From the NCBI GenBank assembly GCA_031271205.1, contig JAISWG010000002.1, positions 1 through 53,064 of the forward strand: a DNA stretch of 53,064 nucleotides. The letters run 5' to 3'. The position numbers were made by a program, and so were the translations under genes. Positions 1-53,064 of the stretch are shown here, piece by piece. Position 1 is the stretch's first letter. Each line of letters begins with the position of its first letter. This stretch comes from Endomicrobium sp. Lineage in GTDB: Bacteria; Elusimicrobiota; Endomicrobiia; Endomicrobiales; Endomicrobiaceae. Below the pieces are notes generated by a model. That model was not told where the DNA came from, did not search any database, and saw only the letters and a list, made by a program, of their open reading frames with translations.

Positions 1-3
1 ATG

Positions 4-78
4 GGTGGCTGACGGGATTTGAACCCGCAACCTTCGGTTCCACAAACCGATGCTCTATCCAATTGAGCTACAACCACC
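4..78 (-). tRNA. tRNA-His (GTG)
   Basis: A full cloverleaf reads on the minus strand. The 5' acceptor strand GGTGGTTG pairs with the 3' strand CAGCCACC, and the anticodon loop TTGTGGA gives anticodon GTG. As in other bacterial tRNA-His genes, an extra G at -1 faces C73. The bases after the discriminator are CAT, so the 3' CCA is not encoded and must be added by the CCA enzyme at 20732. It lies 9 bp downstream of tRNA-Arg on the same strand, so the two are probably cotranscribed. Confidence 0.95.
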
Positions 79-87
79 AAAAACAAA

Positions 88-161
88 CGTCTCCGGCGTG
101 AGTTGAACACGCAACCTACTGCTTAGAAGGCAGTTGCTCTATCCAATTGAGCTACGGAGAC
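88..161 (-). tRNA. tRNA-Arg (TCT)
   Basis: The minus strand folds as a cloverleaf with acceptor stem GTCTCCG/CGGAGAC and a TTCAACT T-loop. The anticodon loop CTTCTAA gives anticodon TCT, which reads AGA/AGG, common arginine codons in AT-rich genomes. The discriminator is G and is followed by T, so CCA is not encoded. Confidence 0.95.
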
Positions 162-504
162 ATCAATTAAAGATATCTCTGCTTAATAAATTTATAACAA
201 CATATTTTATATTAGCATATATTTGTGTTATAAGATAAAACAAAATTCAAGAATTATTGATAAATCACAGAAACAAGTGTAGCTTTAAAATAAAACTATA
301 AAACATGCATGCAATCTCTGCTTATTACTTGATAAAGTTTGCTTTGATTTTTATATGAAAAATATCAAAAGAAACACGCGGAGATTTTACTATAAAGCAT
401 AGATCTAAACAACTATAAGTCAGTCTTTTTTTACAGTAACCTAAATATATACACAATTCATTGTGATCTTAATTATACTAAAAAATTGATATAATTACTC
501 TTAT
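162..504. other. Intergenic, no gene seen
   Basis: This AT-rich stretch separates the minus-strand tRNA pair from the plus-strand thiL operon. It should hold both divergent promoters. A TATAAT at 490-495 sits only 9 bases before the thiL ATG, and a TATACT lies at 474-479. Neither has a convincing -35 at the right distance. No coding remains, TPP riboswitch or terminator were recognised. Confidence 0.5.
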
Positions 505-1494
505 ATGAAAAATAAAACTGTTTCCTCTATAGGTGAATTTAGACTTATAGAAATAATAAAACACAAATTTGCAAAATTTAACTATAACAAAAACGTCATT
601 GCAGGAATTGGTGATGACTGTTTTTGCTTTAATACAGGCAAAAATACTATTTGTATTACAAAAGATATGCTAATAGAAGACGTTCATTTTAAAAAAGACT
701 GGATAACTGCCAAAAATCTTGGACAAAAAGCAATTGAAGTGAATGTAAGCGATATTGCCGCTATGGGTAATGTAGCTCCAACGTACGCATTTATAGGGCT
801 TGGCATCCCAGCCAATACGTCTAAAAAGTTTATTATAGATTTAGTTAATGGATTTAAGACAATTTGCAATAAATACAAAATGACAGTAGCGGGTGGCGAT
901 ATGGTAAAAGCTAACAAAATAACAATATCAGTTACTGTTGTGGGAATAACAAAAAACAAAATAGTAAAAAGAAACGAAGCAAAAAAAGGAGATTTAATAG
1001 GAGTAACAAATACCTTTGGAGACGCAAGGGCTGGAATTGCATTACTTTATAAACATGGTGTAAAGTATAAATATTCGCAAGAAGAACGTTCACTAATAAT
1101 TAAGCAAAATAATCCAAACGCAAGGCTTAACGAAGCACATAAAATAGCAAAATATTTAACGTCTTTAACAGACACTTCGGATGGATTATATATTTCAATC
1201 GAACTTCTTACAAAAAATTTTAATCTTGGAGCCAATATTTATACCAATAAAATCCCACTATCTAAAAATCTAAAAAAAGTTTTTAGAGACGAAAATAAAT
1301 GCTTAAAATTTGCTCTTTTTGGCGGTGAAGATTATGAGCTCATATTTACCGTTCCAAAATCTAAAGCCAAAATAGTACAAAAATTTGTTCCGCAAGTTAC
1401 ATATATTGGCGAGATAAATTCGTCAAAAAAAATAAGATATTTCTATAATGACAAACAACAAAAAATTAAATATTTGGGATTTAAACATTTCTAA
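505..1494 (+). CDS. thiL: Thiamine-monophosphate kinase ThiL
   Basis: ThiL phosphorylates thiamine monophosphate to the cofactor thiamine diphosphate using ATP, in the cytoplasm. At 329 residues it has normal length. The N-terminal GEFRLIE and GIGDDC (residues 34-39) match the family's Mg/ATP binding region. VNVSDIAAMG and the GGDMV segment follow the PurM-like fold, and DTSDGL and FGGEDYEL lie in the C-terminal half. It opens a plus-strand cluster whose next gene, tsaE, starts 47 bp inside its 3' end. The start is the only ATG placed just before the conserved region. No TPP riboswitch was seen upstream. Linkage of thiL to the t6A genes tsaE and tsaB occurs in many bacteria. Confidence 0.93.
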   Translation: MKNKTVSSIGEFRLIEIIKHKFAKFNYNKNVIAGIGDDCFCFNTGKNTICITKDMLIEDVHFKKDWITAKNLGQKAIEVNVSDIAAMGNVAPTYAFIGLGIPANTSKKFIIDLVNGFKTICNKYKMTVAGGDMVKANKITISVTVVGITKNKIVKRNEAKKGDLIGVTNTFGDARAGIALLYKHGVKYKYSQEERSLIIKQNNPNARLNEAHKIAKYLTSLTDTSDGLYISIELLTKNFNLGANIYTNKIPLSKNLKKVFRDENKCLKFALFGGEDYELIFTVPKSKAKIVQKFVPQVTYIGEINSSKKIRYFYNDKQQKIKYLGFKHF

Positions 1495-1933
1495 AAAAAA
1501 TACTTTCACAACAAAAATCCCTCAAGAAACAAGAAATTTAGGTACAGCTTTTGCAGCATTACTAAAAAGCGGAGATATTATATTTTTAAAAGGTAATATA
1601 GGAAGTGGTAAAACAACATTTGTGCAAGGCGTTGTAAAAGCATTTAGCAATAAAAGCTTTGCCAGAAGCTCAAGTTTTATTCTTGTAAACGAATATAAAA
1701 TTCCAAACAATTTAAAACTTTTCCATTTGGACATGTATAGACTAGAACCATCTAGTGTGTGGGATATAGGTATAGAAGAATATATTTATAGCAATAATAT
1801 TTCACTTATAGAATGGGCAGACAAACTCATTGGTGCTGAAAAAGACAATCACTGGAGTGTTGAAATTGAAAATCTCACTGTTGGAAGAAAAATTACAATA
1901 GAAAATACAAAAAAAATAATAGAGAAATTATAA
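1448..1933 (+). CDS. tsaE: t6A synthesis ATPase TsaE
   Basis: TsaE is the small P-loop ATPase that drives the TsaB-TsaD complex making N6-threonylcarbamoyladenosine at position 37 of ANN-reading tRNAs. The 161-residue protein has a Walker A GNIGSGKTT near residue 50, the HLDMYRL motif and IEWADK near the C-terminus. The switch I region, usually SPTF, reads SSSF here, a conservative change of the threonine. The frame overlaps thiL by 47 bp. No other ATG, GTG or TTG is available before the conserved core, so the overlap is probably real and suggests translational coupling. tsaB follows with no gap. Confidence 0.92.
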   Translation: MTNNKKLNIWDLNISKKNTFTTKIPQETRNLGTAFAALLKSGDIIFLKGNIGSGKTTFVQGVVKAFSNKSFARSSSFILVNEYKIPNNLKLFHLDMYRLEPSSVWDIGIEEYIYSNNISLIEWADKLIGAEKDNHWSVEIENLTVGRKITIENTKKIIEKL

Positions 1934-2617
1934 ATGAAAATTTTAGCTATTGAAACTTCAGGCAAAACATTTAGCGCAGCATTAAACGAAAATAGCGTTA
2001 CTATAGCATCATGTTATTATGAATGCGAACACATACATTCTGAAATAATTATTCCAGCTGTTGAAAGGCTGTTGAAAGATACCAATATTTCCATTAAAAG
2101 CATAGATAAATTTGCAGTATCTACAGGTCCAGGAAGTTTTACTGGAATAAGGATCGGTATGACAGCAATCAAAACATTTGCACAAATATTAAATAGCCCC
2201 ATAACAACCGTAGATTCTCTAACAATTTTGGAAAATTCAGTTGCTGAGCAAAAAGACGTTAAAATAGTTGCAGCAATAGATGCGTTAAGAAATGAGGTTT
2301 ATGTTAAACAAAAAAATGAAATTATCATCAAAAACATAGATTTACTTATAAAAGATTTAAAAAAGCACAAAAATAAAATTCTTGTAATAGGAAATGCATC
2401 AGATATATACAAAGAAAAATTTGTAAAGAGTTTTGGAGAATACAGCGTTTCTCTGCCACGTATAATGAACATGCCAAAAGCCGAAGTTTTGGCTTCTCTG
2501 GCATGTAATCTACCAACTTTAAACTATACAGATATAAAGCCTCTTTACATACGCCGTCTTTGGGTGGAAGGAATAAAGAAAAGTAGAAAACCTTATTTTC
2601 AAAGTATTTTACTTTAA
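1934..2617 (+). CDS. tsaB: t6A synthesis protein TsaB (YeaZ)
   Basis: TsaB is the inactive paralogue of TsaD that scaffolds the t6A-forming complex with TsaD and TsaE. The 227-residue protein starts MKILAIETSGKTFSAAL and has the family hallmark STGPGSFTGIRIGM at about residues 63-76, both typical of the actin-like ASKHA fold. The C-terminal tail IKPLYIRRLW is also family-typical. The ATG follows the tsaE stop directly. The gene for TsaD is not in this window. Downstream there is no intact plus-strand gene, only the ruins of rsfS on the other strand. Confidence 0.93.
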   Translation: MKILAIETSGKTFSAALNENSVTIASCYYECEHIHSEIIIPAVERLLKDTNISIKSIDKFAVSTGPGSFTGIRIGMTAIKTFAQILNSPITTVDSLTILENSVAEQKDVKIVAAIDALRNEVYVKQKNEIIIKNIDLLIKDLKKHKNKILVIGNASDIYKEKFVKSFGEYSVSLPRIMNMPKAEVLASLACNLPTLNYTDIKPLYIRRLWVEGIKKSRKPYFQSILL

Positions 2618-2692
2618 TTAATTCTTTACACTTACAGTATTTTTTCTTCTTTAAGATTTTTAGATATCTTTATAACAATCTTTTTAAATTTC

Positions 2693-3112
2693 TTAATCTT
2701 TTTTACAATTTTGACAAGTTTTAATTTTGCAATTTTTCTTTAGTTTAGACGTTTTTTTTATTTTGCTCTTCGCATTACTTATCTTTATAATTTTAGCTTC
2801 ACACCATACATTTTTAAGATTATAAAAAACTCTTACTTTGGAGAGAAGACCTGGTATAAATAATAAGTCATCTGTAATCTATTCTCCAACTAAAAAATAT
2901 GCCTTCTATTCTTAACTGGAATTACAACATATTAAGACTTAAAAGTTTTCTCAACATTTCCAGAAATTTTGTCTATAAATAAGCGTCTATTTATAGACAA
3001 ATCTCTAACCATCACTACCACAAAATAACCCACTATTGTTGTTAAAGCTCTGACACTTAAAAACAATTATGTCATGGTTTTTTCTTGTAGTCGCTATTTT
3101 AGCAACTTTCAT
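2693..3112 (-). pseudogene. rsfS: Decayed rsfS (ribosome silencing factor, DUF143)
   Basis: On the minus strand, 15 bp downstream of the LytR-type gene, frames can be stitched into an RsfS-like protein. It begins MKVAKIATTRKNHDIIVF, shifts to YFVVVMVRDLS...IDKIS, and ends VRVFYNLKNVWCEAKIIK. Intact RsfS proteins read AKiA..KKa.DI.v, then DYFVI.tG, then ReFYnLE.LW.DA. At least two frameshifts and several stops interrupt it. The position fits the conserved order nadD-yqeK-(lytR)-rsfS. RsfS binds L14 and blocks subunit joining during starvation. Its loss fits a protected intracellular life. The assignment rests on reading by eye. Confidence 0.7.
2968..3001. repeat. Perfect 14-bp inverted repeat, 6-nt loop
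   Basis: Arms 2968-2981 and 2988-3001 are exact reverse complements around the loop AGCGTC. It lies inside the rsfS remains, 350 bp past the tsaB stop and 127 bp past the LytR-type gene stop. It could act as a transcript end or RNA-stability hairpin for either strand, but no T-run follows. Function is unknown. Confidence 0.5.
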
Positions 3113-3127
3113 TATCAATTTAAAAAA

Positions 3128-4225
3128 TCAATGCTTTCCATTAGCATCATTTTTTTTATCAAGACTATCATAAATCTTGCAATCTTTTCCAATAAACACA
3201 TTTATATCAGCATAAACACTCGGATTATAAGAAACTATTATCTTCCCTATACCTAAAATCTCAGATATTTTTAATGCCTGTGTAAAATTTCCTTTATAGT
3301 CCTTTATTAAAGTCACATCATATACTGTAGGAAGACTTCCCCAATCCAAAACATCAAATTTATTTGCTCTTAAAAGCCACGCTATTTTTTCAGCCATACG
3401 AGATTTTCTTGAAGCATTTTTTATATCAACCGCGACAACATTCTTCTTATTTATATTTACATCTGCATTGTTATTATAATATATTTTGTCCAAAAACCCT
3501 TTAATATCTTGTTTGTTAGGCTCAATTCGCATTCTTACATATTTTACAGGCATGTCACAAAACATAACTATAGGCACCTGTTTTTTTATTCTAAAAATCA
3601 ATGTAATTAACGATATTTTCGGAATATTTGTATTTACATATTTATAATTTTTTTGAATTTTAAAAAACCTACGAGGGAGTAAATATAAAACTCGCTCTAC
3701 TATTTCTAAATAATTCAACAACTCCAAATCTTTATTTTCAAACTCATTTGAAGCTAATAGAGATTTGATTTTTTTATCGCTATCAAGCATATCGTTAAAC
3801 GTTTTAAAGCTCATATTGATATAAAAATCTGACAAAGCAGCATTGCCTATAACTTCGCGCAAATCCAAATAAAATTTATTTATGGCACTACCTAGACTTT
3901 TTTTTAAATTTTCATAAAATAGGGTTTTTAAACTTTTTGCTCTTTCATTTTTCTTAAAGACAATAGCTTCAGTATTCACACTTAAAACTTTTAATAATTT
4001 GTTTTTAGAGTCATATATAATTTGATATGAATCAAAACGATCTGCAAATGCACCATCTAAATCATATAGCAAAACTGAAAAAGATAAACTGACATTATCT
4101 TTAATTTTTGTAAATACTATATCATGTTTACATATGTAGATATATACCGCAAAAAAAACAGCCAAAAATAAACAACAAACACCAATAATTTTTGTTTTAT
4201 CAGTTCTTTTTAACATTTGAAACAT
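3128..4225 (-). CDS. Membrane-anchored LytR C-terminal-domain protein
   Basis: The 365-residue protein has one N-terminal membrane segment (about residues 12-31, IIGVCCLFLAVFFAVYIYI) and a large extracytoplasmic part. Residues about 265-345 (VAVDIKNASRKSRMAEKIAWLL ... IIVSYNPS) resemble the LytR_C domain that follows LCP domains. The middle section is divergent and I could not confirm an LCP catalytic core. LCP proteins attach glycopolymers to the cell wall. Linkage after nadD and yqeK matches the lytR position in many genomes, which supports the call. The frame overlaps yqeK by 26 bp; a second ATG at 4216 is an equally likely start. Confidence 0.6.
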   Translation of the reverse strand: MFQMLKRTDKTKIIGVCCLFLAVFFAVYIYICKHDIVFTKIKDNVSLSFSVLLYDLDGAFADRFDSYQIIYDSKNKLLKVLSVNTEAIVFKKNERAKSLKTLFYENLKKSLGSAINKFYLDLREVIGNAALSDFYINMSFKTFNDMLDSDKKIKSLLASNEFENKDLELLNYLEIVERVLYLLPRRFFKIQKNYKYVNTNIPKISLITLIFRIKKQVPIVMFCDMPVKYVRMRIEPNKQDIKGFLDKIYYNNNADVNINKKNVVAVDIKNASRKSRMAEKIAWLLRANKFDVLDWGSLPTVYDVTLIKDYKGNFTQALKISEILGIGKIIVSYNPSVYADINVFIGKDCKIYDSLDKKNDANGKH

Positions 4226-4790
4226 ACCAATTCCAAGTGTCTATAGCTTGATGACAAAGCCAACCATTATTGCAAATAACATAGGTTATTTTCTGAATAA
4301 GCACTTCAAAAAAAGCCTTGTTTAAATCTTTTTTTGCCATTTCTCTTAAAGTTCCAGCATGCTTCCATTTTCTATCGTGCGAAATAGAATCTGACACAAA
4401 AATTAAACGCTCCAAAATGCTCATATTTTCCCTGCCAAGTGTATGATTTTTTATAGCCTTTAAAACAGATTCTTCTTTTATTTTAAAATATTCAAACGTA
4501 ATTATTTCTCCTGCAAATGAATGAAGAAGATGTGGAGAATTAACCGATATTTCTTTAAAATACTTAAAGTTTTTTTTACGATTTTTGAAGAACTTTATCA
4601 ATTCTTTGTCTGTCATAGATTTTGCACAATCATGCAAAAGCCCTGCAAGCCATGCCTTTAGAGGATTAATACCATTTTTTTCTGCAAGCGAAACTGCAAG
4701 ATTTGCAACATTGTAAGAGTGTTCTAAGCGCTTGGAAGTTAAATGCGAAGATAAATATTCAAATATCTCTTCATCAATGTTTGTGTTCAT
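4200..4790 (-). CDS. yqeK: HD-domain Ap4A hydrolase YqeK family
   Basis: This 196-residue protein belongs to the YqeK family of HD phosphohydrolases, whose B. subtilis member splits diadenosine tetraphosphate into two ADP. Metal ligands are visible: H in RLEHSYNVA, HD in AGLLHDCAKSM, H in SPHLLHSFAG, and the final D in LIFVSDSIS. Its ATG overlaps the nadD stop in an ATGA arrangement, so the two genes are translationally coupled. The pairing nadD-yqeK is one of the most conserved in bacteria and supports the call. Confidence 0.9.
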   Translation of the reverse strand: MNTNIDEEIFEYLSSHLTSKRLEHSYNVANLAVSLAEKNGINPLKAWLAGLLHDCAKSMTDKELIKFFKNRKKNFKYFKEISVNSPHLLHSFAGEIITFEYFKIKEESVLKAIKNHTLGRENMSILERLIFVSDSISHDRKWKHAGTLREMAKKDLNKAFFEVLIQKITYVICNNGWLCHQAIDTWNWYVSNVKKN

Positions 4791-5368
4791 TTGTACAGTC
4801 TCCGCTTAACAATATAATTATAAACCTTTTTATCTAGAAACAATTCGAATTTTTTAGAATCTTCTTTTATCATTTGTCTTATTTCTGTAGATGAAATATT
4901 TTCAGTTTCATTTTGAACAATTATACATCTATCCAAATATTTTACGTCTTTTTTTATTTTTATGTATGGTCTTTTAACAACTACAAACTTATAACGACTT
5001 GCTAAATAGTCTATATTTTTCCATGTATGTAACTCTAAAAGAGAATCTGAACCTATAATCATATATATTTCATCTCCTGGATACAAACTTTGAAAATAAT
5101 CTAACGTTTGGTATGAATAAATTACTTTCTTTTTTAAAACTTCATACAAACTTATTTCAGTTCGCGGCAAACCTTCTGTGGCAATCTTCAACATTGCAAT
5201 TCTGTCATCAACATTTGCATATTGTTTACTTTTATGCGGAGAGGTATAGGCTATAACAAAAATAACTTTCTTGAAGTTGCATGATAACTCTAACACAAAT
5301 TTTACAAGCTGAATATGCGACCTATGGACAGGATCAAAAGAACCACCAAAAATAGCTATCTTGCTCAT
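4787..5368 (-). CDS. nadD: Nicotinate-nucleotide adenylyltransferase NadD
   Basis: NadD joins nicotinate mononucleotide and ATP to make deamido-NAD, a needed step in NAD synthesis. The 193-residue protein shows the nucleotidyltransferase signature GGSFDPVHRSHIQL at residues 8-21 (HxxH-type motif), SPHKS in the middle, and the C-terminal ISSTEIRQMI. Length is normal. It is the first intact gene of a minus-strand run with yqeK and the LytR-type gene. A hairpin at 5427-5449 lies 60 bp upstream and may end transcription from the dead gene before it. Confidence 0.94.
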   Translation of the reverse strand: MSKIAIFGGSFDPVHRSHIQLVKFVLELSCNFKKVIFVIAYTSPHKSKQYANVDDRIAMLKIATEGLPRTEISLYEVLKKKVIYSYQTLDYFQSLYPGDEIYMIIGSDSLLELHTWKNIDYLASRYKFVVVKRPYIKIKKDVKYLDRCIIVQNETENISSTEIRQMIKEDSKKFELFLDKKVYNYIVKRRLYK

Positions 5369-5384
5369 TTTTATACTTCCTATA

Positions 5385-5801
5385 CACTTTCTCTATATTT
5401 CTTGCTTCTATCCAACCAAGAAAAGAAAGATGTTCCAAAGGAACATCTTGAATATTCGTTCTCTTTCTTGTCTACTTCAACATACAAAAACTGCATATTT
5501 TATTTTATGTTTTTATCCTTAGAAGCAAGAGCTCTTTAAAGCTTTTTATATATTTATATTGCTTTGCCAATATTGCTAGCTCTGTAATATTGGTGTTTAG
5601 AGATTGTATAAATAAACACAAGGATCTTCTACCTCTTTTCTATCCGTATAAGACTTCGTATATTTTACAAATGTTTTGAGAAAAAATTTCCTTTTTTTAA
5701 ACTGTTTTCAAGCATTATATATCTGAATTTGATGTATATTTTTAACAAAACAAAAGCTAAAACTTAAATAAACAGTAAAAAATCAATATAAACTTTCTCA
5801 T
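5385..5801 (-). pseudogene. Decayed gene, probably an exported protein
   Basis: Between rho and nadD the minus strand has a good ribosome site (GAGGAAATAAGT) before ATG 5801, followed by a signal-peptide-like start, MRKFILIFYCLFKF, that hits a stop. Further readable pieces are LAKQYKYIKSFKELLLL and the 38-codon stretch starting MQFLYVEVDKKENEY. Stops and frame changes separate them. The helical, repeat-like middle could be TPR-type, but I cannot name the protein. It is not clearly rpmE, which often follows rho. Confidence 0.4.
5427..5449 (-). terminator. Hairpin, possible terminator before nadD
   Basis: AAGATGTTCC and GGAACATCTT form a perfect 10-bp stem with a 3-base loop. On the minus strand it is followed by the T-rich run TCTTTTCTTGG. 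It lies inside the decayed gene upstream of nadD, so it may end that transcript or attenuate the nadD operon. Confidence 0.4.
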
Positions 5802-5870
5802 ACTTATTTCCTCTAAATATTGGAATGCGAAACACGGTAATTTTTATCATTTCACGTTCAAAATAGCAAT

Positions 5871-5909
5871 AAAAAGCACCGGCAAAAACAATTTTTGCTG
5901 GTGCTTTTT
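5871..5909 (-). terminator. Strong Rho-independent terminator of rho
   Basis: A stem of about 14 bp (AGCACCGGCAAAAA with TTTTTGCTGGTGCT) around CAA is flanked by A5 and T5 runs, so it works in both directions. It starts 30 bp past the rho stop on the minus strand. It is the clearest intrinsic terminator in the window. Confidence 0.85.
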
Positions 5910-5938
5910 AAATTAACATATTATTTTATTCTAAATCT

Positions 5939-7228
5939 TCATAAACCTTCCATGCTTGAAAGTTCCATTTGTTTCAAAAAATCTTTATTAGACTTTGAAT
6001 TTAAAAGTCTTTTTCTTAACTCTTCCATAACTTCTATAGAATTCATCGAATTCATCCATTTTCTGAATATCCACATTTTATTTTTTTCATCTTCATTTAA
6101 AAGAAGCTCTTCTTTTCTAGTACCAGAACGTAAGAGATCTATGGCAGGAAACACTCTTCTGTCAGCAAGCTTTCTGTCAAGATAAATTTCACAATTGCCA
6201 GTACCTTTGAATTCTTCAAATATAACATCATCCATTCGACTACCAGTTTCAACAAGAGCAGTGCCTATTATTGTTAAGCTACCGCCTTCTTCAATATTTC
6301 TTGCTGCACCAAAAAATCTTTTTGGTCTCTGCAAAGCATTTGAATCTAATCCTCCTGAAAGAACTCTCCCACTTGAAGGCATAGCCGTATTATAAGCTCT
6401 AGCAAGCCTAGTAATAGAATCCAAAAGAACAACAACATTTTTACCGTTTTCAACCATCCTTTTGGCTTTTTCTATAACCATCTCAGAAACCTGTATGTGT
6501 CTATCTGATGACTCGTCAAAAGTTGAAGAAATAACCTCGCCCTTTACAGAGCGTTGCATGTCAGTAACTTCTTCGGGTCTCTCATCTATGAGTAACACCA
6601 TAAGTACTATATCTAAATTATTTTCAGTGATTGCATTGGCTATCTTCTGCAATAGTACAGTTTTACCACTTCTTGGGGCAGCATTAACAAGCACTCTTTG
6701 ACCTTTTCCTATAGGTATCAGCATGTCAATAACTCTTGTGGATACTTCTTCTTTTTTTGTTTCAAGAACAATCTTCTCATTAGGATATAAAGGCGTCAAA
6801 TTATCAAATAAAGCTCTATCCCTTATGCCTTCCAAGTTCTCCTGTCCATTAATTGATTTAACTTGAAGCAAAGCGAAATACCTTTCAGATTGAGCTTGTG
6901 GAGGGCGAACATATCCAGCTACAGTATCTCCTTTTCTTAAAGCAAATTTCTTTATTTGAGATGGAGAAATATAAATATCATCCGGTCCTGGCAAATAGTT
7001 ATAATCCTGAGATCTCAAGAATCCAAATCCATCAGGTAAAATTTCTAAAACGCCTTCATCATAAACTAATTTATTCTCTTTTGATTGTGCCTCAAAAATT
7101 TTAGCTATCAATTCCTGTTTTCTTAAACCTGCAACACCATCAAGTTTAAGCTTTTTTGCAGTCTCTATCAGTTCTGCCATTGTTAGTTTAGACAAAACTG
7201 ACATGTTCATAGATTTATCTTTTTCCAT
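5939..7228 (-). CDS. rho: Transcription termination factor Rho
   Basis: Rho is the hexameric RNA-dependent ATPase that releases RNA polymerase from untranslated transcripts. The 429-residue protein has the Rho N-terminal helical domain (about 10-45), the RNA-binding OB fold ([16 protein letters not shown], about 58-125), and an ATPase domain with Walker A APRSGKT near 184-190 and Walker [29 protein letters not shown] carries the secondary RNA-binding Q/R loops. AAGGAGGGAGTTA before ATG 7228 is a near-perfect ribosome site. It stands alone between a strong terminator and coaE. Rho may matter more than usual here, since many dead genes would leave untranslated RNA. Confidence 0.97.
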
Positions 7229-7415
7229 TAACTCCCTCCTTAGAGTTCAAAACACACTACACAGCAAAATTAACTAAAAGAGAATTGTAAAAATTTTAAA
7301 AAATAGCGTAATTGTGAGTATCATTAGTTACCACTGATTTGATTTATTTCGCTTATTATTTTTTTGACTTGTGTAAAAGATATTTAGTACAACAACGATA
7401 CGAAGAATGTTACCA

Positions 7416-8018
7416 TTATTTGAAATTAGATGTCAATAATCCGTATATGTTTTCTATTTTTTTTTTCAGGTCTTTTTTAGAACCTGAATTATCTACTACA
7501 AAATCAGAAAGTTTAGCTTTTTCTTCCATAGGCATTTGCGAAGCTATTCTTTTTTTTATATCGTCATCATTTAAGCCATCGCGAAGCGCCAAACGTTTAA
7601 CTTGAATATCATAAGAAATTTTAATCGTAATAATTTTATCACAAACTTTGTCTAAACCTGTTTCAAAAAGAAGAGGAGCGTTAATAACTATAACTTTTTT
7701 TTCCGAAATTTTTTTTAAAATAATTTCATTTATACGAGAAATTATACGATTGTGAAGAATTTTCTCAACTTTCAACTTAGAGCTAACATCAAAAAAAATT
7801 ATATCAGCAAGCTTTTTCCTGTTTAAAGCTCCTTCTGCAGATAAAATATCATATCCAAAAATCTTAGTAATCTCTTGCAAGGCTGGTTTGCCTTTGCAAG
7901 TAAGCTCTTTTGTAACAGCATCCGCATCTATACAAAATGCACCTAACCCATCAAAATATTTAGCACTTTCGCTTTTGCCAGAAGCAATGCTGCCTGTCAA
8001 ACCTATTATCATATTCAT
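7416..8018 (-). CDS. coaE: Dephospho-CoA kinase CoaE
   Basis: CoaE phosphorylates dephospho-CoA at the ribose 3' position, the last step to coenzyme A. The P-loop GLTGSIASGKS lies at the N-terminus and VVINAPLLFETGL holds the substrate region; 200 residues is normal. The open frame reaches a GTG at 8024, but I choose ATG 8018: the stop of the dead polA tail (TGA 8017-8015) overlaps exactly this ATG, the usual ATGA junction. This shows an ancestral polA-coaE operon. coaE may now depend on transcription running through about 780 bp of polA ruins from the def-fmt-trxA-trxB operon. Confidence 0.93.
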   Translation of the reverse strand: MNMIIGLTGSIASGKSESAKYFDGLGAFCIDADAVTKELTCKGKPALQEITKIFGYDILSAEGALNRKKLADIIFFDVSSKLKVEKILHNRIISRINEIILKKISEKKVIVINAPLLFETGLDKVCDKIITIKISYDIQVKRLALRDGLNDDDIKKRIASQMPMEEKAKLSDFVVDNSGSKKDLKKKIENIYGLLTSNFK

Positions 8019-8108
8019 ATCCACACACTGTCTTCAATTTTAATATCAATAAGCATATAAACGTCTAAATCTAACAACATTTCTATCTTATCTTTTACAA
8101 CTGAGACT

Positions 8109-8155
8109 ATAAGACGCTTCTTTCATTAAGCACTCTCAAAAAAAAAGCGTCTATC
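8109..8155. repeat. Inverted repeat at the polA deletion junction
   Basis: AGACGCTT and AAGCGTCT are exact reverse complements about 30 bp apart. They lie just where the remains of the pre-polymerase region stop and those of the polA C-terminus begin. The pair could mark the deletion endpoint or be an inserted palindromic element. Coordinates are good to a few bases. Confidence 0.45.
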
Positions 8156-8592
8156 TTATTATATCTGCTATTCCATTTTTAAAAAAATTTCAATTAAAAA
8201 TACTCCCATACTAAAAAAAGATTAGCAGATCTTTCCTTTAATTTAGTTTCAAATATTTTGTAAAGAACAAAACTCTATAACTTAAAATAAGCTTACATAT
8301 TTAACAACATAATCAATCGGCAAATCAGTAAAAAATTTTTTATACTATTTTCTGTTAATGTCAAAATAAATATTATTTAGAACAATGCAGTAGCATCTTA
8401 TATATATTCATGCTTTAAATTATATCCGACTTTTTATTGTATTAAAAAAACAAAACAGAGAAAACATTTCCATAAATTCATCTAACGATATTTATATAAA
8501 AGTTAAATCATTGTACCAGGACCAGGAAAACAAAAAAATTTTTATTAAGCTACATAAATATACCGACAATTCTAGATCTCAAATAATCCATG

Positions 8593-8622
8593 TATGCATC
8601 AAACTCTTATGCATCAAACTCT
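8593..8622. repeat. Tandem 15-bp duplication in polA ruins
   Basis: The unit TATGCATCAAACTCT occurs twice in a row (8593-8607 and 8608-8622). It duplicates the codons for the EFDA start of the dead 3'-5' exonuclease domain. It looks like a slippage event after selection was lost. Confidence 0.8.
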
Positions 8623-8795
8623 ATTGTTTTTAAATAAAACTCACTATAATTTTTATAATATCAATAGTTTCTAAATCTTTTACTGTAAATTATATTTCAA
8701 ATCTTAAATCATCTTGCAAAAAAATCATTAAAGTTAAACTTTTTATTTTCAAGGATTCTATTTGTTTTGTTTTATGTCTAACTTTTTTAGAATCT

Positions 8796-9650
8796 TTACT
8801 TTTGACGAAATAATTTGTCCACAAAACTTTTAAGTTCATACTTTTCAAAGAAAGAGATTGCTTTGTCAATATCTAAATCTTTATTTTCAAAATCATTTAA
8901 TTTATAATCCAAAGGAACGTCAAAATTAAGCTCTATCAACTTTTTGCTAAGCTCAACATTATCTTTGCCATGTTGTAATAATTTCCCAATCTTGCCTTTT
9001 ATTGAGCCCACATTTTGCAGTATATTTTTAAGGCTTACGTATTCTTTTAGAAGCTTTACAGCTGTTTTCTCACCAATTCCTTTTACACCAGGAACATTAT
9101 CGGTTGCGTCGCCACTCAAAGCAAAAATATCAAGCAGTTGATTTGGCTTAACACCGTACTTTCGCTCGACTTTTTTTGCATCATACATTATGCCTTTTGA
9201 GTCATTCCAAACCAAGACATTTTCATCTTCGATCAACTGCAATATATCTTTGTCACCAGTTACAATTACAGTTTGAACTGAGTTTTCTTTATTATGCTTC
9301 ACTATTGTTGCTATTAAATCATCCGCCTCATAGCCTTGAATTTCCACTCTATAAATATTCAACGCGTCAACAGCTTTCCTTATCAAAGGCATCTGGCTGA
9401 TAAGAGCTTCATCTAAAGGTTTTCTGTTAGCTTTATATTCTTTAAATATTTCATGTCTAAAATTTTTTGAAGGATAATCAAAACAAACCGCAATATAATC
9501 AGGAGTGAAAATGCTCTTAATTTTAAACAACAATCTTACAAAACCATAAACAGCGTTAATTTGTTGATTATTTGATGTAAATAACGGAGGTAAAGCGTGA
9601 TATGCTCTGTGAATGTACGCATTGCCATCTAAAATAAAAAATTTTTTCAT
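8796..9650 (-). CDS. polA: Stand-alone 5' nuclease (polA N-terminal domain)
   Basis: The 284-residue protein covers only the 5'-3' exonuclease/flap endonuclease domain of DNA polymerase I, which removes RNA primers and flaps. Catalytic acidic motifs are present: LDGNAYIHRAYHAL at the N-terminus, EADDLIATIV, VTGDKDILQLI, and the DNA-binding helix-hairpin GDATDNVPGVKGIGEKTA. Full PolA is about 900 residues; here a stop falls right after the domain and the rest is debris at 8015-8795. Its ATG overlaps the trxB stop (ATGA). A functional flap nuclease without its polymerase is plausible, since the motifs are clean and the frame is open. Another polymerase would then have to fill gaps. Confidence 0.9.
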   Translation of the reverse strand: MKKFFILDGNAYIHRAYHALPPLFTSNNQQINAVYGFVRLLFKIKSIFTPDYIAVCFDYPSKNFRHEIFKEYKANRKPLDEALISQMPLIRKAVDALNIYRVEIQGYEADDLIATIVKHNKENSVQTVIVTGDKDILQLIEDENVLVWNDSKGIMYDAKKVERKYGVKPNQLLDIFALSGDATDNVPGVKGIGEKTAVKLLKEYVSLKNILQNVGSIKGKIGKLLQHGKDNVELSKKLIELNFDVPLDYKLNDFENKDLDIDKAISFFEKYELKSFVDKLFRQK

Positions 9651-10555
9651 ATGTTGTTTATATAATTTTCAGCACTGACCGCCGCTTGAGCACCATCTGA
9701 AACCGCCGTAACAACTTGTCTAAGATGTTTTTGTCTTATGTCCCCACAAGCAAAAATTCCATCATTGGAAGCACGCATGTCTTCATCAGTTATAATGCAC
9801 CCTTGTTCATCAAAAGTTATTCCAGTAACAACCAAGCTGTTTGGAACAAATCCTATAAACACAAAAATTCCATCAACTTTTAAATATTTATCATGATTTG
9901 TTTCTAAATCTGTTACAATTATTTTTTCTATGTGCTTTTCGCCAATAATTTCCTTTGGAACCGTATTATACATAACAGATATATTTCGACAAGATATCAT
10001 TCTTTCCTGCAAAGTCTTTGTCGCTTTTAGTTTATTTCTTCTATGTAAAATGGTAACTTTTTTTGCAAATTTCGCTAAATATATAGACTCCTGTATCGCA
10101 GAGTCACCTCCACCTACAACCAAAACTTCTTTCTCCCTGTAAAAAGGAGCGTCGCAGATTGCACAAAAAGATACACCTCTACCCATAAATTTAGCTTCAC
10201 CGGGAATGTTCATTTCTTTTATGCGGGTCCCCACAGCTATAATAACAGTTTTTGATTCATAAACAGAATTTACAGTTACAACTTTTTTTACGGAGCCATT
10301 TTTAACTTCCGTAACTTCATCATAAACTATTTTCGTACCAAGATCTCTTACTTGGGTTTCAAGTTTAACAGCTAAATCAAAACCATTGACGCCTCCGTTA
10401 AATCCAGGATAATTTTCAAGCAAATCAGTTGCAGTTATTTGACCACCACAACCATTCTTCTCTATAAGTAATGTCTTAAGCATGGCTCTTGATGAATAAA
10501 TTGCAGCAGACAACCCTGCCGGACCTCCACCAACTATTACAACATCATATACCAT
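9647..10555 (-). CDS. trxB: Thioredoxin reductase TrxB
   Basis: TrxB reduces thioredoxin with NADPH through FAD and a redox disulfide. The 302-residue protein has an FAD-binding GGGPAGLSAAIYSSRA at the N-terminus, the redox pair C131-A-I-C134 in VSFCAICDAP, the NADPH-binding VVGGGDSAIQES at about 146-157, and the closing FAD motif GIFACGDIRQKHLRQ. It follows trxA by 19 bp and is coupled to the polA fragment through an ATGA overlap. Confidence 0.96.
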   Translation of the reverse strand: MVYDVVIVGGGPAGLSAAIYSSRAMLKTLLIEKNGCGGQITATDLLENYPGFNGGVNGFDLAVKLETQVRDLGTKIVYDEVTEVKNGSVKKVVTVNSVYESKTVIIAVGTRIKEMNIPGEAKFMGRGVSFCAICDAPFYREKEVLVVGGGDSAIQESIYLAKFAKKVTILHRRNKLKATKTLQERMISCRNISVMYNTVPKEIIGEKHIEKIIVTDLETNHDKYLKVDGIFVFIGFVPNSLVVTGITFDEQGCIITDEDMRASNDGIFACGDIRQKHLRQVVTAVSDGAQAAVSAENYINNI

Positions 10556-10574
10556 ATTTTTTTCCTTCTAATTC

Positions 10575-10892
10575 TTAAAGAACAGAATTTATAAGCTTCT
10601 CTATATCACCTTTAGGTTTAAATCCAACTATTTTATTCAAAACTTTACCGTTTTTAAATAGTATTAGACACGGAATTGACGTTATTTGAAACTTTGTGGA
10701 CAAGGACATATTCTCATCAGTATTTACTTTGAATACTTTGACTTTCCCATTGTATTGAGAAGCAATCTCTTCAATAATAGGAGAAAACATTCTACAAGGA
10801 CCACACCATGCTGCCCAAAAATCAACAAGCACAGGTCTATCAGAGTATAATACTTCCTTCTCAAAATTAGTTTCGTTTATTTCAATTGTCAC
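10575..10892 (-). CDS. trxA: Thioredoxin TrxA
   Basis: This small cytoplasmic disulfide reductase has 105 residues. The active site WAAWCGPC is at residues 26-33 (C30, C33), and the cis-proline is in TSIPCLILF. It sits 21 bp downstream of fmt and just before its reductase trxB, so electron donor and acceptor are made from one transcript. Besides general disulfide reduction it would supply ribonucleotide reductase. Confidence 0.96.
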   Translation of the reverse strand: MTIEINETNFEKEVLYSDRPVLVDFWAAWCGPCRMFSPIIEEIASQYNGKVKVFKVNTDENMSLSTKFQITSIPCLILFKNGKVLNKIVGFKPKGDIEKLINSVL

Positions 10893-10913
10893 ACAAATCT
10901 CCTTATTATAAAA

Positions 10914-11855
10914 TTAAAATTTGTCACCTACTACTAATTGTCCACCTTGAATAAACGACCAGGCAGACATTACATGCCTGCTTTCAGGCTGTACTTTTGA
11001 AACTAAAATTTTACCTTTCAAACACGAAACAACAAATCCCTTGTTTTTTTCTATGAATAAAATTACTCCAAAATCTTTATTTTCAGAATCAATGTCAAAT
11101 ATCTCAATATTTATAAATTTAATTCTTTTGCCTTTAAGTGTTCCTTTAGATACCACAGAATATATACCAGGCCAGAGATACAATCCTCTAAACTGATTAT
11201 ATATATCAACCGCTTTTTTGCCCCAGTCTAAATGTCCTTTTTCTTTTTTAAAGGATGGAGAAAAAGTCGGTTCGCCAACTTGAGGTTTGCCAGCTAGCTT
11301 ACCTAAACGAAATAACTCTAAAGTTTCGTTCATAGTTTCTATTCCCAAAGGAATAAGTTTATTAAGTAAAGTTCCAGAATTATCTTTTTTTTCTATAAAA
11401 AGTTTCTTTTGAATAAGAATATCACCAGTATCAAGCTCTTTTTCAATATAAAAAGACGTCACTCCCGTTTCGATCTCTCCATTAAATAGTGCGTATTGTA
11501 CTGGTGCTGCCCCTCTGTACTTTGGAAGAAGTGAAAAATGAATATTAAAAGTTTTATATTTTGGCAGATTAAAAACTATTTCAGGAATAATCTTGCCATA
11601 AGCAACAACTATGCCAACGTCAGCATTAAAATTCCTTAACTTTTTAATAACTTCAGGTGCAAAATTTCCAGATTGAATAAATTTTATATTGTTTTCCAGG
11701 GAATAAGTTTTTACCGAAGGCGGAGTAAGCTTTTGACCTCTTAAAACAGGTTTATCAGGTATAGTTACAACAAAAATTTCATTAGTGTTAGTATTGTGCA
11801 ATACTTCAAGATAAATTTTAGAAACTTGAGCTGTGCCAAAAAATAAAATCTTCAC
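10914..11855 (-). CDS. fmt: Methionyl-tRNA formyltransferase Fmt
   Basis: Fmt formylates initiator Met-tRNA using 10-formyl-THF. The open frame extends to 11912, but the first 19 codons are a lysine-rich read-through of the end of def. The GTG at 11855 overlaps the def stop in a GTGA junction and starts directly before KILFFGT, giving the usual 313 residues. NIHFSLLPKYRGAAPVQ contains the catalytic N-H-S/G-A-P elements, and GVTSFYIEKELDTGDIL holds the catalytic aspartate. The C-terminal part is the OB-like tRNA-binding domain. def-fmt pairing is widespread and couples formylation to deformylation. Confidence 0.95.
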   Translation of the reverse strand: MKILFFGTAQVSKIYLEVLHNTNTNEIFVVTIPDKPVLRGQKLTPPSVKTYSLENNIKFIQSGNFAPEVIKKLRNFNADVGIVVAYGKIIPEIVFNLPKYKTFNIHFSLLPKYRGAAPVQYALFNGEIETGVTSFYIEKELDTGDILIQKKLFIEKKDNSGTLLNKLIPLGIETMNETLELFRLGKLAGKPQVGEPTFSPSFKKEKGHLDWGKKAVDIYNQFRGLYLWPGIYSVVSKGTLKGKRIKFINIEIFDIDSENKDFGVILFIEKNKGFVVSCLKGKILVSKVQPESRHVMSAWSFIQGGQLVVGDKF

Positions 11856-12358
11856 CAATCGCCTTTCTTCTTTCTTCTTTTTATTTCTTTTTCTATATTT
11901 TTTCTCTTCCAATCTGGAAGATAATCTACAAAAATTTTCGCATCTAAGTGGTCTATTTCATGTTGAATCACTCTTGCAAGAAGACTTTCAGCTTCAATCG
12001 TTCTATTTTTACCATCTAAATCCGTATATTCTGCCACAATATTAACAAAACGTTTTACACTAGCAAAAATTTCCGGGAGCGACAAACATCCTTCTTGCCC
12101 CAATATTTTATTGCTGCTATAAGCTATTTTTGGATTTACCATAACCAACGGTAATTTTTTATCGGGACTGACATCAATAACGCATATTCTTAAAGAAACT
12201 CCTATTTGAGGAGCAGCTAAGCCTAAACCACGCGATAAATACATTGTTTCAAGCATATCTTCAGTAAGGCATTTTATATCCTTATTAATTTTTTGAACTA
12301 AATCTGACTTCTTTCTCAAAACAGAACTACCGTATTTTTTTATCTCCAGCTTTATCAT
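11852..12358 (-). CDS. def: Peptide deformylase Def
   Basis: Def removes the N-formyl group from new proteins. All three family motifs are present in 168 residues: GLGLAAPQIG (about 45-53), EGCLSLPE with metal ligand C91, and QHEIDHLDA with H133, E134 and H137. The basic tail KRRKKKGDW is a common feature at the ribosome-binding end. It is the first gene of the def-fmt-trxA-trxB-polA' run and has a promoter candidate directly upstream. Confidence 0.96.
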   Translation of the reverse strand: MIKLEIKKYGSSVLRKKSDLVQKINKDIKCLTEDMLETMYLSRGLGLAAPQIGVSLRICVIDVSPDKKLPLVMVNPKIAYSSNKILGQEGCLSLPEIFASVKRFVNIVAEYTDLDGKNRTIEAESLLARVIQHEIDHLDAKIFVDYLPDWKRKNIEKEIKRRKKKGDW

Positions 12359-12368
12359 AACCCACGCT

Positions 12369-12398
12369 ATTCTATCATTTTATCGGAAATGTTTTCAA
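12369..12398 (-). promoter_or_regulatory. Candidate sigma70 promoter of def operon
   Basis: On the minus strand TTGAAA (12398-12393) and TAGAAT (12374-12369) are 18 bp apart, each one mismatch from consensus. Transcription would start only about 4-8 bases before the def ATG, giving an almost leaderless message, so the call is tentative. Confidence 0.4.
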
Positions 12399-12968
12399 TT
12401 ATTGCAAAGTGTGGCTCATATTTTTGACTAGTCTTGCATCTTTTAGCTTAAGCTCTTCTATCCCACACAACAAAAAAAGAAAGTGTCAAGATATTTTTAA
12501 TTAGCAATTATAAAATTTACTGATTTTTAAACAAAAACTAAGAGATAGCATAAATGTAATAAATGAATTTAAGGTGCTTTTTGTATCATTAACAAGATAA
12601 GCGTAAAGCTACAAAACAATAGTTAACACTTCTTTCTATGTTAGAATCTGATAAAAGCACAGCTGTAATGTCAAGCCCATAAACTTCATAGGTAACATCT
12701 CTCTTATATTTGCTCTAAGTTATAAACAATTCTATCAACTATCTTTTTCTTCTTCGAAGTTTTTTTGAACAAAATTAAAAGTTCCAAAAATTATTATTCG
12801 GAACAAAACTGATATTTTATCAAATAAAAGAATATAACCACTCCAATAAATACTTTTTCAAACAATATAATTAAATTTCAAATACCATCATAAATAATTA
12901 TTATTTTTCTTCTCTTGCATTTTTCTCTATGTCAATTTTTTAATTTAATCACTTACGTTTGCAGTGTG
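12399..12968. other. 570-bp gap with unidentified coding debris
   Basis: No intact gene. On the minus strand a readable piece around 12700-12610 gives VYGLDITAVLLSDSNIERS before two stops, and a lysine-rich run (KKTSKKKKIVDRIVYNLEQI) lies just upstream in a different frame. They look like remains of one dead gene that I cannot name. priA is a frequent neighbour of def, but its motifs were not found. Confidence 0.35.
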
Positions 12969-13041
12969 TGGGCAGTGCAGGACTTGAACCTGCGACCTCT
13001 TCCTTGTAAGGGAAATGCTCTTCCAACTGAGCTAACTGCCC
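12969..13041 (-). tRNA. tRNA-Val (TAC)
   Basis: The minus strand folds with acceptor GGGCAGT/ACTGCCC, D-arm GCTCAGTTGGAAGAGC, anticodon loop CTTACAA (anticodon TAC) and T-arm GCAGGTTCAAGTCCTGC. The discriminator A is followed by CAC, so CCA is not encoded. Confidence 0.95.
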
Positions 13042-13078
13042 GACATAATATCTCTCTCAACAGATCCCCCCCCCATCA

Positions 13079-13106
13079 GGTATCATATTTTAGACCACTG
13101 TGTCAA
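13079..13106 (-). promoter_or_regulatory. Candidate promoter of tRNA-Val
   Basis: A perfect minus-strand -35, TTGACA (13106-13101), is followed after 16-17 bp by GATACC/ATACCT as a weak -10. The leader would contain a run of nine G (C9 on the plus strand at 13066-13074), odd in such AT-rich DNA. Confidence 0.45.
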
Positions 13107-13213
13107 ATTCCGATACTTTAACTTAGTACTGTAGTTGTAGAAATAAAACATAATTTTACAGCTTATGAAATACTTTGCATCTTCAACATTGTTAAACTTT
13201 TTACTACCTCTAA

Positions 13214-13255
13214 AATCAAAAAATTGTAATTAGTTAGAATGCTAATTACAATTTT
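13214..13255 (-). terminator. Terminator of the rplU-rpmA-obgE operon
   Basis: Arms 13220-13233 and 13242-13255 form a perfect 14-bp stem (AAAATTGTAATTAG with its complement) around an 8-base loop. It lies about 36 bp past the obgE stop, and the minus-strand arm runs into TTTTTTGATTTT. Confidence 0.7.
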
Positions 13256-13290
13256 GTTAAATTAAAATCACAAGCATGTGTTGCATATTA

Positions 13291-14553
13291 TTAATTTTTG
13301 AAGATAAATTCAAAATTGCCAATTCGAACAGTATCTCCTGATTTTGCGCCTATATTCTCAAGTTCCGTTTCTAACCCCATTTTTTTAATAATATTTTGGT
13401 AACGTCTTAAAGCTTCATCCTCACTGAATTTTGTCATTTCTGTAAGAACTTCAATTTTTAATCCTGTAACCACAAATGTACCATCTTCATCAACATGAAT
13501 CTTAAACTCAGGCTCATAAATATACCTCTTCACGGGCATTGTTTCTATTTCTTCTTCAGGATTGAAAACTAGAGGTTTTTCAATCATTTTTACCATTTTT
13601 TTAATTAAAATTTGCACACCTTCACCAGTCACTGCCGAAAATTTAAATAATTTCTTGGTCTTTATATGCTTCTTAAACTTTTTAATATTTACGGCAGACC
13701 CAGGTAAATCAACTTTATTTAAAACTATTATGACATGCTTTTTTGCAAGATATTTGGAGTATTGTTTTAATTCGTTATTGATTATTTTATAGTTTTCATA
13801 AGGATCTTTTCCGTCGAAACCACTTACGTCTATTATGTGTAACAAAACCTTTGTACGTTTTATGTGTCTCAAAAACTCAAAACCGAGACCTTTCCCATCA
13901 TGAGCACCTTCAATAAGACCAGGAATATCCGCGGCAACAAATGTTTTGCCATTATAATCCACAACTCCAAGGTTTGGAGCTAACGTAGTAAAAGGGTAAT
14001 CTGCTATTTTAGGTTTAGCTGCAGAAATTCGAGACAACAGCGTAGATTTTCCTGCATTCGGAAGACCAACAAAACCAACATCAGCTATCAAACGAAGTTC
14101 AAGATTAACTTCAGCATATTCTCCAGGTTCACCTTTCTCAGAAATTCTTGGAGCAGTGTGTTTGCCTGTCTTAAAAGAAGCATTTCCTCTGCCCCCTCTA
14201 CCACCTTTTACAGCTAAAACTTTTTCGCCAGTATTTTTTATGTCAGCAAGAAGTTCACCGTTTTTAAATATTAAAGTTCCTAGAGGAACTTTAATATTTA
14301 AATCACCGCCACATTTGCCAAACTTATCGTTCGATAATCCTTTATATCCATCCTCAGCTTTAAATTGAGGTCTATAAGATAAATCTAAAAGAGTGGTTTT
14401 ATTGGGATCCCCTTCAAGATAAATACTGCCACCATTACCGCCGTTTCCACCATTAGGCCCACCATAAGACACATACTTCTCTCTTCTAAAAGAGACACAA
14501 CCATCACCACCACGACCAGCTGTAAGAAAAATATTAACTTTATCTACAAACAT
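13291..14553 (-). CDS. obgE: Obg GTPase
   Basis: ObgE/CgtA is an essential GTPase that binds the 50S subunit and links ribosome assembly to stress signals. The 420-residue protein shows the glycine-rich Obg fold (about 1-158, with GGPNGGNGGNGG), a G domain with P-loop GLPNAGKST (163-171), switch I DYPFTTLAPNLG (185-196), DIPGLIEGAHDGKGLG and NKVD, and a C-terminal OCT domain (about 345-420). It is the third gene of the universal rplU-rpmA-obgE operon, 22 bp after rpmA. Confidence 0.97.
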   Translation of the reverse strand: MFVDKVNIFLTAGRGGDGCVSFRREKYVSYGGPNGGNGGNGGSIYLEGDPNKTTLLDLSYRPQFKAEDGYKGLSNDKFGKCGGDLNIKVPLGTLIFKNGELLADIKNTGEKVLAVKGGRGGRGNASFKTGKHTAPRISEKGEPGEYAEVNLELRLIADVGFVGLPNAGKSTLLSRISAAKPKIADYPFTTLAPNLGVVDYNGKTFVAADIPGLIEGAHDGKGLGFEFLRHIKRTKVLLHIIDVSGFDGKDPYENYKIINNELKQYSKYLAKKHVIIVLNKVDLPGSAVNIKKFKKHIKTKKLFKFSAVTGEGVQILIKKMVKMIEKPLVFNPEEEIETMPVKRYIYEPEFKIHVDEDGTFVVTGLKIEVLTEMTKFSEDEALRRYQNIIKKMGLETELENIGAKSGDTVRIGNFEFIFKN

Positions 14554-14575
14554 TTAGGCAATAACCCCTAAATTT

Positions 14576-14827
14576 TTATTGTTCCACATTTACATAGCAT
14601 CTGTCGCCTGATTTTCTAACAAACTTAACAATTCCTACAACTTTAGCAAAGATAGTGTTGTCTTTTCCCATACCTACATTTACTCCAGGGTGATACTTAG
14701 TCCCTCTCTGTCGTACTATTATTGCTCCAGCTTTAGCTTTTTGATCTCCGTATATCTTTACGCCTAACCTTTGACCATGCGAATCACGACCATTAGTAGA
14801 CGATCCTTGCGCTTTTACATGTGCCAT
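14576..14827 (-). CDS. rpmA: 50S ribosomal protein L27
   Basis: The 83-residue protein begins [20 protein letters not shown], with [21 protein letters not shown] next, as in L27. The flexible N-terminal tail of L27 reaches the peptidyl transferase centre. There is no cleavable N-terminal extension of the Firmicutes kind. It sits between rplU and obgE. Confidence 0.97.
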
Positions 14828-14845
14828 TTTCTGTCCTCTCTAGGT

Positions 14846-15163
14846 TTACTTAAACGCCAACTCTGTAACTTTGATTTCAGTCATATACTGACGATGTCCC
14901 TGAAGCTTTTTATAACCTTTTTTTGGCTTTCTTTTAAATACCAACACCTTGGACGCTCTCTTTTGAGCTACTACAGTAGCCAACACTTTAGCACCTTCGA
15001 CTATAGGTTTTCCGATCATAGTTTTATTGCCATCAGCAAATAAAAGAACTTGGTCAAGAATTATTTCCTGACCCACTTCAGCTTCATCAAGCTTCTCTAT
15101 TACTAAACTTAATCCTTCTTCTACTTTGTACTGCTTTCCACCTGTTTTAATTATCGCATACAT
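14846..15163 (-). CDS. rplU: 50S ribosomal protein L21
   Basis: The 105-residue protein starts MYAIIKTGGKQYKVEEG and carries KPKKGYKKLQGHRQYMTEIKV at the C-terminus, both hallmarks of L21, which binds 23S rRNA near L20. It leads the operon rplU-rpmA-obgE. A purine-rich ribosome site (GGAAAGGGG) and a consensus promoter lie directly upstream. Confidence 0.97.
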   Translation of the reverse strand: MYAIIKTGGKQYKVEEGLSLVIEKLDEAEVGQEIILDQVLLFADGNKTMIGKPIVEGAKVLATVVAQKRASKVLVFKRKPKKGYKKLQGHRQYMTEIKVTELAFK

Positions 15164-15189
15164 TTGACTTACCCCTTTCCAAAGTATAT

Positions 15190-15219
15190 AATATACAATA
15201 ATTTATAGAAACTTGTCAA
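15190..15219 (-). promoter_or_regulatory. Sigma70 promoter of rplU operon
   Basis: Minus-strand TTGACA (15219-15214) and TATATT (15195-15190) are 18 bp apart, with start expected near 15183, about 20 bases before the rplU ATG. It shows that this genome uses a normal sigma70 consensus. Confidence 0.75.
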
Positions 15220-15262
15220 ACACATATATCTTTTTAATCTTCATCTTTTCAGGGAGTATTTT

Positions 15263-16453
15263 ATGAACATTTCAAAAAGAGTACAGTTCGTTAAAACATC
15301 ACCAACACTTGCTATTAATGCAAAAACAAAAATCTTAAAAGAACAAGGAATAGATATTATCAATTTTGGTGTAGGTGAACCAGATTTTGATACACCGCAA
15401 AGTATAAAAAATGCGGCAATCAATGCAATAAATGCAGGGTTTACAAAGTATTGTCCCGTTCCAGGCACCCTTGAGATAAAAAATGCCATAATAGAAAAAC
15501 TCAAAAGAGACAATAATCTTACTTACACTTCTGAGCAAGTTATGGTATCAAGCGGAGCAAAACATTCTTTGTACAATCTTTTTCAATCCATAATTGATGA
15601 TGGAGACGAAATTATAGTTCCAGCACCTTATTGGGTATCTTATCCAGATATGATTGCTCTCGCTGGTGGAAAATCAGTAATTGTCCAAACAACAGATAAA
15701 ACAAATTTCAAAATTACGCCAGAAACCATAGAAAAAGTTTTAACAAAAAAAACCAAGGCCATAGTAATTAATTCGCCGTCAAATCCTACAGGTGTAACAT
15801 ATTCGCAAGTAGAACTAAAAGCTATAGCAGATGTGTGCGTAAAGCATAAAATTTTTATAATTTCAGATGATATATATGAAAAACTGGTATATGACAATTT
15901 TAACTTTATTTCTATAGCTCAAGTTTCTCCTCAAGCAAAAAAACTTACAATAATAATAAATGGTGTTTCTAAAGCTTACGCCATGACAGGCTGGAGAATA
16001 GGTTATGCTGCAGGACCAAAAGATATAATTTTCGCAATGTCTAAAATACAAAGCCAATCCACGTCAAATGCTTGTTCAATTTCAATCAAAGCTGCCATTG
16101 AGGCTTTAAATGGTTCACAAGAATGTGTTAAAAATATGAGAAAAGAATTTGAAAAAAGAAGAGATTATATTATAACTAGACTTAATTCTATTCATGGGAT
16201 AACTTGCAGAAAGCCAGAAGGAGCTTTTTATGTTTTCCCAAATATTAAGGAATTGCTTGGAAAAACTTTTGATAACAAAACTATAAGTACAGACTTGGAA
16301 TTTACAGATTATTTGCTTAACTATGCAAAAATTGCTGTTATTCCTGGAACGCCTTTTGGAGCCGATGGCTACATAAGACTTTCTTATGCAACCTCTATTG
16401 AAAATATAAAATTAGGTATGGATAGATTTGAAACCGCACTAAAAAAAGTATAA
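15263..16453 (+). CDS. aspB: Aspartate aminotransferase, class I
   Basis: A PLP-dependent fold-type I aminotransferase of 396 residues, closest by eye to bacterial AspB (subgroup Ib), which interconverts aspartate and 2-oxoglutarate with oxaloacetate and glutamate. Visible sites: NFGVGEPDFDTP at the N-terminus, SPSNPTG (N174), SDDIYEKL (D202), the PLP lysine K237 in NGVSKAYAMTGWRIGYAAG, and an arginine in YIRLSYATS that would bind the substrate carboxylate. CAGGGAG provides a ribosome site 7 bases before ATG. Specificity for aspartate over other amino acids cannot be proved from sequence; it could also finish branched-chain or aromatic synthesis. Confidence 0.9.
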   Translation: MNISKRVQFVKTSPTLAINAKTKILKEQGIDIINFGVGEPDFDTPQSIKNAAINAINAGFTKYCPVPGTLEIKNAIIEKLKRDNNLTYTSEQVMVSSGAKHSLYNLFQSIIDDGDEIIVPAPYWVSYPDMIALAGGKSVIVQTTDKTNFKITPETIEKVLTKKTKAIVINSPSNPTGVTYSQVELKAIADVCVKHKIFIISDDIYEKLVYDNFNFISIAQVSPQAKKLTIIINGVSKAYAMTGWRIGYAAGPKDIIFAMSKIQSQSTSNACSISIKAAIEALNGSQECVKNMRKEFEKRRDYIITRLNSIHGITCRKPEGAFYVFPNIKELLGKTFDNKTISTDLEFTDYLLNYAKIAVIPGTPFGADGYIRLSYATSIENIKLGMDRFETALKKV

Positions 16454-17525
16454 CAAAAAGTATAACTATAAAAACTACATAAGCTTTTTTATATGACTTT
16501 AGATTGCTAGGTTCTATATTTTACAACATTACCTTTATAAATTATCCAAACAAGAAAAATATAAGCTAAAGTTTATTGGGATTTTTACTATTTGAATCCA
16601 AGAGCCTCCTTATTTTGAGCTCTATCTTTTTAACCTTTTTGTTGTCTAACAGTGTCTTCACAATCATAAAATATACTACTAACACTTATACAGCTTACAT
16701 CTTGATTTATCAAACCTCTCATTTTACCGTTCTTCTTTTTTTACGATTTATAACATTATACTTCTTCTTATTCTTAATTAAATCACTTGCATTAAAAATT
16801 TACAAACTATCTGTTACCGTATAAGTGCTTATATCTTTATCTTACATCTATTTATTACAACATCTACATATAAAAAATATAAAAATACGTTTATTATCTC
16901 TATACTTACAAATAATACACTTTTACATTGTGATAGCAAATAAAATCTACAATACTACTTGACGAGATAATAACTTTTTGTATCTAAAATTAGCTTGCTT
17001 TGGCATACCCCCCACACGCATGTAAATTACACCGTTGAAGTTCAAACTAATCAGCTTATCTCTCTAATTTTACTAACCCAAACAACGTATATTGTTAGTG
17101 TAATATTTATCCTTAAAGGCAAATGTGTGCACTATGAGAAAACAGCTTTTAATGTACTTTTAGCTAACGATTTTTATATCAGATTGTTATTTTTTATACT
17201 TATAGATGTTCCCTCCCCCCTTTTTTCAAAGCTAAAAAATTGTTTTGAGCATGGAATTATAATGTTTATAAAAAAATGAAACAAAAAAATAAATAAAACT
17301 GTTTTTCATTGTGATTTAAGTCACAAAATATTCAGAATATTCAAAAAAAAGAAATATTGCCTAAAAATATTTAAAAATTTTATTGATATTTTATAAGCTA
17401 AGCTTTATCAGGTAAATAAAATTAATGATTCAAATTACTTTCCGATCTTATCAAAAAAATATCCTACAAGTTCTTTTTCAATAGCTCTATTCAAAAAATC
17501 ATAACACAATTTTTATAATATAAAT
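16454..17525. other. 1.1-kb gap, no intact gene
   Basis: No frame looks coding. The longest plus-strand frame (16576-16824, hydrophobic and T-rich) has the composition of random AT-rich sequence. On the minus strand pieces such as VKTLLDNKKVKKIELKIRR (about 16680-16600) and NFNGVIYMRVGGMPKQ (about 17040-16990) may be fragments of one or two dead genes, not identified. Runs of six or more C occur at about 17007 and 17213. A CRP-like palindrome is listed separately. Confidence 0.4.
17309..17326. promoter_or_regulatory. CRP/FNR-like palindrome
   Basis: TTGTGATTTAAGTCACAA has perfect TGTGA and TCACA half-sites six bases apart, the classical CRP/FNR-family layout. It lies 260 bp upstream of the DtxR-type gene with no obvious promoter next to it, so it may be a relic of a lost gene's control region or chance. 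Confidence 0.35.
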
Positions 17526-17564
17526 TTGACAACAAAGTTAAAATTTTATATTAGTCTAAAATAT
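17526..17564 (+). promoter_or_regulatory. Promoter of the DtxR-type gene with iron-box-like site
   Basis: TTGACA (17526-17531) is followed after 17 bp by TATTAG (17549-17554), or after 15 bp by TATATT. TTAGTCTAAAATAT at 17551-17564 overlaps the -10 and matches 11 of 14 bases of the perfect palindrome in the feo promoter, which suggests weak autoregulation. Confidence 0.45.
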
Positions 17565-17586
17565 TTAGAACTACAAGGGCTAAAAA

Positions 17587-18021
17587 ATGGCAAAATTTAA
17601 AAGAAGAAAACCGTTTAACAATTTAAGTGCATCGCTCGAAAATTATCTTGAAACAATTGCTATGCTTAAAAAAAAGAAAAAGTACGCAAGAATAGGAGAC
17701 ATAGCAAAAGCTTCAAATGTTAAAAGCTCCAGCGTTAATACAGCTATAAATTTTTTAGCTAAAAATAATCTTGTAACTCATGAAAAATATGGATATGTAG
17801 ATTTAACATATCAAGGAGAAACCATTGCGTTAGAAGTACAAAAAAAGCATGACATTTTATATGATTTTTTAAATAAATTATTATTTATAAACAATAAAGT
17901 TGCAAATCAAGAAGCTTGTGATATAGAACATTTTATAGGACTTGAAACCGTACGTAAAATAGAAAGATTACACTTACTTCTAAAAAAATATTCTCTTAAA
18001 GAAGAAGATATGTTAAGTTAA
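17587..18021 (+). CDS. DtxR-family metal-dependent repressor
   Basis: The 144-residue protein aligns with the first two domains of DtxR/MntR: a winged helix-turn-helix (about 12-75, ARIGDIAKASNVKSSSVNTAI) and a metal-binding dimerisation domain. Ligands by alignment are E22, H88, C111, E114 and H115. The C-D-I-E-H motif matches the Cys-x-x-Glu-His of iron-sensing DtxR/IdeR, not the Glu of manganese-sensing MntR. N19 replaces the usual Met/Asp. There is no SH3-like third domain, as in MntR. Its position in front of feoAB and a palindrome in the feo promoter suggest an iron-responsive repressor of ferrous iron uptake. Confidence 0.85.
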   Translation: MAKFKRRKPFNNLSASLENYLETIAMLKKKKKYARIGDIAKASNVKSSSVNTAINFLAKNNLVTHEKYGYVDLTYQGETIALEVQKKHDILYDFLNKLLFINNKVANQEACDIEHFIGLETVRKIERLHLLLKKYSLKEEDMLS

Positions 18022-18074
18022 AAAAAGTCACCTAGAAGACAAGTAAAGCTGAAAATATCTTTGGTTTGGTTGTG

Positions 18075-18114
18075 TTGCAATATTGTTTTAGTTTAAACTA
18101 AGATTTTTATATAA
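18075..18114 (+). promoter_or_regulatory. feo promoter with palindromic operator
   Basis: TTGCAA (18075-18080) and TAAGAT (18099-18104) are 18 bp apart. The perfect 14-bp palindrome TTAGTTTAAACTAA (18088-18101) fills the spacer and touches the -10. DtxR boxes are palindromes of the TTAGG...CCTAA kind, so this is a good operator candidate for the regulator encoded just upstream. Confidence 0.6.
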
Positions 18115-18130
18115 AACTAAAGGAGGCTAT

Positions 18131-18469
18131 ATGAGTTTTATTAAAAAAATAACAAAACAAATTTATGAGTACCTACATAAACATTGGATTAAAGTTCATT
18201 TCCAAAAGTTTAAATCTTTTAATAAGCATCTATCTTACAATGACACAGTTAAACTGAGTAATGCTGTCCCTGGTTTTTATAAATTTTCAGCTACTTATTG
18301 CAATGATAAATTTGCGAACAGGTTGTCTGAGCTTGGATTTATCCAAAATGAAAAAATAATTGTAATAGAAAATAAATGTAACAAAAGCGGTGTGATAGTA
18401 AAAGTCAAAGGTTCAAAGATAGTTTTAAATCACCAAGTTGCTGACAAAATACTCTTAAAAAGGAAATAA
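18131..18469 (+). CDS. feoA: Ferrous iron transport protein FeoA
   Basis: FeoA is a small SH3-like cytoplasmic protein needed for FeoB function. The 112-residue protein has an N-terminal basic extension of about 35 residues, then a FeoA domain (LSNAVPGFYKFSATY, RLSELGFIQNEKIIV, KGSKIVLNHQVADKILLK). The perfect ribosome site AAAGGAGG stands 5 bases before ATG. feoB follows after 2 bp. The extension is longer than usual for FeoA (about 75-85 residues) and has no recognisable motif. Confidence 0.9.
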   Translation: MSFIKKITKQIYEYLHKHWIKVHFQKFKSFNKHLSYNDTVKLSNAVPGFYKFSATYCNDKFANRLSELGFIQNEKIIVIENKCNKSGVIVKVKGSKIVLNHQVADKILLKRK

Positions 18470-18471
18470 TT

Positions 18472-20553
18472 ATGACAACTAAAAAACTTATTCAAGTTGC
18501 TATAGCCGGCAATCCAAATATAGGAAAATCCACATTTTTTAACAATTTAACCGGATCTGGTCAAGATGTTGGGAATTATCCAGGAGTAACTGTTGAAAAA
18601 AAAGAAGGCTTGAGAAAATATAAAAATATTGAAATAAATTTTATTGATTTACCTGGCATTTACAGCCTTTCTGCATTTTCTGAAGATGAAGTTGTTGCAA
18701 GGAATTTTCTGATTGAAAATAAACCAGATGTCATAATAAACGTTATAGATGCATCAAACATGGAACGCAATCTGTATTTGTTTACTCAAATAACAGAATT
18801 AAATATTCCTATAATTGTAGTTTTAAGCATGTCTGACATTTTAAAATCTCAAGGAAAAGTTGTAGATACAAAAGAGATGGAAGCTCAGTTAGGTGTTCCA
18901 GTATTTAATACTATTGCAAACAAATCAACAGGAATAGATAAAATTTTAGATTGTCTAGTTAGCTATTCTAAAAACAACAAATTTAAAAATCAGACAAGAG
19001 CTAAGATTGATTATGGCAAAGATATTAAAACAGAAATAAACAAACTTGACATTCTTATTTTAAAAAGCAAAAACTTATCAAAATTTCCTTCAGAATGGCT
19101 TTCCATAAAACTTCTGAGTAATGACCCGTTAGTTTTACAGATTGTTTCAAAAGCAGACAATGGAACAAACATTTTAAAACAATTGAAACAAAGTCAAGTA
19201 CACCTAAAAGAACATTTAAAAAAACTAGAAACAGATCTTATAAACATACGCTATAAATTTGCAAATTCCATAGTAAAAATAGTCATTAAAAAAGTATATA
19301 CTCAAAAAGTAGATATAAGCGAAATTATAGATACGTTTGTTTTAAACAAATATTTAAGTATCCCTGTTTTTGCTTTGGTTGTGTATATAATTTTTAAATT
19401 TACGTTTTCTTTTTCAATGCCATTTATAAAAATCTTTGAATTATTTTTCAACAAATTTGGGCAACTTATAGCAACAATAATTCCTCAAGGTCCTATAGAA
19501 TCTTTAATTGTTGACGGAATTATTGGCGGTATCAGTGGAGTATTCAAATTTTTTCCTCTTATATTGTTTATGTTTCTTGCTATTGCTTTTTTTGAAGATT
19601 CAGGTTATGTGGCAAGAATGGCTTTTGTAATGGACAAAATTATGAACAAGTTTGGTCTTCATGGAAAATCTTTCCTGCCTTTAATGCTTTCCACAAATGG
19701 TTGTGCTGTTCCTGGGATATTAGCTACAAGAACGCTGGACTCAAAGAGAGATAAACTTATAACAATGTTTGTAGTTCCTTTTATGGTATGCGGGGCAAAA
19801 CTTCCTGTATTTGCTCTAATTATTGAAACATTTTTTTCTGTAAAACATCAAACTGGAATAATGTTTATAATGTATCTGTTAAGCATGGCTATTGCGCTTG
19901 GCGTAGCTAAGCTTTTAAGCAAAACTATTTTAAACGGAGAAATATCTCACTTTATTATGGAACTTCCACCATATCATCTTCCAACCTTGAAAAGATTATT
20001 CCTAAAAATGTGGGAAAGGGGATGGTTATATATCCATAAGACAGGAACAGTAATACTCCTCACATCCATGGTTGTATGGTTTGTATTTGAATATCCTAAA
20101 GCTTCGGTAAATGAAAACTTATCCCAAAGCGAACAAGCTACAATACAACTTAAACATAGTCTTGCCGGAAAGATTGGAAAATACTTTGAACCGGCATTCA
20201 AGCCAATAGGTATGGATGGAAACAACGTAATAGTTTTATTAACAGGCTTGATAGGCAAAGAGCTTATAGTAAGCACACTTGGGACAATTTATGCTATAGA
20301 AGACAATGACAACCATCAATCTCTAAAAGAAAAAATAGCTTCTGATAAAAACTGGTCTCCTCTTAAAGGTATAACTTTCCTTATTTTTTGTTTAATATAT
20401 ATGCCTTGCATTGTTTCGGTTTCTGTGTTCTTTAAAGAAACAGATTCAAGTTTTAAATGGCTTATACTGCTTGTTATAGGAAATACTATTTTAGCATGGA
20501 TAGCATCTTTCATCGTATTTCAATTAGGAACATTTTTAAATCTTGGAGCATAA
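18472..20553 (+). CDS. feoB: Ferrous iron transporter FeoB
   Basis: FeoB is the inner-membrane Fe(II) transporter with a fused GTPase. The 693-residue protein has an N-terminal G domain: G1 GNPNIGKST (13-21), G2 in NYPGVTVE, G3 DLPGIYSL, and a degenerate G4 near VLSMSD. A helical guanine dissociation-inhibitor-like segment follows to about 270. The membrane part has two Gate (nucleoside-recognition) repeats around FFPLILFMFLAIAFFEDSG and LLTGLIGKELIVSTLGTIY, with STNGCAVPGI between. Length is normal. The next small gene encodes its Cys-rich partner. Confidence 0.97.
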   Translation: MTTKKLIQVAIAGNPNIGKSTFFNNLTGSGQDVGNYPGVTVEKKEGLRKYKNIEINFIDLPGIYSLSAFSEDEVVARNFLIENKPDVIINVIDASNMERNLYLFTQITELNIPIIVVLSMSDILKSQGKVVDTKEMEAQLGVPVFNTIANKSTGIDKILDCLVSYSKNNKFKNQTRAKIDYGKDIKTEINKLDILILKSKNLSKFPSEWLSIKLLSNDPLVLQIVSKADNGTNILKQLKQSQVHLKEHLKKLETDLINIRYKFANSIVKIVIKKVYTQKVDISEIIDTFVLNKYLSIPVFALVVYIIFKFTFSFSMPFIKIFELFFNKFGQLIATIIPQGPIESLIVDGIIGGISGVFKFFPLILFMFLAIAFFEDSGYVARMAFVMDKIMNKFGLHGKSFLPLMLSTNGCAVPGILATRTLDSKRDKLITMFVVPFMVCGAKLPVFALIIETFFSVKHQTGIMFIMYLLSMAIALGVAKLLSKTILNGEISHFIMELPPYHLPTLKRLFLKMWERGWLYIHKTGTVILLTSMVVWFVFEYPKASVNENLSQSEQATIQLKHSLAGKIGKYFEPAFKPIGMDGNNVIVLLTGLIGKELIVSTLGTIYAIEDNDNHQSLKEKIASDKNWSPLKGITFLIFCLIYMPCIVSVSVFFKETDSSFKWLILLVIGNTILAWIASFIVFQLGTFLNLGA

Positions 20554-20560
20554 AAACAAA

Positions 20561-20710
20561 ATGATTATTGATATGTTACAGACTGCAATAATAGCAATTA
20601 TCATAGTAATTGCTATTATCTTTTTAATAAAATATCTATTAAAAAATAAATGTAATTGTAACTGTTGTAAAAAATACTCTTGCTGTAAAGGCAAAAAGAT
20701 CGATAAGTAA
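20561..20710 (+). CDS. FeoB-associated Cys-rich membrane protein
   Basis: A 49-residue frame starts 7 bp after the feoB stop. Residues 6-23 (LQTAIIAIIIVIAIIFLI) form one membrane helix, followed by a basic stretch and a C-terminal cluster CNCNCCKKYSCC with six cysteines. This is the pattern of the FeoB-associated Cys-rich family, small proteins found directly after feoB in Bacteroidetes, Firmicutes and others. The role is not settled; the cysteines may pass or sense iron. Position, helix and cysteine cluster together make it convincing despite its size. Confidence 0.8.
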   Translation: MIIDMLQTAIIAIIIVIAIIFLIKYLLKNKCNCNCCKKYSCCKGKKIDK

Positions 20711-20731
20711 TATGTTATAATACTGGTGTAT

Positions 20732-22117
20732 ATGAAAAACATAGTTTTACCTAAAAAATACCTATCAATAATAAGTAAAATTGTTCTTTCGGCAAAAGAA
20801 AATAATTTTGAAACTTACATTGTAGGTGGATTTGTAAGAGATTTGTTATTAAATAGAGAGCCTAAAGATTTAGACATTATGGTTTATTCCAAAGACAAAA
20901 TTGCCGATAAACAATTCTCAGGTATAAATTTTTCAAAGATTCTTGCAAAAAAATACAGTTTACATGACCCTGTTGTTTTCGAAAAGTTTGGAACTTCAAA
21001 ATTGCTTATAGATAGCGAAGAAGTAGAATTTGTAATGCCAAGAAAAGAGTATTATAAATTTGATTCTAGAAATCCAGATATCAATCCTGCCAGTTTAGAA
21101 GAAGACGCTTTAAGACGGGATTTTACAATTAATGCTTTGTTTTTAAGACTAAGCGATATGACAATTCTTGATTTCACTTCCAAAAGTATCAAAGATATAA
21201 AAAACAAAATAATAAGAGTTGTAAACCCAAAGAACACAGAGATAATTTTTAAACAAGATCCTTTAAGGATTTTAAGAGCAGTACGACAAAGTTTGCAATT
21301 GGGTTTCAGTATAGAGACTACAACTTATGATGCCATGAAAGATTCGGCAAAACGCATAGATATAGTTTCACCTGAGCACATAAGAGAAGAGTTAAATAAA
21401 ATAATTATTGAACATACCCCCTCAAAAGCTTTTTTAATGATGTACAATATAAATTTATTGCAAAAAATTCTTCCAGAAATTGCAAGATTAAAAAGCTTGA
21501 AACAATTCATAAATTATCACTTTGATGATGTTTTTACACATACTTTAAACGTATTAGACAGAACAAGAAATGATATTACTTTAAGAATGTCAGCGTTGCT
21601 ACATGACATAGGAAAATTCAAAACACATAAAAAATTGAACAATAAAATATCGTTTTTAGGACATGAATTTGAAAGCGCTAAAGAATCTGAAAGTATTTTA
21701 AAAAGACTTAAATACCCAAAAGATTTTATAGTAAAAGTATCATCTATTATAAAAAATCATACATATCCCAAAATGTATACTAACAACTGGTCGGATAACA
21801 CAATAAGGAGATTTTTTAAAAGATGCGGAGATAAGTTTGATTCAATAATGGAAATCTCAAAAGCCAATTATGACAAAATAAATGATGAAAACAAACTTAC
21901 AGAGCTGAATGCAAGAGTTAAATATTTAAAACTAAAAAATATGTTGTATCTTAAAGGCGAGATGTTTTCAGGTAAAGAATTGATGGAAATATTTGATAAG
22001 CCAGCAGGAAAATGGATAAAAATTGTAAAAAATAAAATAGAAGAATTGCAAATAGAAAATCCGAAGATTACAAAAGACAAAACCATTAAAACTATCAAAG
22101 ATTTAAATATTCTTTAA
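20732..22117 (+). CDS. cca: tRNA CCA nucleotidyltransferase with HD domain
   Basis: A class II nucleotidyltransferase of about 461 residues. The catalytic head reads IVGGFVRDLLL, then DLDIMVY with the two metal aspartates, then RRDFTINALF and DPLRILRAVRQSLQLGF. A C-terminal HD domain (LLHDIGKF) may clip 2',3'-cyclic phosphates. Sequence alone cannot separate CCA-adding from A-adding or poly(A) polymerase activity. None of the five tRNA genes in this window encodes CCA, so a CCA-adding role is strongly implied. The frame opens at GTG 20726; I choose ATG 20732. A TATAAT at 20716-20721 could give an extra promoter. Confidence 0.9.
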   Translation: MKNIVLPKKYLSIISKIVLSAKENNFETYIVGGFVRDLLLNREPKDLDIMVYSKDKIADKQFSGINFSKILAKKYSLHDPVVFEKFGTSKLLIDSEEVEFVMPRKEYYKFDSRNPDINPASLEEDALRRDFTINALFLRLSDMTILDFTSKSIKDIKNKIIRVVNPKNTEIIFKQDPLRILRAVRQSLQLGFSIETTTYDAMKDSAKRIDIVSPEHIREELNKIIIEHTPSKAFLMMYNINLLQKILPEIARLKSLKQFINYHFDDVFTHTLNVLDRTRNDITLRMSALLHDIGKFKTHKKLNNKISFLGHEFESAKESESILKRLKYPKDFIVKVSSIIKNHTYPKMYTNNWSDNTIRRFFKRCGDKFDSIMEISKANYDKINDENKLTELNARVKYLKLKNMLYLKGEMFSGKELMEIFDKPAGKWIKIVKNKIEELQIENPKITKDKTIKTIKDLNIL

Positions 22118-24264
22118 TACATCTGAGATAGCAAATATCAAAAACGACATATAGATTTGACCATCAAATTAAAAAAACAAGAATCTGGAGATGATATTGA
22201 AAAAATAAAAGAAAAAGTATTATTTTAACAATCAAAGCAGGCACAACAACCAGTAACAGGAAAGTAAAAGTATTAGGAATGCTTGAACATGCATCTCAAC
22301 TTTGCTGATTTTTACATTAATTAAAGTATTTGACAGGAAGATTAAATATATTAATTAACATATATTCATGTATAAGCACATGTATATATGTATATATTAA
22401 AGATCGTGTTGTATATTATATATAAAAAGAGAGTAAACTTTTAGATATGAAAGAAGTAGTAGCTCTTATAAATCAAAAAAGACGGAGCAGTAAAGGCTAC
22501 AACAACACATGTTATCGTGAGGTTTTAAAAAAAACTGACATAATGCGCGGCGATAAAAGTAAAACTAAGAAACTAGACTTGTTATGCAAAGCTATATCTT
22601 CGTCTAGAGAAAGACCAAAACAAAACCTACTTCATGGGATACTAACTGTAAACGTGTCAGTTATCCTCAAAATTTGTAGTTATTGCCTTTACAAGTAGAA
22701 CGGCTCAATTTAAACGGAAATAAAGCAGCATTGAAAAAATAATAAAAATTATACGCAAATACCGCAATAAAGAACTGACAGTAAAAATTTTATTTTACTA
22801 ACAAGATTTAAAAAAGGCAAGATTAAATAAGGATCTTGCTGTGGGGTAATTCAGGAGTTTTCAAAAAAATTAAACACTAAGTTTATAAAACAAGCATAAA
22901 AGAGATTATATAGAGTATATATATAGTATGTAAAGTCCAGATAATGCAAAAATCAATATTTTACTGTGCCATAAAGAGCAATTGTAACAACTAAAACTGT
23001 GAGTTCTTTATATATAGAGTTTTGCAAAAATAATAAATATAAAACATGCAGATGATTAAAAAATAAATGGATGAAAAGTTTTGTATAAAAAACTAGAGGT
23101 TAGATAGATCAGCCGGCAGGATTAGTTTTTATTAGCATCATGCCAAAATAAACTAAAGCTAAAAAGAGAACAAAAAAAAGAGCATGGTGCTGCATTTTAT
23201 TAGTAAGGACATCTGTTAATATGGCAAGAGATACAAATAACTAACAAAAGCTGTGAGTAAAATGGTTTTTTCTAGAGACGTGACAAAAAGAAATATAATT
23301 AATAAAACGGAAGTTTAAACTCTCTTTGGTGATCTAGGCTTTTAAACAATTTTAAAAAAACGTTAAAATACAAAAAGTACTTGCAAGTGTATGCTAGGAC
23401 GGTTTTTATATTAACCTGGTTTCTACCAGTAGTGTTTGTACAACAAAATACAACGCAGTTAATAAAGTCGCTGGAAACAGAAGTTTTTTCCTAAAGCTTA
23501 TATAAAAAATGCACTGGTAAATGATGAGATGAATTTTGGAATTATTTCAAGTAGCAAAAACAGAAGAGTTTAAAGTTAAAAAGTGGCTGGCATATGTTAA
23601 ATCTTCCTATTTTTCATCGCAGAAAAAGCGATATTAATGTTATAAAATAAAAGAAATATTAAAAATTATTGCAACTTTCAACTATCAAGCATTTTTTAAT
23701 TTAATTTCCTTAAAACTTAACCTTATATCATCGTCAAATCAAGTATATCAATTAATTTGTAATCTAAAAATTTATCTAAATTTCTAAACGGTACAATTAT
23801 AAATGATATGTTAGAGTTTAGCAATGATAGTATGCTTTAGAGTTTTTTAACTAATTTAAAATAAAATATACAATCCGACTATAAACCAAACTCTTACTCA
23901 TCTAAATACTCTGATACTATATATATTAGTATCATCTGAAAACTCTTCAACAAAAAAGCAATTTATATTTATTTATACAGTTAGCAAACTGTTTGTTTAT
24001 GGTAAATATCTATCAAAGTAATAAGCACTCTTACTCTTAATATGACGCTGTCTTTTAAAATAATTAAATATCATAGTTAAATGCAACACGACACTAATAA
24101 GTGCTAGTGTGCAAATAATAATATATAATCATATTTATTTAGATTTTTATATTTTCAACCATGAACAACATAAAATATAGACCTAGTTATTTAATCTTGT
24201 AAACTTTATGCATCTGTACTATAAATAAATATTTGGATGCACTTTTCTAGCTTAATTATAAAAT
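22118..24264. other. 2.1-kb gap with unidentified debris
   Basis: No intact gene. Plus-strand pieces that might be coding remains are IKAGTTTSNRKVKVLGMLEH (about 22235-22295), an 83-codon frame at 22447-22698 starting MKEVVALINQKRRSSKGYNN, and LTWFLPVVFVQQNTTQLIKS (about 23415-23475). None resembles a family I recognise, and stops break all longer readings. The 83-codon frame has no clear ribosome site. I see no IS ends, tRNAs or CRISPR repeats. Confidence 0.4.
22358..22391. repeat. Inverted repeat downstream of cca
   Basis: Arms 22358-22371 and 22378-22391 match at 13 of 14 positions around the loop ATAAGC. The size is like the hairpin at 2968-3001. It may serve as a transcript-end hairpin, but lacks a T-run, and the sequence is almost pure AT/TA alternation, so chance is possible. 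Confidence 0.35.
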
Positions 24265-24851
24265 TTATAAAGGCCTATTATGTTTGGGAATATTTTTGTC
24301 AATAGATAACTGAAGAATTAAATATATATTTCTTGAGGTACTTTTTATGAGTTCGGCTGACTTATTTATTTCTTGTAATTTAGTATTTTTTTGCTACAAC
24401 AACAAACGCCTTATTTTGGCAATTTTTAAAACTTTTCTACCATCTGTCCAAAAGGCTTTACCGCATTCCAAAGTAAAATTAAAATCCATTGAAACAACAT
24501 CGCAGAATGAAATTTTACTTTTTTTTAAATTTTTAAATAATGTTTGGTAACAATTCTTTTAAAGAATCAACATAAATCAATGGCTCACCTCCCGTAATTG
24601 AAACATACGATTTATTAATATATCTACCGATTAAAAACGCTTTTGTTTTTAGCATAAACGAAGCAAATCTTTTTTAATATTTCATCTAGAGCTCAAAATA
24701 TTTTACTTTTTTGAAATACGGCCAAATTATGATATATCGCCACAATACCTGCATTTTAGATTGCGACCTGTAAAGCGTAAAAACTTAAGGAAGTCCAAGT
24801 GTATATAGTTTTCCTTTTTATCCTTGAAATGAAAAAATATTTCATATACAT
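24265..24851 (-). pseudogene. queE: Dead queE (7-carboxy-7-deazaguanine synthase)
   Basis: The minus strand still reads FLRFTGRNLKCRYCGD, equivalent to the radical-SAM CxxxCxxC site of QueE, but with the first Cys changed to Arg. SYVSITGGEPLIYVDSLKEL is the GGEP motif. DVVSMDFNFTLECGKAFWTD and GRKVLKIAKI form the conserved C-terminal half, followed by SAELIKSTSRNIYLILQ. Several frameshifts and stops lie between these. The end is at TAA 24265. QueE converts CPH4, the QueD product, to CDG, so the preQ0 path is cut here. It lies right after queC in the same direction, in the usual cluster order. Confidence 0.85.
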
Positions 24852-24875
24852 TGGACTTTTATTACAAATGACACT

Positions 24876-25510
24876 TCATTTCCTTCCTAGCGCAAGATCA
24901 ATCAATTTTGCTTCTTTTAAAACATTTTGCTCTCAGGATTTTACACGAGAATCGCATTTCACAAAGCAAGGTTTATACTATAACTGTTGTAACAAATCCA
25001 TATATACTTTCATATGGAACATTTTAATTTTGTTTCAAGTTTTATTATTTGATTATTTATTTAAAAGCGTAGCTTGAATCGTTATTTTTGTTTTTAAAGA
25101 TTTTAAAAGATTGTTGTACGCTTTTATAAATCCAGAGCCCGTTCAAGATTGGTCATGATAATTCGAAAAATCTACGGCATTAACACCAATAAAAAATTGT
25201 TTCTGTATTTATTGACTCTGTACATAAGAAATAAAGAACGTATTTCTGCCAGAAACATAGATAAGAGGAACAAGTTTTGAAAAGAAGTTTATAATTGGAA
25301 TTTTCTTATTTTTTTGTCAAAGCATCATTAGATCAAGGAAGAAACAGATTTACAATAAAATACTCAGCTTTAACAGTTTCTGCAATTTTGAGAGCTGCTT
25401 TTTATCTCTTTCTTTGTGTTTTGTTGATAAACCATAATCAAATATGACAACAACTGCCTCAAAAAAATATTTAAATATCTAAAAATTCTACTAGAAATTT
25501 CAACAACATC
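24876..25510 (-). pseudogene. queC: Dead queC (preQ0 synthase)
   Basis: Minus-strand pieces in order: VVIFDYGLSTKHKERDKK (family: FdYGQrh..E...A), KIAETVKAEYFIVNL, YVSGRNTFFISY (family: VPGRNtiFLs.A), TIFIGVNAVDFSNYHDQS (family: i.iGvnavDYSGYPDCR), and CFVKCDS...EAKLIDLALGRK ending at TGA 24876. Stops and shifts separate them, and the N-terminal GGLDS loop is not recognisable. QueC uses ATP and ammonia to turn CDG into preQ0. With queE also dead, the cell cannot make queuosine precursor by this route. Confidence 0.82.
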
Positions 25511-26233
25511 CCATCACTAGTTCATAGAGTAGTGATGGAAATATTTTTGGCTAAACCAACTTTGAAATCAGTTCCAAACATCCATTCTTAAAACTCTTAT
25601 CTTTTTCATACAAATTCATACAATACTTGCAAAAGCATTATAAAATTTTAGGTATTGTATTTCTAAATACACACACAAAATTACTTAAAAACTATCTTAT
25701 CTTCAATTCCCAGCTTCTGAAAAGTTATTCAGAACAATAAAATACCTCATAACTTTATGCTTTTAATTGCTATCATGTGATCTTCTTTTTCTTTTTATTT
25801 TGTCTCCAGAATATCACAACAATTATTTTTAAACCATGTATGTTGAAAATTTCTGTTAGAAATAAAATGCTTGTTTTTTTAAAATGGTCCAAAACTCCAC
25901 GGAAAAAATCTTAAATTATTATTTTCATAATAACTACGCCGACTAAAACATATTCTTTTAAAATAAATTCTTTCTAATTCTAAAATTTACAAAACCTATA
26001 CTACATCTTCCACAATAACATCTACAGTTTAGAATATTAAATATTTTTACCAAGTGTTAATTATTGTGTATTCTTTTCAAATTACCGTCTAACCAACACA
26101 AAAACACGACATTAGACTCCCATCATCAATATAACTTGTACTGTTTTGACTATTTTGAGCTTCTTTATTTTATTGCTTTGCTAATTCAAACATCGAGCGC
26201 AAATAAATACCATCTATAAAATACAGTGGTCAG
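25511..26233. other. 720-bp gap between queD and dead queC
   Basis: No intact gene. A 9-bp perfect inverted repeat (CCATCACTA/TAGTGATGG, 25511-25519 and 25530-25538) sits at the edge of the queC remains; on the plus strand it is followed by AAATATTTTT. Directly below queD the minus strand ends one reading with DGIYLRSMFELAKQ and a stop at about 26177. These may be fragments of another dead gene of the que cluster, not identified. Confidence 0.4.
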
Positions 26234-26602
26234 TTACATACTAATGACAGCCGAAGAGAACTCATTTTCCCAAACTTCAACCTCGCATACTTTTGCAGTT
26301 TTAGTTTCTATTTGTTTTAGTTGTTCATAAATAAACGCTGCTATATTTTCCGCTGTAGGATTAATTTTATTAAAAGGATCTATTTCATTTAAAAATTTAT
26401 GGTCTAGATAGGAAATAATTTGATTAAGACATTTCTTTATATTTGTAAAATCTATAAGCATACCGGCATTATCAAGTTTTGAACCGGAAAAAGCCGCCTT
26501 TATCTTCCAATTATGCCCATGAAGATTTTCGCATTTGCCTTCATACTCTCTAAGACAGTGTGCTGAGGCAAAATTTTTAGTTACTGAAAGTTTGTATTTC
26601 AC
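26234..26602 (-). CDS. queD: 6-carboxytetrahydropterin synthase QueD
   Basis: QueD converts dihydroneopterin triphosphate to 6-carboxy-tetrahydropterin, the first committed step to queuosine. The 122-residue protein has zinc ligands H15 (FASAHC), H28 and H30 in the QueD-type motif C24-ENLHGH with catalytic Cys24, then GMLIDFTNIK, YLDHKFLN and EVEVWENEFSS. The start is GTG with AAAGGA close upstream. Its partners queE and queC downstream are dead. QueD may be in early decay, or kept for another pterin reaction such as tetrahydrofolate synthesis, where related PTPS proteins can act. The CxxxHGH motif argues for the classical QueD activity. Confidence 0.92.
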   Translation of the reverse strand: MKYKLSVTKNFASAHCLREYEGKCENLHGHNWKIKAAFSGSKLDNAGMLIDFTNIKKCLNQIISYLDHKFLNEIDPFNKINPTAENIAAFIYEQLKQIETKTAKVCEVEVWENEFSSAVISM

Positions 26603-26761
26603 TTTTCCTTTATTTCACCAAACACGTTTTATCTGACTTTACTGTAACAATCAGTTTATAATAACATAAAAATACACGTTTTTCTCGCTTTTTCAAAAAA
26701 TTTTTTAGATCTTTTATTCACTTTGCTAATATATCAAAGACAACATATATCTTCTTTTCAT

Positions 26762-27592
26762 CTAACATGCCAAATTTATTTTTTTTATGTTCACTATATT
26801 TTTTGAGAAAAATCTTCTTCCTATCTTTTTAAATTTCTGAGGGTTATCGCTCACATAAAATTTTAAATATTTTTTACCGTTCTTTGATGCAAGTAAAGAT
26901 TTTTTATCCAAAATTCGCTTTACTTCTAAGGCCGTAGATGTGGCTGAATCTACAAGAATTATATTTTCATCCAAATTTCTCTCCAATGTTTTTCTCAAAA
27001 GAGGATAATGAGTACAACCCAAAACTAACGTGTCAATTTTTTTAGCAAGCAAAGACTTTATATACTCTTTAACTATTCTGTCAGTTATTTCTCCATCAAT
27101 CAAGCCTTCTTCTACGAGAGGAACAAGCAATGGACATGCCTGTTGATATACTTTGGCTTTTACAAGTTTACTTATTGCTTTAGGGTAAGATTTACTTCCT
27201 ATTGTTCCCTCGGTACCTATAATGCCTATCCTAAAATTTCTTGACGCATCTACAGCCGCCATAGCTCCTGGAGTTATCACACCTATAATAGGAGTTTTTA
27301 AAATTTTCTCTAAAACAGGTAGAGCTAAAGCAGACGCAGTATTGCACGCCACAACTATAAGTTTTACTTTATTTTTTATCAGGAATGACGTTATCTCTTT
27401 AGAAAACTTGACTATAGTGCTTTGAGATTTAGCACCATAAGGGACATGTGCCGTATCTCCGAAATAAATAATATTCTCCAAAGGAAGAACTTTGCTTATT
27501 GCAGACACTACCGTAAGCCCACCAAAACCTGAATCAAAAATTCCTATAGGATTATTATTACTCAAAATTTTTATCTCTTGCTTTTTTTGCAT
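26762..27592 (-). CDS. murI: Glutamate racemase MurI
   Basis: MurI makes D-glutamate for peptidoglycan. The 276-residue protein has IGIFDSGFGGLTVV near the N-terminus, and the two catalytic cysteines C83 (VACNTASA) and C193 (LGCTHYPLLR). It is the last gene of the run PASTA-rpe-amidase-murI and overlaps the amidase 3' end by 35 bp. Retention of murI and an amidase means the cell still makes and remodels a wall. Confidence 0.95.
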   Translation of the reverse strand: MQKKQEIKILSNNNPIGIFDSGFGGLTVVSAISKVLPLENIIYFGDTAHVPYGAKSQSTIVKFSKEITSFLIKNKVKLIVVACNTASALALPVLEKILKTPIIGVITPGAMAAVDASRNFRIGIIGTEGTIGSKSYPKAISKLVKAKVYQQACPLLVPLVEEGLIDGEITDRIVKEYIKSLLAKKIDTLVLGCTHYPLLRKTLERNLDENIILVDSATSTALEVKRILDKKSLLASKNGKKYLKFYVSDNPQKFKKIGRRFFSKNIVNIKKINLAC

Positions 27593-29315
27593 AGTATCTT
27601 ATAACACCTTCATATATAGAATCAGCTACAGACACACGAAAACTTTTAGTGCAAAGCTTAGTTTCTTCACCATAATTACTTAAAAAAGCACTTTCAACAA
27701 GAACTGACGGCATCTGCGCACCTCTTAGTACATAAAAATTAGCTTGCTTATTAACACCTCTTACAGGAATTTTTAGTCTTCCTCTTGCCTGAGAAGATAT
27801 AAACGCACTTAATTTCGAAGACTCATTCATAAATGTGGTCATTGCCATAGACCGAAATATTTCTTGAAGATTCGCACACTTTTTACTTGACTTCCCTTCC
27901 AATTCTAAAACTGAATTCTCAAGAACTGCAGTTGCAGCAGCTTCAGAATCAGTTGCTTTTTCAGATAGGTAATAAACCTCAAAACCACTGACATTTCTGT
28001 CAAGATTTGCATTGCAGTGTATAGATATAAACAAATCTGCATTATTCTCATTGGCAATATTTGTTCTTTCGGCAAGAGGAATAAACGTATCATCTTTTCT
28101 TGTTAATATAACTTCAAAATCATCATCTTTGTCAAAAATTGATTTTAGCTCGTAAGCTATATCCAGATTTAAATCTTTCTCTTTAGTTCCATTTGCTCCC
28201 ATAGATCCAGAATCTTTTCCACCATGTCCCGCATCAACAACTATAATTTTTTTCCGCTTAAACTGCTTCTTTTTTGTTTCTTTTTTAGAATCGAATCCAG
28301 AAATAATATCTGTATCATCAGCTATTACAAAACTATCGTCAATTATATTTCCGCTTTCAAATGTTGTAACAGGAGCAGCTTTCAAATCTTTATTTTCATC
28401 ATCATTTTCGCTTAGATAATCAAAATCATTTATCTGGGAATGTTCAATAAACCTTTCTGGAGAAGTTAAATCTAAAGCATCTAAATTTTTACCGGACGGA
28501 ACACGCAATTCTTTAACTCCAGGAACATCGTAATCCCTAGAAGTAATCACTGAAACCTTTCTTGAATGCTCAATTTCCACAAGTATTTCAGCAGAATTTG
28601 AACAACTTATAGTCTTTATATTTTTTGGAACTTGATGAAGATTTATTGTAATAACAGCCGAACAACCTATTGTTGCATATTGAATATTTTTAATAACGCC
28701 ATTATTTACATTTATAGAACCATTTTGAAGTTTACCTCTAAAAATTGTCAAAATTATTGTATTTGCATTTTTTGAAATCCTATATCGAAGAGATTTATCA
28801 AGTTGTACATACACCTTGGTGTTTTCAGATTTTGTAAAATATCTTATTGCAGAAATGTTTGCGTGATGAGTCACTGTCAAAGTTAAAGATAAAGGATTCC
28901 ATGATGTTTCCGCATCAGCAATTTCAGAAAATTCTTTTAAAGTAACAAATTCAGGTGAAACATATATATCATTTTTTATCAACCTTGATGGTAAAGACAT
29001 TTTTTTAAACTTTCTGCCAAACACTATTTCAGAACTATTAGCCTTTATATCTATTTTTCTATTGTTTAAACGCATTATTACTTTTGAGCTTATCGATTTC
29101 CAGTCAAGCACAGCACCATATAACTCAGCGAGCTCTTTAACAGAAAAATAATAGGTGTCATCTGAAATTTTATAAACGCTTATTCCGCTAAAAAAATTAC
29201 CGTCAAGAACGACGTTTACATTCTGCGACGGAAAAAAACTATCAACAGAAGCATAAGAGAATGCAAAAACAAGCAAAACAACTGCCGAAAAAAATAAAGA
29301 TATAATCTTCTTCAT
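27558..29315 (-). CDS. N-acetylmuramoyl-L-alanine amidase (Amidase_3)
   Basis: An exported cell-wall hydrolase of 585 residues that cuts the amide between muramic acid and the stem peptide. It has a signal peptide (1-22), a copper-amine-oxidase-N-like domain (about 35-150), an AMIN-like beta domain (about 155-250), an acidic linker (280-345) and an Amidase_3 domain (356-580). Zinc and catalytic residues are H364 (DAGHGG), E379 (TKEKDLN), H433 (SIHCNA) and E541 (LVESAFLSN). This architecture resembles AmiC, used in daughter-cell separation. Its ATG overlaps the rpe stop (ATGA). Confidence 0.93.
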   Translation of the reverse strand: MKKIISLFFSAVVLLVFAFSYASVDSFFPSQNVNVVLDGNFFSGISVYKISDDTYYFSVKELAELYGAVLDWKSISSKVIMRLNNRKIDIKANSSEIVFGRKFKKMSLPSRLIKNDIYVSPEFVTLKEFSEIADAETSWNPLSLTLTVTHHANISAIRYFTKSENTKVYVQLDKSLRYRISKNANTIILTIFRGKLQNGSINVNNGVIKNIQYATIGCSAVITINLHQVPKNIKTISCSNSAEILVEIEHSRKVSVITSRDYDVPGVKELRVPSGKNLDALDLTSPERFIEHSQINDFDYLSENDDENKDLKAAPVTTFESGNIIDDSFVIADDTDIISGFDSKKETKKKQFKRKKIIVVDAGHGGKDSGSMGANGTKEKDLNLDIAYELKSIFDKDDDFEVILTRKDDTFIPLAERTNIANENNADLFISIHCNANLDRNVSGFEVYYLSEKATDSEAAATAVLENSVLELEGKSSKKCANLQEIFRSMAMTTFMNESSKLSAFISSQARGRLKIPVRGVNKQANFYVLRGAQMPSVLVESAFLSNYGEETKLCTKSFRVSVADSIYEGVIRYYAKKARDKNFE

Positions 29316-29962
29316 ATAGAAAGCGATTTTATAGCCTCTGTAGGATCTTTAGAGGAAAATATATAACTGCCGCTTACTAACACATTTGCACCAGCCTTAA
29401 CACAAACTTTGCTTGTTTGAAAATTTATTCCACCATCAATTTCTATAAGACAATTATATTTTTTCGCATCAATAACTTTTCTTAGGCACTTAATTTTTGA
29501 AACCATATCTTCAATAAAAGACTGCCCTGCAAATCCGGGCTCAACAGTCATAACCAAAACCAAATCAACATACGGCAACAAGTCTTCTATTTTTTCAACA
29601 GAAGTTTCTGGTTTTATTGATACACCAGCTTTCACACCTGAATTTTTTATTTCTTTTGCAAGTTTCTTTTTATCATCTAAATTTTCCTGATGAAACACAA
29701 TCAAATCGGCTCCAGCTTTTTTAAAATCTCTCCAATATTTTTCTGGGTTTGTAATCATAAGATGAACATCAAAAAACAACTTTGTAATTTTCCTTAATGA
29801 TTTTACAACTACAGAACCTATTGTTATATTTGGAACAAAATGCCCATCCATAACATCTATATGAATCCACTCAACACCAATTTGTTCTAACATTTTAACA
29901 TCACGTGCTAAATTCGAAAAATCTGCAGACAAAATGGACGGCGCTATAATAATTTTTTTCAT
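29312..29962 (-). CDS. rpe: Ribulose-phosphate 3-epimerase Rpe
   Basis: Rpe interconverts ribulose 5-phosphate and xylulose 5-phosphate in the pentose phosphate pathway. It is a TIM barrel with IIIAPSILSADFSNL, HIDVMDGHFVPN, VHLMI, VLVMTVEPGFAGQSF and EIDGGI. The open frame reaches 29992, but that start overlaps the PASTA gene and adds ten non-conserved residues. ATG 29962, directly before KKIIIAPS, gives the usual 216 residues. Confidence 0.95.
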   Translation of the reverse strand: MKKIIIAPSILSADFSNLARDVKMLEQIGVEWIHIDVMDGHFVPNITIGSVVVKSLRKITKLFFDVHLMITNPEKYWRDFKKAGADLIVFHQENLDDKKKLAKEIKNSGVKAGVSIKPETSVEKIEDLLPYVDLVLVMTVEPGFAGQSFIEDMVSKIKCLRKVIDAKKYNCLIEIDGGINFQTSKVCVKAGANVLVSGSYIFSSKDPTEAIKSLSI

Positions 29963-29975
29963 TTCTATTTTCCAC

Positions 29976-30698
29976 TTAAGCCCTTTCTGCAACAGTTATA
30001 TTTACATTTCTCAAGTTTGTTATGTCTATATCAGGTTCAGGATATTGTCTTATAATGATACCGGAATCAAATTTATCAGATTCTCTTTTTGTTATATTTA
30101 AAACTATGTTCATTTGCAACGACCATTCAACAGCTTCTTGAAAATTTTTGTTAATAAAATTAGGCATAAGAATCATTCCTTCCGGTGGCTGCCCATCGGA
30201 AACAATAAGATTTACTACAGAATCTCTATCAACCTTAGTTTCGGCAGCAATATCTTGAGCGACAACAGTGTCTCTATCGTAAACCACGGAATATCTCTTT
30301 GTAACCTCACCCATAACCAACGTTGACATTCTTAAAGAAATATCAGCAGAACGAATACTTTGTCCAACTAAATTTGGAACACAAACAGCCTCTCCGCCGC
30401 AGCTTATTGTAACCCTTATTACTTTACCTTCCCTAACATACATTCCCGCTGGAGGATTTTGTCTTAAAATCGTTCCTGCAGGAACAATTTGATTTGCTTC
30501 TTCGCCATCCATCTTTAAACCAAAACCATATTTGGAAGCCTCTTCAATAGCATTGTAAAGATTTTTTCCAACAACGTTTGGTATGGATATCTCTTTTTTA
30601 CTGTGAACTAAAGAAATCATTATTATGTTAAAAGCAAAATAAAACACAAAACCAATCACGGTTAAAACTATGAAAATTTTTAAAAACTTTTTTGCCAA
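29976..30698 (-). CDS. Stand-alone PASTA-domain membrane protein
   Basis: The 240-residue protein has one N-terminal membrane helix (about 6-30) and three PASTA repeats (about 37-100, 103-170, 173-238). They show VPNLVGQS-type cores and Q-P-P/Y-P endings such as LRQNPPAGMYVREGKVIRV. PASTA domains bind peptidoglycan or its precursors and usually form the outer part of PknB-type kinases or PBPs; no kinase or transpeptidase domain is present here. The start is TTG 30698, since the next ATG lies past the membrane helix. It stands 34 bp after ilvC and begins the wall-related run with rpe, amidase and murI. Confidence 0.85.
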   Translation of the reverse strand: MAKKFLKIFIVLTVIGFVFYFAFNIIMISLVHSKKEISIPNVVGKNLYNAIEEASKYGFGLKMDGEEANQIVPAGTILRQNPPAGMYVREGKVIRVTISCGGEAVCVPNLVGQSIRSADISLRMSTLVMGEVTKRYSVVYDRDTVVAQDIAAETKVDRDSVVNLIVSDGQPPEGMILMPNFINKNFQEAVEWSLQMNIVLNITKRESDKFDSGIIIRQYPEPDIDITNLRNVNITVAERA

Positions 30699-30732
30699 GA
30701 GATTTGTCCAAGTTCAAATTCTAAAAAGCTTA

Positions 30733-31731
30733 TTATTTTTTCACCCAGGACATACACGAACGAAGTCTTGAGCCTACTTTCTCTATAAGCCTTTTGTTTA
30801 CTTCTTGTTTTTCTTTGTTAAAAAATGGTTTGCCATCTTTATTTTCTTTAAGCCAATCGTTTGCAAACTTTCCAGATCGAATGTCTGACAACACTTTTTT
30901 CATCTCAGCTTTAGTTTCATCAGTTATCACTCTCTTCCCAGATATATATTCACCATATTCAGCTGTGTTGGAAATTGAATGGTTCATCTTGCCAAAACCA
31001 CCTTCAAAAATCAAATCAACTATAAGTTTCATTTCATGACAACATTCAAAATATGCAATTTCAGGTTGATATCCTGCAGCTACAAGTGTTTCAAATCCTG
31101 AATTTATCAACTCAACTACTCCGCCACAAAGAACCGCCTGCTCACCGAACAAATCAGTCTCAGTCTCTTCTTTAAAAGTTGTTTCAATAACTCCACCTCT
31201 TGTTCCACCTATACCTTTAGCATAAGCAAGAGTCAATTCCTTTGCTTTTCCACTTGCATCTTGTTCAACAGCTATCAAACAAGGAACACCCTTACCTTCC
31301 TCGTACTGTTTTCTTACAAAATGACCAGGTCCTTTAGGAGCTATCATTATTACATCCAAATCACCAGTAGGAACTATCTGTTGATAACGTATGTTAAATC
31401 CATGTGAAAAACTCAAAACTGCTCCTTTTCTAATATTGGGCTTTATATCATTTTCCCAAGCTTTTTTCTGAACTTCGTCAGGCAAAAGAATATGAATCCA
31501 ATCAGCCTGTTTGACAGTTTCTGCTATACTTAAAGGTTTCCAACCATCTACTAAAGCTCTTTCATAATTAGCTCCACCTTCTCTTTGAGCAACAACAACG
31601 TTCATCCCAGAATCTCTAAGGTTAAGTGCATGTGCATGCCCTTGGCTTCCATACCCCAAAATAGCAATTGTTTTTCCTTTTAACAAATTTAAATCTGCAT
31701 CATTGTCATAATACATTTTTGCTTCTTTCAT
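30733..31731 (-). CDS. ilvC: Ketol-acid reductoisomerase IlvC
   Basis: IlvC converts acetolactate and acetohydroxybutyrate to dihydroxy acids with NAD(P)H, the second step of valine and isoleucine synthesis. It is a class I enzyme of 332 residues with Rossmann motif [26 protein letters not shown], the metal-binding [16 protein letters not shown] and the E-rich C-terminal knot domain. The frame is open to a GTG at 31758, but AAGGAG stands 7 bases before ATG 31731, which I take as start. That ribosome site overlaps the original ilvN stop (31742-31744). Confidence 0.96.
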
Positions 31732-31741
31732 CTCTTTCTCC

Positions 31742-31911
31742 TTAACTTTGTTTCTCACTTACCATGCTAGAGGAGTTACCACGACATAAAACCAAAGCTC
31801 TAGTTTTACAAATTCCCTTCACACCATAAGGCGAAGCAGCTCCCATAAAAGCGCCCGGTTTACTCTCACCACCGTTTATTTTCAACTATTATTGAATCTT
31901 TGCGATTATCT
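31742..31911 (-). pseudogene. ilvN: Out-of-frame C-terminal part of ilvN
   Basis: After the early ilvN stop the minus strand still encodes the normal end of the protein in other frames. RDNRKDSIIVE reads in one, then INGGESKPGAFMGAASPYGV and KGICKTRALVLCRGNSSSMV read in another to TAA 31742. Family proteins read ...d.iiVE.tG...Kidaf...l.pyGI.E..RTG..al.RG. One missing base near 31907 and one extra A in the GAAAATAAAC run explain both shifts. The last segment stays open for 47 codons, so the damage is recent or is an error in the data. Confidence 0.8.
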
Positions 31912-32259
31912 CTATATTATTTTAGCTTTGAAAATACCAGCAAGTCTGATAATTTCATCACGCAAAGTCTTATTTACAGCATTTATTTTTATAAGAGCAA
32001 GCTCTCTTTCTATATAATAACCAACACTACTGAAGTCATTGACCTCTATAACATCAACAAGTTTATTTAATCGTTTTGTTATCTGCTCTAAAATTAATTT
32101 ATTGCCTTTTACAACAATAGTAATCCTTGAAATTGTAGTATCTTCCGTCTCACTTACAGAAAGTGAAGTTATATTAAAACCACGGGCAGCAAAAAGAGCT
32201 GATATTCTTGCTAAAACACCAGACTTGTTCTCTACTAAAATCGAAACCGTATAACGCAT
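31912..32259 (-). CDS. ilvN: Acetolactate synthase regulatory subunit, truncated
   Basis: IlvN activates the catalytic subunit IlvB and carries the valine-binding ACT site. From ATG 32259 it reads MRYTVSILVENKSGVLARIS, and the ACT domain (about 1-75) is complete, with TEDTTISRITIVV and DVIEVNDFSS. The frame then ends after FKAKII at about 115 residues, against about 160-170 in the family, so the second domain is lost. Studies of E. coli IlvH show that the N-terminal ACT part alone can activate the enzyme while feedback control needs the rest. This version may therefore be functional but less sensitive to valine. An upstream start at 32310 would overlap ilvB. Confidence 0.8.
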   Translation of the reverse strand: MRYTVSILVENKSGVLARISALFAARGFNITSLSVSETEDTTISRITIVVKGNKLILEQITKRLNKLVDVIEVNDFSSVGYYIERELALIKINAVNKTLRDEIIRLAGIFKAKII

Positions 32260-32302
32260 TACATCCCTATTATACAAAATATTTTTCTTTGAAAATATAT
32301 AT

Positions 32303-34039
32303 TTACCCATTCATTCTAGTTATCATTTCATCAAGAGAAGCTCCTGAGGGAACCATTGGAAAAATATTTTCTTCTATCTCAACCCACACGTCAATAACCA
32401 CAGAGCTTTTTGTCTCAAGCATTTTTTTTAAAGCTAGCTCAACGTCTTTTTTCTTAGCAACTCTTATACCCAAAACACCATAACTTTCAGCCCATCTCAC
32501 AAAATCTGGCACATACACAGGACAAGAATGCCTATTTGGCGTATTGCACCATTTAAAACATTTCTTTCGTTTAGCAAGACAGCTATGAGAATATCTCCTA
32601 CCGTAAAACATCTCTTGCCACTGTCGGACATTTCCCAAATACTGATTATTCAGTATAACTACTTTTACATCAACTTCATTTAAAACCGCAACAGCCATTT
32701 CCTGCATATTCATTTGAAAAGAGCCATCACCAGTAACTGCTATGACTTCTTTATTCGGATTTCCAAATTTCGCTCCGATAGCCGCAGGATACCCAAATCC
32801 CATAGTTCCAAGTCCACCTGAACTTAAAAATAAACGTGAATACTTGGCTTTATAATATTGGGCAGACCACATTTGATGCTGACCTACATCTGTAGTTATA
32901 ATGGCTTCACCTTTGGTAAGTTCTGAAATTTTCTCTATAACATACTGAGGGTGAAGCTTATCATCATTTTTCTCGTAAAACAAAGGATATTTTTCTTTCC
33001 ATGAATCCACTGTTTTAATCCAATCTTTTCTGTCTTTTTTATCAACTAAACAGATTATCTCTTTTAAAACTGTTTTTGCATCACCCACAACGGGAATATC
33101 AACATCAACAATTTTTGATATTGCAGTGGAGTCTATATCAACGTGAATTATTTTTGCATTTCTTGCAAAATCACAAACTTTGCCAGTACATCTATCATCA
33201 AATCTTGCACCTACAGCTATAATAACATCTGCAGATTGCATAGCTTTATTGGCACAATAAGTTCCATACATGCCAAGCATGCCCAAACTAAGATTCGTAT
33301 CACAAGGATATACCCCTATTGCAAGCAAAGTGTTAGTTACAGGAATATCCGCTTTTTTTGACAACTCTAAAATTTCATTTTCAGCGTTGGAAACAACCAC
33401 TCCCGCACCAATGTAAAAAACTGGACGTTTGCTCTTATTTATAACTTCAGCAGCTTTGTTTATCTGCTCAATATGCCCGCTGTAATTAGGCTTATAAGAA
33501 CGTATTTCCACTTTATCAGGATAAATAAATTCACAGGCTCCTCGTTGAACGTCAATAGGAATATCGATCAAAACAGGTCCTGGTCTTCCAGTGGTTGCAA
33601 TATAAAATGCTTCTTTTATAGTTCTTGCCAAATCTCTTACATTTTTAACTAAAAAGTTATGTTTTGTTACTGGTCTTGTTATTCCTATAATGTCAACTTC
33701 TTGAAAAGCATCCTGCCCTATAACGCTTGTTGCTACCTGTCCTGAAACAGCAACCATCGGAACAGAATCCATATATGCACTAGCAAGTCCGGTGACAATA
33801 TTTGTAGCACCAGGTCCAGAAGTAACTATACACACGCCGGGCTTTCCAGTGGAACGAGCATAACCGTCCGCCATATGAGACGCAGCTTGCTCATGCCTTG
33901 TCAAAATAAAATTAAGTCTAGAACCATATATTGCGTCAAATATTGGCAGAACTTGTCCGCCAGGTAGCCCAAAAACAATTTCAACGTTTTCTTTTAACAA
34001 GCTCTCAATTAAAATTTGTGCTCCTATCTTTTTTTTCAT
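32303..34039 (-). CDS. ilvB: Acetolactate synthase catalytic subunit
   Basis: IlvB is the ThDP-dependent enzyme that condenses pyruvate to acetolactate, or with 2-ketobutyrate. The 578-residue protein has VFGLPGGQVLP and the catalytic Glu in TRHEQAASHMADG, the FAD-like central domain, and the ThDP motif GDGSFQMNMQE...NN near 430-460. Between GRRYSHS and PDFVRWAESYG is an insert with four cysteines (C487, C494, C498, C506; spacing 6-3-7) not found in E. coli enzymes. ilvN overlaps or follows at once. AAGGAA stands before the ATG. Confidence 0.96.
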   Translation of the reverse strand: MKKKIGAQILIESLLKENVEIVFGLPGGQVLPIFDAIYGSRLNFILTRHEQAASHMADGYARSTGKPGVCIVTSGPGATNIVTGLASAYMDSVPMVAVSGQVATSVIGQDAFQEVDIIGITRPVTKHNFLVKNVRDLARTIKEAFYIATTGRPGPVLIDIPIDVQRGACEFIYPDKVEIRSYKPNYSGHIEQINKAAEVINKSKRPVFYIGAGVVVSNAENEILELSKKADIPVTNTLLAIGVYPCDTNLSLGMLGMYGTYCANKAMQSADVIIAVGARFDDRCTGKVCDFARNAKIIHVDIDSTAISKIVDVDIPVVGDAKTVLKEIICLVDKKDRKDWIKTVDSWKEKYPLFYEKNDDKLHPQYVIEKISELTKGEAIITTDVGQHQMWSAQYYKAKYSRLFLSSGGLGTMGFGYPAAIGAKFGNPNKEVIAVTGDGSFQMNMQEMAVAVLNEVDVKVVILNNQYLGNVRQWQEMFYGRRYSHSCLAKRKKCFKWCNTPNRHSCPVYVPDFVRWAESYGVLGIRVAKKKDVELALKKMLETKSSVVIDVWVEIEENIFPMVPSGASLDEMITRMNG

Positions 34040-34391
34040 GCTTATTTCCTTATCTTATATCAAAAGCACAACATTCAACTTCAACTTTTATTCAATTTAG
34101 ACATATCAATTTTAACAGCACTAAGATTTATTGTACAGTAACAATAGCTATTTCTATTCAAATATCATCTACTTATAAACTGTTCTAGGTTATTGGAAAG
34201 ATCTTTATACCAGAACTTGCAGATTTAATTCTCCTTTAATTATATGTTCATCACACAATCACACGTTAAAAAATACCACAAAAATTTTTTGAACATTTAG
34301 ATATACAAGAGACTCACTTCTTAAACATAAAATTATGTGTTTCTTGAAAACACAAAGCTCAGTAGCATATCTATATTAAATCAGTTTTTTA
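34040..34391. other. Gap between ilvD and ilvB
   Basis: Both neighbours read on the minus strand, so this holds any ilvD terminator and the ilvB leader. I see no T-box AGGGTGGNACCGCG, no leader peptide rich in Leu/Val/Ile, and no strong hairpin. TTGAAT and GATATAAG lie near 34065-34090, but spacing is poor. Nothing coding was recognised. Confidence 0.4.
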
Positions 34392-36044
34392 TTATTTTAA
34401 AATTGCACCTGTATCTGCCGGCTGCACTAATTTTACATATCTAGCCATATAACCTGTTTTTATCTTCGGCTCAGGTTTAATCACTTTTGCAAGTCTTGCT
34501 ATTATTTCATCATCACTCAATTCAACATTTAACGTTCTTTCTAGTATATTTATTTTTATAATATCACCATCATTAATAGCCGCTATTGCTCCACCTAAAG
34601 CAGCTTCAGGAGAAATATGTCCTATACATAAACCTCTGGTTCCTCCAGAAAAACGTCCGTCGGTAAGAAGAGCTACAGAATCAGCAGCCAACCCCATTCC
34701 CTGCAAAACACTTGTGGGGCCTAGCATCTCTCTCATGCCAGGCCCACCTACAGGACCCTCGTATCTTATAATAACAACATTACCAGAAGCAATCTTTCTA
34801 TCAAGTATCGCTTTCATTGCGTCATCTTCAGAATTAAATACCCTTGCCTTACCTGTAAACACTTTCATCTTTTCGCTTACGGCAGCTTGTTTTACAACAG
34901 AACCGCGTAGGGCAATATTTCCTCTTAACACCGCAATGCCACCCTCAAACTTATAAGGATTCTTTAATCTTATAACTTTATCATCTAAAATTTTTGACAT
35001 ATTTGCTATTTCCTTGATATCCACACCAGTAACTGTCTTTGAAGTTACTAACTTGTCCGTAAGAGCAAATAATACAGCAGGCACTCCGCCAGAATTGTCT
35101 AAATCTTCCATGTACTGGTCACCAGCAGGTTCTAAACAACATAGTTGAGGAGTTTTTTTAGAAATTTCGTCAAACAATTCCAAAGGAAGTTCTATGCCAG
35201 CTTCATTAGCTATAGCTGGAAGATGCAAAACTGTATTTGTGGAACCGCCTAAAGCCATATCTACAGTAATTGCATTTTTAAAAGCATTTAAAGTCAAGAT
35301 ATCTCTAGGTTTAACATTGTCTCTTACAAGTTCAACTATTCTTATACCTGATTCGTAAGAAATCCTCTTTTTCTTTGCACTTACAGCTAGAGCTGTCGCA
35401 CACCCTTGCAAAGACATCCCCATAGTCTCTGTTAGACACGCCATAGTATTTGCCGTGTACATTCCCTGGCAAGCACCAGCTCCAGGACATGCAGCCATTT
35501 CCAACTCTCCAAGTTGTTGCTCGGTAATTTTGCCAGATTGAAACTGACCTACAGCTTCAAAAGTATCTCTTACCATCGAGCGTCTTTTTTTATCGTACAC
35601 TCCGGACATCATAGCACCAGCTGTAACAATTATTGCAGGAATATTAAGTCTTGCGGCAGCCATCAGCATACCTGGTGTAATTTTATCGCAATTTGAAAGC
35701 AGAACAAGACCATCAAGCATATGAACATTTGCAACAGTTTCAACTAAATCCGCAACTATTTCCCTTGAAGCAAGCGAATAATGCATACCGCTATGTCCCA
35801 TAGCTATACCATCACATATAGCGGGAGCTCCGAAAATAAATGGAACTCCTCCACCTGCCGCAATACCTCTTTCTATGTATCTTTCCAAGTCCCGCATAGC
35901 AACGTGTCCGGGAACTAAATCTGTAAAAGACGAAGCTATTCCTATAAAAGGTTTATTTAAATCTCTAGGGCTTATACCCATAGAATACAACAAACATCTA
36001 TTAGGTGCTCTAACAGCACCTTTTTTTACTTGATCACTTCTCAT
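34392..36044 (-). CDS. ilvD: Dihydroxy-acid dehydratase IlvD
   Basis: IlvD is the Fe-S dehydratase of the third step in valine and isoleucine synthesis. The 550-residue protein has [48 protein letters not shown] and [12 protein letters not shown], with Cys ligands in SNCDK and GACQG. The first motif reads [13 protein letters not shown], with Gly where other subgroups have the first Cys. The C-terminal half has the swivelling domain and [21 protein letters not shown]. It has its own promoter and lies upstream of ilvB. Confidence 0.97.
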
Positions 36045-36081
36045 ATAAACTCCACAATATGCCTCTTATTTTTATAACTGT

Positions 36082-36111
36082 ATTATACTAAACTTCATTT
36101 TCCACACACAA
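36082..36111 (-). promoter_or_regulatory. Candidate promoter of ilvD
   Basis: A perfect minus-strand -10, TATAAT (36087-36082), has TTGTGT (36111-36106) 18 bp upstream as a weak -35. The ribosome site GTGGAG lies before ATG 36044. The start would be near 36075, giving a leader of about 30 bases. Confidence 0.5.
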
Positions 36112-36308
36112 ATTTTTGACAATCATAAAAATCTTTCTCTCAAATCATTTGCAATGGGCGATGTTGCTATATAAAACTATAAGATAAAAATTCGAAAAAA
36201 TCTAAAAAAGAAGTTGCACTGCAATCTAAAAATCAAGAAAACACATACAGCAATGAGAGATTAGATACAATTATAGAACCTACTTTAAGAAATTTAGTAT
36301 AAGCAATG

Positions 36309-39104
36309 TTATCCGCATATATAAAAATATTTACAAGTTTTGCAATTAATTTCATCTTCTTCGTCAAAAACAAAATAATCACCTGAATTTATCTCGTTAA
36401 GCAAAAATTTTAATGTATCTATACACTTTTCGTTCACATATTGTTGTGTTGGGAAATTTATAATTTCAGCCTTCTTTATGTTATATAAACCACACTGCAT
36501 AACTTTTAATCCTGTTTCTTTTTCAAAAATATACTTATATGTAGGAAGTTGTAAAGATTTTACATATTTTTTTATAGTTTGCCTCTTAAATTTTAATTTG
36601 TTAAAATTATCTGGTGTCGTGAGTTTGTGGGAAATATATCCAGTTTTATAATCAAATATCGCATACTCTTTGTCATTGATATTATCTACTCTGTCTATTA
36701 TACAGTTTAATTTATAAGTGTCCCCAGAATCTATTTGAATACTTGAATTATATTTTTTTTCACATATATAAATGCTTTTGAAGTCTCTTTGTCTCTCTTT
36801 TTCCAAAACTTTTTCCATTCTGTGCTTAAAAACTTCTTTTATAAGAAACGCATCTTCTCTAAATTGAAAACGAGATGAAGAATTAAATTTATTATTAAAT
36901 TTTTCAAAAAAATCTTTTTCAAACTTTTCTGTTTTCAATACTTTAAAATTAAGATTTTCGTAAAAAACTTCTTTTAGAAAATTATGTATAAAATTACCTA
37001 TATCACCGGTGGAAACGTCACTGCTTATTTCGATTTTGTTATCAAGAGACAATACATATTGAAAATAAAATTTTAATCTGCAAGTTAAATATGAGTCTAT
37101 TTTACTGTAAGTATACGACATGCTTTTCAAATATTTTTTAACTTCTTGGGTTTTTGCGTATTTCTGTTTTAATGTTTTCTTTATTGAGAACTTAGGCAAA
37201 ATAAATCTATTTATCTTCACAGTATTTAAATCTCTGCTTTCAAACTGCTTTTCCCATATAATAGATTCTATAAATCTGCTTCGTTCTTTTTTGGCACTGT
37301 CTGAGTAAATAAGACTCAATTTTTTACTTCTAGCAATTAGTCTGCTAAAGTGATACTTTTGTATTTCATATTCTTTATGTATCATTTCAATACCTAAAGC
37401 ATATATTATATCTTTAGGAACTAAAGAATAATCTTTTTTTACGGCAGGTATTGCAGAGTCTGTCATTCCAACTATAAAAACATTATCAAATGAAAGATTT
37501 CTTGATTCCAAAAGACCTAATACCTGTAATCCTTTTAATGGCGATCCAGGGAGAGGTATTTTTTTATTTTTTATAAATTTCTTAAAAATAGCAAATATCT
37601 CTTCATGTTTAAATTTTACTTTAGCCACTTCGCCGTATTTCATTTCCTTAGACATGGATAAAAAAATGTCCATGGCCTCTATATTTAACGGATAACTTCC
37701 GATATCAGACATACTATACAGTTTATTCAAAAAGTTAAAAATAACATTAGACAGATCTAAAAAAGTTTTTATTCTTTCCCATGATCCAAAAAAACATTCA
37801 AAAATTTCATTTAAAATTTTTATGATTTTATCTAGGTGTAAATACTCACACATTCCTAAGATATTTTTTTCTATATTGCTAATCAAATCCTTATCTTCAA
37901 TTATTTCCTTGAAAGAAACAAATGCTTTTCCGCTCAAACTTTCATTTGAATCCGAACTTAAAGCTTCTTCAATTTTATGCGCGACAATCCCTGATATGAC
38001 ACTGTTTCTAAAAAATTTCATATTTTTAAAAAACGGATTCGTTAAAACTTTTACAAAATCTTTTGAATAATAACATTCTCCTCTTCTTGAAAGCTGCGCT
38101 TCTACAATCTCGTTTACCAGCATAAACACAGCCGATTTTTCAGCAGGATATCCTGCAGATACATTATATTTTTCGGTAACTATTGAAAGTTCAGATACCA
38201 CAGACTGCAACATTTTTGGCTCAGCAACAATAACTACTGTCTTATTCAAATCATCTTCTGAATACGAACTAACCAAATTTTTCAAGCAACTTCCTTGCGA
38301 CTGATCGTCAACAGTCGAATATATATTTAATTCATAACTGTTTTTTAATGGTTTTATATCAGGAACTATTTCTCTAAACTCACGATATAAAGTCTCCAAA
38401 ATGTCAAACTCTCTGGGATCGCCTTGAACAATTACCGTGAGATTACCATTATCATAAAACTTCTTGAAAATTTTAAATTCTGTTTTGTGGAGATAAAAAG
38501 GCGCCAGCAATATTATTTCTTCAAACTCATCTTTAGTTTCAAAACAATCCAATTCGGCAGCTTTAAAAAAACTGTAACCTTTAGTAGTTCTGAAAGACCT
38601 ATCTAATTCTGCATGAAAACTCTTTCTTATTTTAAAAATATTTTTTAAAAAATTGTTGATATTTTCAGGCACGTCATAACCGATTTCAGCATTCGCTCTT
38701 ACAGCTTTAAGTTTTTCTTCTGAAACATTCTCCAAATCTAATTGTTCTATAAATGAGAAAATTTCCTGAGACCATTCCATAAATGATGCAAAAGAAGTTT
38801 TGCCTTTTAAAAGACGAGGTTCTTCGTCTTTAATGATTTTATAGATCAAATATGCTGCTTCAATATCTGAAATTTTAACAAGCCCAAATTTCTTAAAAAT
38901 AGATTGTTCCACAAATTCGTCATTAGTATAAAAACCCGGAGAAAAAAAGGCCTTACCTAGTTCTTGAGCAAGATTTCTCTTTATAAAAAGAAAAGGTCTT
39001 TTTCCTCCGCTTATAACAACAAATTTTTTGTCGGATCTTAAAATATAATCCGCAACAAAATCAATTATATTCTTATTGGCATCTACATTTATTATTCTTG
39101 ACAT
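36309..39104 (-). CDS. addB: AddB-type nuclease subunit
   Basis: The 931-residue protein matches AddB, partner of AddA in the helicase-nuclease that processes double-strand breaks for RecA. The N-terminal UvrD-like part is degenerate, as usual for AddB. The C-terminal PD-(D/E)xK nuclease has IFDYKTG (D818, K820) and a QLPTYKYIF helix. Four cysteines for the Fe-S staple are present: one in SYLTCRLKFYF before the nuclease, then C921-x2-C924-x5-C930 at the end. The start overlaps the addA stop by 13 bp. It is shorter than B. subtilis AddB (about 1160 residues), but the key sites are kept. Confidence 0.88.
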   Translation of the reverse strand: MSRIINVDANKNIIDFVADYILRSDKKFVVISGGKRPFLFIKRNLAQELGKAFFSPGFYTNDEFVEQSIFKKFGLVKISDIEAAYLIYKIIKDEEPRLLKGKTSFASFMEWSQEIFSFIEQLDLENVSEEKLKAVRANAEIGYDVPENINNFLKNIFKIRKSFHAELDRSFRTTKGYSFFKAAELDCFETKDEFEEIILLAPFYLHKTEFKIFKKFYDNGNLTVIVQGDPREFDILETLYREFREIVPDIKPLKNSYELNIYSTVDDQSQGSCLKNLVSSYSEDDLNKTVVIVAEPKMLQSVVSELSIVTEKYNVSAGYPAEKSAVFMLVNEIVEAQLSRRGECYYSKDFVKVLTNPFFKNMKFFRNSVISGIVAHKIEEALSSDSNESLSGKAFVSFKEIIEDKDLISNIEKNILGMCEYLHLDKIIKILNEIFECFFGSWERIKTFLDLSNVIFNFLNKLYSMSDIGSYPLNIEAMDIFLSMSKEMKYGEVAKVKFKHEEIFAIFKKFIKNKKIPLPGSPLKGLQVLGLLESRNLSFDNVFIVGMTDSAIPAVKKDYSLVPKDIIYALGIEMIHKEYEIQKYHFSRLIARSKKLSLIYSDSAKKERSRFIESIIWEKQFESRDLNTVKINRFILPKFSIKKTLKQKYAKTQEVKKYLKSMSYTYSKIDSYLTCRLKFYFQYVLSLDNKIEISSDVSTGDIGNFIHNFLKEVFYENLNFKVLKTEKFEKDFFEKFNNKFNSSSRFQFREDAFLIKEVFKHRMEKVLEKERQRDFKSIYICEKKYNSSIQIDSGDTYKLNCIIDRVDNINDKEYAIFDYKTGYISHKLTTPDNFNKLKFKRQTIKKYVKSLQLPTYKYIFEKETGLKVMQCGLYNIKKAEIINFPTQQYVNEKCIDTLKFLLNEINSGDYFVFDEEDEINCKTCKYFYICG

Positions 39105-42100
39105 GTTTTTATCAATAAGTTTTTATCTACATCTACAATATAAGCAAAAGCTTTTTTATCTGGATAAATTTCCGAGCTTAGAAAAACATAATTTTCAAGC
39201 TGTTTTTTATTTTCCTCTTTATCATAACTTGAACTTTTAAAATCAAGTATTATGAACTTATCTCGGCTAACTATAAGCTTGTCTATTCTAAAAGATTCTC
39301 CAGAAGAACTTACGATTTCTTTTTCATTAAAAATTTCATCTTTTTCATAAAAAAACATTTCTAAAATCTCTTTTGAAGAAAACAAATTTTTTAAACTTTC
39401 TTCTATAAAATCAACATTTTCAAAAGGAAATCTTCTCTCACTAAAAAACAGTGCTTCTTTAATAACATCGTTTATAGATTTATCTTTAACTGTTATAATC
39501 GTTGACAAAGCATAGTGAATTATCGTTCCCTTTTTTCTTGCTTCAGTAATATCGAAAACATCTCTTTTTGGAACTGTAAAATATTTATATATATCTGTGT
39601 AATTCGAAGATGAATATGAATCTAGTACTAAGTTTTCTTCTAGATTATCACTAGTGACATATTTTTGTTTAGACCCAAGAAAAAAAGTTTCCCTAGCGAA
39701 CAGTCGTGGTATTAAATTATTTGATTGTTTGGATTTTGGAGGAACTATTCCATAAAACTCATATTTGCTTCTTGTCATTGAAACATATAAAGTATTGAGC
39801 TCTTCAAGCAACGAATTTAATTTTTCTCTTTCGTATATTTTTCTCGCAGTTTGAGAAAAGATGGAAAGATTTTCTGTTATATTTAAAAGTTTTATTTTTT
39901 CGCCAGAATCATCAAAATAAGGATTTCTTATAGACTCAGAAGAAAGTTTAAGATAAGGAACTATAACAACGGGAAACTCTAGTCCTTTAGACTTATGGAC
40001 AGTCATAACTTTTATTCCGTTTCCAAAAGAAGTTTTTATATATAGGTCATCATTATTGTCATCAATTTTCTTGAAATATTCTAAAAAATTTTTAAGTCCA
40101 GGTTTTTGAGTTTCAAAATTTTTTATAAGCTCAAGAAAGCTCATTATAAAAACCTTTGTTTCACAAAAATCTGCAATATTAAATTTTTCAAGTATAGAAA
40201 GAGTCAATTCATACGTTGAAATAAACCCTGCTTTTACAAAAAATTCTTCAAAATATTCATTCCATAAATCTCTATATTTTTCTCTAAAAACTTTGTAAAG
40301 TGTTTTTGACTTAACTTCTGATTTACAGTCAAAAATAAATTTTGCTATTTCTTCACTTGAAATACCTGAAACTTTAAAAAAAATTTCGCTAAGTAAAAAA
40401 GATGAGAACGAAAGAGTATCCACAGGAGAATCTATAAACGCCAACAACGAAACTATCTGCTTTATAAAATTGTTATTTCTTATGTTTAAAGTTTGAGAAG
40501 ATTCAACTTCATAATTGTTTTCTAAAAGCCATAAACTTATTTTGAGTATTTCATCATTTGACCTGCACAAAACTGCTATATCTCCAAACTTAAATCTCTC
40601 AGTAACTTGAGAAACATAAGATATGAACTTCTGTTTTATATTTTCATCAATATCTTGGCAATCTTTACCGATTGTGTTGATTTCAACATATCCACCATCT
40701 TTTTGAGCCTCTTGTGCAAAAAAAGTATAAGGCTCTACTATCTTTGTAAAATCCGATTCAATATTTTCTTTTTCGCAAAAATAATTAAAAAGCTTTTTAA
40801 TATTGTCTGCAGCAAAAATTTTATTATTAAAATCAACTATGACTTTTCCTGTTCTGAAATTTTTGCTCAAATATTTTTTTTCTATTTCTGCTGAAGAAAA
40901 TTCATTTGGAGCAGAACTAAACAATTCTGACTCGCCACCTCTAAAAGAATATATCGCCTGTTTTACGTCCCCTACAAAAAAGAAACTTCCTCCGCTAGCC
41001 AAGCTTTCTTCTAAAAATCTTTTAATTCCAACCCATTGGACAATACTCGTATCTTGGAATTCATCAATTAAAAAATGTTTATACCTCTCAGACAATCTAT
41101 AGTAAATTTCAGGTATTATATTGTTGCCACTACTTCTAAAATACTTAACAATTTTTTTGTTTATTTCGTTTAAATATACAACTTCGTCTTTCTTTGACTG
41201 CTTATCAAACTCAAGAGCAACTTCTAAATATATTTGCGAATAAATGCCATAGTAATTTTCAACTTGAAATTCGCATAAATCACAAATATCTCTGTGAATT
41301 TCATACCATAGATTTTCAGCTTCATCAGACTTTGGAGAATCCTTTAAATACTCAAGACTCTCATATTTAAATCTTGCAGGAATATCATTTCCTGAAATAA
41401 ATAATTTCTTACCTGTTTCCAAAACTTTAGCAACTGCTTTACAATAATAAATATTTAATTTCAATTTGAGAAGGAACTTTGAAAAATTTTTAATTTTTTT
41501 TACAATTGCCTCCGCTTTACAGTTAACCTCGGTTTTAAAATTTGTCTCATTAACACAAACTATATCTTTACCGGAATTTCCAGATTTATTAAAAATCTTT
41601 AAGATTTCTCCGTATATGCTCTCTTTAGGGAACCAACCATAATCTTTCATAAGATATTGAGAAACGCATTTTAAAGATATATTTTTTAAACCGGCAAATT
41701 TTTGAGTTTTTTGAAGGAAATTTTCCAATGCGAACATAAGATTTTCCGAATAATCTTGCTCTATTATGAAATTTGGAGAAACATCAATACTCATCGCACA
41801 TGATTTTAATATACGGTTTTTAAAACTGTCTATGGTACTTATATTAAAACTGTCGTAACAGGATAGAATTATCTTTAAAATAGCCTTACTTTTTCTCGCA
41901 ATTTCCTGCTTTGACAATTTTAAATCATCAAAAAAATTACCGGAATATTTTTCTAAAGCAGCTTTTTTAAGATAGTTTATAACCCTATATTTCATTTCAA
42001 CAGCCGCTTTATTTGTAAAAGTAACTGCTATAATATTTTTTACATTTATAGTTTCATCACAACTAAACAACAGATAAACATATCTTTTTACAAGACTGTA

Positions 42101-42154
42101 AGTCTTGCCAGAACCAGCAGAGGCTTGAACAGAAATTATTTGAGATTTGCTCAT
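39092..42154 (-). CDS. addA: AddA helicase-nuclease subunit
   Basis: A 1020-residue SF1A helicase with C-terminal nuclease. Walker A is QASAGSGKT (about 10-18), motif Ia NIIAVTFTNKAA, Walker B LIDEFQDTS, motif III FFFVGDVKQAIYSFRGG, motif V TVHKSKGLEFPVVIVP and motif VI LYVSMTRSKYEFY. The RecB-type nuclease shows IILDFKSSSYDKEENKKQLE near the C-terminus, so both AddA and AddB nucleases look active. It follows smpB by 17 bp and overlaps addB. A full AddAB in a shrinking genome implies that recombination repair still matters. Confidence 0.93.
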   Translation of the reverse strand: MSKSQIISVQASAGSGKTYSLVKRYVYLLFSCDETINVKNIIAVTFTNKAAVEMKYRVINYLKKAALEKYSGNFFDDLKLSKQEIARKSKAILKIILSCYDSFNISTIDSFKNRILKSCAMSIDVSPNFIIEQDYSENLMFALENFLQKTQKFAGLKNISLKCVSQYLMKDYGWFPKESIYGEILKIFNKSGNSGKDIVCVNETNFKTEVNCKAEAIVKKIKNFSKFLLKLKLNIYYCKAVAKVLETGKKLFISGNDIPARFKYESLEYLKDSPKSDEAENLWYEIHRDICDLCEFQVENYYGIYSQIYLEVALEFDKQSKKDEVVYLNEINKKIVKYFRSSGNNIIPEIYYRLSERYKHFLIDEFQDTSIVQWVGIKRFLEESLASGGSFFFVGDVKQAIYSFRGGESELFSSAPNEFSSAEIEKKYLSKNFRTGKVIVDFNNKIFAADNIKKLFNYFCEKENIESDFTKIVEPYTFFAQEAQKDGGYVEINTIGKDCQDIDENIKQKFISYVSQVTERFKFGDIAVLCRSNDEILKISLWLLENNYEVESSQTLNIRNNNFIKQIVSLLAFIDSPVDTLSFSSFLLSEIFFKVSGISSEEIAKFIFDCKSEVKSKTLYKVFREKYRDLWNEYFEEFFVKAGFISTYELTLSILEKFNIADFCETKVFIMSFLELIKNFETQKPGLKNFLEYFKKIDDNNDDLYIKTSFGNGIKVMTVHKSKGLEFPVVIVPYLKLSSESIRNPYFDDSGEKIKLLNITENLSIFSQTARKIYEREKLNSLLEELNTLYVSMTRSKYEFYGIVPPKSKQSNNLIPRLFARETFFLGSKQKYVTSDNLEENLVLDSYSSSNYTDIYKYFTVPKRDVFDITEARKKGTIIHYALSTIITVKDKSINDVIKEALFFSERRFPFENVDFIEESLKNLFSSKEILEMFFYEKDEIFNEKEIVSSSGESFRIDKLIVSRDKFIILDFKSSSYDKEENKKQLENYVFLSSEIYPDKKAFAYIVDVDKNLLIKTCQE

Positions 42155-42171
42155 AAGTTTGCAGATACAAT

Positions 42172-42621
42172 TTAATATTCTTTTGCCATTTCTCTGGCAA
42201 TATCTTTTTTCTTTATAGCTTGTTTTTTATCGTAAGACTTTTTACCTTTAGCAAGTCCTATTAAAAGTTTTACTTTTCCTTTATCCCCAATATAAACTTC
42301 CAGAGGAACAACAGTAAAACCTTTTTTTTTAACTTTTGTATACATTCTATTGATTTCAAACTTGTGCATTAAAAGTTTTCTTTTTCTTTTAGCATCGTAA
42401 TCTGCAATATGCGATGATAATTGTTCGTACGGAGCAATAAAAACGTTTTCAACAAAAGCTTCACCGTTTGAAAAACTTACTAAACTGTCAACAAGACTTA
42501 TATTTGACCGCCTTACCGATTTTACTTCATATCCAGATAAAACAATCCCTGCTTCAAGTTTTTCAAGTATTTCATAATTATAATAAGCCTTTCTGTTTGA
42601 TGAAAATATCTTCTTTTCCAT
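42172..42621 (-). CDS. smpB: tmRNA-binding protein SmpB
   Basis: SmpB delivers tmRNA to stalled ribosomes for trans-translation. The 149-residue protein has NRKAYYNYEILEKLEAGIVL and GYEVKSVR in the OB core, and APYEQLSSHIADYDAKRKRKLL. The basic tail GKKSYDKKQAIKKKDIAREM folds in the decoding centre. The tmRNA gene itself was not found in this window. It heads the smpB-addA-addB run. Confidence 0.96.
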   Translation of the reverse strand: MEKKIFSSNRKAYYNYEILEKLEAGIVLSGYEVKSVRRSNISLVDSLVSFSNGEAFVENVFIAPYEQLSSHIADYDAKRKRKLLMHKFEINRMYTKVKKKGFTVVPLEVYIGDKGKVKLLIGLAKGKKSYDKKQAIKKKDIAREMAKEY

Positions 42622-43070
42622 TTTATTGTTCTAAGTTGAACTTTAGATAGTTCTACCATAAACTTTGAATTTTCTCTACATTTTGGCACAATTTTAAGCA
42701 TTCTAGCCAACATTTTAATTATTGTTTCATAATTTGTTTGGCCCCACCACCATATCAAGAGTTTTAGACTTTGTTGTTAAACACCTGCAAAATATTCTCT
42801 AATATCTCATGCATCTTTTGTTCGTTTCAAAGTTTAGTATCTCTAGCATATCATTTTTTTTATTTTATATGAAGTTTTTAGAAAGTATAAAGTTTTTTAC
42901 ACTAGTTAAAAATTTTTTTAATTATGGAGATGAGCTGTGAACAAAGAAAAAAATGATTTAAAATTCTACTTCTCCTTATAACATAATATAGCTCTTTTTT
43001 CATATCACTCTAATTGCGCTTATCTATTTTTTAGCAGCTGTTTTCTGTTAACACCACTAAAATTATTATC

Positions 43071-43102
43071 TGTGATATACAAATACGTATTTATATATCA
43101 CA
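43071..43102. repeat. 32-bp palindrome with one mismatch
   Basis: The halves 43071-43086 and 43087-43102 are complementary at 15 of 16 positions, with TGTGATATA at one end and TATATCACA at the other. It lies 48 bp from the 46-bp palindrome. It may form a cruciform or transcript hairpin. Confidence 0.6.
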
Positions 43103-43149
43103 CAGTATCTGTGCTTACTTAGTCCCAATTACATCCACAAAATATTTTG

Positions 43150-43195
43150 CTTTACATTAACAACGCATCTTTAAAGATGCGTTGTTAATGTAAAG
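43150..43195. repeat. 46-bp perfect palindrome
   Basis: Positions 43150-43172 and 43173-43195 are exact reverse complements with no loop, centred on TTTAAA. It is the longest perfect palindrome I saw in the window. On the minus strand it is 228 bp past tRNA-Thr and is followed by GCAAAATATTTT, so it could end that transcript. Its length and perfection are more than a terminator needs. Confidence 0.75.
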
Positions 43196-43422
43196 AGATG
43201 TAAAGTTTTATTTTGATTAACAGATATGAAAAACTCCATACAGAAAACAACTAAATCTTTAACAAAAGATTTACCCTGTAAAGTCTTAATATAAAACTCA
43301 TTAGTTAGAATAATTAAAACAAAGCTAACCATAAATACTACTTACTTATGTTTTATTTATATTTGTATATATAACAGTTGTAAAATTAGTAACTCAGTAC
43401 AAGCTTATAAAGAACACAAGAC

Positions 43423-43494
43423 AGCCGACGATAGGATTTGAACCTATAACCTGCGGTTTACAAAACCGCTGCTCTACCATTGAGCTACGTCGGC
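43423..43494 (-). tRNA. tRNA-Thr (TGT)
   Basis: The minus strand folds with acceptor GCCGACG/CGTCGGC and T-arm ATAGGTTCAAATCCTAT. The anticodon loop TTTGTAA gives anticodon TGT. The discriminator is T and CCA is not encoded. The 5' half is almost identical to the divergent tRNA-Asn next to it. Confidence 0.95.
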
Positions 43495-43527
43495 ATAAAA
43501 GCAAGATTAATATCTGACATCCAGAAT

Positions 43528-43555
43528 GGTATAAAAATTTTTATTCTATTGTCAA
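43528..43555 (-). promoter_or_regulatory. tRNA-Thr promoter
   Basis: The minus-strand -35 TTGACA (43555-43550) is perfect; TATACC (43533-43528) follows after 16 bp. The -35 overlaps that of the divergent tRNA-Asn promoter by five bases. Confidence 0.6.
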
Positions 43556-43577
43556 ATTAAAAAAAAATAGATACAAT
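43549..43577 (+). promoter_or_regulatory. tRNA-Asn promoter
   Basis: TTGTCA (43549-43554), 17 bp and TACAAT (43572-43577), with start expected near 43584, 22 bases before the mature tRNA. It shares its -35 region with the opposite tRNA-Thr promoter. Confidence 0.7.
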
Positions 43578-43605
43578 GCTTTTCGTACATAGCTAAAAGT
43601 TTTAT

Positions 43606-43677
43606 TCCGACGTAGCTCAATGGTAGAGCAATCGGCTGTTAACCGATCGGTTGCTGGTTCGAGTCCAGCCGTCGGAG
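43606..43677 (+). tRNA. tRNA-Asn (GTT)
   Basis: The cloverleaf has acceptor TCCGACG/CGTCGGA, anticodon loop CTGTTAA with anticodon GTT, and T-arm GCTGGTTCGAGTCCAGC. Discriminator G is followed by ATT, so CCA is not encoded. A terminator follows at 43705. Anticodon 36U makes it a substrate for the t6A system of tsaE/tsaB. Confidence 0.95.
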
Positions 43678-43704
43678 ATTTTTTAAGTTAATCATTTTAT
43701 TTAT

Positions 43705-43736
43705 CCTGCTAAACATGGCAGGTTTTTGTTTTTTCT
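43705..43736 (+). terminator. Rho-independent terminator after tRNA-Asn
   Basis: CCTGC (43705-43709) pairs with GCAGG (43718-43722) and is followed directly by TTTTTGTTTTTTC. It lies 28 bp past the tRNA-Asn end and separates it from guaB. Confidence 0.75.
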
Positions 43737-43760
43737 TGCAAAGTTCTTATATAACTTTAA

Positions 43761-45257
<1,497 letters not shown>

Positions 45258-45397
45258 AATACACAGACAGTTAAAAATTTGTGATAAAATGAAAAAGAGC
45301 CTTCCATATATTTTATTCCACAAATCAATCGCATCTTACTTTATTATAGTAACTATAATAACAAGGTTATTTCTGGCTTTTTAGCTTCTCTGGTGAG

Positions 45398-45434
45398 GAA
45401 CAGAATCGAAAGACTTCTGTTCTATTTTTTTATG
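45398..45434 (+). terminator. Terminator downstream of guaB
   Basis: GAACAGAA (45398-45405) pairs perfectly with TTCTGTTC (45415-45422) around a 9-base loop, followed by TATTTTTTTAT. Between guaB and this point a 31-codon plus-strand frame (45289-45384) starts MKKSLPYILFHKS but has no clear support as a gene. Confidence 0.7.
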
Positions 45435-45714
45435 AAAAAAATAGTTTAGTTTGATAACTTAATAACATTTCTTTACTTTCTCATAGCTTGGAATACTTTT
45501 TAAAAACTGGTATATATTTTTTACCAACAACACTATAGTTAACAGCAACATCACACACTATCGATACAAATATTGTAGAAGATGGATAGCAAGAGCAGAA
45601 CACCATCTATGTAAACGCTTATGTGATAAAGATTCACAATATCTTTTCATTCGTGAGCCCCCACTCCCCCAACATCACACCAAGTTTAACTTTTAAAATA
45701 TACAGTCTTTTCAT
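45435..45714 (-). pseudogene. argC: Probable dead argC
   Basis: Below rpsI on the minus strand, ATG 45714 starts MKRLYILKVKLGVMLGEWGL followed by TNEKIL and a stop. This recalls the N-terminal nucleotide-binding segment of N-acetyl-glutamyl-phosphate reductase (vGV.GasGyTGeeLl). Further on, DVAVNYSVVGKKYIPVFKKY and SKEMLLSYQTKLF recall its vvDlsaDfR..d...y...Y segment. The middle is mostly gone. The order rplM-rpsI-argC exists in Geobacter and relatives, which supports the guess. Similarity is weak and read by eye. Confidence 0.35.
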
Positions 45715-45768
45715 AAAAAATCTGTCTTTTTGTAGAAACAAGTGTTCTGAATTTTACAAAATTAAACA

Positions 45769-46164
45769 TTAACGCTTTGAGAATTGAAAACGCTTTCTTG
45801 CTTTCGATCTCCCAGGTTTCTTTCTTTCAACCATCCTTGAATCTCTAGTTAGAAGACCCTCTTTTTTCAAAGCTACCTTTGATGCTTCGTTAAGCTCCAA
45901 GATTGTCCTTGCTAAGCTATGGCTTATAGCTCCCGCTTGACCGCTTACGCCACCACCGTTTACATTGATAAAAAAATCATAATCCTTCACGCCTTCCCAA
46001 ATACCCAAAGGCTTTAAAGCTATTTTTTTTAATCTTTCTAGTCCGCCAAAATATTCATCTACAGTCTTATCATTTATTATAATTTTACCATTTCCACTTG
46101 CCATTCTGGTTCTAGCAATTGCACTCTTTCTGCGTCCTGCGCTTAAATAAAAAACGTTACTCAT
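45769..46164 (-). CDS. rpsI: 30S ribosomal protein S9
   Basis: The 131-residue protein has SAGRRKSAIARTRMASGNGK at the N-terminus, VNGGGVSGQAGAISHSLAR in the middle, and the basic tail RKKPGRSKARKRFQFSKR. The C-terminal tail of S9 touches P-site tRNA. Its ATG overlaps the rplM stop (ATGA). Confidence 0.97.
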   Translation of the reverse strand: MSNVFYLSAGRRKSAIARTRMASGNGKIIINDKTVDEYFGGLERLKKIALKPLGIWEGVKDYDFFINVNGGGVSGQAGAISHSLARTILELNEASKVALKKEGLLTRDSRMVERKKPGRSKARKRFQFSKR

Positions 46165-46610
46165 TTTTTCTCCTCTTTTGATTTTTCAACGCTCTCTAAT
46201 TGCGCACTATGCACATGTTTATCTTCTCTAAATACTTTAAGCCTTGTAATCTGCCTATCTGCAAGTTTGTTCTTTGGTAGCATACCTTTTACTGCAGCAA
46301 ACAACGCTTTCTCCGGATTCTTTTCCATCAAAACAGCATAAGGTGTTAACTTTGCCCCTCCTGGATACCCAGAATATGTAAAATACATCTTTTGATCAAG
46401 CTTTTTACCTGTAAGAATAATCTTATTTGCATTCACAACAATAACAAAATCTCCACAGTCTATATGATTTACATAGAAAACCTTATTTTTGCCTCTTAAA
46501 AGGTCTGCTATTTCAACAGCAAACCTTCCTAAAATTTTCCCACTTGCGTCTATCAAGTGCCATTTTCTTTCAATGGCACCTTGTTTTGGTAAATAAGTTT
46601 TTTTATTCAT
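46161..46610 (-). CDS. rplM: 50S ribosomal protein L13
   Basis: L13 is an early-assembly protein of the large subunit. The open frame extends to 46673, but its first 21 codons are not conserved; ATG 46610 starts MNKKTYLPKQGAIERKWHLI and gives 149 residues, close to the usual 142-145. Motifs are WHLIDASGKILGRFA, YVNHIDCGDFVIVVNA, YSGYPGGAK and GMLPKNKL. It precedes rpsI in the universal pair. A TATAAT at 46644-46639 may be its -10; no good -35 was found. Confidence 0.95.
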   Translation of the reverse strand: MNKKTYLPKQGAIERKWHLIDASGKILGRFAVEIADLLRGKNKVFYVNHIDCGDFVIVVNANKIILTGKKLDQKMYFTYSGYPGGAKLTPYAVLMEKNPEKALFAAVKGMLPKNKLADRQITRLKVFREDKHVHSAQLESVEKSKEEKK

Positions 46611-46673
46611 CTCTTCTAAACCTTGTCCTATAAAATTAATTATAATGCCATCGAACAACAAAACTGTTGACAA

Positions 46674-49600
46674 TATAAACCTAAAAACATAATCACCAAT
46701 AATGAGATACCTATTTATAAATTGTTAAATTTTAATGTGATAACCAAGCTTTTTAACATTCTATGTAATTTTGTTATATCATAATTGTTAAGAAACTTCA
46801 ACGGTCAAAATTGTAATGCCTATCTTTTAATACCTATTCAACTCTGTGTTATCGTTGAGCGTTTTCATAGACTTCTCAACTTCCATTTGTGTTTGTGTTA
46901 TCCAAAGTTCTTGCACTAACCTAACAGAAAAAAACAAATCAAACTCAGAATTTATAAACTAAACACCCCCTCTTCCGCAATTATTATTCTACTATTGTTT
47001 GATCATGGCTCAATATTATGCCTAAAAACAGCATATATAAATGTGAAAAGGTCTAAATAAATAATTAAAGAAAAACAATAAGAGGTAAATGAATATTGCT
47101 AGAGATAATGAAAATTAAATCTGATCCTCATTTGGTGATAATTTTTTGTAATTTATATTTACCTTTGAATATATTTTTATCTAAAACTACAATAAAACAT
47201 TTAAAAGATAGAAGAAAACTGGACTAAGACTAATTTTTCCCAAGCGTTTAGTAGATATCTGACGATACATCTCTTATAAAAGTTTCATAAAGTTACTGTT
47301 TCTGATTTTTCAGTTAAATAGAGTTAGATGTTTTGTATTTCTCTCTTATTCACTTATTTGCAACTACATTAAAATTGGTTCTTACTAATTTAAGTTGTAA
47401 CTGATTCAAATGTAGTGGTCCAAAATTTGCACTTAATGTATAAAAGAAAACAATAGTAGTCATTCTGTCTTTGTCAAGCAGTCCTGTGTGAAATGTGACA
47501 TGGAATAGGCTCAAGACTTGTAATTTTCAAATTTAACTCTCTAAGCTATTTTTAAAAAAAATCTTCAATACATTGCTTCTTAGGTTGACTCAAAAAGCCA
47601 CTTTTTTCTTTTAAATAAAAATATTGTACTCAGAATATGCGTTTATTATTTTTTTCTATACGATATTTATACAGACGTTTGAATTGATTAACTTCTTATT
47701 CCAGATTTTAGCTCTATTTTTCATGATATAAACTATATTTATCATTTTTGCCACTAAAACATCGTAGTCGTCTTTTAATATTTCTTAAAATTACTCAAAT
47801 ATTTGAAAATATCTTCAACGTAACTCTTTAGAACACATTTCACTTGTCATCTAAACAACGGCCCATATTAAGTTAGTGTTTCTTCTTTCAAAAATCAAAT
47901 AAATCATATAGACATAAGCATGTTTGTTCGTGAATAATATATATGGGCAGCGAGAACTTAAGAATATGCCTGAAATATTTTATTCTTGAAAACTTTATCA
48001 AAAGTTTTATGTTTTTGAAAGTTCAAACTCAATATTTATAGTTCTGTTGTCTCCAGTTAAGCAATGCCGGTGTGTATCTATCTTTAGTTTTTCAAAATTT
48101 TTTAATATTTTTTGGTATCTTTTAAATACAAACACCACCTTATAATTTGAGAACATAGGTTTACAGATTTTGTCATTCTGGAAACAATGAATAAAACAGT
48201 TTTAACACTGGGTTTTACAAGCGTTGTATTGCGCTAAGAGCCCCGTATGCGTAGTTTGCTCTATAACACACCAAGCGCATTGTGAGAACTAAGTAATTAA
48301 AGCAATCGTTTCTTTATATTTTTATCTTTAACTTTTTTGATTTCGTTAAAAACAAAATCTACTCATCTCGTATATTTTTAATATACACTTCTTAAAAATG
48401 TTTTTAGAATTTTTCTTATATAAATTTTTACTTTATATTTAGATTTAGAAACGGGAAAACATTCATCATTGAATTTTTTAATTTCCCTATAAGAATATCT
48501 TCAAAACATACGATTTTAATAGTATTGTTTTAACGTATAATTTAATTGTTTTTATCTTATTTGTTATTCTAAATTTTTAACATCATATTCTCATCGTTAA
48601 TCTTGCAATTTGAAATAAAAGAATTAAAACGACGTGACACGTCTTACGTCTAATATTGTGTATATATCCAAGTTCGTTTGCTTGTGCTAACGTGTCATTC
48701 CACTGTTACAAAAATGTTTAATACAATTTGTTTTTATTAAAAGCTTTTCAATTTTAAACGTGTGTCAGAGCCCCATGACTATCCAAAAATACTCAACAAA
48801 TTGCGGTATAAACATGCCTTTATATGGACAAAGTTTGTAAGCGTGTTTAGTTGTATTATTAGTTGTTTTATTTAAATTATCAAAGGATAATTTCTCAAAT
48901 TTAAACCTTTCTTAATTTTTCTCTTTAAACAGTTTTTCTTGAATTATTTATGCCCATCGTATGTAAAAAGTAATACTCGTTCTATGTGTTTAAATGCATT
49001 TATTTACAGTTTATATTAACATCATAGAAATAAATGTTTATCGTAGCAAACAAATCAACAAAGAAGTCCTTATAATCAACTTTCACGAAAATATCTTTAT
49101 ACTGTAAACTTGTCTGATTTAAACGTTACCAGTGTAATTCATATTTATTGTCAAATACGCTACATACCATAAATCGTTCCAAGACAAAATTTATATTTCA
49201 TTGTTAATAGTATATTATAGAAGGACACCATTATTTTTTTCTATTGCATACACATTAAAATTGCAAGACGTTCTGTTGAAAAACTTACCTACTCTTAAAT
49301 TTGTTTCTGCTCTTTCTTTATTTCCTAGTTTAAGCTATACAATAGCACTCTAATTTCAAAACAGTTGTGCTTAAACATTATTAACTTTCTTAACAATTTT
49401 AATTCCTTTTTCATCTTTCATCGCCATATTTTCTAATTATCTTTTTTCTAAATTTTATTCTTTTCCTATTTTTTTAAATTTTCTTTTTATGCCTTTTTAA
49501 TGGTATTCTGTTGCTTTTTGATATCTTTTTTAAAGATAGCAGTTTAGGATTTCTAAATCTATTAATCCAATTATCAAATAACCGCTGACTAATTTCTAAC

Positions 49601-51182
49601 TTATTTACTTGGAAACACAATGCTTTAAATCTTTTGGTTGTAATAATATTTTTCGGAACTGATATTTTTACATTTAAAACTAGTTTGCAAACACAGCATA
49701 GCAATAAATATTATATATAACTATTTTTTTGTTCCTGCTTATTATATAGCAACATCGCATTTTTTTGCGCAAAAATTATAAAAAAGACAAATGTAAGGGC
49801 AAACACGTATGAAAGCATGTAAAATCACAGAATGATAAAATAATGTAAAGTCTACTTTGACAAAGACATTTATAATTAAGCAAGTAAAAATCGCTTCGAA
49901 ATTTGTACAAAACACCTTATATAACAATGAATATGTTTGATTAAGAGCTTGATAAGAAAAAAATTAGATAATGCAAAAGCTTTTAATTTATGCATATGCT
50001 CAAGACAACTCTGATGAATAAGAAAATACATGTTAAACTGTATTTTCTTAAAAGCTGGATATATGTTGTTAAACCTTATTTTGTAGCTGGCTTAAAACAT
50101 CAACTCTTATTTATAGAAGCCCCATATAAAGACATGCTAATAGTTTTGTGAAGGTTAAGGTTCTAGTATGATTTATATACTACTATGATTATACTACAAT
50201 AATAAGACTATCTAATTATATAATTAAGGATTTAAATTATTTTTTATTGTAAGGCACAATAGGGGGATGGATGTGCACACTATCCAAAGGCAGTTTATGT
50301 ACTTGTTAGGAATATAGTTTTTGTCTAAATCTGCTAGAGTATACTTCTAGAAACAAGCGTAAATATAGTTTTTACTTCCGTTTTATATTTATACAACTTT
50401 CCAAGAAATATTCATTGTACATTAAAAAAACTGCAAAAATATTTAATTTGGGGAATTACCATATAAAAATTATTTGTTTTAATGAGAAACTTATCTAAAT
50501 GCTTATAATAACTACAAGAAAAAAGAAAAAAAGCTACTTCCTCAAAAACTGTAGATTCTATTTTTGCAAACTCTAACAATTTTTCAAGAGAGCTCTGATT
50601 CCAAGTACAGAGTAGTATTTTGAGACCGTCAAAAAAAACAGTACTGTCCATGAAGATCTCTTGTAACTTCAGTACCTAATTTATTGTGTACAGCTTCAAC
50701 AAAAAGTATTTTAATCTAATTTTCTTCAAAATTTAAAATAATCTTTTACTATAGGCTTGACATCAAAATAAATAGGTGTTACAGACTTTACTGTATTTAT
50801 TATTTTATTATAATATTTTAATATAAAAACTCTTCTATAACAGCCACTGGTACTGTTATGATATCCAAAAAAAACATCAAAACTTCTTAATCAACCGTAA
50901 GATTCTCAATAGAATAGCTTAAGTTTTTCTCTTCTCAATATGTATTTTAAATTTGCGGATAAGACAAAATCTCTCTTACAACGAGCAAGTTATTCTCATT
51001 TACTAAGCAACATAGTAATTTTAAGTTCTACTAAGTTTAAAATAAACCGACTAAACTTCATAAATATCTAGAAAACACAAAACTGCCAAGAAAATTCACA
51101 GACTTATCGACTGGATAATAATTAAATTAACTGCTTATGTATCTTATCCAGTTTTATACTTAAATTTAATATTTTTCAATTT
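46674..51182. other. 4.5-kb gene desert
   Basis: No intact gene. Minus-strand frames that might be fragments are 49704-49474 (76 codons, with FDNWINRFRNPKLLSLKKIS) and 50651-50412 (79 codons, with FFDGLKILLCTWNQSSLEKL). An in-frame piece upstream of the second is VEAVHNKLGTEVTRDLHGQ at about 50700-50645, and LKITSLEPIPCHISHRTA lies near 47525-47470. None could be assigned. A 12-bp perfect inverted repeat lies at 50019-50030/50039-50050, and a 9-bp one with a 25-base loop (ACTGGATAA/TTATCCAGT) at 51110-51152. No IS ends, tRNA or CRISPR were seen. Confidence 0.4.
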
Positions 51183-51211
51183 TTGATAAATTTCTCATAA
51201 TGTCGTATTAT
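51183..51211 (+). promoter_or_regulatory. Sigma70 promoter of the antiporter gene
   Basis: TTGATA (51183-51188), 17 bp and TATTAT (51206-51211), each one mismatch from consensus. Start near 51218 gives a leader of about 50 bases before ATG 51267. Confidence 0.65.
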
Positions 51212-51266
51212 TTTATACATAATTCACATATCACATTTTTGTTCAATTTTTTTAGGTGGAATACAA

Positions 51267-53051
51267 ATGCATGAATATAAATTGCTTGAAATCATGGCTA
51301 TAGGATTTGGTCTTGCATTAACTTTTGGTTTTATAACCCAAAAACTTGGACTTTCTTCTATAGTAGGATATTTATTAGCAGGATTTTTTATAGGACCATT
51401 TTCACCTGGTTTTATTGCAGATACCGCTCTAGCATTTCAGCTTTCCGAAGCCGGAGTTATTCTCTTAATGTTTGGCGTAGGATTACATTTTAAGCTTAGT
51501 GATTTGATAGCAGTTAAAGGTGTAGCTATACCAGGAGCTATTATACAAAGTAGCATTGCTGCTGTGTTCACTACACTTTTGGGATTAGCATTGGATCTTA
51601 GTTTAAAATCTGCCTTGATATTAGGCTTTGGACTTGCAGTTGCCAGCACCGTAGTACTTTTAAGGGTCTTGGAAGATAATGACATAACAAACACAATACA
51701 TGGACATGTAGCAATAGGTTGGCTCGTTGTAGAGGATATTTTGACCGTACTAATACTTGTCGTTCTTCCAAGTCTTTCAACAATATTGTTAAATTCAAAC
51801 ACAACGAACGGGAGTTTTGATATACTCAAAGCAATAAGCATAGCTATATTACGTATAACACTTTTGTGGATTATTGTAATAAAAGGCGGAGGAAAATTTG
51901 TCCCATGGATCTTATCAAAAATCGTAAAAACACGATCTCAAGAGTTATTTACTCTTGCAGTATTGGTTATAGCTTTTGCAACAGCTGTTTTAGCTGCCCT
52001 TGTGTTTCAAGCATCGTTTGCTTTAGGAGCTTTCTTAGGTGGAATGGTTGTTGGAAAAAGCAAATTAAGCCACCAAGCTGGCGCTGATATTCTACCGCTT
52101 AGGGATGCTTTTGCGGTTCTGTTTTTTTTAGCCGTAGGAATGCTTTTTGATTTTAAATTTTTGATTGAATATCCTACTCTTATATGTATATGTCTTGTAA
52201 TAGTTCTATTAATAAAACCTTTAACTGCATTAATTACTGTATCCCTGCTTGGTTATTCACCCAAAACTGCACTTACTGTTGCAACAGGACTCGCTCAAGT
52301 TGGAGAATTTTCATTTATACTAGCTCAGGAAGCAAGGCATTTAAATCTTGCAGGCAGCGAAGTTTACAATACAATAGTAGTATGTTCTATTATTTCAATA
52401 ACGCTAAATCCATCAGTATTTGCAAAAATAACAACATTTGAAAATTTTTTAAGAACAAAGAAAGTATTATGGAATCTCTTAAATTTTAAAGTTAAAAAGA
52501 AAGGCATTAAAAACAACAAAAATAATCAGTTTATACAAAACATTCTACCTGCAAAAGATTTTCCTGTACAAAAAAATGCAATTGTCGTTGGCTACGGTCC
52601 AACAGGAAAACAAATTGTAAATGCCCTAAAAAAGCAAAATCTAAATCCAATCATTATTGATATAAATATAGATACTATAAATAGTTTAAGTGCTCAAGGG
52701 TTTTCCGTAGTCTATGGAGATTCTTCACAAAAAGAAATTTTATTTGCAGCAGGAATAAAAAATGCAGAGTATTTGATTATTACTATACCATCTTTACCGT
52801 CAACTTTGGAAACAGCCATCCTTGCTTCATCATTAAATTCTGAAACAAGAATACTTGCTAGGGCTAGATTTTTAGACCACAAAGAAAACCTTAAACAAGC
52901 AGGCATTTCACAAGTTGCTTTTGAAGAAGCTGAAGTTGCAAAAGCCTTGACATCATTACTTCTTGATGACTTAGAAAACAGGAATCTACTCGCCACGGCC
53001 TCACAAATAGCTTCTCAGTCAACAGAAAAAAACATAAATAAAAAAACCTAG
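51267..53051 (+). CDS. Kef-type cation:proton antiporter (CPA2)
   Basis: The 594-residue protein combines a CPA2 membrane domain (about 5-390, with around 12 helices; GYLLAGFFIGPFSPGF and LGFGLAVASTVVLLRVLEDN) with a cytosolic TrkA-N/RCK domain (about 430-555). The RCK part has the Rossmann motif VVGYGPTGKQIVNAL and VVYGDSSQKEILFAAGI. It exchanges K+ or Na+ for H+ at the inner membrane and probably sets ion or pH balance. KefB/KefC sense glutathione, but I cannot show that here; YbaL-like proteins have the same layout. TTAGGTGG serves as ribosome site. It ends 13 bp before the window edge. Confidence 0.9.
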   Translation: MHEYKLLEIMAIGFGLALTFGFITQKLGLSSIVGYLLAGFFIGPFSPGFIADTALAFQLSEAGVILLMFGVGLHFKLSDLIAVKGVAIPGAIIQSSIAAVFTTLLGLALDLSLKSALILGFGLAVASTVVLLRVLEDNDITNTIHGHVAIGWLVVEDILTVLILVVLPSLSTILLNSNTTNGSFDILKAISIAILRITLLWIIVIKGGGKFVPWILSKIVKTRSQELFTLAVLVIAFATAVLAALVFQASFALGAFLGGMVVGKSKLSHQAGADILPLRDAFAVLFFLAVGMLFDFKFLIEYPTLICICLVIVLLIKPLTALITVSLLGYSPKTALTVATGLAQVGEFSFILAQEARHLNLAGSEVYNTIVVCSIISITLNPSVFAKITTFENFLRTKKVLWNLLNFKVKKKGIKNNKNNQFIQNILPAKDFPVQKNAIVVGYGPTGKQIVNALKKQNLNPIIIDINIDTINSLSAQGFSVVYGDSSQKEILFAAGIKNAEYLIITIPSLPSTLETAILASSLNSETRILARARFLDHKENLKQAGISQVAFEEAEVAKALTSLLLDDLENRNLLATASQIASQSTEKNINKKT

Positions 53052-53064
53052 TGTGCGCGAATTT

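Follow-up and report, generated by a model that had tools for sequence, protein, structure and literature searches.

A polA locus in Endomicrobium apparently reduced to its 5' nuclease, with the discarded half in decay

Reduction of DNA polymerase I (PolA) to its 5' nuclease is an outcome already known in endosymbionts. Of 81 proteobacterial endosymbionts, 23 are reported to show it, 16 of 18 Buchnera among them (PMC6403173). The PolA.1-only genes of Buchnera aphidicola encode a 5' nuclease of ~290 aa in a reduced endosymbiont (PMC6403173), as does the Endomicrobium locus described here; the latter differs in belonging to another phylum (Elusimicrobiota), in the lost half being still readable and in the several stages of decay present in one genus. 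In Cardinium, parts of polA that encode the polymerase and the 3'-5' exonuclease were lost, it seems on several independent occasions (PMC12842512). Such repeated loss inside one symbiont genus again resembles Endomicrobium; the hosts of Cardinium, however, are nematodes and other invertebrates, and ruins, selection tests or neighbourhood comparisons were not noticed in that work.

Stand-alone 5' nucleases of the same superfamily also exist as discrete FENs, such as FenA/YpcP of B. subtilis and Xni/ExoIX of E. coli, for which a role in Okazaki maturation beside a separate polymerase has been proposed (PMC10191290, PMC13082043). They form separate families and usually occur beside an intact PolA, whereas the Endomicrobium nuclease is PolA's own N-terminus. 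Its direct orthologues, at the same locus and 90% identical in the nuclease domain, are the intact PolA of the congeners G043 and G023; unlike it, they have 909 aa and a full polymerase domain.

As far as the literature that we found shows, Elusimicrobiota is a new phylum for this outcome. The decay series of Endomicrobia seems not to have been reported before in the literature accessible to us, and its record of intermediate steps is unusually complete. A 2024 survey of Endomicrobia describes no notable difference in replication and repair genes between free-living and endosymbiotic members (PMC11257099); its main text does not speak of polA, and the survey may have missed the domain loss.

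The window, that is, the whole stretch of 53,064 nucleotides analysed, is placed in contig C14 of G000, a 53.5% complete Endomicrobium/Endomicrobiellum MAG (Elusimicrobiota) of 609,713 bases in 29 contigs. The nearest relatives with a name, Endomicrobium / 'Candidatus Endomicrobiellum' MAGs, belong to a lineage that lives as endosymbionts in termite-gut flagellates. Along the locus, the order is trxB - nuclease - ruin - coaE - rho, where the ruin (8015-8812) is the decayed remainder of polA, collinear with and 75-77% identical to the gene of a relative. The features are as follows.

9647..10555, minus strand: trxB, thioredoxin reductase, upstream of the nuclease (TIGR01292, 5e-109; synteny)
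8796..9650, minus strand: 5' nuclease (flap nuclease), the PolA N-terminal domain, 284 aa (PF02739/PF01367; PolA models TIGR00593/PRK05755)
8809..8815, minus strand: +1 T frameshift after nuclease residue 279 (alignment with intact polA of G043, G023 and G005)
8356..8812, minus strand: ruin of PolA residues ~280-424, broken by frameshifts and stops and covering the linker and the beginning of the vestigial 3'-5' exonuclease domain (77% nucleotide identity to G043 polA nt 796-1276, a match that takes in the last ~45 nt of the nuclease)
8116..8355, minus strand: ruin of PolA residues ~457-540, the remaining exonuclease domain beyond a 96-bp deletion (75% nucleotide identity to G043 polA nt 1370-1679)
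8112..8120, minus strand, place approximate: junction left by a ~0.99-kb deletion in which the polymerase fingers/palm, PolA residues ~540-871, were lost (alignments)
8015..8115, minus strand: decayed remnant of the PolA C-terminus, its last ~39 residues (77% nucleotide identity to G043 polA nt 2581-2775, a match that takes in the coaE start)
7416..8018, minus strand: coaE, dephospho-CoA kinase, the downstream neighbour that fixes the old end of polA (PF01121, 1e-52)
5939..7228, minus strand: rho, next in the conserved trxB-polA-coaE-rho neighbourhood (TIGR00767, 3e-199; synteny)

The nuclease ORF matches PF02739 (2e-54) and PF01367 (6e-30) and aligns to columns 1-283 of the PolA model, which has 889. 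At its start, the ATG overlaps the stop of trxB, and its end falls at the border where intact PolA enters the exonuclease domain. A preliminary description of this DNA had called the frame clean and terminated at the domain border, and indeed it shows no indel against intact PolA. The +1 T frameshift stops it 5 residues on (LFRQK-stop). The closest solved structures are those of Taq polymerase and of a further DNA polymerase I, entry 6vde. The nine acidic active-site positions are all kept in G000 and are unchanged in 11 of 11 genes (ten nuclease-only genomes and the split gene of G002); in E. coli numbering, we take these to be D13, D63, E113, D115, D116, D138, D140, D185 and D188.

With a bifunctional DNA polymerase I, the gene shares the 5' nuclease domain with its metal-binding acidic residues; the family-A polymerase domain, PF00476, has 0 matches in the 53.5% complete genome. 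Its 284 aa, its position at the polA locus by synteny, its lack of a polymerase domain, its orthology to PolA and the signs of purifying selection on it (dN/dS, indels, codon-position pattern) are those of a PolA.1-only remnant. To label such nuclease-only genes 'DNA polymerase I' is a wrong annotation, and the same misannotation has been pointed out earlier in Buchnera (PMC6403173).

The ruin was aligned to the intact polA of G043 (909 aa). Its three blocks, in gene order, extend over 513, 314 and 197 positions with E-values of 2e-102, 5e-53 and 1e-33, the last running into coaE. At the protein level, tblastn with G043 PolA finds the exonuclease region (2e-24) and the C-terminus (4e-7), interrupted by stops and frame changes. 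The lesions comprise ~33 indels, many stops and two large deletions: one of 96 bp, corresponding to PolA residues 424-456 in the exonuclease part, and one of ~0.99 kb, about residues 540-871, which the global aligner split into three blocks through chance matches.

Most of what the preliminary description had read in this region stands. The ordered, broken exonuclease pieces that it saw behind the nuclease correspond to the collinear matches, similarity to PolA across 8015-8795 is strong (E down to 2e-102), and the former polA stop, TGA (8017-8015), overlaps the coaE ATG (8018-8016). The surviving C-terminus was slightly under-counted at ~27 residues; the alignment gives ~39 (PolA 871-909). 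The ~1.1 kb said to be missing from the polymerase centre is right for both deletions together (~1.09 kb) and too large for the centre alone. An Rfam scan of 7300-9700 found no RNA.

The vestigial state of the exonuclease domain seems to extend to intact genes. The matches of G043 PolA to PF22619 and PF01612, families of 3'-5' exonucleases, are weak, and, judged by eye, the usual acidic motif of catalysis is apparently missing where the genus still has an intact PolA (for instance, G043 residues 330-490). Proofreading may have been lost earlier than the polymerase in this genus.

The nuclease is under purifying selection, and the remainder of the gene decays neutrally. Against G043, the nuclease has 0 gaps in 840 nt and the ruin has 33 in 748 aligned nt. 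On the G000 branch, substitutions fall on codon positions 1:2:3 as 11:9:26 in the nuclease and as 24:39:22 in the ruin, which is without codon-position bias; the two sets of counts differ with a Fisher p of 7e-4, in a test picked after the counts were known. Pairwise dN/dS between G000 and G043, a measure that includes pre-loss time, is 0.132 for the nuclease and 0.124 for dnaE, so that the selection check proposed in the preliminary description also comes out in favour of its reading (0.13, like dnaE). Because the pairwise ratio covers that earlier period, the indel and codon-position contrasts within one gene weigh more. The G000 branch is somewhat accelerated in both nuclease and dnaE. Altogether, homology, lesions and purifying selection agree with the proposal that PolA was here turned into a stand-alone flap nuclease, as far as can be read from sequence.

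We searched 42 genomes of the genus for the domains and read the polA locus in each. The 5' nuclease domain occurs in 41 of 42 and a DNA_pol_A match in 31 of 42, among them G007, where it consists of broken pieces with stops only. G003 (34% complete) has neither domain. Ten genomes are nuclease-only (G000, G007, G008, G011, G017, G021, G047, G050, G051 and G053), with genes of 281-302 aa, all at the trxB-nuc-coaE-rho locus. In another, G002 (L100, G002:C27, oriented polA 3418-6156), one in-frame TAA divides PolA in two, a nuclease of 288 aa and an open frame of 623 aa in which the polymerase domain is intact; ahead of an internal ATG stands a possible ribosome site, GGAG. The split could be a real fission or else a single-base error. 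In the other 30 genomes, PolA is either full-length (898-960 aa) or truncated at the end of a contig, as in G054, whose contig ends inside polA. In most full-length cases the polA stop overlaps coaE, and the order around coaE is common to congeners whose contigs are long enough to include it.

The spacer between nuclease and coaE measures 1265 bp in G007, 771 in G000, 527 in G011, 482 in G053, 300 in G008, 225 in G047 and 132 in G021; there is none in G017, G050 and G051. A polymerase ruin was found in place in G000, G007 and G011, with lesions in the latter two that differ from those of G000; the spacers of G047 and G008 yielded no readable polA ruin. Beyond the genus, full-length frames are kept in the family's other genera wherever the contig seems long enough. 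In another family of the order, the genome of G027 (1.8 Mb, 99% complete, not strongly reduced) carries a PolA-type nuclease-only gene in the same neighbourhood (L184 6427-7485, G027:C8); this gene overlaps coaE, and the genome gave no DNA_pol_A match.

Trees of nuclease, CoaE, TrxB, Rho and DnaE were built with FastTree and, in a quick version, with treekit. RpoB was left out as a marker, having a match in 21 of 42 genomes; its domain, PF00562, went unmatched even in some genomes rated more than 90% complete (G043, G014). The nuclease-only genomes fall in separate places: G000 with G011; G007; G047 with G008; and a deep, long-branched set of G021, G053, G017, G050 and G051. For groups named after the trees were seen, the AU test rejected a single group of all ten (p 1.9e-43) and a group of G000, G011 and G007 (4e-57); the union of G047 and G008 with the deep set, which involves long branches, was rejected weakly (p 0.024). 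G000 and G011 stood apart in the first four-gene trees and became sisters once dnaE was added (0.997; 99 in the second tree). They have no common lesion, and their losses may go back to a single event or to two.

A polymerase domain once lost is not expected to return. Because the tree positions are separate and regain is unlikely, there were at least three separate conversions in the genus, apart from the G002 split, and probably four or more. The series starts with G002, both halves open, and passes through the long ruins of G007 and G000 and the short ruin of G011; it ends with the short spacers of G053, G008, G047 and G021 and with G051, G050 and G017, where the ruin is erased and the nuclease again overlaps coaE. 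With the discarded half preserved at different stages, one can follow directly in which order and when domains were lost; finished cases offer no such view. Whether loss of the Pol I polymerase with the flap nuclease kept is a repeatable process, directional in this order, that leaves DnaE as lagging-strand gap-filler is a question on which we find the case evenly balanced; on the same reading, the series would be a staged record of domain-level gene reduction.

One challenge to selective retention is that the entire locus is a dying pseudogene, whose nuclease frame is merely the part still unhit. Genes do erode across the genus, and the acceleration of the G000 branch would suit such a process. 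Yet this is very improbable: the gap-free nuclease adjoins a ruin with 33 gaps, its dN/dS equals that of dnaE, it alone retains the excess of third-position changes, and it is intact in 10 of 10 nuclease-only genomes, even where the ruin is fully erased. An assembly or sequencing artefact is scarcely credible. MAG data are involved and a lone homopolymer indel is a common error, but about 33 indels, ~1.1 kb of deletions and many stops are not of this kind, and other lesions occur in the related MAG G011 and in G007. Nor do we see any real prospect for a discrete FEN (YpcP/FenA or Xni type) acquired separately and lodged next to a dead polA. Discrete FENs are common in bacteria (PMC10191290), but this nuclease sits at the N-terminal position of the same gene and is 90% identical (90.8% for G043) to the N-termini of intact congener PolA. 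It scores 323 bits with PolA models, as a partial match to a model with a cut-off of 720, against 238 bits with the 5'-3' exonuclease/discrete FEN model (PRK14976.1-4; cut-off 305) and 173 with Xni (cut-off 261), both below threshold.

It is also unlikely that polA was split rather than halved, with a Klenow-like polymerase gene surviving in the unassembled half of the genome. G002 would exemplify such a split, and taken by itself a relocated polymerase gene in G000 is possible, because the MAG is just 53.5% complete; the search for another polA found no DNA_pol_A elsewhere in what is assembled. However, with ruins in place in G000, G007 and G011, a second copy would need an earlier duplication. 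Moreover, six nuclease-only congeners, 75-85% complete, contain no intact DNA_pol_A: none was found in G011, G017, G047, G051 and G053, and G007 shows the ruin only.

We return to selective retention, and consider it likely that in the polA of this intracellular symbiont the polymerase and the vestigial exonuclease were dispensable, with the flap nuclease kept as a separate protein and lagging-strand maturation carried out by two proteins. The polymerase and 3'-5' exonuclease domains would have become dispensable and broken, and would now be in the course of deletion, selection having retained the 5' flap nuclease as a protein of its own. Maturation would then be a two-protein reaction, in which the nuclease takes off RNA primers and displaced flaps and the replicative polymerase DnaE fills the gap, before ligase seals. 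The excision-repair synthesis of Pol I may have been abandoned or passed to DnaE.

G000 has a single intact, full-length DnaE gene (1183 aa), and DnaE is present in 41 of 42 genomes. Work on enzymes from another phylum than Endomicrobium provides the analogy. B. subtilis without Pol I is near normal; its purified DnaE performs strand displacement on Okazaki substrates, the resulting flap is a FEN substrate, and DnaE with a discrete FEN can mature Okazaki fragments in vitro without Pol I (PMC13082043, preprint). H. influenzae and S. pneumoniae, without a discrete FEN, require the 5' nuclease of Pol I (as cited in PMC10191290). Because of these results combined, the most likely route in Endomicrobium is that the retained nuclease still clears primers and flaps with DnaE filling the gaps. 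This predicts that DnaE and a PolA-derived flap nuclease would be enough for Okazaki maturation. The 5' nuclease, repeatedly kept while the polymerase is discarded, appears as the PolA activity hardest to give up.

Several minor observations accompany the survey. RNase HII (rnhB) is missing behind rplS in G000 (G000:C21; L175 7970-8388) and is a ruin in G011 (G011:C7; L176 10717-10911); it is absent in 9 of 10 nuclease-only genomes and in 2 of 31 others. We considered its loss as a functional link to polymerase loss and dropped the idea: G007 and G027 keep RNase HII without the polymerase, the genomes compared are not independent data points, and the two that lack it outside the nuclease-only set are incomplete. 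In the window, 46674-51266 is a stretch of 4.6 kb without an ORF of at least 80 aa or an Rfam match, probably further gene ruins. Finally, one contig of the genome G019 (G019:C51, about 69800-137700) combines additional DNA_pol_A pieces with a 5' nuclease, an RNase H and an RpoB-like domain, which suggests a large phage.
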